Below are positions 1 to 64,000 of a stretch of 64,000 bases of DNA, one piece after another. A program made the position numbers and the translations under genes. Under the pieces are notes generated by a model. The model was given only the letters and a program-made list of their open reading frames with translations, ran no database searches and was not told where the DNA came from. Positions within the stretch are counted from its first letter, which is position 1, and each line of letters begins with the position of its first letter. Origin of the DNA: Tubiluchus corallicola (Eukaryota; Priapulida; Priapulimorpha; Priapulimorphida; Tubiluchidae); contig JAQGDQ010000562.1 in NCBI GenBank assembly GCA_030141605.1, positions 62,001 through 126,000 on the forward strand, in the 5' to 3' direction.

Positions 1-2360
1 AATGATGGATAGTCCTTGACAATTTACAAATGTATTTTTTTACAATAATATTATCATTATTATTAGCTCCATTAATATCACCATTACATTAAACTAAGGA
101 TCTAATGTTTTAAAGAGAGAAATTGTGTAGGGCACATAGTCAGCTAGTCTGTTTACTTAGTAGAAAACAATTATTTGTCCAAGAGGTAATGAAACAGATC
201 AGCTGTCTGTGAAGCGAGAAAAAATAAGAAATGATATTATACCTGAAGCAAATGTTGGAATCGCCTAAAAAGCGGGCTTATTTCACTTCAAAATTATTAA
301 CATCGAAGCCAAATTTAATATTGGCCGTTATACTATAAAATTATAGTTCAAAATAAATTCGTTTTCAATTATTATTATCAAATAAACAAGGATAACGAAC
401 GTTACCAGTACGGTTAACGACTCAATTCGTGACCTGTCGCTACTGTCCTACTTGGGCAACCGATGTATAACACGTACTACTTGGGCTAGCCCATGTACGC
501 CAAATGTCCTACTTTGGCTAGTGTCCTACCTTGCTCCAAACACTGATAAACGTAGCCAAAGTATACAAAAACAAACGAGGGAATCAGCGCAGTAGTTCGC
601 GCAGTTAGTGTCGCCCTAGCGGCAGTTCAGTACGGACTGTTGTTGTCAGGTACGATATAGCGCAAGCTGTGTGTACTGTAGCAGATGAATTGATGAGACT
701 ACCAAAGCAAGACCGGTTAACAGGCGCTCTAAATTGCTCAGCAGTGAGTTGCGAAAACACAAATAAAAATATCTTCTTAAATTTTGCAAGGATGCAGCCA
801 GGTAATTATAATAAAATGTTAATTATAACACAGTTTTGTAACTTTTGTTACAAGTTAAATATTTTGTACACTAAGCAAAGACTGCAAGGCCTACATCTCT
901 CTTTGGTGATTTATAGCAGCTGTTATATTTTTGAATATTATTTAAAGCATGCATAAGGCACTAAGAATAATTAGTAGTTAAAATAAAAACTATTTTAATG
1001 ATGTAAATTCCTGTATTTACACTTGCAAGATCTCAGGAATGCAAGCCGAAAAATTTTACTACACAAATGGCTGTTTAGGTGGAATCATTCTTCAAATGTT
1101 AGATTTTCTATCATTTGTGTTCTTTAATAGAAGGCTTGAGTATCTCAAGCCTCATATCTCAGCCTCATAGCCTCATATAATCATATCTCATGAATATTAA
1201 TAGGCTTATTTACAAAAGAAGTTAAAAAAGTTGATCATAAAGAAAGTTTGCAAATACCTGGCTCATGTAGTATTCTATTTCTGGAGAAATATTTTCTCTA
1301 AAAACATTCCTATTTAATATGTTCTTATCAGGAAATATAACTTGAAGTAATATTAGGCCTGACTTTCCTGTGTAATACCTTTCATAGAAAAAACTCGATT
1401 TTTTCAGAAGAGCAATTAATTTTTCCAGAATAAAACTTAATCTAAGCATCTACATGTTTTGTTAATTCCAAGTTAAAAGATGTTTAAAAAGCATATAATC
1501 ATACATTGGCCTTTGTTATGAGTTGGAGTTGGTTATGAAATCACGTTGAACAAACGGAGATGCATTTATGACATTACTCCTCTTTTTCATTATCAGTGAA
1601 CAAAAATATAACAAAACAAAACATCAGAGCTGTCATCCTAAGCAGCCGACATTACTTCCACCTATATAACAAGGTCAAAATCTAGTTACGGAATCAGGTG
1701 AGAAGCCAACCTGGCACATAAATTCGAATCGGCAGGCGTGTCATAACACTTTATATATCATGTGCAGACGTCACTTATATTTAGCCTATTTTTTTAAGAT
1801 TCAGTTAGGCTTACGTCAAAATAGGAGTTCATTAAATACAGTTTGCTTACATATAAAAAATGTACTTGTATAAGTGTACTAATAAAACACCTGTGGCTAA
1901 ATCCACTGACAAGTCTTGATAAATATTTATTGATGGGCTTAGGTTAATTGATTTTATACAGGCCTAGGTGCTAAGGGCAATCAATTTATATGGTTAAATA
2001 TATAGGTACAGCTTCATAGATTCTTTGTATGTAATAATGCATACATCATACATGTATGCGAGTCTGTGTGCATGGATGTATCAAGACGTTACGACGTCCT
2101 AGGCTGGCAGTTCAGTCTTACTCATCTCTACTACTGTAATGATTATTTATACATGAAGCACCATATGCAATTACCTGTTGTGTGCATGCGTGTGTGTTCG
2201 AATTATTCAAATACAAACCTACAATATAATATATGTGTAACTATATAGATTAATTGCAAGGCACGTAAATGGGTGCAATTTTTAATATGCCAAATTTGTT
2301 GCCTCGCATTGGAGTAAAACGACCAAGAAACAAATGGCAGAACCATCAACAAAAGGAAAA
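1..2360. other. Upstream region without confirmed gene
   Basis: AT-rich sequence with no coding region I can support with a protein family. Around 440-540 there are diverged copies of a TACTTGGGCTA-like word, which may be remnants of a short repeat. One possible minus-strand exon at 1258-1449 is listed separately. Confidence 0.5.
1258..1449 (-). CDS. Possible single exon of an unidentified gene
   Basis: A 64-codon open stretch on the minus strand starts at an ATG that directly follows a TAG acceptor-like site and ends at CAG followed by a GTATTT donor-like site. It is a whole number of codons. The predicted peptide is not low complexity and ends in residues SPEIEYYMSQ. I do not recognise the family and found no convincing partner exon in the 1257 bases downstream. 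If real, it would belong to a gene transcribed off the left edge of the window. A chance ORF in AT-rich DNA is equally possible. Confidence 0.22.
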
Positions 2361-2365
2361 GAAGG

Positions 2366-2498
2366 ATCTCTCTCCCTCCCCCTCTCTCTGTCTCCCTCTC
2401 TCTCTCTTTCCCTCCCTTTTACTGTCTCTCCTCCTCTTCCCCTTTCTTTCTCTTTCTCTCTCTCTCTCTTCTCCTCTCTAAGAGAGAGAGGGAGAGAA
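2366..2498. repeat. TC-rich polypyrimidine tract with GA arm
   Basis: About 110 bases of almost pure CT on the plus strand are followed by AAGAGAGAGAGGGAGAG. The CT and GA arms can pair as a hairpin. The overlapping Leu/Ser/Pro ORFs are artefacts of this composition. Confidence 0.85.
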
Positions 2499-2499
2499 A

Positions 2500-4160
2500 A
2501 ATCAATAAATCAATAAAAAATGCATTACTTTTTTACATAGTAGGCAGCCCATCAAGCAGTCATCTAGCCTCTTTCCTCAGGAAGAACAATAAAATTTTAC
2601 TTACAAGAAACTGAAGAAGTAATTGCAAGTACATAATACAAACTTATTGCTACAATTTTTTTCCTTTTCATTAAATGTTTTCAGTTTTTTTAAACTAATA
2701 ATTGCTTTTAATTGAGATATTCTTCTTTTATTAAAAACGCAAAAGTGATTTTGGCTTGTCGAAATTGCGCGTATGCCAACATTATTGGTGAACTTGAGAA
2801 TATTATTATTACAGTCAATGCGCCGCTCAAAATTTTTTAATCATCCGCCGTTTGATGGCGCCAGCATAGCCGCTAATCGCAAAACCAAATATGTACGGAC
2901 AAAAAGCTTTTCGCCGTCTATACACTTTGACGTAGCGCGGAATACGGGAAATCATTTGTCAATAGTCAACATGCATTTGTTGTAGTCGAAAATATCCCGT
3001 ATTACCGCTTTGTCGAAAAATGACACCCCAAAACTCTTAGAATTTAAAATTACGACAGAAAGTCCGGCCAAATTCCACCATGTTTATTTACAGCGTACTC
3101 AGGCATTGTGTTATATGGCGCGGGTGAATCATAAATCTTGAACGACGCGAAGAGTTAACTCAAGAGTAAGCAGCTGGCTATTTTTATCGATAAATAATTA
3201 TATTTCAGCAGTCAGCACTATAGTATTACTAGTTAATAGTATTACTTTAGTTTAGTAAGACCATCCAATGAAGTTCCACGATCCGTTCCAGCCTGAGTGG
3301 ATTCTAAAGTTTTTCGAATTCAGTTTATCGTAAACCAACACATCTGACCGTTGTGCCATATCCCACTGACCTTACTTCCTGAGCATACCATGACAGCTGT
3401 CGCTAGGTTGCGCTTCCACTTGAGAGACAACTTTAGAGAGATAACATAAATGTAAAACGCGAGAGAGAAAACGTGTGGTAAAACGATTAAAGGGGTTTAA
3501 CAAGAGTGACAGCTATGGGCAAAAGCCTACTTATACTAGGCTTCCCCGTGTCGACCTATGGTAATTTACGGAAATCTAAAATCTTCATAAGCTCCATTTC
3601 TACAGTGTTATGAAAATATTGAACCATAAAGAATATGAAGATGTGTTATTATCTATTACAGAAATTGATTAATTAGGCCCATACGGCTCAAGAATTGGTG
3701 TTCTGATTTAGCACTTTTTATTTCTGTGCAGTTTATTCTATAGGAGGGGCCTAGTGAACGTTAAATGATGTCTGGCTGTGTTTGTTCTGCAGTATCGCAC
3801 TTTAAATTCCTTTGACCTAGTGCTGTGAAATTTAACGTTTAATTGAAATGGATTATTGAAAAAGATTGAATGTAGTTATTTAACTGTTTTATACATACAC
3901 CCATATATATATATATATATATATATAGGCTATAATTAACTAAACCGTCAACTAATAATATTTTACATTCTTTAAAATGGGTATTATCTATATGTGCCCT
4001 TCTAATTTGTTTGTAAAGAATGCGCAAAAAACTCCACTTTGCTAGCCAATCACATTTCCTTTAATTGTGAAAAATTATTTTGTATAGTTTTTTATGTAGT
4101 TGCTCATCAGAGCTGTATTACTGCACTTTATGTTACTTTCAGTTTAGTACATAGCTGAAC
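2500..4160. other. Non-coding stretch
   Basis: No gene recognised. It holds a perfect (TA)n run at about 3903-3927 and a 10-base palindrome, GACAGCTGTC, near 3390. ORFs here are short and unlike known proteins. Confidence 0.5.
3903..3927. repeat. (TA)n microsatellite
   Basis: Uninterrupted TA dinucleotide run of about 12 units. Confidence 0.9.
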
Positions 4161-4795
4161 ATACAGTAATGCATTTATCTCATTCTGGATATACAGTAAT
4201 GCATTTATCTCATTCTGGGTATACAGCAATGCATTTATCTCATTCTGGATATACTGTGATGCATTTATCTCATTCTGGATATACAGTAATGCATTTATCT
4301 CATTCTGGATGTACAGTAATGCATTTATCTCATTCTGGATGTACAGTAATGCATTTATCTCATTCTGGATGTACAGTAATGCATTTATCTCATTCTGGAT
4401 ATACAGTAATGCATTTATCTCATTCTGGATATACAGTAATGCATTTATATCATTCTGGATATACAGTAATGCATTTATCTCATTCTGGATATACAGTAAT
4501 GCATTTATCTCATTCTGGATATACAGTAATGCATTTATCTCCTTCTGGGTATACAGTAATGCATCTATCTCATTCTGGATGTACAGTACTGCATCTATCT
4601 CATTCTGGATGTACAGTAATGCATTTATCTCATTCTGGATATACAGTAATGCATTTATCTCATTCTGGATATACAGTAATGCATCTATCTCATTCTGGAT
4701 ATACAGTAATGCATCTATCTCATTCTGGATATACAGTAATGCATCTATCTCATTCTGGATATACAGTAATGCATCTATCTCATTCTGGATGCACA
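4161..4795. repeat. 30-bp minisatellite, about 21 copies
   Basis: Head-to-tail 30-base units built from ACAGTAATGCATTTATCT and CATTCTGGATAT, with point variants only (for example GCATCTATCT in the distal units). Because the unit is a multiple of three, several frames stay open on both strands and give repetitive ORFs of up to 259 codons. These are by-products of the repeat and not a supported gene. Confidence 0.95.
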
Positions 4796-5061
4796 ATAAG
4801 TATCGTTTAAGCTTGAAAAAACTGATTGTAACTTCTAAGTTTGTACATTTGTTGCATAAACCTTGAAATGGTAATTTATGAAGAGTGTAACAACAAGATG
4901 AACACATAAAATTGCTTGTAGCAGCTTTATCAGTTACAGAGTTTATAACTTCACATTGCCGTCCTTCATATACAGCAGCAGAGAAAGTTCTTTGTCTTGC
5001 TGATATTGTGCAACAAACTGAGAAATACTACAAAACACTAGATTTGTTTTTCAGCAGTTTT

Positions 5062-5356
5062 TATGATTTCTGTATCTTGACCATTACTGTAGGACCAGTG
5101 TATCAGTTTTTGTGATTTCTGTATCTTGACCATTACTGTAGGACCACTGTATCAGTTTTTATGATTTCTGTATCTTGACCACTACTGTAGGACCACTGTA
5201 TCAGTTTTTGTGATTTCTGTGTCTTGACCATTACTGTAGGACCACCGTATCAGGTTTTATGATTTCTATATCTTGCCCATTACTGTAGGACCACTGTATC
5301 AGTTCTGATGATTTCTGTATCTTGACCATTACTGTAGGACCACTGTATCGGTTTTT
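5062..5356. repeat. 49-bp minisatellite, six copies
   Basis: The phrase TGATTTCTGTATCTTGACC recurs at exact 49-base steps (starts 5064, 5113, 5162, 5211, 5260, 5309), each followed by ATTACTGTAGGACC with few changes. There are no spacers between units. It lies only about 270 bases after the 30-bp minisatellite. Confidence 0.93.
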
Positions 5357-5359
5357 CTT

Positions 5360-7309
5360 TTTTGCAATTTGTGCAAATTTTGCACTTCAAAAATGTCGAA
5401 ATTACCAATGAAAACAATATGCCGCACACCAATCTGTGATATTCATTAATGCAGAAGTTTAGCCGTTGATGCTTCGTTGGTTTTTTGTGATCAATTTTCA
5501 GTTACTGTTTATTGGACCTACTTCAAGAATTGTACCGGAGGGGTCGATCTTTTTACTCGTTGTTGTCATTATCGCCGTTGTTGTCTTTACATTGTGGCCA
5601 GGATTTTGTTTAGGACTGCTTAAAACTTGTATTCTTTGCATATAGTATTATTACTAAAAGAGAGACTACTACTTCATGATGCCCAAAGTCAAAAAATTCA
5701 TGTTTGAGTAGCTTTATTACATTTTATCTGTAAAAAAATCATAACAAAATATAACAAACTAATTTGAGCCCAAGAAGAAACAAGGAAATTAATAATAAAG
5801 TGAGACTGAACAATCAAAATAAACTTACATCATGGCTCTACTACTCTTGACAAATAAATGGTTTAACTGAGACAAAACAACAACAACTCTCTTAGCCAAG
5901 GACAGACTGCCAACTAACCAGGTAAACTAGCTCTGTCAGTAGAGCATGACAGAAAGAAGCCAAGTCAAGACATACATACATGAATGCAGTTAAAAAGGAC
6001 AGTATAGGGGGTTTACAGAATGAAAGAACACTGAAGTACAACCTAAAATCCTTCACAAAAATAATATCAGAGGTTTGGGAAAATGTGAATGAATTTAATT
6101 GCATAGAGCTGAATACAACCCAATCCATCAATACGTTGTGCCAGCAAGCCAGAGCAGGATACTTTTAGAAGTCTTAGCAACATGATTATTGATCATGCTC
6201 CTCCTCCACTTGGAATTTGTACAACGGCCGATATTGATTTAATCATTTACCTGTGGAATGCTTACCTAGGTAACTCACTTGCTGAGTAATTAATGATGTT
6301 TGCTGTGCAGTGTGTTAGTTGTGGCTGATAATCAAATTTAAGATTTTTTTGAGTTTGTGGTTAACAACTAAAAATAACAAATACTGTTACTGGCGTCATC
6401 AGCTGTTTTTATGTGTGAATGTGTGCTTATAGGAGCTGGCTAATAAAGACAGTTTATCTCTTACTGACCGCTACTTACTGCTGTTAAAGTAAGATGCTAC
6501 AAATTGAGATTTAAACATTGAAAAGGTTCATGCTGTTTTTATTGATTTTAGTTACCAGTAGTTAATGACAACGATTCAAGGAGTGCAGAAGTTTGTTTGT
6601 GAAAACAATTCAATGTAAATGAGTTTCTTATGATAGTGTTTTGTATAAAGTTAAAGACAAATATATGAAAAACTGGATTTTAAACACTTTTTCTAACTAG
6701 TCTGTAAATTCAATAGTTTGCTTTTAGAATACGGAGTTCTGTTTGCTTTTAATTAGTGTTCTAAGTAAGCGTGCTCAGGGGGTATAAACCTGTTCTAAAA
6801 TTAGGGGGAGCAAGCATATAAAATAGGCACCGTGATAGGCGAAACAGTTATATGTTTGTCTATGCCACAACAGACAGTATCATTGTGTCATAATAATTAG
6901 ATTTGCGGCTATTTGATCCATTGGGACAACATGTTAACCTTGACAAATGAGTTGTGTAAATGCGCACTCATTTCAGAAACACGGGAGGAAGGTTCATCAA
7001 ATAAAGTAATGACTTCAGAAAACTCTTCCAAGGCCATACCATTAAAAAAATAACGATTCGACTTTTATTGCACAAGTGAACTGAAAGAGTTAAAGAAATT
7101 ATTTAAAAGGTGCCAATTTTGAAAAATGCACATTGTGAGACCACTTGCTCTCTTTGCTTCTCTTTTAGCTACGTCACTGGATGTGCTGCGTCAGTGGCAA
7201 AAACTTAGACTCTAATAACACCTGGGAACACTTATTGTACGCTTTGATAAACTGTAATGCCTTATGTGTTTATTGCTTCCTTTACACTTCTGTGTTTTTT
7301 TGCTTTCAG
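5360..7309. other. Region upstream of the NEK gene
   Basis: AT-rich, with no recognised coding sequence. It presumably contains the NEK promoter and either a 5'UTR intron or an outron, because the first coding exon begins at an acceptor site. A degraded hAT-like right end (reverse complement begins CAGTGACGTAGCTA) lies near 7169-7181. A convincing left partner was not found. Confidence 0.4.
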
Positions 7310-7328
7310 AAAATCAGAAAACGAGTTC
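7291..7328 (+). promoter_or_regulatory. Splice acceptor and 19-nt 5'UTR of NEK
   Basis: A strong polypyrimidine tract ends in TTTGCTTTCAG at 7309, and the start codon follows 19 bases later. This is either a conventional 5'UTR intron acceptor or a trans-splice acceptor. Confidence 0.75.
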
Positions 7329-10300
7329 ATGATGCAACCAGCAGCAATGGATATTGACCCCAGCATGATGTCACAGAATGATCCACGATACGAATGTTTA
7401 GCTAATTTTGAAATTGAGAAGAAGATTGGTAAAGGTCAATTCAGTGTCGTCTATCGTTCTCGATGTAAGAGTGATGGTACAATTGTGGCTTTAAAGAAAG
7501 TACAGGTAGGTTTCAAATACACCTGGCATTCTCACTTGTTTATGTCTATTGCCCTATGCAGCTTTAAATAAATTTTGACTCTATTTTGTCGCTGTCTGGT
7601 ATTTCCAAGTTTACCAGAGAGCAATGAAATAGTTTTAACTTCAAAAAAGAAATGCATGCATCTAAAATGTTGAAATTCATCACTAAAGAGCAAGTTTTGT
7701 GATACAAACCATACATCATAACAACTAGATTATTTTTACATAGAATTTGACTACTTTTAATCTGAAAAGACTGAATAGTGCTAGTTTACTGGGTTAGACT
7801 TAAAGTTTCAAAGTCCCCCAATTGCTTAGATGGTACTTCGCTTGAGGCATTTCACCTAGAGAAATTGTCAGAGTTGGTGTCTTTTCATTTTCTTTGAGTT
7901 TAATTCAAATGGCTGTGACACATTTGTGAAACCAATAATCACGCCAAAATGCATAGGTGACTGGTACTGATACTTCTCCAGTAATATCAAAACGTAAATC
8001 ATAAAATACAATTTCTGATAATACTAAATACGCCAGTAATACATTTTTTCCAAGATTTTTGAGATGATGGATGCAAAAGCGAGGCAGGACTGTATCAAGG
8101 AGATTGATTTGCTGAAGCAGCTCAATCATCAGAACGTGATACGATACCTGGCTTCTTTTATTGAGGATAACGAGTTGAACATTGTACTGGAACTAGCTGA
8201 TGCTGGAGACCTGTCTAGAATGATAAAGGTAACGTTGCTGAGTTTCCTCTTGCATTGTATATTAAGTCAGACAGTTGCGTACAAAATTAGACTGTATATT
8301 GATTGCTGAAAGAAGTTGCCATGGAGATTATGATGCTGTTGCTTTTTTATAGAAGTAAGTAATACAGTATGTTCTGAGACCAGTCAGTGATTGATTTCTT
8401 TCTTGCAAAAAGTTTTGAAAATGTGTCATTTTGCTATATGACTAGTCAGCAATTGCACACACGCACGCACGCACACACACACATTAATTAGTAACAGTAA
8501 AATACAAACTTGCATAATATCATTTATCAGGTTGATACCTGACTAATCCAAGAACTTGAAAACGCTATCAATCTAGTGATCTTGGACGTCCAATCAGTGG
8601 GGCAAGACCAGATCAGTGGTTTTCAACTTGATTTCTTTCATCTTTGCTATTGACATTTTGGTTAACAATTTATAGTGTTCCAGAAGCCAGCTAGTGTCAG
8701 AAAGTATCTGTGTGTTTTATTTCTGTTCTCTAGCATTTCAAGAAACAGAAACGGCTAATTCCTGAAAGAACAATATGGAAGTATTTTGTGCAACTTTGTA
8801 GTGCACTGGACCATATGCATTCCAGGAGAGTCATGCACAGAGGTCACTTCCTTTCTACATTCTTTAAATCACAATTTTATAAAGTAATCTTTTAATACAA
8901 GTAAATCTTTTTTACATTTTTAAAGCATCATTGGAGTTCCGTATTTTCACGTGTTTGTTTAATGAACTGCAATAAAATGAAAAATTCTAAACATTAATTG
9001 CTTCTTTAAATGAGTTCCCTGCTCTGAGTTCCCAGATCAGACCTGCTCTGTGTTAACAAGACTGCTTAATGTATAAATGTTTTCTACAGATATAAAACCT
9101 GCGAATGTGTTCATAACTGCAACTGGTATAGTCAAACTAGGAGACCTTGGTCTAGGAAGATTCTTTAGTTCAAAAACTACAGCAGCGCACTCACTAGGTA
9201 ACTACTGTTAAATATTTTATCATCTCTTGGTAAGCTTAGGCACTGTTTCATATCTGCTCATCGAGAGAGGGTTGGTTTCAGCGTATTAGTTTTACTGTAA
9301 TAAATAAATATCATCATTTCACATTCAATTTGCAAGGCTGTTATAAAAACTTGTAATTAAGTTAAAAAGTTTACCTTTTTTATTGATATGTAATGAAATT
9401 TTTCTAAGTAATGTCCATATTTTAAATAAGTGTATTAAAGCCCGAGAGAAACTCCACAAGACTTGGACAGTTAGCATTACTCAGCATTTCTGCTTTACAA
9501 AATTTCACCAAACTCAGATATTTGTGAATTTGTGTACGAGGTCTTTAATCCCTCCAATCAGTTATTTCAATTGCGAGTTTAATTCAGTTTTTATATTTGT
9601 TTATATTTATAACTATGAGAATAATGCTTATTATATGTTTGTTTGTGTGAAGACAGTGTACAGTACATGAAGGTGCCAGCTTTTAGGAATTAACATGTTG
9701 TTTATTAGCACAAACAATCATTTCGACATCAACTCAGTTCTCAGAACATCTTTCTAAGTTATTTCTAGTTGTTTTTTGACAATTTGAATTTCACTCTCAT
9801 GATTGTGGAATGATGTAATTTATTTTATGCTTTGGTTAGTAGTGTGATAATTGTACTGATCATTTGTTTTTCGCTTAATTTATAGCATTGGAAGTGGCAG
9901 TTGCTGTCCAAATGATCGTCCGCGCTAATAAACAACATGTAAACAGTGTACAGTACTTTGATCAGATTTCAGTTACAGACCAATAACTTATGATCATATC
10001 ATTACCATGCATCCTGGATTGCTTTAAAGCTCTTTCAGTTCATCTAATAATTTGCCTATACTTGAAATCTTCTAAATATTCTGATGCTAATTTAATCAGT
10101 GTTTGTTTAGCTATTTTAGAATGATATGGTTAGACGAAAAATATATTTTTTTCAGTTGGAACTCCATACTATATGTCGCCTGAGAGAATACATGAAAACG
10201 GTTACAATTTCAAGTCAGACATTTGGTCACTGGGTTGTTTGCTATACGAGGTGAGTGTTGTTTGTAATTTATTAGTCCAATGTTCGGTGAGAAGGATTTG

Positions 10301-12283
10301 TCTTCAGTTGTGTTTAATGGGACGGGATTTGTCATACAGCTCTAAACTTGGACATATTATATTCAGTAGTGTTAGAGAGGCTATACTAGAGACACTAGCT
10401 AATATAACTATAGCTAGATGACTATAGAAAAATAAAAACAGTGTCCCATAGCTACATACGTACATTGTTATAAAAAAAGATTTTAGATAAGCCATAATTT
10501 AACAAGTAACGGGTCCAAATATGTTTAGCCTAAAACGGCAGCATCAGACTATAATTATATCAGCGTAAAAAGAAATTTAGCTTAAATGATAGGTTTGGTT
10601 TTTCATCTAACCAAAATACAGTGCATTCAATGCAGTTTTTTCTATTTCACCAGATATTAGGAAGCTTAGAGATGCATTAAACACATTAACATTAAACACG
10701 TTAAACATTACTAATACAGAGCTCTGTAATTGCTGCTTAGACACTCACACATGTAAACACGTATTCACTTGTGTGCTCACACCCTATCTGACTCATTCAT
10801 CTGTTCTAGTACTTATCTCTCCCATACACTAACCCACTCGTCCAATCTCTCATCATTCATTCTGTGGTTCACTCCTGCCGCTTAGCTAGATGCCTACTCA
10901 CTGCTTTGGTGGCTTACTAAGTTAATATTGGGTTTTAAAACAAAAAAACTGTTAAAAACTTTTAAAAACTGCTGCAAATTCAAAAATGTTGTTTCACAAT
11001 TTGTTGGAAGCTTTAAGATGTGCATTTTTCTTCCCTATGAATTGCCTTGTATTTTTTCAGCAACTGGAGTTTCTGCTAGTAGTTATAATGAATTGGTCCA
11101 TTAAATTTCACTTTGTGTACACTTCAGAACTTACTTTTTATTTTTATTCATAGATGGCAGCACTGCAGTCACCATTTTATGGAGACAAAATGAATTTATA
11201 TTCATTATGTAAAAAAATAGAGAACTGTGATTACCCTCCATTGCCATCGGATCACTATTCTGATGAGGTAAAGAGTTTAAAGTAAATATTTGCTTTGTGT
11301 GTGTTTTTTTATGAACAAGTAACAGTTCAAAATTTGAGTTGACTTGAAGCCACGCTCCCATAACTCATGCCACATTAATTAATCATGCAGTTTTAATTAA
11401 ACAGATTTGGGCTTTTTAGCAGTAGTTGACTTAATTTAATTTGCACTTGCTTTTACCTACTGTACGAATGTGTTTTCAACTCTGTTATTGACAAAAACTA
11501 TTACTCAAATACAGTGCTGATTTATTAACAGGCATAGTAGTCCATTGGCTTAAGGACCACGGGTAGCTGTGTGCCCACTGAAACTAATTTGCTGTGCATT
11601 GTGCCAGCATATAACCTTGTTTCAAGCATACACCGGATATTTCATTTTGTAATATTATCAAAACCACAAGTGCTCCTGTGCAATAAGTACAGGGCCAAAT
11701 TTGGGGGCCCACTGATGAGTTTAGCCTAGGACCCACAGGTAGGTAAATCAGACACTGCTCAGCTACTCAAAACTTAGTAGTAATAATTTTATAATCACTT
11801 ATGGAGCAGCTTGATTTTTCAATTACCTTCATGTTTTTTATTGACTTATTCCCAATTTAGCAAGTTCTCATTAAGTATTATAATTATAATAGTGATCTTC
11901 TAATAAAAATTTATTGTATGAAAAATTTTAAAAGCTGTCAACTCATTGTACATATCAATTTAAAATTGTTGATTACTGCATGGTACATCAGATACAGTTG
12001 ACATGTAAGATGTGCATAAAATGATTCCTCAAAATTTATATCAGATAAACAGAGATGTAAGCAGAGGTGTAATGTTTTTATAATCAAATCTAATTCTTTT
12101 ATTCATCAGTTTTTTCAAAACGAGTTCTTGTCAGTTATTTGTTTTTCTCTCTTGTAGCTGAGACATCTAGTCAATGCCTGTATAAATCCAGATCCGGAGC
12201 AACGACCGGATGTATCCTACGTGTATGATATTGCAAAGAACATGCACGCTGGAGGTGGCGCCACTGCTGGTGACTGTCAGTGA
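7329..12283 (+). CDS. NEK7: NEK6/NEK7-type serine/threonine kinase
   Basis: NIMA-related kinase that in animals acts downstream of NEK9 in spindle assembly and cytokinesis. NEK7 also licenses NLRP3 in vertebrates. Seven coding exons: 7329-7505, 8055-8228, 8734-8842, 9090-9197, 10156-10250, 11154-11267, 12158-12283. All have GT-AG borders and give 300 aa; human NEK7 has 302. Visible features are a short N-terminal tail, glycine loop GKGQFS (34-39), catalytic Lys56 in ALKK, HRD loop MHRDIKPAN, DLG in place of DFG, and activation-segment residues [15 protein letters not shown] that include the NEK7 Ser195 equivalent. Tyr90 matches the autoinhibitory Tyr97 of NEK7. The start was chosen as the first ATG in the exon after the acceptor at 7309; a second ATG follows directly. 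The protein is almost collinear with vertebrate NEK6/7. Which of the two it corresponds to cannot be decided, and it probably predates their split. Confidence 0.94.
8455..8483. repeat. (CA/CG)n microsatellite
   Basis: CACACGCACGCACGCACACA-type run in NEK intron 2. Confidence 0.85.
11512..11757. mobile_element. hAT-like MITE in NEK intron 6
   Basis: The left end CAGTGCTGATTTA and the right end (reverse complement CAGTGTCTGATTTA) form terminal inverted repeats around a 246-base insert with no coding capacity. The flanking octamers CTCAAATA and CTCAGCTA match at 6 of 8 positions, fitting an old 8-bp target-site duplication. Terminal CAGTG and an 8-bp duplication are typical of the hAT superfamily. 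Confidence 0.6.
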
Positions 12284-13890
12284 TATAGGGTTCTCAAATG
12301 ATGGATCTCTAAGCAATGTGATATTGTATTTTCATTGTGCAAGTTTTCTGAGTTAAATTCTGCAAGTAGTCACTGCTTATAGTATATTATATCCTGTACC
12401 GTTATTCTCTTATACTAATGATTTTAATGCAGCCTGTTTTAAGTAAATAACATTGTGTAAAATTACAAATATAGGTACATTATAGGCATATTTCAGCTTG
12501 TGAATACTAAGTTAACCATTCATTACTAAATTTCCACGTGAGTTTGTGAGGTAACAAGCCCAAAAATGGCTATTTTCTCATGTGTCTGGTTGAAAGCAGA
12601 AAAGACTCAGAGTTTAATTTAAATTGATTCAGGAAGTGTACAATATTACAAACTGAAGAAGATTTTGCACTTGCCGAAACAGACTGCTTTAGTTTTAGTA
12701 GTGACGTCGGTATAAGGTGAACTTTCTCTGTTGTACTGTAGAGACATTTTTGGCTTTTTCTTTACCTATGCACGTTGTAATCAGCAGACTATTATCCTTC
12801 TGGTGACAAATGTCAGAGACAGCATATTAAACAATGAAATTATCACTCTGATAATGGCGGCTCATTCACCAATGTGAAAAGCCGTTAGTTTTAAATATTT
12901 CACCTTTATGCCGTCCATTTATGTAAAGAACAGCAATTTTCATTTATTAGAAACAGTAGATAAATAGTTATTGTAATCAGTGTTTTAAAAAAATTGTATA
13001 CAAAAATGTACGTGACTAATTTATAATATAACTGTTGATGTACGATCGTTTTTGATCGATACTTTGTTGAATATTTTGATGTGAATGATATTCATTGTTG
13101 CCACGAACAACCTTGTATTAGTGCTGCCAGCTGCAGGGAATTATTGTACTAATAGAAGCTAGCATAACTTTAAATCACCCTTAATTTAGTGTAACCTTCC
13201 TTGGCAATTTACTCTTCACTACTAGACTTTAGTATTTTGGATAAAGAATATATAAGAAACACTAAGTCACACTACAGTAGCACAGCTATGTTAGGTCTCT
13301 GTACTTTTTCTGTGTACATAATAATTATGAAATGTCATAAGTTTCCGTGACTTTTGTTACTATTACTTATCGTAAAGGCTAATTTACTACTTTAATAAAG
13401 GCATCATGCACCTCCATTCACTCTGTGAAAACATTATAAAAGTTAAAAATTTTAATAATGCATGAACTTGGGACGCATGACAACTAAATTATTGATTTTT
13501 CATGCTATGCAATTTTTTTAAAATTTTTATGCAATAACAATTTTTGATACACTTTTTCGTACTACCGAGTTTTGTCAGTCTTCGGTAACATCATTTGCTA
13601 CCGTAAAATCGTTGACTTACATACTGCAGTTACTCTTGTCTGTCTATCAAATACTACTTACTACTTATTGATTTTCCTTTATTTATAACTTGTTTTTCTG
13701 CAATGTAATATCATCAGGTTTGTAGTTATCATTGTACTTGATGCTTCAAAAAAAACTTGCTTATAAAAGCGCCAAGGTTAAATGAATTACTGTTATATTA
13801 GAGAAGTATACACCAGTATGTATCGTTGCATCGGTTTATTATGTATATATATGTAATAAATTGTTTTATTCATTGCACAAATAAATTTTT
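12284..13890 (+). other. Probable NEK 3'UTR
   Basis: AT-rich non-coding sequence after the NEK stop. AATAAA hexamers at 13394-13399, 13855-13860 and 13880-13885 are candidate polyadenylation signals. The exact 3' end cannot be fixed without transcripts. Confidence 0.5.
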
Positions 13891-14130
13891 GTGAATTTAG
13901 GTGGAAATATGAGCAGTACAAAACTTTATCTTACATGCATAGAGTTTTGTTGTGGTACTAACTTCATAGCTTTGTTTTTGAAGTATAGAATATGAACAAT
14001 GAAATTTTTGAACTGGGCTAACATACACTTGCCTAGCTTTTGTTTTACCAATTGTATTGAGATATTCATACAAATGTGCTGAAGGTGTGAAAAAAACATA
14101 TTTTCTGTATTGTACAAGTGACCACACTGT

Positions 14131-14535
14131 CACTGTATGAATGTGCAAGTAATCTTACATTCACCGTATGAATGTGCAAGTCATCTTACATTCACCGTAT
14201 GAATGTGCAAGTAATCTTACATTCACTGTATGAATGTGCAAGTCATTTTACATTCACCATATGAATGTGCAAGTAATCTTACATTCACCGTATGAATGTG
14301 CAAGTAATCTTACATTCACCGTATGAATGTGCAAGTAATCTTATATTCACCGTATGACTGTGCAAGTAATCTTACATTCACCGTATGACTGTGCAAGTAA
14401 TCTTACATTCACCGTATGAATGTGCAAGTAATCTTACATTCACCGTATGACTGTGCAAGTAATCTTACATTCACCATATGACTGTGCAAGTAATCTTACA
14501 TTCACCGTATGAATGTGAAAGTCATTTTACATAGT
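14131..14535. repeat. 31-bp minisatellite between convergent genes
   Basis: About 13 head-to-tail copies of a 31-base unit of the form TATGAATGTGCAAGTAATCT plus TACATTCACCG. Each unit carries the dyad ACATTCAC...GTGAATGT in imperfect form (CATTCACCGTATGAATG). Degenerate relatives continue to about 14630. It sits between the NEK and BET 3' ends. Confidence 0.93.
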
Positions 14536-14635
14536 GTGGGAACATGTCATATTATGTTCACTGCGTGAATGTAAGACTTACTTTCCGTTTGAAGTTTGAA
14601 TGTGTGCATAACCTTGCGTTCACTGTATGAGTACG

Positions 14636-16314
14636 TCATCATATGTGTGACGTTTGGTTTACTGAAGGAATATGCGAATCAACTTTCATGGATGTGCAAG
14701 TTACATAAATTCATTGATCAGCATATGGACATGTCAGTCTACTTGCGTTCAATGTAATGGGGTTTTTGTTCACTGTACAGATAAACTATACATAATATTA
14801 AGAATTTGACATAGTTAGAACCAAACCAGTACAATAAAAATGTTTTTCTAAAAATCTTATTACAAAGTTTAATCGCCGAATGACACATACATGTATTGGA
14901 AATACAACAACTATTAATAATGGTTTTTGACGCCAACCATTTTACCTAGAACAAGTAATATTTTGTACATCAAAGCACAGCTTTTTTATTAAATAAACAT
15001 CGTATTTACATTTTTCGTTTTGTTTTATATACGTTGGTACATTAACAGTTGTATTTACATCAATTATATGAAAATGACCGTGTAATGAACATATACATAT
15101 TACTCTAACTAATGTAATGGTCGTTTCCCTGATTATAAAGTTCACTGCAAAGTCAGATTAATCCACCGCTAATTCACTCAGCATTTTCAGCATGTTTGGA
15201 TTAACATACTAAAACGTAGTAACACAAACTACTAGGCTTGTCAATAGTTTAGTATACAACTTTAATAGACTTAACATTACTACTACTACTGAATCAAATA
15301 TCAAGGTACTGCATACAAAAGCATCACTCTTAGTAATTAGTTCTTATCTCACATAATTCACACTGACTGTAACACACCAGTTCTGATTTTTAATAAAGTA
15401 AAAATGTATGTATTACAGCAGCAACACTCACACAACAGAAAAAAATGAAAATGAAATTGCAATAATTTACAATAATATAAAACTCTTCACCAGTTGAGCC
15501 AATGGAGCTTCCATGAATGACCGTTTGGATTTTTTCACACTGCAATGCAAAGACAGAACGGTCCTCTCACATGAAGTAATACTCACTAACGAGATCATTT
15601 ACATTAACACATATATATCAATATTGACAAAATAGCACTTAATTATTAGCAAAAATTTCTAAGACAACTCACGTTCATCCTGAATTATGTCATTAAAAGT
15701 TGATTAATGTTATAAATGGTCACTGACCGTCAAGTAAAGTCTATATATTATGGCACAGCATTTGCTATATTCATTAGCTAAATTACAAAAGTCGAGTCCT
15801 GTTAGAAAATAAACCACAGAAAACAAAATACAGCCTTATGTTGCTTAAAAACCTTACTATGTGAAACTGAGCAAAAATGGATTATGTAATAAAAAGTCTT
15901 ATGCGACACATTCAAGTTTTTACCACCAATTTTTGTCATCATTGAAAAACTTAACACTGTTATGGTGCACATACACTCATCGGGGAATGGCAACGGCTAC
16001 GCAACGCAGTACATCCAATATTACCACAATGATAGCATACGTAAATCAGACTAATCACCAGATAACGTAAACCTGATAGGATACGCAAACTGGTCAAACC
16101 ACTCAAGTCTAACTGGGTGAACAGTGAAATTTGTCGCCGTTGCCGCACAAACTTTTTAACAAAGTATTCACTTTTAATGAACACAAGTAATTAAGGCAGG
16201 AAGAGACCTGGTACAATGGTACTCTGCACACACATTTCCTTCACAATCCATCAATAACAGTCTATCCATCCTGCAGCTGTGGATGTTTTTAAGTAGATCT
16301 ATTTCAAGACTCGG
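14636..16314 (-). other. Probable BET 3'UTR and intergenic sequence
   Basis: No coding sequence recognised. On the minus strand the clearest AATAAA downstream of the BET stop is at 14990-14985, so a 3'UTR of about 1.3 kb is possible. No structured RNA was recognised. Confidence 0.4.
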
Positions 16315-16380
16315 CTATAGCATTTGCTCAAATGAGTGCATGATGTCACTCTGTTGATTCATATCAATCTGTCCAGCCAA
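16315..16380 (-). CDS. BRD4: Last BET exon: C-terminal P-TEFb-binding motif
   Basis: This 66-base exon encodes 21 residues and the stop TAG. Residues [14 protein letters not shown] align with the human BRD4 C-terminal motif IDMNFQSDLLSIFE. It is the smallest element that separates long P-TEFb-binding BET isoforms from short ones (established for BRD4, BRDT and fs(1)h). The preceding exon supplies the basic coiled-coil lead-in ending in RRKREA. Confidence 0.9.
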   Translation of the reverse strand: MAGQIDMNQQSDIMHSFEQML

Positions 16381-19300
16381 CTGAAATTACAAATCTTGCA
16401 TTCAGAATAACATTTATATATAAAAAGAATAATAAATTTTTAAAAATTGAACATTAGTGCACCACTATGAGGCATCACCAAAAAATTACATTTGCCAATA
16501 AAAGTCTCTGATGGAAAATTGGTGGATGACCAGACCAGGGACACAGGAACCAAAATAAATAGCTTATTTATGCTAGCTGACACGAACATATTCACAAGAA
16601 TTATGTAAATGAAGGTTAGGAAAAACAAACTTTGAGAGCATGACAAATGATTTGTAATAAATTAAAAATTCGCAGAGCTACATGATGTTTCATGTCAACT
16701 TTGTTGAATAAGTATTTCATAACATAAAACAGGAGACACTTTTCCAGCTGTGAAAATATTTTAAAGTAATATTTTGTCAACAGAAACAATGCAAAAGCAC
16801 CTACTTCAAAGAAGATTTTTACCTCAGTTTTGTATCAGTTTTCAGTTTCCTTTAGACAAAATGTTATACTACTGATCAAATGACAACAGATTTAATTAAT
16901 TATACGTACAGCCTCACGCTTCCGTCGTTCTTGCTCTCTCAATCTATCCCTCTCTTTCTGTGCACGTTGCCTCTCTTCTTCTTGAGCTTTCTGCTGTTGC
17001 TCTAGCGCAGCTTTTCTTGCTTGTTCAAGTGCCTCTTCCTCCTCCTTTTCTCTGTAATATAAAATTTATAGTGCAACCCTTGGCTCGCCAAAAACAAATG
17101 CCTGGTCCAATTGTGACTGACCAGTGTGCCTGCCATTCGGGATTAATTGTCAGTTGAAGATGCCTGGTCCAGTGCAGTTTACTCATGTGTGATTGTGCAG
17201 TTTGCCCTAATTTTCACATTATGGCTCCTATATCAGGCCCTTAAACAATCCTATGGTTTTTAAATACATTACTGTCTTGGCCTCTACCTCAGGCGTCTAC
17301 TTGCTGCCTAGTCTTGTGACTCTATGCCTATAGTTTTTGAGTTATTCAACGTTGTGGCTCGAACTAACCAATGTTTTGTGTCCTTGACCTTTTGGCCAAA
17401 GTCACCATTCACTATATTACTGTCGAGGTCCCAAGCCTAGGTGTTTATATTTGTAAGTTTGGTGACTATAACCCTCCACGTTTGTGACTTAATGCGAATT
17501 TTTGATTGTATCCACAATGACGACGACAGTGACAAGACTTGCCACATGGGCCCCATTCTTGGAATGGACCAAATGAAAATTTAAGGACTATCATCGTGTT
17601 CACACGGGTAACAAAAATCAGACTCGGGTACCCTATTCCTTATACCCGTTGGGTACCTGGGAACCCAATTATCAAGATTCAGTGGCAGTGAAGAAACTGT
17701 AATCATTAATATTCACAAATAAAAACAACTACTGGTGCGTTTCAAGTAACTGCACATTTATGTTAACAACAAGTTTTCACTTGTTACACGCTGAAAGACT
17801 GAACACACGAGCTATGAGTCACGAAAGTCAGTGTTTTGCCACACAAGGCATTTGAGTGAGTTTTATCATGTGGTTTTATCTGCCAGACCTTAATTACTTA
17901 GTTGCACGCTTTGTCAACGAGTTAGCTATGTCAGCTTACGTAATACCGCATTGATACAGTGTAGGGATTAGGGGAATAAAATAATCTATATTATCTTTTT
18001 TGTGCACTGTTAAGCTTAATAATCTGTTTATTCACATTTTTGTTAGTGACCTGAAATAAGTTTTTAAAGGTGAATAAACAATTTGATTTGAATAATTAAC
18101 CTCTTGGTAAAGAAATCACAGTTCGTTTCTTATAGGTCACTCTACAGCAAAATTGGTATGATCTGCCATGTCCCAAATGGTTGTTGGCTTGGCACACTGC
18201 CAACGCAGCAGTTTAATAGCTCGGGTATAGGTACCTGCTGTAGAAGTGCACAGCAGAAGATGGTATTTAAATTTTAATTCTCTAACAATGGTTATCGCAT
18301 TCCAAATAATGTCTGTATTTTCATTGTTGGAACGGGTTAGAAATATTAGGCTCCGGTAATAAACAATGTGGGGAAGCACTAGTCTATCGCATGTATCAGG
18401 ACCTATACATCCGAGCCCATGCCGTGGCTGACCTTGAACAAATCCAGGGCGGTGAAACATAAGATAAACAAATTCTGTTCAAATCAAACATGACAGGCTG
18501 GTAAAATGCACTTCAGCGCACACTCACAAAATACCAAGACAGTAAAAACACAAATAATTACCTTAACTTCTCTCTTTCTATCCTTTGCCTCTCGCGCTCC
18601 TGTTGTTCCCTCTGTAATTTTTTGTGTTCCTCTTGTTCCTTCTGCTGCTTGAGCTGTAACACATAGTCGATAGTGTAAGACATGCAAATATTCTAAATAA
18701 GCTGCAACAAAAAAATTTGGCTAAAGTAAACAATTCCCAGTAAGTTTAGCTTAGTAGCCTGCTAGCATTTTTATTGTTGAACATAAACAGCTTACTATGG
18801 TATTGCAACAAAAATTTATCTAACCAGTCAGCAAAAATAATGCGCATGGTCTATTTTTACCCTTTCTTTTTTCTCAAGAGCCTGCTTGCGAAATTGTGCA
18901 AAACTGTCCACTCCAACTTGCTGACGTGCACCACCAGATGGTGCTGACTGTGTAGCAAGACTCGACCAGGAATTCACGTTCTTTATCTTTAAGTCCTGCT
19001 AGAACGAAAAACATTTTGTTTTAAAGGTAATCCCGCAAGTAACACAGTATGGTTGTGAGTAGTCATATCATTTTTTATTCATACTCGTGGTACAATCACA
19101 TCAATAAACAAACAGCTCAACAATTAAAATAACATTAATTAACAAGATTAGTAAGCAATGTGAATAGATACAAATAAGTGAGAGTAAGATATGTTAGAAT
19201 GACGTACAACTCATTCCTGTCAAAAAAAAAATCAAAACAATTATCTTCCAGCATAACTGTTTTACAATTGTATAAATTCAAGAGGAAAAACAATATGGCT

Positions 19301-22300
19301 TTACAAAGTTTTGAACTTACTTGCATAATTAGGATTGAATTTTGAGCAGAAGTTGTGATACGTTTTGTGTTAATATTGTGATACGCTTTACTGTACTGCA
19401 TTATGCATTGCAATATATTGTTGTTTTCACAATCACAGAAAATGACTTGTTTCAGCTCACTGCAGCACTGCAGTAAATAATTTTAAATCATTTTAGCAAT
19501 TTAAGTATTTAAGTGAGAATGATGCATTTCAGATCTTTTTAATTGCATTCTATGCTGCACACATTGTAAACACATTATTCAAAATGAAAACACGAAAATT
19601 AAAGTTGACAAAAAATTAAGCGAAGTTACTGCTGTTAATACTAATACAGTCAAATCTCCCTCTCCCGTCCTTTACAATGCTAATCTCACTTAATACCAAT
19701 AGTTTTGGCAAAACAAAATGTCCATATTTGCAATGACATGTATACATTAAAGCACCTTGTTATAATGAAAAACTCGTTAATGTCAACTTTTTCTTGCTGT
19801 CCCAATCTAGGCGGAACAAAAGAAGTTTTACTGAAGGTGTTACAAAATTATTTTTATCAGTTAAAATAGCATTCTACACATATGCAGAATCTGTAAACCA
19901 CTCAAGCAATGTGTCCTCGGACAGTTGCAAATTTTCACTGGTAGCTTGTGCACCAACTTCAAATAATTAAGGATTTTAAACATCAGAATAATTACGCATC
20001 ATGACTTTTTGGTGCTTCTTCAGTACTTTACACCTGATTTACTTTCTCTGCAAATTGCAACTATTTTTTCCTATTTATCCAACAATCTTTTTCAGGCTGA
20101 AATATTTGCACATGCCTGACTTTGCACGTTTGCTATCTACCAGTTCAGTTTTTAAGAAAAGAACTTGAAAAATCATTTTTCAAAAAAGGAATAGAAGCCG
20201 CTCGATACATTCAACTCAGTCATTTACAGCAACAAATCTAAAAACAGGTTCATTTTATTAGCAGGCTTATGACCAATTACAAGTCAGCTGACATGCAGCA
20301 CTTGACACAACTTAATAACTGCTGTCATCTTGTATAGATTATTATTAATGGTCAGAAAACTTATTAGTTTTAGTTAACATACTTTATTAAAGTTATTTTA
20401 GTCAAAATTGGCATAATAGTTTGATTAAATTATTTACTAAATAGTTTCATAATCCAAAGTAGCTACAACTTATGTTTGCTGTACATCGACCATCAAAGTA
20501 TTTACAGTACAGAATAAACATTACATCGTGAAATCGGTTACATCATTCAACCTTACTAAAGCACTCCATAAACTGCTAAATGAGTCAAGGTGTCACATGA
20601 TTACTTTCCACAAAAGGATTACTGAAACAGTTGATCAAGAAATCAAGAAAATAGGAAGTAAAACAAGAAGCTTAACAGCCACTACAGTTAAATACCTGCT
20701 TAACGTTCTTTCTGTCGTTCTGAGGCGTGGAGTGCGGTGCCTTCATCACATTTTCGAGTGAGTTTTCACGTGACAAAGTGTTTTCACGAGTTACTGGGTT
20801 ACTGGAACTACCAGACGTGTAACTGACTCCTGTTATAGCTAGAAAAATAACCAAAACAGATATTGTGCCTTAGCAGTAATCAATGTACATATTTTTAAGA
20901 GAAAAATTAATAAAAAAACGTGACAATAACACACAGGAACACAATAAATGAATTACAATGCAAAAATATCATAGTAACTCAGTGGCAAGAAAAACACCAT
21001 TAAAGGAAAACCAGACCCATCTTAAAATATAGCTCACAATAATCTACCCTGCAAATACTAATACAGAAAGTTAACTTCGCATTCGCACGGTTAGATTTTC
21101 ACTGTTATATGTATTTCACCATTCACTAGTTAGATGGGCACTAGCGCCTGCATCTCAGAATGCATTGAACAAAAAACAGCTGCTGTACCTCTCAGTTCAG
21201 AGGTGTTCAATTGTTATGTAAGTTCGAGAGCTTAAGCGCGACCACAGTAGTACACTTGAAATTTTACTTATAAACTTAAAATTTGGAGAATGTTTGTATA
21301 TCACACTGACTGTTGCACAATAGCAGTGTACTGCAATTTCTGCTTTTGCAAACACATGTAACATGTTCATGGAATGTTTGTGCTGTTGAAAATTATGTTC
21401 AGTTTTGATGTTATCAACAGCTGGGCTCACCTGCCGTTAATTATGTTTTTAAGCTGCTATTTAATTACCAGATACGTTTTAGCATTATCATAGGTCCTAA
21501 AATGTGTACTTTTTGCCGTATTTCAAAATGGGGTCGCCTATGAAAAATCGGTCATGTTTTCCTTTAATTATCAAGCAACATTCCCTGGAGACTCACCACA
21601 TGATTTTTCAAAACTAAGCGCTTAACTCACAACAAATGCTAGAGTGATGTATGATATGATGACATTAACACAAAGTGCAGTAGGTGGAATCACTCAACAG
21701 TTAACTCCTCAAAAAACAACGACTCTCGTTAATAGCTGATAATTTTTGGGAAAGATTTGCATTTTCTTAGCATTCAAAGGTTGCTAGCGATAGTTTACTT
21801 ACATGTTTGCACATTAGGTGGAGCTGGTTTTGGGCTCGGCCGTGGACTACTGCTATCTTCATCACCAATATAAAACTTGACATCTTTGTTTTTGTCTGCA
21901 ATTGGCGAACGTGACGCCCCTGGTGACTGCATCTGTGATAAATAAATCAGATAAATTTGTTAGTAGAAAAACACTAACTGATGAGTGTTGGTAACTATTA
22001 GTTGGTAAGTTGTTTTACGACAGAGTTCATAGTTAGTTATGCTCAAATAATGATTATTTATTTGTATCGCAGAACTCAACCAATTATTGTCATCAGCTGT
22101 GCTATAATTTAGGTCAACAATAAAAAATATATACAATAAAATTCTCCAGGCACAGTAATAAAACGTTATTGTAAAAAGAAAGGCTTGAAGACTAGTTTTA
22201 AAATGGTTAAGGCTTGAAGACTAGTTATAAAATAGTTAAAATCATTAATAGAACACAAGCTAAACAGAAGCTCAAGTTTACCCCAAGTTTTACTTGGAGT

Positions 22301-25300
22301 TGCACTGGGAAAAGGATGCTCGCCATACCCGAGCGTTGATTTTTCGATGATGGGTGACAGCTACATTAAAACCATCCGAAAATCTTAAAGAACATCTAGG
22401 CAGATGAAAATTGACTAGATCATCCAGATAAGATGGACCCAGGCCATACAAAGGTTTAAAGGTAATCAGCAATAGTTTACAAAGAATGCTGAATACTAAA
22501 AAGAAAAGTATTCTGAAAATGTTGCAAATGATCGATTTCCTTTATCTGTACTTTCCTTGTGCAACAAAAACACATTACCTTAATATCTGACAATGCTTTC
22601 TGAGTAGGTGGTACCACAGGTGAATTAGCTGCAGTTGTTGGTAATTGTGGCACAGATGACACTGGAAAAAGTGATAAAATGAAATCAGTAGGTACAGAGT
22701 TTCGAACTGTAACTGAACTAAATTTACAAATCAAACAATACAGAGAGACCCTATTCCAAAAAAACTACTAAAGACAGACATTTTCGCACTCATTACGAGC
22801 TCATTATGATGTAACCTACTGAAGTTTTGGAACTAAGGAAATATCTCTATTTAGTGTTTATTGCTGAAATTTGCTGAAAATATCTACAGAAAATCTCTGG
22901 TTTTGCTCTGAGTCAAGTTATGAGCTTTGGCTCAAGGTCACGTTACGTTCAAATCACTGAGATTCAAAAAATAAGTTGCGTGGTCATTTCAACTTACAAA
23001 TAATTTCAATGCTGATGTCTGAAACATTAAACAAACATAAACTTTGAATACTGTATTTCACAATTTCTACCTGCTGATGAAGATTTGTTGGTGAGTTTTT
23101 GAGGAGCTGGTTCGGCTACTGCACTTGGTCTGCTAGTGGTCTGCGCAGGCATGTGGTGAGTTGCCGGGGGTCGAATGCCCGAAGAAGCATTGTTTGTTGC
23201 TACTGGTGCTGATGTTGAATTTGAAAGACCTACGAGAATAAACCAAAAAGGCGATACATATAAAGATATAGAAAGGGAAGTTTAATTCGTTGGAAGAAAA
23301 CAAAAATATGTAATCAAATATTTAACTCCTTGAGGACCGCGCCATATAAAATAGGTCTTATAAGACCTATGACTTTTTTCTACTGTATGAGCACAGACAT
23401 AACTAAATGATTACAAATTAGGTGCTGTTCTATTCAGTCGAATCTCAGCTATCGGAAAAAATTAATGCCCTTTTCTGGCACTTTAACGTAGCCTATTGAG
23501 ACGCTTAGTCTGGCGTGATCGCGCACACTATGTTATTGATCGCCTACTTGCTACAACTCAAGGTGTGCAGTGTTCTGTTGCTATCCCAGGAAAAACCAAT
23601 CGATCAGCCAAGGACAAATTAAGATCGTTTCACCTTTTAACAGGAATTTCTCCTTAAAAGAGAGTAGACTTGAAACCAAAATGTATTAGAGTGTTGTGTC
23701 TGGATGGTTGAAATTTTCTGCATTAGCTGATTTCACACACGCGATACTGTATATTGTTATACTGCAGTTACTGAATGCTTTTTTTCAATTTTTTCGTCAA
23801 AAATTCAATTTTTAATGTGAATAAGGTAACTAAATTTATTCCACATATCATTTTGCATGAAAATCCATTGTGTAAGGATTAGAAACCTACAAAAATGATC
23901 CAATATAACATAATCGTTGCTTATTGAGAGCAGTTTTTTATCAATCGATGCAAAATACAGCAAATGCTTATGGTCCTGAAGGAGTTAATAGAGCTAAACT
24001 AACCACAGTAAACTTAAAAATGCATTAAACACTTGTTGATTAGTAGAACAGAAATAACGACTTTAGTTTAAAACAATGCATTCAAATGTCAGGACTTGAT
24101 TAATTTAAGAGCAACAGACTCCCAAGTTATAAAGATATACAAGAAAGACTTAAAATTTATCATGGATACTACATACCTGTTTGAGGTGATGTTTTTAACT
24201 GAGGTTTTGAGTCAACATCAGAAGTCTGAGTTGGAACTTTGTTTGTTGAATCCTGCAATTTACAAACACCATTGTGTGAATAAAAGAACAACAGTGAACT
24301 ACATACACTCCTAAAAAACTACTATACATATACTCCTAAAAAACTACTATACATATACTACTAAAAATATCGCAATATTAAAACATAGCGAGAATGACTG
24401 GGTTCCTAACAACAACACTTATTACCTCAGATTTCGGCTTCTTAGCTGGAGTTTCTGAAAAAAAGAAAGTAAGAAATCATGCACAGGGTTCTGCTCATTA
24501 AAAATGTTTGCAGAAAATGCAACGGGTAAATTACTCTTGCTGCTGCCAGTATCACAGCTATGTGTGTTTCCATATTAGAAAACATGATAAAAAGACTTTT
24601 GTAAACTCAAAGCTCCATTAAATTTACATTGGAAAAGAAATTATACCAAGTTTTTCACCAGGCAGGAACTTTACACTGAAGAAGCTTCTGCTTGGTGTCT
24701 CATTCTACTGACAGCAATCATTAAAAAATGTTTTTCAACTGATTTATTTCAACGAAATGAGTCAACAAAAAGAGAAGCTGCACAATCACAATACTTTTCA
24801 CGTTACTCTAATGACAATTAACCTAGTTTTGTCATAGCAAGTAAAACCTCTGTCCATCTCACAAATGTGGCAAATCACACACATCAACTACCGAATGAAA
24901 TAGTCTGAAGTGTATTTTCAATGACTGTGTCAGAAACTAGGCTACATACTTCGACCCTTGCAAACCATTAGAAAAATGAAGGTCAACTAACCCGTCTCTG
25001 AATCACTACTCTCAGATGAGCTGGATGATGATGAACTACTGCTATCACTACCAGATGAGGAAGAACTGCTGCCACTTAATGTCGGTTGCTTGGCAACCGT
25101 AGACTCTGTAATAATTAAACAATGCTTCTTTTAAACGTACAATTAGTGATAATATGAAGAAAAAATCTCAAAAAGCTTGACGAACTATTATAGATTAAAT
25201 AAAAGCAATTCTTCCAGTGAAGGCGAGTTTTTTATTTTCCTTGCTACAAAAATACTTGCTTTCCAGAAATATAAAATATTTCAAAATATGATTTCTTACT

Positions 25301-28300
25301 ATTACAGCAGGTAATCAAAGACTATAGGCCTATATGGTTACCAGAGCTTGTTTTTGCAGCTGAAGTTTCAACTTGATTTGAAGGCGATCAATAGTGTAAC
25401 TTGTATAGTTAAGAAAACCAACCAATAAAAGTAAGCAATTTCCCTGTAAACTTGTGGACTGAAAATTTCTTTTTTTACTACAAAGTGAGCATGACTTATT
25501 TTTGAGAGAAATCAGACCTTTTTTCTGCTTTGTTGATTTTGTTGAAGTGGTTGCACTGCTATTCACCAGTTGTTGACTATTCACATCCTTCGAGGGTTTT
25601 TCAATCTCTGGTTTTGTTTCTTTCTGTGCGTCTTCTTTTGATTTTCCAGCTGCACTTTTAGCTACAAAATAAATATAGACAAATTTCCTGATATGTTAAA
25701 AACTGACAGCCACACTAATATATCATATATTATTATATATATTATCATATATCATATATTATATATCATATATATATATGTATGTATATATACATACATA
25801 CATACGTACGTACGTACGTACGTACATACATACATACAGAAAACAATTAACAATTTGCAAGTATTTACAACTGTTAGAATTTGAATTTCTACTGTAGCCT
25901 TAATTACTGTGAGCTGCAAAACTGGCTTTATAATTTATAGCTAAGTAGTTGCTATCTTTATAGCAAAGATAATGTAGAATCACTTATTAAAAGGGACGTG
26001 TAATACATAAAAGATTATGTGCAGTTAGTCCTCATTTAACAACAATTAACTCCACAGAACATTTACCACCTCATCTCACTTAATGACATATATTCTATTC
26101 TAATGAGGAATTCTTAGCCACACTTTGAAAACTAAAATTCTGTCTGATAGGTTTATACTTTATAAACAACTAGCGTTCAGCCCAAATCCTATGCGAATTT
26201 ACTCAGTACCGATTGTTACAACAGGCTGTCACAATCTATTCATGCAAAGACACCACCATTAACAGATCATGTTACAATATGCTGCATTATTTCATTATGG
26301 CTGGTTGTCAGAAACTATTACATCTCTATGATTTATTATTGGTGCTAAACATAAGAAATAAACCCGTCCTGTCTGATAAAATTCCCATGTTACATGTTGG
26401 ATAACTGATGCACTGCTCACTTAGAGGAGTCTGCTTTGCTTGGCAAATGTACACATTGGGTTAATTGCACTCATCAGTCATTTTATTTGCACTTATGTTG
26501 TGGAAAAGCAACAATGTCTATAAAGATTTATCAGCAAATATATATAGCTAGGACCAGAAATGCAATGCTCTGAACTTATCTTAGTAAAACTAGAGACAAC
26601 TCACAAAAAGCGCTGAAAAAAATTAAAGCACAAAACAGAAACATCAATAAACACGACTAAAATAAGCTATGCAAGAACCAAGATGAGAAAAGACAGAAAA
26701 ACTGCTATCTTTATGAACTGACGCTCTAATCTTAATATGCAGCAGCAGAAAGTTTGCATATTGTTAATGGTAACAAAGCTAGAGTTCACAAAAGGGTTCC
26801 ACATGAAGAAGTGTGATCAAAGCTCAGGAAAAAAAACATGCTGCAAATCTGTGATGACATTATCGTTTTAAATAATATTATCATGTCTTGGAACGCATGC
26901 GTGTTTTTTAACATTATTTCTACAACGGCTTTGTTTAAAGACAATTCATTTAATGCATTAGTGTCCTTAAGCGAGGATGACTGGACGATAAAGAAAATGA
27001 GGAGTATAGAACAAAAAATATGCTGGCAGTTCTTATGATGATTTTACAATGCAAAGTCTTGCCATACCGATTCAGATATAAATTGAACAAACTTTTACCC
27101 AATTACCAAAAGTGTTTTCTATATGAAGTAACCATAGGCACTTACTATATTTCCTAGGTTTCTTTCTAAGTACAGAAGCCACATAAGACTCCAGCTCACG
27201 TAGCGTCGATGCTCTTAATGTTTCAAAATCTATTTCTATTTCATCAGGATTTGAATCTCGTAGCGACGGTTCTCTCGACTGTATAATGTGAACAACCTTT
27301 CCTAATTTGTCCCCTAAAGAAAAACAAAATCAATAATAGCTTTTGTGAATGCGGGTAAATAATATCTAATGTCAGTAATATCTAACATTATTTCACACAA
27401 AAGCAAAGAAGAAGTAGCAAACGAGTCGTATTGTCTACAATTAAACAAAATCACTTTAACACCTACTTACTTTACTGCAGTAAGTCCTCACTTAACGACG
27501 CTAATGAGTCCAGCAAAGCAGGTCGTTAAGCGAAACATCGTTAAATGAAATATTCTTTTCCATAAGAAACAAATTAAAAGCATTTAGTTGCATTCCAGGA
27601 GCAAAAATCAATAGTGCTTGGCTATGCAATGTTTGCAGCAGGGCGAAAACTACTGAGCGTGGCTATGATAAAAGGTTCAGTTATCTTGCAGGAGAAAAAT
27701 AGTAATCTTTGGCTCATAAATTAAACACTATATGATTTATTGTTTACAGTTCTACAGTGCTTCTTTAATTAAAATATTACTAATACTACCAGCGTTGTGT
27801 TGGTGGCAGCTAAAATGCAAATGAAGTGAATGCAGCAATTAGCTATCTAACAGGAGAGTTTTATCAGCTGAAACTCTTGCATTTTATCAAGAAAAATCTT
27901 ATCTAAATGTAGGAAAGCAATCAGTCATCATGGCCTGCCTATAGCTGTAGTTGATTGTTTGCTGTCGGTTTGGTTGTGCTACGGTGATCTGGATTAAATG
28001 GCGATCTTCTTAATAGAGTACAAGTGCAGCAAATAAGATTTTAGTGTTTAAAGTAAATTAAACAAATCGGCGTTAAAACGAAGCATGAGACGTTAAGTGC
28101 AAAAAGGTGTCAAATGATTAGCGTCACTAAAACGAAATGTTGCTAAGCGGTGAGTCATTAAGCGAGGACTTACTGCAATTAAAATAATTTGTAAGGTAGT
28201 GTATCAACCTTTAAATGGAAAAAAAACAAAAATAAAAACACATTGATCATTCATCATCATCATTATCATCATCATCTTTTTCATCGTCACCATTGTCATC

Positions 28301-31300
28301 ATTATGATCAGCCATTTAGTTTTCAATAATTACAGTTAGTTTATTCAGCTAACAGTGCTAGTCACCAAATCAATCATTTGCTGTCAGTAATGGCAGTGTG
28401 ACTCTAGGAAGTTAACAAACATGACATAGTAAAAATTTATGTTACAAAACTTATAACACAACAAAACTTATGATGATCTACTTTAGCTAGTTGACTGCCA
28501 AACTATTCATATTCTAACTAAGCACATGAGCAATATTGTAAAAAAAAGATGCTGACAATATTGCTACTGCTGACTGCTACCAAATAACATTGTCGGGGTG
28601 GAAAATTCTCATCACAAATGATACTCATCACAAGTGGTTAACATCAGTATCTTGTGTCATCTTAATAAAATACCCAGTTAATTATTACTCCCAGCACTTG
28701 AACTGCTGCACTTATTCAATGTCGCTCAGTTAAGAGTTATGTAAGACTGTGCAGTCTTATTATGCAACCATAAGCCTACAAAGTTGAACATTCACAGCAA
28801 AAATTGTCAAGTGTTGGGACCAAATACCCCTTAAAGAAGTGAGAAACTGTATCAATTTTTGGAAGAAACGCCATTTGCTTAGTTTGCAGTTGAAAATGGT
28901 GGACACATTACAGCACTTTCTGTAAGTTGTAGCTGATTTGTTTATTCAAAACTTTTGTATCTTCGGACGTGTTAACATCAATGTAGAAAATTTCAAGCGA
29001 CTTGGTGTTTTTTATGCTATGGCACATATCTAAATACTCAGTACAAACGCTAAATCTTGTACAACACAACAAGAGCAACCTGTCGCTTACCAGGTAGCTT
29101 ATTTATGTCAAGGCTTAGCTGTCGTTTTTCATCGTAAGTCATTGCTTGTGCCTTGTGCTCATCATCACTATCAGCTTCTGTTGGTAATGGTGCTACAGCA
29201 GCTATTGTGGCAGCTACACCTGGTGTGGATTTAGATGACTTAGGTCCACTTCTAGAATAAATACATTATCATCACAATCAATGAATAAATACGAAGTGTA
29301 TAAAATTACCTCAAGTTTATGTAACTAAATACAATAATATCTCGGTTTGCCGGACAAAGGCGGGAAGACGCCGGTCCAAATTTGCCGATTGTCCGTATTT
29401 ATAGATACTAAGCTAATATGGTAGGTGCCGTGTATTAGACTCGCGGTAATGTAGAATCAATCGTCTAATTGTCTCAAAAACGTCTAATGCAAAAGTATAA
29501 AAACTGTTGGCAAATGACTCAAATAGTTCCATATAAATGACTCTAAGTCACTTACACACACCAATTAAACATGGTGATATACAAGTTACACACGTGTCGT
29601 TACATGCTGCTTGAATGCAAACAAAGTAACGACCCGCCAACTAGCGGTCAGCTCGCGAAATAACAAGACTGTCCGTAGTATGCAGGACTTTTTAACGGTT
29701 GAGGTTTTGTCCGAATTTTCCGATATCCGTAAAAGCAAGGTCCGGCAAACCGAGATGTGAGTGTATAGTTAGGTTAAATAAGTGTTGAACTTTAAGATAC
29801 ATACAAACAGTTCTTGCTGTAATAAGTATTTAATATATACAAAAAAGGTATGTATATAAAAAAAGGTAAATACATCACCAACATCACTTACCGTATATAC
29901 TTATGTACAAGTCGAATTTTTGGAGGCGATTTTAAGGTGAAATTTTTGGGGTCGATTTATACTTACGATATGTTTTTGGGAGAGGACGCTAAAGGGTTGT
30001 CTACAATACCAATACGTAAATAATCCTTCATTATACGCTGGACTCAGTGAACACTCATACTGTGATACTTCACATCAGAGAATGTTTGCATCTTGACTGT
30101 ACTTCACAAAATTAACAAATATTACTGTAATTTATTTTAATGTATGTGAAATTAAGCAAAAATTTATATATTATCGGTAAATAACCTATCGATGGAGCAC
30201 TCGATTAGAACATGGAAATCGCCAATGTTGTGCAGGTGCTGCACCCTGTCGGCTTATGCGGGAAGTTTTACACTACCTTGTATATGCGTGATTATTGGCA
30301 AAATATCGATTACCAGCATACACGCGTATATAAAATGATGTATTACGTGGCCATTGTTGACATCATTTACTCTGGAAGATCTTAATATTTTATGGTCGAC
30401 TTGTGCGCTGGTAATGTATAAAATGATGCAATTTTTGGACTTAAAATGTACAGCGACTTTTACATAAGGCCAACTTGTACACACGTATATACGGTACTTC
30501 ACTTAAGACAACAACTGCAATATAAAAAAACAAAATTAAAAACAAAAACAGCACATACTTGCGCCCACCACTGGCACGACGTTTCCTTGCTTCCTGTGAC
30601 TTTGGCACAGGTGTAGTAACTGGTCCCACAGTGGCAGGTGTTGTAGTAACAGTTTTCTTTCCCCTCCCGATAGATTTAACTGGTACCGTTGAAGCTACAT
30701 CAACTTTAGACACAGGTACACCAGTCGTCGGTGCCAGTGCACTCGTCTTATCTGCACCTGTTTTACGTCCACGACCAACAGCTCTTGGTGGCTGCACTGT
30801 CTTGGGTACAGCACCTGTTTTCACTGGTGTGGGCGCGGGTTTAGCACGTGGAGGAACAGGTTCAGGAACCTGCAAATAAAAACATTCTCTGAGGAAGCTA
30901 AACCAGGAATTACTGTCATAATGCCAATAACATCAATGCTTTTAATTCACGATTTAAAAAATACTTATTAGAAACACGGTAACCTGTAAACTAGTATAAA
31001 CACGTTTTTCTCTTCATCTCTTACTGCAGCTGTTTTATGAAAGTGTACTGATTCTGTTTATCATTGTTTATATTGTGTATAATTTGTATATTTTGTTTTA
31101 CCAATTCTGTATAAATTGTGACATTTAAATTGTTTTAAACTGTGTAATTGTGTAATTTCTAAATCAGATTACATGTCACGGTATTTTTATTTTTCCCAGT
31201 GTACAATATTCTTGTAATGTTTTTGTCTTTATTTTCTTTTGTGGACCACTTCGGAAATAACTAATAGTTTTGTAATTGTTGGTTAAAGTGTCATCCATGT

Positions 31301-34300
31301 TAAATAAACACTTAATAATAATAGTAATATATTAAAATTCTGCAAATGTACCAGTGCTACCATAATCTTTAAACAGACCTAAAATTATTAATAAAAAGCT
31401 CTGTTTAAAGTATACATGCTTTTATGAACATTCTCGGCATTTGGCTTACATTCAGCCTACTAAGGTAAAAATAATATTAAATATGAAAGCACACAGGGCA
31501 ACTATCAACTGGTAAATGAAACTGTAATCTAGCAGACCACAGCAAAATGTCAGCTTATAAATGAAATGGTACAAATAATTACAATACATTTCAAAACGCA
31601 AGAACACTAAGAATTTTTACCCCAGCAACGGCAGCATTATTCTACACATTTATTATTATAAAAAGATTGTATCAGTATTTTACAGGAAGAAAAACCCTGC
31701 GGTACCACACTGTCAGAATAACAAACTGAAAACCTTTGCCACACTTACGGGTTCAACTTTGATTGGTTTCTCATCCTCTTCTTTCTTCTCTCTGTGTTTA
31801 TGTCGCTTCTTCTTCTTTCCCCTCTTTAACGACTTTGATGCAGAAAGGACTGCTAGCTGCTCGTGTACGGCTTTTAGCTACAGCAAGAGTAAAATTAACA
31901 ATGAATTACCAATAGACGTTGGTTTATAATGAATTTACAATACAAAAGCAATCAGAGAAAACTAAACACCTGTGCCTGCAGTTCTTGCAACCGTCGTTCA
32001 CGTTCTGCCTCTGACTCCTCATCATCGCTTGCATCCGAAGAAGAAGATGATGCAAGGGAAGCATCCGATTCGGCTTTTACGTGGTCAGGTTCATCATTTT
32101 CAACTACTGGTTCATCGGGCATTTTTGCATATTTCATTTCGAAAACATCCTACAGTCAAAAGAAATGTGTGAACTTTCTAAACTGGATAATAAATATGCT
32201 TTTCAATGTTCAAGAAATCTCCATAAGCCAATAACAATTGGCAGCTTTTGTCGTGCTTCAGTATTTTATTTACAATGGGCAGCAGGTCGGTGGTTATTGA
32301 TGCATGAGTTACCAGTCTATTTGCATCGTGTGTTTACAGTGTGGTACACTCTAACAAATTTCATACAGCATCCTAACATACAAAAACTTTTGTGATATGA
32401 TTTCAGTTTCTAGTAACTACTCTCATAGCAGTGCTATACATGCACAGTAATACTGATCTCAACAACACTGTCCGTGATCATTTTTTCTATACTAAAAACT
32501 CTTTGAATGACATCATTTTGCATAACTGGTAGGACGAAATGAAATGTATAGAGCATTGCAGATCACAAGCCAATAAATGAACCTGCTAACAACAATTATA
32601 CCGTCTAGCCCTGAAATAAATGAAAATAAAAATGATTGGGTTTGATGGCGAACACACCCTGCACTAATGAAGAAAATATGGCAGATGAAATCATCCTCAA
32701 GCATTTTATATGACAGTTCATTTGCTAACGAGGTTCACATACGCCTAAGTATGCCATATGCCGCAAGCCACTCATTTACCGTCATACGCTCGGTACTGCT
32801 GTAGTTGGTAAGCACGTGACAAAACCAATCAGGCAGCTTCCTCTTTCAAACTACCCATTTTATAAGCAAACACAAGCAATTAAAGTTACCAAAAACAATT
32901 TTTTTGATAACTTTGTTCAAGAAAGAGACATTTGTAATCAGTAATTCTCCAGGGTTTTTTAAGCAGTGGCACACTTGCTTTAAGAATATTTGCTAAGACA
33001 CTTTATCTAATATATTATTACTTTCAGTTCTAGAAATCAGAAAAGATATTTGGTGTTGTCTAAAGACAAAAAATACGTCAAAGGGCAAAAGATATGAGAA
33101 AAATGTTCTTAGTATGTGCTCTATGTTGGAAAGGTCACCGAATCTACAGTTTTTAGATAGCATGTTGAGAAAATTATCAACATACCTCAGTTTCAGTAGC
33201 TCGCCCGAAATGTTTTAGAGATGAAATAGAGTTTACACTCAGATTACTTATACAGGTAGTCATTGACTCACAACCAATCCGCAATCCACTGTTCCACTTT
33301 ATGACCCGACCAAAACTTAATTATTTAATTATACAAAACCAACTATAACACATATTTCCCTCTATTTTTTTAAACAATTAACTTTAAATCGTTATCTGTT
33401 TCGATCAATTCATCGCCGCCATATTTAGTGCGAGTACACACACAACTTCTTGCGCGTAATGGCACATCGCTTTAATATAATGGACAGACTAGCGAGCAAT
33501 TCCTCTTATGACCAATCATGCCGGAATGTACTGTGGTCGTAAGTCAATGACTACCTGCACTCAGAACCAAAAATCCTGAAGCATTTTAACTTTCAACAAA
33601 AAACACAGCATCTTCACAACTGGTTAAAATGCATCCACTCTTATCTTCCTAACAGCAGAAATCACAAACACTGCCACGACAGAAGCAAACAGTGAACGCA
33701 CAATGTACATGAAATGAACTCACCTGTAATTTCCTAGCCATACCAACGACATCGTGATCAGGTGGATTGTACTTGTAGCAATTAGTGAAGATTATCCGTA
33801 CGTGGGCGGCAAATTCTTCTGGTGAATGATATTCACGATTTTCCATCTTTTGCTATAAAATCAGTCATTTAATATTTCATATGCAAGAAAAATAATAGTG
33901 AGTAATAAAAAGGAAAAAAATCTTTCAAGTCAGTAATACACACAAAGACAGCCTATTTCCAAATCACACAGTACCAGTTTTGTAAAGACAATACACTGCA
34001 GATTTATTTACTTAACAAAGCCAAAGCTGTGAAATCAATGTAAATAAGAAATGTTCCAAATAACAGATGTATAAAACTGCAATCAAAACCTACAAATAAT
34101 AAACAAACTGTATACACTTATTAAAGGCCTAAATAACCCCAACAGACATTGAAGATCTTTAAGCATTATTATGATTACGCAAAGGATTCATAGTTATTAT
34201 TAAACAAAAAGAGACTTGTAAATTAAATAACTTACGTGTTTTCTGGTAAATTTCGAATGCGTGCATTGCCGTAAAAATCACCATGTTCGCGTCTTTGATG

Positions 34301-37300
34301 CGAGTGAGCGAGAATGACGTATGAGGCAGACAAAGCGTCTTTGGTCACCGATGTTTATTTATTGATCTTCGGTGATCTCGTGACTACACTCATAATGTCA
34401 CTCGTCCCGCGAAACAAAAAATTTGGCGGTTCTTCAAATTTAATACCACTAACGATGAAGTGATAAGAAATAAGTTTATAATACACTATGCATAATGAGA
34501 GTACGATTTTAAGTTGCAAAAGCTTATATTTTAGTGAGGGTTTAGTTTAACTTTAATGCAGCCCAACAGAGCAATAAACTTTGAAAATTCTTTGCCATAT
34601 ACTTGCATTTTGACCAGACCACAAGAAGCAAACAAAAAGACTTGTTAGAGAAAAATGGAATTAATGAAAGTGAGTTACCTTAATTGTACCGAGATCCATG
34701 GGCTGTTTGATGATGTCATGGTAGTCATGCAGTCCTAGTGACTCGGCATCAACTGGCTTATAAAATGGCCAAGCGTAAGTCTGAAATCAGGCAAGAACAT
34801 GATATAAATACTACAGGTGAAAATTGTGTAACACTGATAGTAGCCATACCAATATGCACAAACATGTGTATAATATCTACGCAATGTAAAAATAATATAT
34901 ATGAGAAAGGAAAGTGAATTGGTTTCTGAGTTCTGCAAACATAAGAAACAACTGGGTCAACAATAGTGAAGAACCTACAAGTTGTAGAACACAACAATAT
35001 ACTCACAGCACAAAAAACAACTGAGTCAACAATAGTGAAGAATCTACAAGTTACAGAACACAACAATATATTCACAGCACAAGAAACAACTGAATCAACA
35101 ATAGTGAAGAACCTACAGGTTACCGAACAAAGCAATATATTCACAGCACAAGAAACAACTGAATCAACAATAGTGAAGAACCTACAAGTTACAGAACACA
35201 ACAATATATTCACAGCACAAGAAACAACTGAATCAACAACAGTGAAGAACCTACAAGTTACAGAACACAACAATATATTCACAGCACAAGAAACAACTGA
35301 GTCAACAATAGTGAAGAATCTACAAGTTACCGAACAAAGCAATATATTCACAACACAAGAAACAACTGAGTCAACAATAGTGAAGAACCTACAAGTTACA
35401 GAACACAACAATATATTCACAGCACAAGAAACAACTGAATCAACAATGGTGAAGAACCTACAAGTTACAGAACACAACAATATATTCACAGCACAAGAAA
35501 CAACTGAATCAACAATAGTGAAGAACCTACAGGTTACCGAACAAAGCAATATATTCACAGCACAAGAAACAACTGAATCAACAATAGTGAAGAACCTACA
35601 AGTTACAGAACACAACAATATATTCACAGCACAAGAAACAACTGAATCAACAACAGTGAAGAACCTACAAGTTACAGAACACAACAATATATTCACAGCA
35701 CAAGAAACAACTGAATCAACAATAGTGAAGAACCTACAAGTTACAGAACACAACAATATATTCACAGCACAAGAAACAACTGAATCAACAATAGTGAAGA
35801 ACCTACAAGTTACAGAACACAACAATATATTCACAGCACAAGAAACAACTGAATCAACAATAGTGAAGAACCTACAAGTTACAGAACACAACAATATATT
35901 CACAGCACAAGAAACAACTGAATCAACAATAGTGAAGAACCTACAAGTTACAGAACACAACAATATATTCACAGCACAAGAAACAACTGAATCAACAATA
36001 GTGAAGAACCTACAGGTTACCGAACAAAGCAATATATTCACAGCACAAGAGACAACTGGATCAACAATAGTGAAGAACCTACAGATTACCGAACAAAGCA
36101 ATATACTCACAGCATGCTTTTTTGCAAACAGTTCTTTTAAAACGTTATTGCAAAACTTTAACTGTTCAGTCAATTTCTTGCTTTTACTTTTGTCGACAGC
36201 CAGTGGTTGCTGAAAAACAAGACAAAGATTATTGCAAAGGTTGTAGACACACAATCAAGGATATATAACATAACTTAAATAATATAAAACATTTCTACGT
36301 GGAAATTTTGACTTGTAAGCTAAGAGAATGTAGCCAAGGCATGAAACAGCTAGGTCCACTTTAATTAAAACAAAGCTGCGATTAACTTGACAATGTTCAT
36401 CTCACCTTAGTTTAATTAGATGAACTGCAAGGAAGCAAAACATCTTGCCCAACTAAGGTAGCTGACAAAGGATGAGGAAAAAACTACCAACACTGATGAC
36501 GAACAAACCTGAGATTCAGCGACTTGTATCTGAGAATCCGGCAAATCTTTAGGCGGTCGTTTGATTTCTCTGCCGCTACCCCGTCTGGTAGCCATTTTAG
36601 GAGCCGCAGGTGAAGAAAGTGATGGAGCGTATGGTGGATCAAACGGGTCGCTAGCTGTAATCGTTGAAGGTGTTGTTGTGTCAGCTTTCCTCTTTACCCC
36701 TTTTTTCGGCTGTAAAATGCAAAGGCAACCAAAACGATAAAACCACCCTTATTTCTAGCTAACAAAAGTGCTGCTTACCTGTTTTATATTCGAGTAGAAC
36801 TCAAACAATTTTTGTCAATATAAGCAATTTAAAGAAAGTAAAATATGGTAACATATGAATAGTGAATATATATATATATACATGTATAATATGTCTAAAA
36901 CTCACACACATGTAAAGTGAATGATAACTTAGGTTTTTAGATACCATTCATTCGTGTCATTGCAGATGCACAAATATACAGAGGAAGCTTCCGTACAAGG
37001 CTCTTTTGTATGGACTAGTGATAAAAGAAAGTGTAAAAGTGACGTACTTAACATAAGCTGTGAATTGACATGCAATATAATGAATCTTTGCACTAAATAT
37101 TACTGGACATTTATCATCTCATATTTTGACATGGAGATGGCACTATCTGAGAAACATACTATCAAACTTACAGACTGGCCTTCTCTTGCCATATTATTAT
37201 AACAGAGTATAATAATATTACAGAGAATAATATAATTATATTATACAGAGTGTAATTAGTAATTTAAAATCCTAAAAAATGGCAAAAGTTTGCACGACAC

Positions 37301-40300
37301 AACACTTTAACTGTAGGAAACCTTCTTTTGAACAGTATTTCAATTTTTTCTTGCATTGAAGTCAAACACATTTGTGTAAGTAAGTAAAAACTGTTCACCA
37401 TTTGCAGTCACAGTTGCAGTGCTGGGAGAGACAGACAAATAGTCAAAAGCATGAAGAAGATCAACAAATTTTGATCACTGAAAAACGTTTTGATGCAGTA
37501 AAAATTATTATCACCAGCACTGCAAACTTTCCTGAGCAGCTGCTAGCAATGTAGAAATTTATCAATTGCTACGACGAATGCTGTCAATTTACTATGCATG
37601 AGTAAAAGCAATTTTTAATCAGAAGTAACCTACCTTGTAATGCATAAAAATGAGAAACATCTTTCTGCCGTGAAACTTTACATTTTAATGCAGCGATCAA
37701 TTAATGAAAATTTTGATGTTCTTTGTCAATGCAAGAAGTTAAGAATAGACATTATCATGAGGAAGGCTTCATGATGTTGCAAACAAACAACAAAACCAGT
37801 ATGGATCACAATCCTACAAGTAAGACTTCGTGTGCATGTAATACGTGATGCGTATGGTATTACCAAAGCTCACTTTCTGTCAATTTTGGATGCTATTTGT
37901 GAAAACTGGAATTGATAACTCTTGGAAGTCATGATTCTGTTTAAATTTCAGTGGGATGGTGATAGAGACATAATTATAGCAGTGGCATTAGGTCAACATT
38001 TTCCTATTAGATGGAAAAATTCAAAAGTACAGGTTTTGGTGCATAACATTTTGGAGGGGGAAGAGAACTATACACAATGTATCACCACTTAATAAAAAAA
38101 CTGCAACTAGATGCAGAACAACATAATTGTTCCACCTCTCAAATGGAGGAAAGATTACTGTGCAGGTCTTCAAATGACCAAAACTCATCTGACTAAGAAG
38201 ACAATCAGGGAAAATGGTCACCATAAAGCGCATTTGAAAGTTAGCGATCACATTCAAATGAATACGGATCACGCATCATGGATTACCCATTATTACTCAT
38301 ACATGGAGTGCTACCTTTAGCCTGATCACTTATAACTTCAATTTACAATCCTTTATCAATCAATTCAACATAAGTCTTTGCACATCTGATAAATAATCAT
38401 TCAATTTTTGTAAAGTCTGTATCTTCACCCACCTTAGGAAGTGATGACGGAAGAGCTGATGGTTTTTGCTCTACAGTAGCTGCAGGAGCTGGAGGCGAGA
38501 CTAGAGATGACGTTTTAGAAGCTGCAGACTTTGCAATTCCTTGAGCTTTAGGTGAAATACTAGATGCGACTGAAGTCACCACTGTTGGCAGAGACGGTGT
38601 TGTTGTTTTAGGTGGAGCAGCAGGTTCTTGTGGTTCAGATTTACTAGCAGGAGCCGTAGATTTGACAGTAGATGCCGATGGAACCTGTATCAAAGTTTCA
38701 GACATGTCAAGACTAGAGTTTATACGTTCATTACCATCCAGTTACTGCTAAGTTATGATCAGTAACGTTTAAACTTTATTTACTGAGCATATATCTAGCT
38801 ATGGAAATTGCTACCTTATTGTTTATATTACTGTTAGAAATTATGCCTGAAATAATTTGTGAACACAACCTTACATAACAAATAAATCTTGGTAAATAAA
38901 TCAAACAGTATGTCTGAACCGAGTGGAATAATATATAAAAATATCCCATATATACATGTAATATTTAATATAATATATGCAACAGTGCAAGTACTTCTAA
39001 CAACTATCCCTCAAAATGAGCTACTTCTTATTGAAACTTCAAAAGTGCTGGATTTAAATTAAGCAGCAACACAACTACTTACACTTTTAAGAGGCTCAGC
39101 AAGAGGAATTAGCGTTGTCGTACTAGATACATTCGTAGTTTCTCGTAAACCACTTGGCATAAGAGGCGGTCGACCCTTTCCCTTCCCTCGTCCTTTTCCT
39201 GCTCCTCCTTTAGGTTGATCTGGCAACTCAATTTCGTTAGGTGGCATGGAACCAATTTTAGTTAGGAAAAGTTTCTCCAGTGCTTGGCCCATCAAAACAA
39301 CATCCTAAAATTTTGCGACATACATCTAATGCATGCCAGTACATGGCAATGTAACTAGGGATGTTACCAAAACTGAAATTGCAAACTGAAACCGAAATTT
39401 ACGAAACATAGGAAACCGATACCGAAATCATTTTTGCAAGATGAACTACTACCAAAACTGAAAAAAATCTGCAATAAAAAATACTCAGTTTTTGCACGTT
39501 TGCTTTTGTTTGCTCTGATACAAGTTTGATGAAATATCTAGGCAAAAAATCTTAACCAAAAACGTAGAACAGTGTTTATGCTTAAACATGTTTATGCTAA
39601 AGATCATGATGCTTAAAAAAATTGGCAATTTGTTTTTTGTAAATATTTTGTTGCCTATATTTCATTAATTATTGTTTAAACTTGGTTTCATTCAAATTAC
39701 ACTCTAATATTTCGGTTGATTGTGTCTGGAGACCTGAAAGCTTCACAGTCGTCAGCAAAGAAGATATGCTGCATTGCCGTAAAAAGCATGCTACAAATGG
39801 TGCAGAAAGTTAAATAAACGATATTTACGCTTTATTTGAACTATTTTAGCCCAAATTTTTCAGCGATTTTTTAACAACTAGGAGGAAAAATAGGTAAGCT
39901 GGATAAATACTACAAAAATCTTGGAATCTAGCGAAAATTACGGAAAGTTTCGGCTACGAATATTAATAAATTCCGATGAAAATGAAACTGAACCGAAAGC
40001 TCAATTATCAGCAAACAAACGAACAAACAAACATTTTGGTAACATCCTTGAATGTAACCATTACTAGAGCATGTGTGATGTATGTTGATTGGCTGGACCA
40101 CAAAATTCCAAATATAACGAATAAATAGTAAATAATGTTAGGCACATTTTACTGTATGATAACCCTGCAGGACTACGGACGAGAAACCATTGCTTCCAGT
40201 TTTATTTCGTCATTACTGTCTTTGGGGATGGAATTTGTCAGCATTTATATAGACTTCCTGACTTTGCGTTAAGTAGCGTTCCGTAAGCATGCGCTGCTTT

Positions 40301-43300
40301 ATACTAATTCAAACTTCAGCTTTAGCTATCTAATTTTTGTAAAAAATTATTCTACCTTTGACAGAAATTGATAGTGCCCTGCTTTTCTACAGCTGATGGA
40401 TGACGTCATTAATGAAGAATGGGGTATTCAATATGGGAACTCCCAAGTGTGAAATGACCGCAACTTCAAACTGATTTTATTAATTATACGATGTGCTTAT
40501 CACACTTTCATTACTAAGTAAATTCCAACATTTTTTCCAAACACTGAAATAAACCTAACTTTCCAGAAGGCTTGGCCTTTCCTTTAATACATGCCATGCT
40601 ACTGAATGCAGATTCAAACTCGCAGATTGTTAAACGACATAAAACACAGCAAACATAACACAATAGATATATTAATAAACTTTTGAATATCACCCAAGAG
40701 ACGAGGGATCGACACCAACAATTTCATATGTTTAGAATTACACTCACCTCTCCTGGTTTATTATATACATAACAGTTGGTGAAAACAGTATTGAAGTCTT
40801 CTATGCATTCCTCAGCACTGTAATACCATTTATGTTCCAACCGTTTCTTTATTGTGCCTAAATCCATCGGATGTTTTATGATTTTGTGGTAATCCTGTAA
40901 TCAAGAGCAATAATACACAATCAATTCATTAAAAAGCTCCTGCAATGCAAAACAAATGTTCAAATATTTGCAATGTTTTCGCACCGCATAAAAAATCAAC
41001 AAACAATTACAAGTAACTTTTACAAAAACACGAAAGATGAAAAAATGGAAATCCTAATGTACGAAAAATAGGTGAAACGTGCAAAATTTCAGCAACACCA
41101 CATCTTTTTGACCAGAAAAAAATTAAAACTGTAGCCTTACTAATTCCTGTTTTGCTAAGCCAACCACAAATAACCGAAAAAGCAGCTGTAACATCACACA
41201 GCAAAACACATTTTAGACAACAAAAGTCCAGAGAAAATTCAACAATTAAATATTTTTCTGACTCCTCTTTACAATTAGGCAGTTTTAGAATATAGAATGT
41301 CAGACTTTGAAGTGGATGAACCATAAAAGTGAATTCTCTTTACAACTAACTAACCATTGTAGGATGACACACACTTTTGAGAAAAGATAAGTTTTCTTTT
41401 GTTTGTTATCCCCTCCCTTGTTTATATTTATTCATACTGTTGTAAAAACACAACGAGAACGTATAAGAAAATTAACAAGTGGGTCGTGTCGTTATTTTCT
41501 GTCAAACAAAATCACTTTCCAGACTATTCAGAAACAAGGAAAAGCAATTCCAGACATTGTTAAACTATTGTGAAAAGTAACAAATGCTACAAACATCTCA
41601 TTGAGTATTTGAGTGCTTGAGTCCTTGCAGTGTGCTGGCTTGTATAAAAAACAAATTCCAGGAAAATGCGGTGTTAAGTGAATCACTGCTAAATAAAGCC
41701 GTACTTTCATAGGCAAGAACACATTTCTCTGACGGCAAACCAATATATGTCTAGCACTTTTAATGAGTTCTAATCCTAGTATATTTACAAAGATTTTTTT
41801 GCTAAACCTGAAAAGTAATTATTTAATGTACTATTAAGTGTTAAACAGCCGTCATTGCTATAAAGTACTGTCTTTGTCGTTTCTTAGGTATTTCATAGAG
41901 ATCAAATCTGTAATATGAATGCAAATTATCATCTACATTTGCTTTATGAAATATTTACTTTATCTATGTTTGTAAATGAAATTAAAGCCTTCCTTTCATT
42001 TCATGCCAAGGTTGAGGTCATGTTAATCACATTAGAAAAAGTAGGCTGCCGATAGTTGTGGGTCAATTGGTCCCTTCTTTCCATGAGCAATTACAACTTG
42101 TTGTTAGAAACTTAAAAATATGTACATTTGTGTGAAAAGCTTACCAGGCAACTATCAATTTGTTATTACATGTACTATCATAGTCAGGAAATTCAACTTT
42201 GTCATAATTATCTTTTCTGACAGAAAAAAAGTTCAATGGCATATTAACACTGCTAGTGACTATTTAGGCATAATACTTATTGGGTAAATGGGCTGGCAAA
42301 CGTCTAGCAACCAGAAGCATAAAATGTGGATATCATTAAATAGTTTGACAATTGTTTCATTACAATTACTGCATTAGCATTTGAGAGTAACTGGTTTTTC
42401 TAGTATCGTTCTGTAAATATTAGCTCCTGTACTTGCAATCGTTTTGCTGCAGGTGGCACCACATATTTCCGTTAGTTATGAGTCATAGTGTGTCCTATAC
42501 ACATCGACCTTGCAATCGTTTTGCCGCGGGTGGCACCACATATTTCCGTTAGTTATGAGTCATATGTCTTACCGTCGGCGGTGTTAGTAAAAATAATCTA
42601 ATTTCATTATCAATGATTTAATACATTGTTACAAAATTTTTGTCACTTTTGAAATTTCGTGTATAGTAGTTAGTTTTTCAAAATTTCATTCGTTTCGTTC
42701 CTGTATTATTGTAAGTAAGGAAAATTTTGCTCGTTTCGTCCATGTATCGTCTACCAAATACTGTCCCCATTATCACAGTATCATGGCTTTCATCTATCAC
42801 CTTTAACTACACATTGACACACAAAATGTTTTTCAACTGTGATGTTGACGAAGCATTCAGAACACCAAACTCAAACAAATGTCATCCATAAGGTAGCCAT
42901 TTTGTATGGGATTTGACAACACAGCATGAACTCAAAACCCAAGCAAAAGCTGCCAACATTTCTAACACATTTCTCTGCACACCGCAAATTATTCTTGTTT
43001 TCATTATAGAAATTTATATTCGAATACTTTCTGCATTTTAGCTTATTCTAGACTTTTGTTTTGTCAAGAACCACAAAATGGCTAAGGATTTACAGAGATT
43101 CTGATCAAATCTAATGATCTTGAATTGATTTGCATTATAGTCAAACACCATTGTAATTCCCCCATTTATAACACCAACCTGGCTTAAAGGACAAGAAAAG
43201 GGGTACCTGAAGTAGTTTCAGAAAAATCGCCTTAAATTATATTACTTTATAGCTATTTTTTTGCATATATCGTACTTGCGTTAAAAGGAATTTTATCGTT

Positions 43301-43410
43301 TTCATTTTAAATCTCCCGCAATACTCTTCCGACCGTGCCATTACATGACATCACCTACACTCAGGGGAAGAAAAGGGAATGTTAAGCTATGCCCAAAAAA
43401 ATATTTCATG

Positions 43411-43451
<41 letters not shown>

Positions 43452-45564
43452 CTTCTGCTTGAAAGACTTATGTAACTAGAAAAGAAAATTATTATTCAAA
43501 ATGATTTAACCAACTGTTAAAATGTCGTTGACTCACTTCCAGGGTGCATCACTCGCTAACCAAAAACGTATTTTTAATCTTACTGACAATATACGGTAAT
43601 TTAAAATTTTACTTAGTTAGTGACGTGTGCGCCACAATGTTCTAATTAACAGTCACTGCGGGAGTTTAAATTTACATGTTTTATACAGCGCTACTGCCAA
43701 CGCAAACCCTGTATGCAAAAAGACAGCAAGTCAGTGGTATAAAATTTCAAGACGAATTTTTTAAGCTTTATGTAGGTGGAGGCTTTTCTTGTGCTTTAAC
43801 ACAAATATTTTTGCACAGACGTGTACGTATTAATGCACTTCGTTATAACGTCAAACTCACATAATGCCAACCTCCTTTGTAGACCCGAAAGAGGCATGAT
43901 TATATACACCCATATATTGGAAAGATTTTGTGTGCCAATATGCATTTGAAGATGAAGAGCATGTACAGCGAGTACATATTTATGTACACGCTAAATAACT
44001 GTTTAGACGTAGGAGTCGGAGCAGGACTATCCAAAATTCTAGAAGTCCGAGTTGGGAGCTAGATTTACCAACTCCATAGCTTTGAATTAGAAACACCTAT
44101 TACTTACTGGCAAACCAAGCTTGATGGCATCAACAGGTACTTGAAATGGCCAAGCAAACTGATGTTTCCAAACAGGCTTCATTACATGCTTTTGGATGTA
44201 GTCAAGTTGGTTTGTGCTCCGCGTTTTCTTGGTCGGTGGTGGAATAAATGGAGGCTGCACAAATCCAGACGCTGGAATAGTTCTTTCTGCCTCTGGCATA
44301 TCCTAGAAACACCAAAATAAAAATTTTATTATTAATTAGGAAATAGAAATGACGGCAAAAATTCTCCACAAAAACTTTACTCAAATACCTAAATTCTAAG
44401 TTTTATTCTATTTTATTGCTCTGACATTGTTTTATCACATGCAAACTTAGTTTCACAAACAAACAAGTTAACTACTTCAGTGTAATTATCTATAAACTGA
44501 TGCAAAAATCAAGGACTTATTTTAACTTTTAGTAACATAATGCACTAAGCAAGTTGTTACCTGCCACAAAATTCCCACAAGTTAATTTATTACATGAAAG
44601 AAGAAATGCACAATTATTAAATTAAAACAATGTAAATATAAAAATAAAAAGTGATTTAGAATTCGGCTTATACTTCTTAGCATGCCTAAGATCAATTTAC
44701 CAAGGTGATCAAGGCTTATTTTCCACCTTTCCGTATAGATGAATTTCGTCCGCGTAGGAATCTAACAAAAGCATCGCAATCGTAGTGCTCACTTGCTTAT
44801 CATTATGCGAAAACATTATCATTGGGAATTTCTGTGCTATAATTAATGCAGATATAGGGCACCAAACAGTGCAATTTTTACAAAAGCTCAATCACCATGA
44901 CAGTTGTAAACAGGCGATTATTCTTGGCATGTCAACTGGCTAGTGTTTACGTGTATTTAAAGCTCGGGGAAACTAAAAGAAAATATAGATTTTGCATGCA
45001 AGATTTTAAAAAGTTTTTAAAAAGGCATAACAATTAGGTGCAATTTTACAACTACTTTAAAAATAAAATTAAAATTTGCAGACAAAAAGTACTTTTACAG
45101 GTAGGCTCGTTTTTTAATTATTGCTACGTGTCTCAATACTATTGAATAAGCTTCTTATTTTACATCTGCTTTGAAATGGAACTGTAAGGAATAATCTGCT
45201 TTAATTACCATAGTCGGGAAAGTTAATAGTCTAACTTTTCTGATTTTATGTGATTTTCTAGCAATTGTGTAGACACTATCGCACAAAAATGGTTTTCACG
45301 AAGTTTGCAAATTGCATTTGGAGACTCAAACTCTCTAACTAGCCCTCAAACACAAATAAGCAAGCACTGTTACAGAGAATGCAAAGCAGGATGGGCAAAA
45401 ACCTACAAAGTCAGCAGGAAAATATGATAAAAAAGTGATTAGAATGATTCTAAAGGGCCTACCAACTTTTTATCTTCGTAGATGTGCCTCATAATTACTA
45501 GCTAATGGCAAGTCACACTTTTAATTTTAGTTAAACTTACACTTGATGCTTCACCATTTTCCAT
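16315..45564 (-). CDS. BRD4: BET bromodomain protein, long BRD4-type
   Basis: Acetyl-lysine reader that recruits P-TEFb for transcription elongation. Coding exons, 5' to 3': 45564-45541, 44302-44108, 40894-40748, 39304-39083, 38684-38433, 36709-36509, 36209-36111, 34780-34679, 33852-33724, 32149-31970, 31877-31749, 30869-30559, 29251-29091, 27313-27146, 25661-25518, 25105-24992, 24454-24426, 24252-24177, 23229-23071, 22661-22579, 21932-21803, 20838-20696, 18998-18861, 18653-18562, 17051-16910, 16380-16315. They join in frame to 1211 aa (human long BRD4: 1362). Bromodomain 1 spans about 40-150 (WPF 59-61, Asn118) and bromodomain 2 about 360-475 (WPF 384-386, Asn443). A basic patch lies at 535-549, the ET domain at about 701-773, a Ser/acidic run at 822-859, a Gln/Glu/Arg coiled coil at about 1100-1190, and the C-terminal motif [19 protein letters not shown] at the end. 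That motif marks the long BRD4/BRDT/fs(1)h class. It is probably the single pre-duplication BET gene. Confidence 0.94.
16381..16909 (-). other. BET intron 25
   Basis: Non-coding intron between the coiled-coil exon and the C-terminal motif exon. No repeat or RNA recognised. Confidence 0.7.
17052..18561 (-). other. BET intron 24
   Basis: Intron holding an unexplained minus-strand ORF of 107 codons (18460-18137) and a GGGTACC-rich patch near 17610-17670 that may be a transposon remnant. The word TGCCTGGTCCA occurs twice, near 17098 and 17160. Confidence 0.5.
18137..18460 (-). other. Unidentified 107-codon ORF inside BET intron 24
   Basis: ATG-initiated ORF on the same strand as BET. It is less AT-rich than the surrounding intron and has no low complexity. 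Its C-terminal half includes [21 protein letters not shown] do not recognise a family. A decayed transposon gene is the likeliest origin, and chance is possible. Confidence 0.2.
19647..19802 (+). mobile_element. Fragment of a Tc/mariner-like repeat (CAGTCAAA family)
   Basis: Begins CAGTCAAATCTCCCTC after a TA dinucleotide. Internally it shares diverged phrases with the copy at 57811: AATGTCCATATTT, ACATTAAAGCACC and TTATAATG. No right end was found, so it is truncated. It lies in BET intron 22. Confidence 0.5.
22181..22238. repeat. 29-bp tandem duplication
   Basis: AGGCTTGAAGACTAGTT occurs at 22181 and 22210 with similar following bases. Two copies, in BET intron 20. Confidence 0.8.
22270..22472 (-). 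mobile_element. LINE reverse-transcriptase C-terminal remnant
   Basis: The minus-strand translation includes [18 protein letters not shown], then [11 protein letters not shown] and later [10 protein letters not shown]. This spacing matches the conserved tail of CR1/L2/Rex-type ORF2 proteins (KALHGLAPSYLSDL ... SRSLRSSD ... RAFSVAAPKLWN). The remnant ends in a stop and is truncated on both sides. It is in the same orientation as BET, in intron 20. Confidence 0.6.
23326..23984. mobile_element. piggyBac-like MITE with TTAA target site
   Basis: The left end is TTAA then CTCCTTGAGGACC. The right end is GGTCCTGAAGGAG then TTAA (23985-23988). The 13-base inverted repeats differ at one position. TTAA on both sides is the signature of piggyBac insertion. 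The 659-base interior has no transposase ORF, so the element is non-autonomous. It lies in BET intron 18. Confidence 0.8.
24426..24454 (-). CDS. BRD4: 29-nt BET microexon
   Basis: A microexon of 29 bases encodes [10 protein letters not shown] when joined to the preceding phase-1 exon. It has a TTTTCAG acceptor and a GTAATA donor. Skipping it would shift the reading frame, so constitutive inclusion is expected. Confidence 0.8.
25716..25838. repeat. TA / TATG / TACG compound microsatellite
   Basis: ATATATCATATATTATAT-type sequence followed by TACATACA and an uninterrupted (TACG)n run. It is largely self-complementary. It lies in BET intron 14. Confidence 0.88.
26022..26110. mobile_element. Fragment of the CAGTAAGTCCTC MITE family
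   Basis: Begins CAGTTAGTCCTCATTTAAC, resembling the terminal repeat of the element at 27478. No matching right end was found. BET intron 14. Confidence 0.45.
27478..28175. mobile_element. Tigger/pogo-like MITE, CAGTAAGTCCTC ends
   Basis: The left end CAGTAAGTCCTCACTTAACG and the right end (reverse complement CAGTAAGTCCTCGCTTAATG) are inverted repeats of about 20 bases with three mismatches. Further inside, both arms keep GACGCTAAT-like words. There is no transposase ORF in the 698 bases. The terminal sequence style fits Tigger/pogo elements. The target duplication is ambiguous because the flanks are TG and CA. It lies in BET intron 13. Confidence 0.72.
28236..28312. repeat. ATC/TCA-rich simple repeat
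   Basis: Imperfect CATCATCATTATCATC run in BET intron 13. Confidence 0.75.
29332..29763. mobile_element. Tc/mariner-like MITE, CTCGGTTTGCCGGAC ends
   Basis: TA (29330-29331) is followed by CAATAATATCTCGGTTTGCC. The reverse complement of the right end reads CACTCACATCTCGGTTTGCC and is followed by TA (29764-29765). CTCGGTTTGCCGGAC is identical on both arms. The 432-base length, the TA duplication and the lack of an ORF fit a pogo/Tigger-type MITE. It lies in BET intron 12. Confidence 0.8.
29891..30494. mobile_element. MITE with CCGTATATAC ends and TA target site
   Basis: TA then CCGTATATACTTATGTACAA on the left; TTGTACACACGTATATACGG then TA on the right. The inverted repeats are about 22 bases with two mismatches. 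The 604-base interior has no recognised protein. It lies in BET intron 12, about 130 bases from the element at 29332. Confidence 0.72.
31030..31330 (+). mobile_element. Probable LINE 3' end
   Basis: T-rich sequence with TGTATATTTTGTTTTACC, then GTGGACCACTTCGGAAATAA, ending in AATAAACACTTAATAATAATAG. The order (T-rich tail, GTGGACC box, AATAA repeats) is typical of 3' ends of CR1/L2/Rex-type LINEs. No coding part remains, suggesting a 5'-truncated insertion. It lies in BET intron 11, antisense to the gene. Confidence 0.45.
33253..33557. mobile_element. Tigger-like MITE, CAGGTAGTCATTGACT ends
   Basis: The left end CAGGTAGTCATTGACTCACA and the right end (reverse complement CAGGTAGTCATTGACTTACG) are near-perfect inverted repeats around 305 bases without an ORF. 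TA precedes the left end and CA follows the right end, consistent with a decayed TA duplication. It lies in BET intron 9. Confidence 0.75.
34966..36115. repeat. 69-bp tandem array abutting the BET exon 7 donor
   Basis: About 17 head-to-tail 69-base units run from the last codon of BET exon 7 into intron 7. On the minus strand each unit contains GCTGTGAATATATTG and CTTGTAGGTTCTTCAC. The first unit supplies the true donor GCT|GTGAGT (36110-36105). The interior units that I read have GTGAAT instead, and the far unit again has GCT|GTGAGT (35006-35001). The two donors are exactly 16 units (1104 bases) apart. The exon 7 reading frame stays open through the whole array, as does one frame on the opposite strand. 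Confidence 0.95.
37203..38432 (-). other. BET intron 5 interior
   Basis: Non-coding, AT-rich. No transposon ends, RNA genes or coding exons recognised. Confidence 0.5.
39356..40050. mobile_element. hAT-like MITE with perfect 8-bp duplication
   Basis: AATGTAAC at 39348-39355 is repeated exactly at 40051-40058. Between them lies a 695-base insert with ends TAGGGATGTTACCAAAA and, in reverse complement, CAAGGATGTTACCAAAA. The interior is rich in ACCGAAA/CTGAAACCG words and has no transposase. An 8-bp duplication and these ends indicate a hAT-superfamily MITE. It lies in BET intron 3, about 50 bases from exon 4. Confidence 0.85.
42432..42567. repeat. 77-bp tandem duplication
   Basis: CTTGCAATCGTTTTGC begins at 42432 and again at 42509. 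The following bases, through GTGGCACCACATATTTCCG and TTAGTTATGAGTCATA, are nearly identical in the two copies. BET intron 2. Confidence 0.85.
43183..43693 (+). repeat. Dispersed ~0.5-kb repeat, copy 1
   Basis: From CTTAAAGGACAAG to TTTATACAGCGCTA this matches the reverse complement of 52245-52791 along its length. Shared words include TCAGAAAAATCGCCTTAAA, CTAACCAAAAACGTATTTTT and AGACTTATGTAACTAGAAA. This copy contains a (TA)n run at 43414-43449. No inverted ends or protein were seen, so its class is open. Confidence 0.8.
43414..43449. repeat. (TA)n microsatellite
   Basis: Uninterrupted TA run inside the dispersed repeat; absent from the second copy at 52 kb. Confidence 0.9.
45541..45564 (-). 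CDS. BRD4: First BET coding exon
   Basis: Encodes MENGEASS and ends at AGT|GTAAGT, phase 0. The next exon begins with Asp-Met-Pro. The ATG is the only in-frame start that keeps the N-terminus open. The acceptor-like TTTGTAG ends at 45582, giving a 17-nt leader. Confidence 0.72.
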
Positions 45565-45581
45565 GTTTTCTTAGTTTCCAC

Positions 45582-47226
45582 CTACAAAGTGTGGCTCTAA
45601 ATCTAAAACACAATTATATAGAGCATTATTATACTACAAATTTTAATATTATTGTCAAAAGTATCACATATGCCTTTAAAACGTGGTGCTGTTAACATAC
45701 TAGAAAATACTTGGCACATTAATATAATATTTAAAAGCAAAAACAAATAAATTTGTTTACAACAATTTATTTCTTGTTTATTCACTGCAGCATTCAATTA
45801 ATCTACAAATACATTTAAAAAATCATTTTCACTGTTACACACGACTCACTTATGTGAACAGAAATATACCAGAAGTATACAACCACAAATATTACACAAC
45901 AGAAAAATCGTCTACAGTCACCACAGCTGTTCTCCAACATATTTACAAAAAAAATTGAAGTTGAAAGTTCACGGTAAGCCTATAAGTACTGGACATACAC
46001 AATTACACATCACTTACATGTAAATTAGACATTCAGAAAGTAAATCTACCCTTTATTTCATTAGTTAGATGCAGGACTATTAATGCCTTTGGTTAAACAA
46101 CCATACCCACATACTAGTCAACCCTTTGTAAAAAAAACAACAGTGAAGTCATTTACTGATGTATATTTAAGAAAGACATTGTAGTTTGTAACAAATTTTG
46201 CTAAACAAGATAAATAAAAATTCTTTTCGCAAAAACCGAGATTTGTTATAATAAAATCTAGAAATTTCTGACAAATTTTCAACAAGGTATTTCAGAAATA
46301 AAGAGTCGTCAAGCTTTGTTTTATTTCAGCAATGAACGTTAAGCGAAATTCTAGAAATGCAAATCTACAAAAACTAGACGATTTTAATTCTGTACAAAAA
46401 GGAAAACCGGAAATTTTTGTACTCTAATCATCCCAAGAAACAAAGCGAGAAGACCAAAACTACACAAAATGGCGTAAGATTTAAACAGCGCCACCCCGAG
46501 CACGAGTATGAATCATTACCGAAATATTCTAAAAATTGAAAAAAGCTCAGAGATTCTTTAGAAATGAAAAGATCAAAATAATTATTAATGCTTCGTTCAT
46601 TATTGTTTTAATAATTAGTATTTTTATAATGTTGACTTGTCTAGCGCAAAGTATTTAAATATAAGTATTTACGTTGGCCAAAATGTTTAATAAATTGTGA
46701 CTTAAAGTGAACTGTTCTTTTCGAAATAAAAATAAAAAAACAGACATATCATGTAAACATTAAAACTTTTTTTGCTCTCAATCATCTTACCCATTTATTT
46801 TATTTTGACGAACGGCGAACGAAAGCGGACTTATCTCAATGTGCTCAGTCTACGATCACGTGATCACATACATTGGCTTGCATATTTTTGTATAAACAAA
46901 CGGATACAAGTTAAAGTTTTGATTATAACAGCGTGCACGTGGCTTATTATTAACCTTTATCAAATATTGTTGTGGACCAATGTATGACTATCACATACGC
47001 GATGCTAATTCGCACATCATTCCACAAAATTTAGCGGTAACACGAAAGAAACCTCCCTCCACCAAATCGGCGAAGGGAGTGCTGAACTATTAGCTTTCAC
47101 GCAGTAGCCACAGCTCGACACATCACACGTGATTGGCTGTTGCGCATTGAAAGCTAGTGCCTGCTAAGCAGTAGCAGCTGTTACTAATCTTAAAATTGGT
47201 TCAGGCCTTTTGTGTGATATTTGCAG
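45582..47226. promoter_or_regulatory. Divergent BET/TYW3 intergenic interval
   Basis: 1.65 kb separates two divergently transcribed genes. Visible motifs are a 12-base palindrome GATCACGTGATC at 46854-46865 and a second CACGTG at 47126-47131, immediately followed by ATTGGCT (an inverted CCAAT box) at 47132-47138. These suggest a shared promoter close to TYW3, but no initiation site can be read from sequence. Confidence 0.45.
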
Positions 47227-47236
47227 TAGGCCTGCA

Positions 47237-50200
47237 ATGAATAATGTTCAAAATTTTGCTTCTGCGAAGAAAAATCGATTTGCTTCAGTTGATTTGAGTA
47301 GGAAAGGTTCAATTGATTTACCTATTGTTGATCTGGTAACCTTCATCAATAGCAAAGAATTTCTATTCACCACTAGCTCCTGCTCTGGACGAATTGTGCT
47401 GTTTTCTATGGTATGCTATGTGAAAATTTTGCTGCTTGTGAACATGTACACATCACGAGTTGTTAAATATAATTATATTAATGTTTCTATACACTAATGT
47501 ACATCACTATTAGTTGTTTCCCCATAAACACCATTTTTATATGCTTGGTATATCAGCAGGGCACTTTATTTATGACTTTAGTCATAAATTGCATAAATAG
47601 CTTATTTAATACTAATTTCAGATTTTATTTATGACGTGTCAAATTTTGACCAAAAATGCCATCCTGAGCTAAAAGAAATACATATTTTTAATCAGAATCT
47701 TGTATTTTGCCTTTCTTCGTTCTTCATTACATTAAAATGTAATAAAAATGTCTACTTTCATCATTCCAAGGCCTGAAGTTTCTCGTATTGTTTTGCATGC
47801 AGGCATCCCTCCAGACTGAAATCCGTGATCGTGTTTATAATAATTATAGTATCGGTTTTAATTTGTTTAGGATGACCTATAAAATTACTGCTCATAAAAA
47901 TCAATCTATTAATTAATTCGTACAGTCACAATTCGTAGCCACAATTAGTACAAGTAAATAATGTATTTTTTTAAATATCGATTTTAAATTTAATGTTGGA
48001 AAATACTATTGGCTATTACATCTTTCTAGGGAACCGTCACGTATGTTTTCTAATTAAAATTACATTAAGCAAAATAACTAAACAAGAAAAACAGTTAAAT
48101 TTTAATGACAATGAAGCAACAAATTCTCCCAAAGATAAAATATGCTCAAATTCTAGCAGACGGCATTATTCTTATTTCTTGAGGATGAGGCAGTAAGGCA
48201 CGGGAAACGCTTGCGGCAAACTCGAGCTAAAACCTACACCCAAGCCATTGACTTACGCCGCTTAGGGGTAAGCATCGAAGTTCGGTTCGATTCGAATTCG
48301 AAAGTCACAAAGTCGGTTCGATTCGAATTCGCTTTCTGGTAGAGAATGCTCACCCCTAACGCCGCTAGGATGAGAAAGGCACTGAAATGAACGTGCAAAG
48401 AAAAGAATTAGAAGTGTAGATTTCTGTTATTGTGCAGAGCGTAGGTTTGAGGCGGCAGAACTTTAGGACATTAAAATAGGTAAGCTGTCTTTAATTCAAA
48501 TTTTCGATGGAACGACAACGATTCTGTCGGTGCCTATTTATTTTTTCGCGGTAACGCGCTCATTTACTTTTTATTATTTAGGTTGCTTCTAGACGAGTTA
48601 ATGACAGATAAACGCATCAGTTAGACAGTCTCAGTTACTGTGTTAGTCCACCAAACAGTCACGCGCAAGCTTCTTATGGACTGCCTGTGTGTGTGTGTGG
48701 GAGAGAGAGAGAGAGAGAGACGGTGGAAACAGTTTTCTGTACTGAATTTTTTGTTCCATTCATCGGGAAATGATTATTTTTCTTTCGTTATTTATGACAA
48801 ATTTGAAATCTTATTTATGACTATTTATGACTATTTTGCAAGAAAAGTCATAAATAAAGTGCCCTGTATATCAGTGAGTCTCATGCTAGATGTTGTGTTC
48901 AGATAATACTTATAAAATTTTACATCAATGTGCTCAGTTATTGCACAGCAGAGAACTGACCGAAGTAAGTTTTCTAATGAAACTGCTGACAGTCTAAACA
49001 GGGTGTTCACAAATACAAAGGGCTCATAAGACTAAATAGGTTTTAATAATCTAGAATATTACTTTACTAGTGTTAATTTTTATAGTTTATCAGAAATCTG
49101 AGGTATGGCTTTGCATCTATTCTAAAGTTTTTGGACACATTTATGTAGGACGTTGCACTTGTAAATGTATCTTGCATTTTTATTTTTGTCACAGGCTGAA
49201 ACAAAGAAAAAAGGTTGTCACTGGCATCTGGTGTCTCATGTTAAACTTGAGGATAATGCGCTGGTGAGTGGCTGTTCAAAGTTCGATGTGGTATATAAAT
49301 TCAGCTAGCTACCTTGACTTTTTCAGTTGTATTTTTGAATTTTTAAGTATTAATTGTGAACAGGCCATGAACTTTTATTGTTATGGTTTAGGCCTAAATA
49401 TGCCTGAGGTACTTGTCCTAGATGACTTTACTTTTAAATTTTCATTTTAAACTATCATTTGAAGATTTTTGCATGAAAAAGTAGAAGCCTCTACATCGCC
49501 TGACCTTTGTGACAATGTTGTTTGGTTGTGTATATAGCTAATCAAAAATGTCTCATACTCCAGATCACTAGACAGGCAACACTGTGCTAGCTAATAATTA
49601 GTAGTACATGAGAATGTTGAAGTAATAACAGTATTTGTACTGGTATTACATTTTAAAGACTGTACTGGATACTGGATGTTGTCATTGTTGTGTTGGGACA
49701 GAGTCAGCATTTACAAGGGAAAAGGAGTAAGTCAGTGTTTGTAAATTGCAAATTGTTTTGCACATTTCAAAAATCCCAAATTTATGTTAAGTACCTTTTG
49801 CCTGTCGTCGTTTTGTATTGTTTTTAATGTATGTGCTTGAACAGGGACCATATCTCAACTATGTTTGTGCCCAATGACCAGGGCAAATGATGGATTAGAG
49901 TGAATCTGTTCTTATACAGGATATGCACAATACAAAATCTGTGTGCAACAAGTTGTCTGAGGAAGATGTCTGCTTTCTGCAGATTCATTGAATGCTGTTT
50001 TACAATGTTGTTGCATGCATGCACATAAGCATGTTAAACATGCTTAATTTTATGTCTCAGACAAACTGATCCTGCTCTTGGGCTCGGAACAAAAATCTGC
50101 CTCGGGCAAAACCAGATCAAACTAATAAAAAGCAATTTATGTAGCATGTCGTCTAATAGTTGTTTCCTGAGGTTACCTATGATATAGTTTTCTTTATACA

Positions 50201-53200
50201 AAAGTTACCTTGTACCAGAAAATTTTGTCTAAGACAGTTTATGTCGGAAAATTTGTTGCAGTCAGATTTTTTATCTTGTGCGACTAGTAGAAGCTTAACA
50301 AATGTACCGGTGCATGTCAAACACGATATCTGCTGCCTTTTTAAAGGTCCCCCCCCATATGCTGTGCCTTTGAACATGTGCCCTCTTATGCCATTGCTAA
50401 AATAACTGTTTATATTATATCAGTAAACTGTCACATTATTCGTGAGTTGTGCAAATGTTGTGATTCAATTCATTAATTCCTGGGAGCTGCTTTGTATATA
50501 TAATGGACAAGTGACATTACTGTGTATTAGATGAATGCTGATAATGTGATATATATATATATATATATATACTTTTATGCAAAGAAGCTGTAGCAGGGCC
50601 AGATTAACACCTCATGAGACCCCAAGAACTGAAAATTGTGGTACACCCATACTTGTGTAATTCAGAATAAAAACAACACTAAACTCTGAAATTAAATTTC
50701 ATGATTTATAATAAATACAAAAAACTACCTAGGGCATCACCCTTACACTGCTTAAATAGCTGATATTAGATTTAAAGATGACTCTAAATCTTACAAATAG
50801 GCAGCCACTCAGCATATGTATATGTGAATTGCATACCAATAAACGTTTGTACAAAAGTATCATTTTATATATAATTATATATGGAGCGTAATATATAGTG
50901 AACAAAACTTGTCCTAGGAAACATGGTGCAAACACTTTCATTTTCATTTTTAATGGAATTGATAACGAGTGGAAAATGTCACATTGCTGTGCAAATTGCA
51001 AATTACTTGAATTTTTTACTGTGTGCACTATAATCTTGAGATGTTATTAAAGATGGTTAGACGAGGTACAATGTTTTCCAAAATATTTGTACATTGTTAA
51101 TAAAAATTTAAATTTTATACATCATGTAAGATGAACAGATGATAGATTGCAGAAATTAGTCTTAACTTTTTGGCGTTTGGTTTTTCAGAATGATGCATTG
51201 ACTAACAGTAACACGACTCATGTCACTTTCAAGTTTGAGCCGCTCATTCTTCATATTCAATGCCGGACATTGGCTGATGCTCAGAAACTAGTAATTTTAA
51301 TTCTGTTATAACTATTATTATGATAACTGGCTAGTGTGCAGAAAACTGGATTAATTAGTGCAGTTGCCAGTTTGTTGATTAATATTTGATGAAACAAAAT
51401 CAATTATTGTAAATGTGAACATAATTAAGAGCCTTCAGATGTTCTTGCTAAAAATTAACAAAAAGGAATTAATCAGTTTGGTGAAGAGCTTGTTGAGCAT
51501 GCCCTAACCAGGAAACGTTTATTTCCTGTTACGTAGCTTGTTAAATTGTATAACAGGGTATCTAAACTTTTGTGAATCTCTACCCTTTATTAATGACATT
51601 TGGTATTTCATTGAAGTTAAGAAACTAACCTGAGTGACTCATTGGTACGATCATTAAAAGGAAAAGGAAAAGTTTACTGTCTTTTCATATTTTGTTAAAA
51701 TATGATCATTACATCATAGAAACCTTTAACTGGCCAGTTTTTATGGAGTGTTTGGTAAGCAGTTTTTATTTCATTTTAGGTACGGAGAGGTTTCTTAGTT
51801 TGCAGTGCATAATTTGTGCTATTTCTCGGCTTCTTAACAATATGAGTTGGTCAATCGCTTAGTCAGTGAACACGAAAATAAAGCCTCGCAGCAGCACTAA
51901 AATTTAAGCCTTTTGTGGCCTAGCATCACTTTGTTATGGTCCATATTTCAATTTTATGACTACTGTTCATGCATCAAGGTAAAACACTATAAATGCTCTA
52001 ACTGTTTTTTGTCTTTTAGCTTGCTGTGTCTGTTGCGTCTGGCTATCGAAATTCAGGCATATCTATTGGAAAGAAAGGCAAGATAATCTTGGTGAGTACA
52101 ATAACTGTTAAGCAAATACATGTACAGTATTGCTATGGTTAAAGCACAGGAAAAACCTCCACTTACATAAAGCTTAAAAAATTTGTCTTGAAATTTTATA
52201 CCACTTTCATACTACCTTTTTGCATGCAGGGATTAAGTCAGTCATAGCGCTGTATAAAACGTGTTAGGCGGAGCCATTTTGATGGTAGGTCATTTGAAAC
52301 AAATGTAGGTAACACTGAGTAAAGTTAGAAAAAATAACCAGAGCATTCGTAGCATACATGTTGCTAACAAAGTAAAATTTTAAATTACTGTATCTTGTTG
52401 ATAAGATTAAAAATACGTTTTTGGTTAGTGAGTGGTGCACCTTGGAGGGTGAGTCGCGACATTTTACCAATTGGCACAAACATTATAAATTACTATTTCT
52501 AGTTACATAAGTCTTTCCAGCAGGTTAGCAAAATGCTAAGTAATATAGATTTGCATGGAAAGTTTTTTCGGACATAATTTAACATTGCTTTTTCTTCCCC
52601 TGATTTATGTTTGCTTAGTGACGTCATGTAATGGCACCGTTGGGACAGTATTGTGGGAGATTTAAAATGAAGACAAACAAGAATTCCTTTTAACGCGAGT
52701 ACAATATACGTAAAATGCTGTAAAGTAATATAATTTTTTAAGGCGATTTTTCTGAAACCTACTTCAGTTACCACTTTCCTTGTCCTTTAAGACGCTTTAT
52801 GTACAAGCAATAATAGTCAAGAACTTGTTTTTGAGATTTATTGCATCCAGTTAACTTTATTATAAAAGTAGCATTAGTATGTTATTCATTATTTAAGGAA
52901 ATGCACTGTCAAATGTTAACTTTAATTATGATTTATATGTAGATCAGTTTGGAAATCACTTAAGCTATTTGTAATCACAAAATTAAGAGCTAAGCGTTTC
53001 AAATTTAGCCTTATCCTAGTCCACGATTCAGATTTTATTTACTTTTTCAAAATTAGCAATTTTTTTTAAAAATAAGTCATTAGGCAGGAACCTTTTTACT
53101 AATAGAAACAAAGGTAGCTATATAATACATATTTTAAATGGACTCAGTAAGAAGAAAATTACTACTAGTTTGTTACTTAGTTAAATATACTCAACAAACA

Positions 53201-56200
53201 GTTTGTTACATTAGCATTTAGTAAGTAGGTATTGCAAAAACAAAATGTCACCATTTCACTACTGATCTTTTTCAGAAAGCTGCACTTGTGCATAGTATCA
53301 TTAATACTTCATTTTCGCTCACTTCATTAACTGTGCATTGTGATTGCAGGCTGTGAGGAGTACTCAGTGTCTTGCTGTTCCAATACCTTTAACTGATGGT
53401 GCACCTGTTGTCAGTGACAAGGTATCGTATATAAATAGTTACTGTAGTACTAATCTACTAAAGACAATGTTTAACGAATACTCCTTTTAAAAGTTTCAGC
53501 GACTGATGGTGATTGTGAAAAGGTCAAAGGTTAAGGGTACCAGACAATTGTGTACATTTGACAAAGCCTTGCAGTCCATGCTATTGTAATAGTAACAGCT
53601 TTACAGCTGGCTAGAACCTTACCTACTTCATTTTTTCTTTTTCAAGCATGATCCTGCTAGTAAATCACACTATGCACAGACTAATGCAGAATTAAATAAA
53701 TTTAACGTAGAACAACTGACGTTACTGAACTGGTGTGGCAAACGTCTTCGCTTTACCCACACGTCACGTGACGGTTGTAGTTCAGAAGCATTGCTGTGGT
53801 ACACTTAACCTTTGACCTACAGCAACTGCACACAACGAAACTGTGAAAAGGCTTATTATTTAAAATCTTGAAATGCATGCTTTCACCTAGTGTAACAGTG
53901 CTGAGGAAACAGTAAACAATGCAGACAGACAGACACGTAGGCACAACATGAATAACATTCTATAAATTTAAAGTGATTGATTTTAGGAATAGAGTTTGCA
54001 AATCTGCTGATTCAACACAAATTAGCCACGTTATGAGTTCTGGGAAGTTAAGAACTCACACTTCAAGACCTGGAGATGTTTTCCATTTGGTGAACTTATA
54101 ATAAATAAGTTGTGATTACAGAGAAGAGTACAATATTTGCTCATTTTAGAACCCGTTCTCATATTTTATCCGTCAATCTAATTACCAGGTTCTTATTCAA
54201 GGTTTTGTGGGGGTGTTTTTTTTTTGTTGTTTTGTGTGTGTGTTGTTTGGTTGCAGCTAGTTGGCTGCCTGCCAGAGGTATTGCAGCGGTTTACTTGTTG
54301 ATGACTCACCTGTCATTTATGTAGTCTTGCATAAACATGTGCTTGCATAAAATCTGGGAAAAAGTAAAGTTTTGCATGTGAGCTGAGACTGGAGCAGATT
54401 TTCAATACATAAATTATGGCCCGGACAGCTCTGCCACTAATCACAACATTGATTAACCAGTTGTCTCGGGATGCAACATTATCATGTTCTTATCCAACAT
54501 GCAACATGCAACATGTTCTTATCCTGTAACTCTGCATTCCTTAAGGTTCGTTTTTGAAAAATGCGTGTCTATAAGCCCTAACTTAACTACGTATCTATAA
54601 ATAGTACTTGATCTGCAGTTTAAAAAATTGTTTTTTAATTTGATTTCCGTCGTTGGTTGACAAAAGGTAAGTAAGTCCTACTGCTAACCCTATCATTGAG
54701 GTAGATTGAGAAGTGAGTCATATTATTACTCATAGATGGCAGCACAGACATCAACAAAGTTTAGCACTGGAATGATCAATATTATGCTTTTTCTACTTGC
54801 AGTACTTAGAATATCTTGTGAAGGAATCAAACCGAATGATGGAAGAAAATGATGTACAAAAAGACAGGTATGAGACATTTATGATGTGTCTAGCTAGGTC
54901 TCCTGACTTGGACACTGTGGGATGTTTTACCATCTGCATTGTCGTCGCCCGTTCACAGTTTTAGTTCAAGTCAATACTTGGGTAGTCGTGAATTTTTTGG
55001 TATTGGGTAACTTTGAGGCAAGATGATGGGCAAAGTCAAAGGTCATCACAAGGGCAGATCCAGAGCAGTAGCAACAGCTGCACACAGTTATCATGGGAAT
55101 ACTGGGAGGAACTGAGTCAACTCGACATGAGGAATAGAGTGACCTGTCAGCTACCGACAACCCAACATAGACAAAAAAACATTTTGCCCCCTTTTCTTCG
55201 AATAGTTGCAACTAGTGTCATATAGGCTAATTTTGTTCCGAAAAATGGCAGGTGTAGGTGCTAGGTGATGTAAGACAACTTTTGGGGTAAAAGGTCACGG
55301 GTTGGAATCACAGGATGCCAAGTGCAGCCGGAAACATTAGCATTTGCCAATTGGTGCGTATGATTATTGGGCAATATGTGGACACACTGTTGATCAGATT
55401 TTAGACAGGAAAAATTTTTGAACTTTGATCAAATTTTAGTCACAAGAAATGTCCCTGGTAAATTAGTTTTTTTTTTATGGTAAGAAATTGAGGCACCAGC
55501 TAAGATGTGGCTGCAGTACTCCATATAAGGCCAGAAAATATAACAAAACATAAGGAATTGGGCACAGGCATCGTGTTTTTGTTACATTGTTAGTCAGTTT
55601 AAAATGGGAACACAAATCATCGCCATGGAAGTGAATATAAGACTGATCAAGAAGAGAAGAAACCATTGCTTTTATGACAGTAGGCAAGTATTGCGATACG
55701 AGAAAAGGATGTATAAACGTCTTTTTCACCTTAAATGTGACAAGTCAATCATGTATTTCGTACCTTGTTCAAAGACTGTTCAATATGCAGTTCAAGCCCG
55801 TGAGACTTTTCTAATAGGGATATTACACTGTGAGACATTACAGCATAGTATCGACAGCTAAGCTAACAAGCCTAGAAAATAGTAGATAATCGAGTGTAGT
55901 GCTTTTAAAGAATCTGTACAGGTTTATTTAGAATGTGTGACTAACTGTTCAGTGGATAAGTGAGTGTGAAAGCTGGGGCATCGTATACATTTCTTAGTGA
56001 AGTTTTCTTTAGAAAATAATCTTTGTAGCTTTTTCGTTACACCATTAACTCAAATTTGAATTATTACAATTACATTTATAATGGCTTATCAATGCTAAGT
56101 TTGATGTTACAAGAAGTAGCTACAAGCAGAGACAGTGCCAGTACTGCTTATTTTTAGTAAGTTTTGATGACCAGAAAGTATTAGCTGTTAAGTATATACA

Positions 56201-56522
56201 GTTGTTATTTAAACTGTCGATGTTATAATTTCTTTTATTTCTAACTGCAATGTTACTCATTTGTGCGATTTGTAAAACTGGAAGACAGATCGCCAGCCTT
56301 TAAATTATGGTAGTATTGGTCATGATAACTGTACAAAAATCAAATACTAGTATTTACCTATGCAGTGTAGTGACTGAGGTTAGTGTTATTGCCTGTATTT
56401 GGTATCAAACCTGGTGCAGTGTGATGTTATGTCTTATCTTATATATGTAATGTACATGTAATTATTTTTTATGCAGGTTTTTGATGAATCTTAAAAGAGC
56501 TTATGAAGATGATGTATCTTGA
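47237..56522 (+). CDS. TYW3: TYW3, tRNA wybutosine-synthesising protein 3
   Basis: TYW3 is the SAM-dependent N4-methyltransferase that converts yW-86 to yW-72 at position 37 of tRNA-Phe, between TYW2 and TYW4. Seven coding exons: 47237-47410, 49195-49263, 51189-51290, 52020-52091, 53350-53421, 54803-54867, 56477-56522. All have GT-AG introns and the frame is kept, giving 199 aa. Diagnostic features are the N-terminal DLSRKGSID, TTSSCSGRIVL (core SSCSGR at 47-52), GCHWHLVSH, FKFEPLILHIQCR, GYRNSGISIGKKGK (123-136), AVRSTQ (140-145), and a C-terminal helix YLEYLVKESNRMMEEN. Human TYW3 has 259 aa; the extra C-terminal acidic/basic tail is absent here, leaving the catalytic core. The start is the first ATG, 10 nt after an acceptor-like TTTGCAG. 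Confidence 0.93.
48263..48358. mobile_element. 96-bp hAT-like mini-MITE nested in larger element
   Basis: ACGCCGCT at 48255-48262 is repeated exactly at 48359-48366. The insert begins TAGGGGTAAGCAT and ends ATGCTCACCCCTA. Inside are two copies of CGGTTCGATTCGAATTCG, so the whole unit can fold into a hairpin. It has no coding capacity. Confidence 0.88.
48685..48720. repeat. (GT)n(GA)n simple repeat
   Basis: TGTGTGTGTGTG followed by GGGAGAGAGAGAGAGAGAGA in TYW3 intron 1, inside the hAT-like element. Confidence 0.9.
50549..50571. repeat. (AT)n microsatellite
   Basis: AT run in TYW3 intron 2. Confidence 0.88.
50594..50660. mobile_element. Possible hAT-like left end
   Basis: CAGGGCCAGATTAACACCTC resembles hAT termini, but no inverted partner or duplication was found nearby. 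TYW3 intron 2. Confidence 0.25.
52245..52791 (-). repeat. Dispersed ~0.5-kb repeat, copy 2 (inverted)
   Basis: The reverse complement matches 43183-43693 from CTTAAAGGACAAG to TTTATACAGCGCTA. This copy lacks the TA microsatellite and retains two short segments missing from copy 1. It lies in TYW3 intron 4. Confidence 0.8.
53422..54802 (+). other. TYW3 intron 5
   Basis: Non-coding. CAACATG(T) words repeat near 54495-54520 and there is a T-run near 54220. Nothing else recognised. Confidence 0.5.
54868..56476 (+). other. TYW3 intron 6
   Basis: Non-coding; ORFs of 70-85 codons on both strands resemble nothing known to me. No transposon ends recognised. Confidence 0.5.
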
Positions 56523-57810
56523 CAATAATGAAGATAATCAAAGTCCCGTATTGTCATTTTTTTTTAGTCATTAAGTCATTTATTTCACCATACACATTTA
56601 CAGGTTACATATACAATATCTAGTGAAAGGGCCTACAATGTATATAATACAAATAAAAAATACTGCACAGAAAAGCTTCAAGCACTATTCACTTATACAC
56701 GAAGGTAAATGTGTTGTGGGCAATCAAAAAGCAGGGCTTGTTAGGTTGTCCCACACAGTGATAGAGAAAAAAAGTAATGGAGATAATCTGAAAATTTAAA
56801 GTGAATCGTGATAAAAAAACATTAGTGCTTAAAATGGAATGATGTAATGAATGAAACTCATATATGGAATGATATAAAAGATAGAAAGACTATTATTTTT
56901 TAATAGTATGTAAAATTAAAATAATTTGATTAAGTTAACACCACTGTTTTGCAACTACTGTGAGGATGGATACTGATAGAAATTTTAATTGCTCACTGAT
57001 ACTTACTTAAAATTTGATTTTTTAGCATTATTTTAAATCTAGTAATAGATCTGCTATTTTTTGCAGATTGACAAATCTCATTCCAGACTTTTGGTCCTTG
57101 ATATATTGTAAAATGTTTGGCTATGTTGGCTAGTTGTCACACAGCTAGTTCAAAAAATAGTTAACAATACATTGTCTATTGGCTTTTAGGAATACCTTCA
57201 ATGAATACTTGGCAATGGAAATTGACTACTTTAATTAATTAACTGGCATAACTGCTGTTTTGTCTTTTATAGCATCATTGTAAGCGTAATGTATAATAGA
57301 ACCAGGATGATGTTAGCAGTAATTGATGTGATTACAGTAAAACTAATCATGTAATGTGTAATATGAAGGATAAAGCCAGTTTAATAAAAGAATTGTTTTC
57401 TGTATTATCTATCTAAATCTAAGTAGGCTTTAATTCGTGGAGATTCTAATACCGTCGTACTAAGCTGTAAAAGTATTAAACAACATTTTTTTGTGAAATG
57501 CTAGTCACACTAAAGCAGATGTGGTTGATTATTTTGTTTTTCTTTATACTATGAGGTGGCGTGAATAGCTGAGCGGTCATGTACATGCGCTAAATCAAGT
57601 AAAACGGGTTATATAACTAGGAAGAAAGCTAGCATCAAATGATTTCTTCATAAGCGTATAAATGCATATAGTTTTCTCACACCAGCCACATATACATAAT
57701 GTAATTTATAGTGCTCCGTGCAAAATGACACCAGTTTTCTTAAATACCATTCCCAGTCATCCAACATTGGTGTGAAAATACAATAGGCAAGAGCTAATGT
57801 TAAACGAGTA
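56523..57810 (+). other. TYW3 3'UTR and intergenic sequence
   Basis: AATAAA hexamers at 56652-56657 and 57383-57388 are candidate TYW3 polyadenylation signals. The rest shows no gene. Confidence 0.45.
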
Positions 57811-58354
57811 CAGACAAACTTCCTTATAATCCCCCCCCCTTTATAATGCCAACCTTAATGTCCATATTTTTGGTAAAACACAATATCTGCATTTTTTGCA
57901 TAAACATGTATTAATGCACCTCATCATAATGTCGAACTTGCTATAATACCAATTTTTTGCAGTCTCAAAGCATGCAGTCTGTAGCGGATAGCCCTATAGG
58001 CTGAAGCCTAAGGCCCGGGATCAAAAGGGGCCCGGCAAAATAAAACGAAAAAATTTTTTTTGGTAAAAAAAAATAAATTGACAAAAGAGCAAGGGGCCCG
58101 CCAAAATAAAATATAGAAAAAAGTCAGTCACTATATTTCAAATCGGGTTTACACAAATCAAGTTTACACAATTTAAGTTTACACAAAGGTGGGCAAAAAC
58201 TCACAAAATTAAACAAACTTACAAACGACGAGAGCTCCACAAAAACACGTCAGCTCAGCAGTGTAGCAACATTTAAAAGGCCCGTTCCAAGCTCAAGCCT
58301 AAGGCCCATAAAATCATAATCCGCCACTGCATGCAGTATGAAGAGGTTTGACTG
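57811..58354. mobile_element. Tigger-like MITE interrupted by a hAT-like MITE
   Basis: TA (57809-57810) is followed by CAGACAAACTTCCTTATAAT. The right end, in reverse complement, is CAGTCAAACCTCTTCAT, flanked by TA (58355-58356). The host element is only about 185 bases once the nested 351-base insert and one target-site copy are removed. It contains a C9 run near 57831-57839. Related fragments lie at 19647 and 43138. Confidence 0.72.
57979..58329. mobile_element. hAT-like MITE with perfect 8-bp duplication
   Basis: CATGCAGT at 57971-57978 is repeated exactly at 58330-58337. The element ends are CTGTAGCGGAT and, in reverse complement, CAGTGGCGGAT. Subterminal AGGCCC words occur on both sides. 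The 351-base interior carries GGGGCCCGGCAAAATAAAA twice in variant form and no ORF. Confidence 0.87.
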
Positions 58355-58359
58355 TAATG

Positions 58360-59631
58360 CGATATACATTAGAATTTTGTGAGAGTCAAACTAAGTCGTC
58401 AAGGATAACAGAAATTGCTTAAATTATCCTGTATGACAAATCTCAAGTGTTTTAAACAGCGCTAATCATTAAAAACAGTAAGCAAGAGACATAAGTAATT
58501 TATTACCATCTTATATTTATAGTGCAAAGATTACAGTTTGCCAGTAAATTATTACCGATCCTAAAAACAGATTTTATTAATGCACGTACAAGACAGTTTA
58601 TACATATATTTGTACATATAAATCATTAGCAAATTTTAACTATTCATTACCCATTATAACAACAAATATAAATCAGAAACAATTTTTAATGGTTATTGGC
58701 ACCATCTACTTTTTTTAATTATACTTAATTTTATACTCAAAATACATACTTATAAATTGTCATTCAGAATACTGAAAACACTTGTTCTTGCGTAATAAAA
58801 TAATCTACAAATTAAAAAAGTAAAAGTAAACTCTAATCACTTTGATTATTTACTTTCAATAATCTCATTTTGTTAAGGGTAGCTAAACATTGTGCAAGTA
58901 GTAGTACTTTCCACCACCAACTGACATCACAGCAATGATGGAAAATGCTATCCACAGCATTGTCAAGGCAAAACCACAAAGTAATCTGTTTCACAGTTTT
59001 ACCATATTGTCTGACAAACTTCAAAAAGACACACGTAGGATGATTTAATTGATCAGTATAATTTCTACACGTTAGTTCTTAGATAAATAAATTCTCTTTC
59101 CTGTTTGCTATGTGAAGAGATTTTGAAAACAGTAAACAAGCTCATTTGCTGGTTTAATTTTCATTAAAATCGCACTACTTATCACTTGTTACCTGGCTGC
59201 AATGCATCTATAAAAACATTTCAGTAATAAAAGCCAGGAAAGTATCAGAACAGACATACAAACAGAACAACTTTTTATTAGCCATACAAGTGAAAAAAGA
59301 CTTGACAAATTTAAATTAAAATGGAACTGACACTGCAGAATTTTTTAAAATATTTACACTTCGTTTGCTCCTTATTCGTATTTAGCTTCATAAATGCTGG
59401 TACTGTGTATAACAAGTTTTGTCTAGGCAAAAGCTGAAAAAAAACGACTTGGCTATAGAGTAAGCTAATCCAATATCATGCATAAATTACTGTGTCATGA
59501 ATTTATTGTAATAGCCCGGAAAGCTATTTTTTTCAACATTAAAAGTTAAAAATTAAAAGTTTCTAGAAATAGTAAATTCAATGACAAACAATCTCAAAAT
59601 ACAACAATCATTCATAGTTATTCTCTAAAAT
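58360..59631 (-). other. Probable ZDHHC17 3'UTR
   Basis: AT-rich non-coding sequence downstream of the palmitoyltransferase stop. On the minus strand AATAAA occurs at 59507-59502 and 59279-59274. Confidence 0.45.
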
Positions 59632-61374
59632 TTATACATATTTTTCATTGTGCACAGAATTTGCATTGTTTACACCACCCAAATGGAACAAATTACTCCA
59701 ATCAGTTTTCAATGGAGTAAACGTGCCAAAGCAAGTTAAGTTAAAAAAATCAATGCAGTTTCTGACAGGACCCCGATTAAACGGGTTACATCGTCTTCCA
59801 TCTACATGTAAATAGCTGTACTTGCTTCCTTTCATGGTCTCATTAGTTGTTAAGGAAAGAAATACAATCTGGTAAATTTGCATAAGCAGCAAACCACTCA
59901 CTGACAAGAAGTAAGCAGCAGCACAAACGAAAAAGAACATTACAAACGTATTGCACTGCGCTAATGTTTTGAATTTTTGCCACCAACCGTCTGTTTTCCA
60001 GGCATATCCACATGCGTTGTGCCAGTATGCAGCAGTGCAAATCTGATACAGCAATAAAAGAGCGACAATGAAGACTAAAAATCCGATGAAATACTGGTGA
60101 TTTGAAGCTCCAACACAATTAGCAACCCACGGGCAGTGGTGGTCAAATTTGGCCACACATCTGTTACACCAAGCACAGTGCTTTGAACGTAATGGTCTGC
60201 GTATGATGCAGGTTGTACAAAATTTGTGGTTGTTAAGTGTATCTTGTTCGGCAAGCTCTACGATACTGCGGTTTTTCAACTTTGTGTTTGGATATATCAC
60301 ACCTGGGTCAGTCGTGCAACACCTGTAGAAGTAATACAGCACACCTGATGTAATGAATACAATCCATATAAGCTCTCCAGGTGTGTGAAAGTAAGGCCAC
60401 ATGAATGAAAAGTACGTCATGTACATTAACAAGATAGTCTCCCACAAAAATGCTAATGGTAAAATCTTTTGAAATCTTTCGTCGGTAAAAACATCTTTTA
60501 AAACTCCACCAAAAGATAAGAGCGACATAAAAAACAATGTTTTTAACCACCAATTGACATCAGCATTGAGTATAGCAACAAGCAACAATTGGTACACGAA
60601 AGGAAAAGCCCACATTACTATGAAACGGAGGTTTCTGTTCCTTGATACTCTGACAAAGAAGTTAGGATTATCCAAATTTCTTTTTTTGTAAGCCCTTTGA
60701 ATGATGTCGATCACGTACACATCTTTGCTGTTCACAGCAATATCATAAGGTGACTCCCCTTTAGCATTTCTTGCAGTTAAACTGGCTCCACTGTCTAACA
60801 GGAGATCAGGAACTGAATAGTTACCAATCATGGCACCCCAATGAAGTGGTGTGTTGAGATGCACGGGATCACAAAAAGACACATCGGCACCGAACGCTAA
60901 CAGGATACGGACTGGGTCAGGTCCAATGACACGATAGCAACACCACATGAGCGGAGTCATTCCATTTTTATCAAGCAAGTTTGCATCTTGTCCCTTAGCC
61001 AACAAATATGCCAGAATGTGACTATGACCGAGCTGTGCAGCAATGTGAACCGAAGCAGTCCCTTCACCATCTCTTACTGCGGGATCTGCACCATACTGCA
61101 TCAGCAGAACTACCATCTCTAACAACCCTTGACGTATTGCCCAGTGTAATGGTGTAGCTTGCAGGTCACCACCAATTTGATCTATGAATGCACCTTTGCT
61201 TAAATAATACCTGACTAGTTCCTTGCGGTTGTTTATGGCTGCCCAGTGTAATAAGCTCACATTTTCTTTGTCCAATGTTCTAACATCAAAACCATTCTCC
61301 ACTAGCTCTTTGCATCGTTCAAATATACCATACTGAGTGGCACTAACAATGTCATACTGACTGTAATCAGGCAT
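59632..61374 (-). CDS. ZDHHC17: Palmitoyltransferase ZDHHC17/HIP14-like, single exon
   Basis: Golgi/vesicle S-acyltransferase of the ankyrin-repeat DHHC subfamily, which palmitoylates neuronal and trafficking proteins. The ORF is 580 aa with no intron. About six ankyrin repeats span 5-225 (LLHWAAINNRKELV, TPLHWAIRQG, GMTPLMW, NTPLHWGAMIG). Six hydrophobic segments lie near 251-269, 277-293, 304-326, 334-351, 428-450 and 475-507. The cysteine-rich domain (386-435) has zinc ligands Cys386, Cys389, His399, Cys400, Cys403, Cys406 and Cys420, with the catalytic DHHC at 411-414. DPG is at 356-358 and the TTxE motif TTNE at 509-512. All catalytic elements are intact. Human ZDHHC17 has 632 aa and a cytosolic N-terminal extension of about 50 aa that is missing here. 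ZDHHC13 is the alternative paralogue name; the canonical DHHC and ankyrin sequence look closer to ZDHHC17. Confidence 0.95.
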   Translation of the reverse strand: MPDYSQYDIVSATQYGIFERCKELVENGFDVRTLDKENVSLLHWAAINNRKELVRYYLSKGAFIDQIGGDLQATPLHWAIRQGLLEMVVLLMQYGADPAVRDGEGTASVHIAAQLGHSHILAYLLAKGQDANLLDKNGMTPLMWCCYRVIGPDPVRILLAFGADVSFCDPVHLNTPLHWGAMIGNYSVPDLLLDSGASLTARNAKGESPYDIAVNSKDVYVIDIIQRAYKKRNLDNPNFFVRVSRNRNLRFIVMWAFPFVYQLLLVAILNADVNWWLKTLFFMSLLSFGGVLKDVFTDERFQKILPLAFLWETILLMYMTYFSFMWPYFHTPGELIWIVFITSGVLYYFYRCCTTDPGVIYPNTKLKNRSIVELAEQDTLNNHKFCTTCIIRRPLRSKHCAWCNRCVAKFDHHCPWVANCVGASNHQYFIGFLVFIVALLLLYQICTAAYWHNACGYAWKTDGWWQKFKTLAQCNTFVMFFFVCAAAYFLSVSGLLLMQIYQIVFLSLTTNETMKGSKYSYLHVDGRRCNPFNRGPVRNCIDFFNLTCFGTFTPLKTDWSNLFHLGGVNNANSVHNEKYV

Positions 61375-61420
61375 GGCTCAGCTGTCAAACTGACGAATAT
61401 CACCTAAAACAAATAACATT
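61375..61420 (-). promoter_or_regulatory. Splice acceptor and 29-nt 5'UTR of ZDHHC17
   Basis: On the minus strand TTATTTGTTTTAG ends at 61404, 29 bases before the ATG. It implies an upstream non-coding exon or a trans-spliced leader, even though the coding region has no intron. Confidence 0.6.
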
Positions 61421-61522
61421 AGGAGTGAATAATTACAAGAATGCGATGCAAGAAAGGCAATTTCACTATTACATGCATTTATTTTCTTTTGAATAATAAT
61501 TACACACATTCCAAGCCTCCAT

Positions 61523-63602
61523 CAGTGGCGTGCAATTCATGCAGGCAACGCATGCACTGCATGCCTTCTAATTCCCAAAAAATAATTACGATGAAAAAAG
61601 CACTTATAAATGTTTCTAATAATTATTGCTAATATTTATTAACATTTTACGCTCCTATAGTATTATAGTGTCGGTAGGCTATAGGTTTTGCAAAATCATT
61701 ACACTACGCAAGCGACACAGCTGTGTCCATTCACGGTATTTTCCAATGTGAAAGCACACTCATTACAATTTAGACCGGGAGCTTGAAGGCATGGCTTAAT
61801 CGAAACTTGTCCAATCACAATTAACCTCAGCATTGCTTTTATCCCAAGCTTATCCACGAGAGAAATGACGTTCATTCAAGTTGGGTTTTCGTTGCCCAGC
61901 TACACCCTGAATGCATCACGTGGTTTGTTTGAGCCATTGTTTAATACGTACTGTAGTTGGTCGAGTTCTTTACAGCTCCTGCAGAGTGCCAGTCTACTAG
62001 ATCATAATTGACGTGGCATCTACCTGTTTCATAAATTACTATAGTGTTTAGACTTTTCATTCTGTTAATTTCAGTATTCAGTGCATCAGTATTTGCATTG
62101 CTTTAGCATAGTCATCCCGATCATAGGACTTTAGTGTAATGCAGTAGTTGGACTTCAGTATGCGAGAACTGCATGTGTGGTAAGCATTTGTTTTACATCG
62201 TTTTTAAATTAACATATTTTTAATTAGCTGGGTTATCAGGGATATAAGACTGCATCATTGAAATTGAATTATACTACTTAATTGTAGATTAGATCTGTGT
62301 CAGTTACAATAAATACCTGATGTAATGTGACTCTCCCGATTTGGAATTTTTAATTGAGATTTCAGTGATAATTTCCCTTTCTCCCAATTTGCCTCCCAGT
62401 TGCTACCTCAACCTAAACATAATAATAAAAACTTCGACCGCTCTGAGATAGAATTTCCTTTCTCCTTGCAGGAAATAGAATCGCCCATCGACGATCCTAG
62501 ACAATGTGAAAAAAATTGTCTGGGAATGCAGCAGGGTAGCACAGTGGGTGTGATGTGCCACTGCACTTACTTAGCTGCCCTAATGCAACGTGGCAGATTA
62601 AAGCAATATTCTGTGATTCACGCTAGGCTTTTGACTTATGGGGCCACTAAATTTAGCAAATTTCACCCAGTTTATGATGACAAGTTACTTGGCAATATGG
62701 CAAGCCCCTGTCAAATTGCTAAGAGACAATTGAGTTTTAATACATTTATACCCAACCACATTTTAGACATGTTAAGATTCATGAGTAAAATTCAAAGGTT
62801 TACAGCAGTCTTTTTTCTCGGGTAACTTGTTTGCACATTAGGACAAAAAGCCATAAAAGTTTTCCTAAATTTTCCTTTCCAAGCTTCAGAGCTTATAGTT
62901 TGGTCGTACTACTTTGCATTTCCACATTACCAATCAGTCAATTTTGTATGTGCGTAAACCACTTTTAATAGATAAGTGAACTTAGTTTAGAGATCGCTTA
63001 TCTGTCTCAAATGTAAGGAAACTATTATTATTATTATTATTTTACTGTAATTATCAAGTGCTGTAGAAATGTCATTCATTTGAATGAATGAGCTGCACCA
63101 GGCTTTCATGTAAGGTTGACCAACCTTTCAGCTACTACTGGCCAACGGTTATTTATCTTTGTTTATTTCTAGTTTTCTACATATAACAAAATAATACCAC
63201 AACAGAAATTTATTATCTGTATCCGGAATTGTTGCTTTGGTAAATTAATGGTTTTCATGTAGGTTAAAACTTGGTTGTATAATACTTTGTTAAGTATTTT
63301 AGGTAAGCCCTGGATAACAGAAACAGAATGAGGCCCATAATTTGTTGTTTTATCCATAGGGCTGCTGAATTTCAAATGACTACAATATATTCTCTATGTT
63401 AGCTACAAAAGTTATAGATTAATTTGCATAAAAATTGACTTATTATAAATACATTTTTCACATTTGTGTACCAAAATTTAGATCTCATTTGAGGCCTCCA
63501 CAATACCCTTATATACAGGAAAATGTGTCGGTGGTCGGGGCTCCGTCTCCAGACCCCCTAGCTGGTTGCATGCCTTGTTCCACGACCCACTGCATGCCAC
63601 TG
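61523..63602. mobile_element. 2.1-kb hAT-like element upstream of ZDHHC17
   Basis: The left end CAGTGGCGTGCA and the right end (reverse complement CAGTGGCATGCA) are 12-base inverted repeats with one mismatch, with GCATGCA words repeated subterminally. The flanking octamers GCCTCCAT (61515-61522) and GTCTCCAT (63603-63610) differ at one base. The interior holds an open stretch of 142 codons (62400-62825) that I cannot match to a hAT transposase. CAGTG ends plus an 8-bp duplication support hAT. Confidence 0.75.
62400..62825 (+). other. Unidentified open stretch inside hAT-like element
   Basis: An open frame of about 141 codons beginning at a non-ATG codon after an acceptor-like CAG. It is not low complexity (for example ATKFSKFHPVYDDKLLGN) and ends at a stop. 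It may be a decayed exon of the element's own protein or captured sequence. No domain recognised. Confidence 0.25.
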
Positions 63603-63610
63603 GTCTCCAT

Positions 63611-64000
63611 TGATCTACAAACTATGAAATTTTATTGCACATATATATCGTGTTACAGCCACATCAAAAGAGAAAAACTGAAATAGTAATTAATTAAGTA
63701 GTTTGAGGGGAGTATACGATCATATGGTCATTTGCACACTCCACTTGAGAAGTGATCAAATGGATTGAGAAGTGATTTGGCAGTTGCAGGAAGATAATTC
63801 ATTGCAACTCTGAATCACATCAATACAACAACAAATTGTATACAACGACAAACAAAATAAAACGCTCCTTTCTTAGTATAGTTCTAAAAAATTTTGCGGA
63901 ACAATATTTAAGATAGGGGAAAATTATCTTGCTAAGCATCACAGTTTTAAATCACTTAACTCCACATGTTCTTACTGGGTATGACTATGAGTGTGTAATA
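63611..64000. other. Right edge, nothing recognised
   Basis: AT-rich sequence without gene, repeat array or transposon end that I can support. Confidence 0.5.

Follow-up and report, generated by a model that had tools for sequence, protein, structure and literature searches.

The window, which is the whole 64,000-nucleotide stretch of Tubiluchus corallicola DNA that was analysed, contains a BET-family gene (BRD2/3/4-like) on the minus strand, and this gene hosts a long minisatellite. The gene was recognised by its second bromodomain and its extra-terminal domain: PF00439 (Bromodomain) and PF17035 both scored above cut-off, PF00439 as a part-match at 33649-33852 on the minus strand (E 4.7e-10), and the bromodomain exons aligned to BRD4 BD2. 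Exon numbers are those of the initial annotation, with its count of the 5' exons taken over as it stands. The features used below are as follows (positions in the window; a slash within a motif marks an actual or potential splice position).

36111-36209, minus strand: exon 7, 99 nt; end of the linker and what we take to be the first helix of bromodomain 2 (gene model, alignment to BRD4 BD2)
34781-36110, minus strand: intron 7, 1330 bp; 226 bp when measured from the distal donor
34943-36114, minus strand: 17-copy 69-bp minisatellite (TRF: 17.0 copies, 95% matches, no indels)
36105-36111, minus strand: proximal (exon 7) donor T/GTGAGT in copy 1; U1 duplex -7.4 kcal/mol
35070-36042, minus strand: 15 interior donor words, all GTGAAT; computed for copy 2, -1.7 kcal/mol
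35001-35007, minus strand: distal donor T/GTGAGT in copy 17, candidate site; U1 duplex -7.4 kcal/mol
34679-34780, minus strand: exon 8, 102 nt; inside bromodomain 2
33724-33852, minus strand: exon 9, 129 nt; further portion of bromodomain 2
31970-32149, minus strand: exon 10, 180 nt; holds the end of the match to BRD4 BD2, plus a serine/acidic stretch
27072-27329, minus strand: open frame encoding the extra-terminal (BET, PF17035) domain, E 1.2e-15; assigned to the same gene as exons 7-10

Without the array, splicing exons 7-10 together at GT-AG sites gives 170 aa, stop-free in frame 0, which match positions 1-83 of the Bromodomain profile (E 4.1e-22). The BRD4 BD2 alignment (best chain E 2.2e-86) is gap-free across the exon 7/8 joint (FAKKHA/TYAWPF). 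An Rfam search of the window at gathering scores gave no structured-RNA match. Elsewhere in the window, the plus strand carries open frames that resemble exons of a protein kinase (7251-10421), presumably NEK6/7-like.

A minisatellite spans the exon 7/intron 7 boundary

The array is genuine and beyond chance. It occupies 88% of intron 7 (1168/1330 bp), starts 4 nt inside exon 7 and ends at 34943 according to TRF, rather than at 34966 where its edge had initially been placed. Each 69-bp unit opens with TGCT, the four bases that close exon 7 (TGTT in copy 12), and continues with the donor word GTGAAT or GTGAGT; the unit thus lies across the exon-intron boundary, and the donor of copy 1 is the exon 7 donor itself. 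The word TGTAG/GTTC, previously attributed to every unit, was present in 15 of the 17, while copies 12 and 16 read TGTAGATTC. The plus strand of the array is likewise open (34945-36213, 422 aa), without coding evidence.

Three queries (the DNA of the array, one unit and a 27-base pattern) were run against the 343,548,820-base assembly and matched this locus alone. No dispersed copy of the unit was detected outside the array with the 69-bp query (E up to 10) or the 27-base pattern (up to 3 mismatches), searches that weak matches may escape. An origin of the unit from a transposon or dispersed repeat was rejected, as these searches found no second copy elsewhere in the assembly. With the array or 1485 bp of flank as query, no second haplotype was found in the assembly.

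Minisatellites are dense in this genome. Eleven stretches were surveyed (104,105 bases, 85,742 of them non-N) for arrays with a period of at least 15 and at least 3.5 copies, and 20 arrays were found, approximately one per 4.3 kb. Very long arrays occurred in the sampled stretches (17 bp x 91 at L002:7739-9293; 37 bp x 68 at L003:1-2500, reaching the start of that stretch). The window itself holds further minisatellites at 4161-4790 (30-bp units, three frames open), 5055-5356 (49-bp units) and 14130-14532 (31-bp units). The 49-bp array starts directly after TTTGTTTTTCAG, an acceptor-like word; no exon was placed there.

Donor words at the edges and in the interior of the array

The initial annotation had described an array with GCT/GTGAGT at both ends and GTGAAT in those interior copies that it had read. 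Both observations hold: GCT/GTGAGT is found in copies 1 and 17, 16 units (1104 bp) apart, and GTGAAT in all of copies 2-16 (15/15). The junction coordinates given there (36111, 35007 and 34780) are also right by the gene model. Donor strength was estimated as the ViennaRNA duplex with the U1 5' end, a predicted pairing energy only. Ten other donors of the BET gene, picked by eye and with slightly unequal window lengths, ranged from -5.3 to -12.4 kcal/mol. By predicted U1 pairing, in which the two outer donors are equal and copy 2 is poor, the distal site seems usable and the interior sites seem poor.

The open reading frame of the array

The exon 7 frame is stop-free, as had been reported, with no stops over 16 units, while the remaining two frames of the minus strand carry 32 stops each. 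A splice from the distal donor to exon 8 would keep the frame, again in agreement with the earlier reading, and give 538 aa across exons 7-10. However, neither an open frame nor a period divisible by three is unusual. Of 191,023 69-mers sampled from the window outside four arrays, 23% were open in a given frame and 56% in one or more of three; of 20,000 dinucleotide shuffles of the unit, 24% were open in a given frame. At least one of six frames was open in 10/20 surveyed arrays, in 5/9 of those with a period that is a multiple of three and in 1/3 of those longer than 1.1 kb; the surveyed arrays are mostly shorter than the BET array, and having any one of six frames open is less demanding than having the frame of the exon open.

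Distinct changes against the consensus unit were scored in the exon 7 frame. There were 7 synonymous and 10 non-synonymous changes and no stops (n = 17), the expected shares being 0.29 for synonymous changes and 0.02 for stops (transition weight 4). At that stop share, zero stops among 17 changes is the expected outcome. A stop-bearing frame on the same strand gave an identical 7:10 split. Selection on the encoded repeat was consequently rejected, with no signal in the codon changes; the protein constraint that would mark an exonised coding repeat was not seen, at the low power of 17 changes. The consensus unit is hydrophobic (mean Kyte-Doolittle 1.6) and contains 3 Cys.

The insert would fall inside bromodomain 2

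The insert encoded from the distal donor had been placed just before bromodomain 2. This was wrong, and the joint lies inside the domain: with the array included the match to the Bromodomain profile begins only at position 16, without it at position 1, and BRD4 BD2 aligns without a gap over the same joint. As judged from this difference in the profile match, the joint falls between the first helix and the WPF shelf, as these are named in BRD4 structures, within the acetyl-lysine-binding module. The 368 mainly hydrophobic residues at this joint would be expected to break bromodomain 2.

Intron age, array edges and homogenisation

A bromodomain query matched four stretches of contig C516, where a second gene, called BET-like from its bromodomain exons alone, lies at 671201-674936. 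It has the same phase-0 intron after KHA (GCG/GTAAGT), 259 bp long and with no array, and reads SYGWPF where the array gene has TYAWPF. Because this paralogue has the same intron without the array, the intron looks older than the array. The collapsed form of intron 7 shared only chance-level words (7-13 bases) with the paralogue intron. The end of exon 7 reads GCATGCT and the far array edge reads CTTATGTTT; ATG is common to both breakpoints and is possibly a 3-base microhomology of the duplication. A toy estimate of how often an array edge would fall within 4 nt of a splice site in a 1330-bp intron gave approximately 1% per array, and is too crude to lean on.

The edge copies 1 and 17 alone hold the G at donor position +5 and the C of a CCAG 47 bases further on (0/15 interior copies for both). 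By count of differences, the two edges side with separate interior types: copy 1 is closest to one of them (copies 2, 9 and 15, at 4 differences), copy 17 is closest to the other (at 5-7), and copies 1 and 17 are 10 differences apart. All four combinations of states were present at 16 of the 36 informative site pairs, which supports that the units have exchanged segments, or else mutated repeatedly. With the two edge-only states, this is the pattern of inner homogenisation with excluded edges. We know of no splicing role for the C of CCAG; because the edge copies share this second edge-only base, the exclusion of the edges from homogenisation can explain their GTGAGT.

It had been proposed that selection or homogenisation keeps the interior donors weak. 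The site pairs favour the homogenisation half of this proposal, with repeated mutation as the possible other source. The selection half is not needed, since one founder change that spread, not fifteen changes, explains the +5 pattern; being a single event, it is evidence neither for nor against selection for weak donors.

Comparison with known arrays

The kind of array is already known. In the human ABCA7 intron-18 VNTR (PMC5954066), the array adjoins the exon and its first bases are the exon 18 donor, as at the BET locus; there, the donor one unit downstream can serve as a cryptic donor, and the resulting one-unit retention causes a frameshift. The ABCA7 unit is 25 bp, lies in a C-rich region and shifts the frame, whereas the BET unit is 69 bp and frame-neutral, its interior donors are weak at +5 and its strong extra donor is the far-edge copy. 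The amphioxus 'mirages' (PMC3087553) are tandem repeats over exon-intron boundaries, many with splice words, with inner concerted evolution and excluded edges, and were suggested to be harmless to regular splicing. The BET array resembles them in its boundary-spanning units, its splice words, its inner homogenisation and its excluded edges; however, the amphioxus globin units are 150-160 bp, and the BET unit includes only about 4 exon bases. In human duplicated genes, according to a third report (PMC2812944), minisatellites at exon-intron boundaries are retained or spliced out. The BET minisatellite shares their location, but such internal tandem repeats can form novel introns, and the BET intron looks older than its array. 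Within this kind, what is particular here is the combination of a frame-neutral unit, weakened interior donors and an intact far-edge donor. Neither the BET locus nor a repeat-inserted BET isoform was named among the matches listed in the open-licence PubMed Central literature.

Interpretation

We favour, with good confidence, an intronic minisatellite that spans the exon 7/intron 7 boundary and is normally spliced out from the proximal donor, the distal donor being latent. The first step would have been a duplication of about 69 bp, which covered a few terminal bases of exon 7 together with the beginning of an intron of roughly 226 bp. The array would then have grown and been homogenised in its interior by conversion or unequal exchange, the edge copies retaining the founder GTGAGT while one G-to-A change at donor +5 presumably spread to all interior copies. 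In most pre-mRNA the proximal donor would be joined to exon 8, which leaves bromodomain 2 intact; use of the distal donor may occur at a low rate and would break the domain. This history is consistent with the TGCT of exon 7 and the donor within the unit, the intact Bromodomain match without the array, the edge-only states, the site pairs with four combinations, the array-free paralogue intron and its length (259 bp, against 226 bp for intron 7 from the distal donor), the 20 arrays in the sampled bases, and the like anatomy and edge exclusion described in amphioxus (PMC3087553). Against it, the distal donor is on a par with the true one in predicted U1 pairing and is nearer to the acceptor, which could favour distal use; the single haplotype found shows no length instability of the array, and the site pairs with four combinations could also come from repeated mutation.

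It is unlikely, although the best of the alternatives, that donors or acceptors of the array are used at a low level and yield non-functional transcripts and less working BET protein, as proposed for the ABCA7 VNTR. One example would be a 37-nt exon that begins at the TGTAG of copy 16, ends at the distal donor and carries a TGA in the exon 7 frame. The strong predicted pairing of the distal donor fits this possibility, as does ABCA7 itself, where splicing from a donor one unit inside the VNTR is reported to shift the frame and lead to a premature stop (PMC5954066). On the other side, the pyrimidine tract of the acceptor-like TGTAG looks poor by eye, and no length variation of the array was seen with the one haplotype found.

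Regulated or tissue-specific use of the distal donor, producing a BET isoform in which a hydrophobic 23-residue unit is repeated 16 times, is very unlikely. The insert is in-frame and stop-free, and the end donors are equal in predicted strength with a weak one between them, but open frames are common by chance, the hydrophobic, Cys-containing repeat would split bromodomain 2, the internal exon would reach 1203 nt (99 + 1104), and the 7:10 ratio is no different in a stop-bearing frame of the same strand. We regard as highly improbable a length-tunable off-switch, in which the far-edge donor would insert a frame-neutral hydrophobic block sized by copy number and leave only bromodomain 1 active, the homogenised weak interior donors limiting splicing to two outcomes. 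That tandem duplication of an AGGT-bearing segment created intron 7 itself is barely credible, in spite of the TGTAG/GT words in 15/17 units, as the C516 paralogue has the same intron, in position and phase, without an array, so the intron does not appear to have been absent before the duplication.

On the favoured reading of a normally spliced-out minisatellite with a latent distal donor, the minisatellite has made 16 copies of a splice donor in a gene that presumably stayed functional. Its 2 strong-looking and 15 weakened donor copies in one context form a natural contrast, and the array could serve tests of the choice between near-identical donors and of whether homogenisation or selection disarms the extra ones. 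If the distal donor were used, a change in copy number would alter a chromatin reader.
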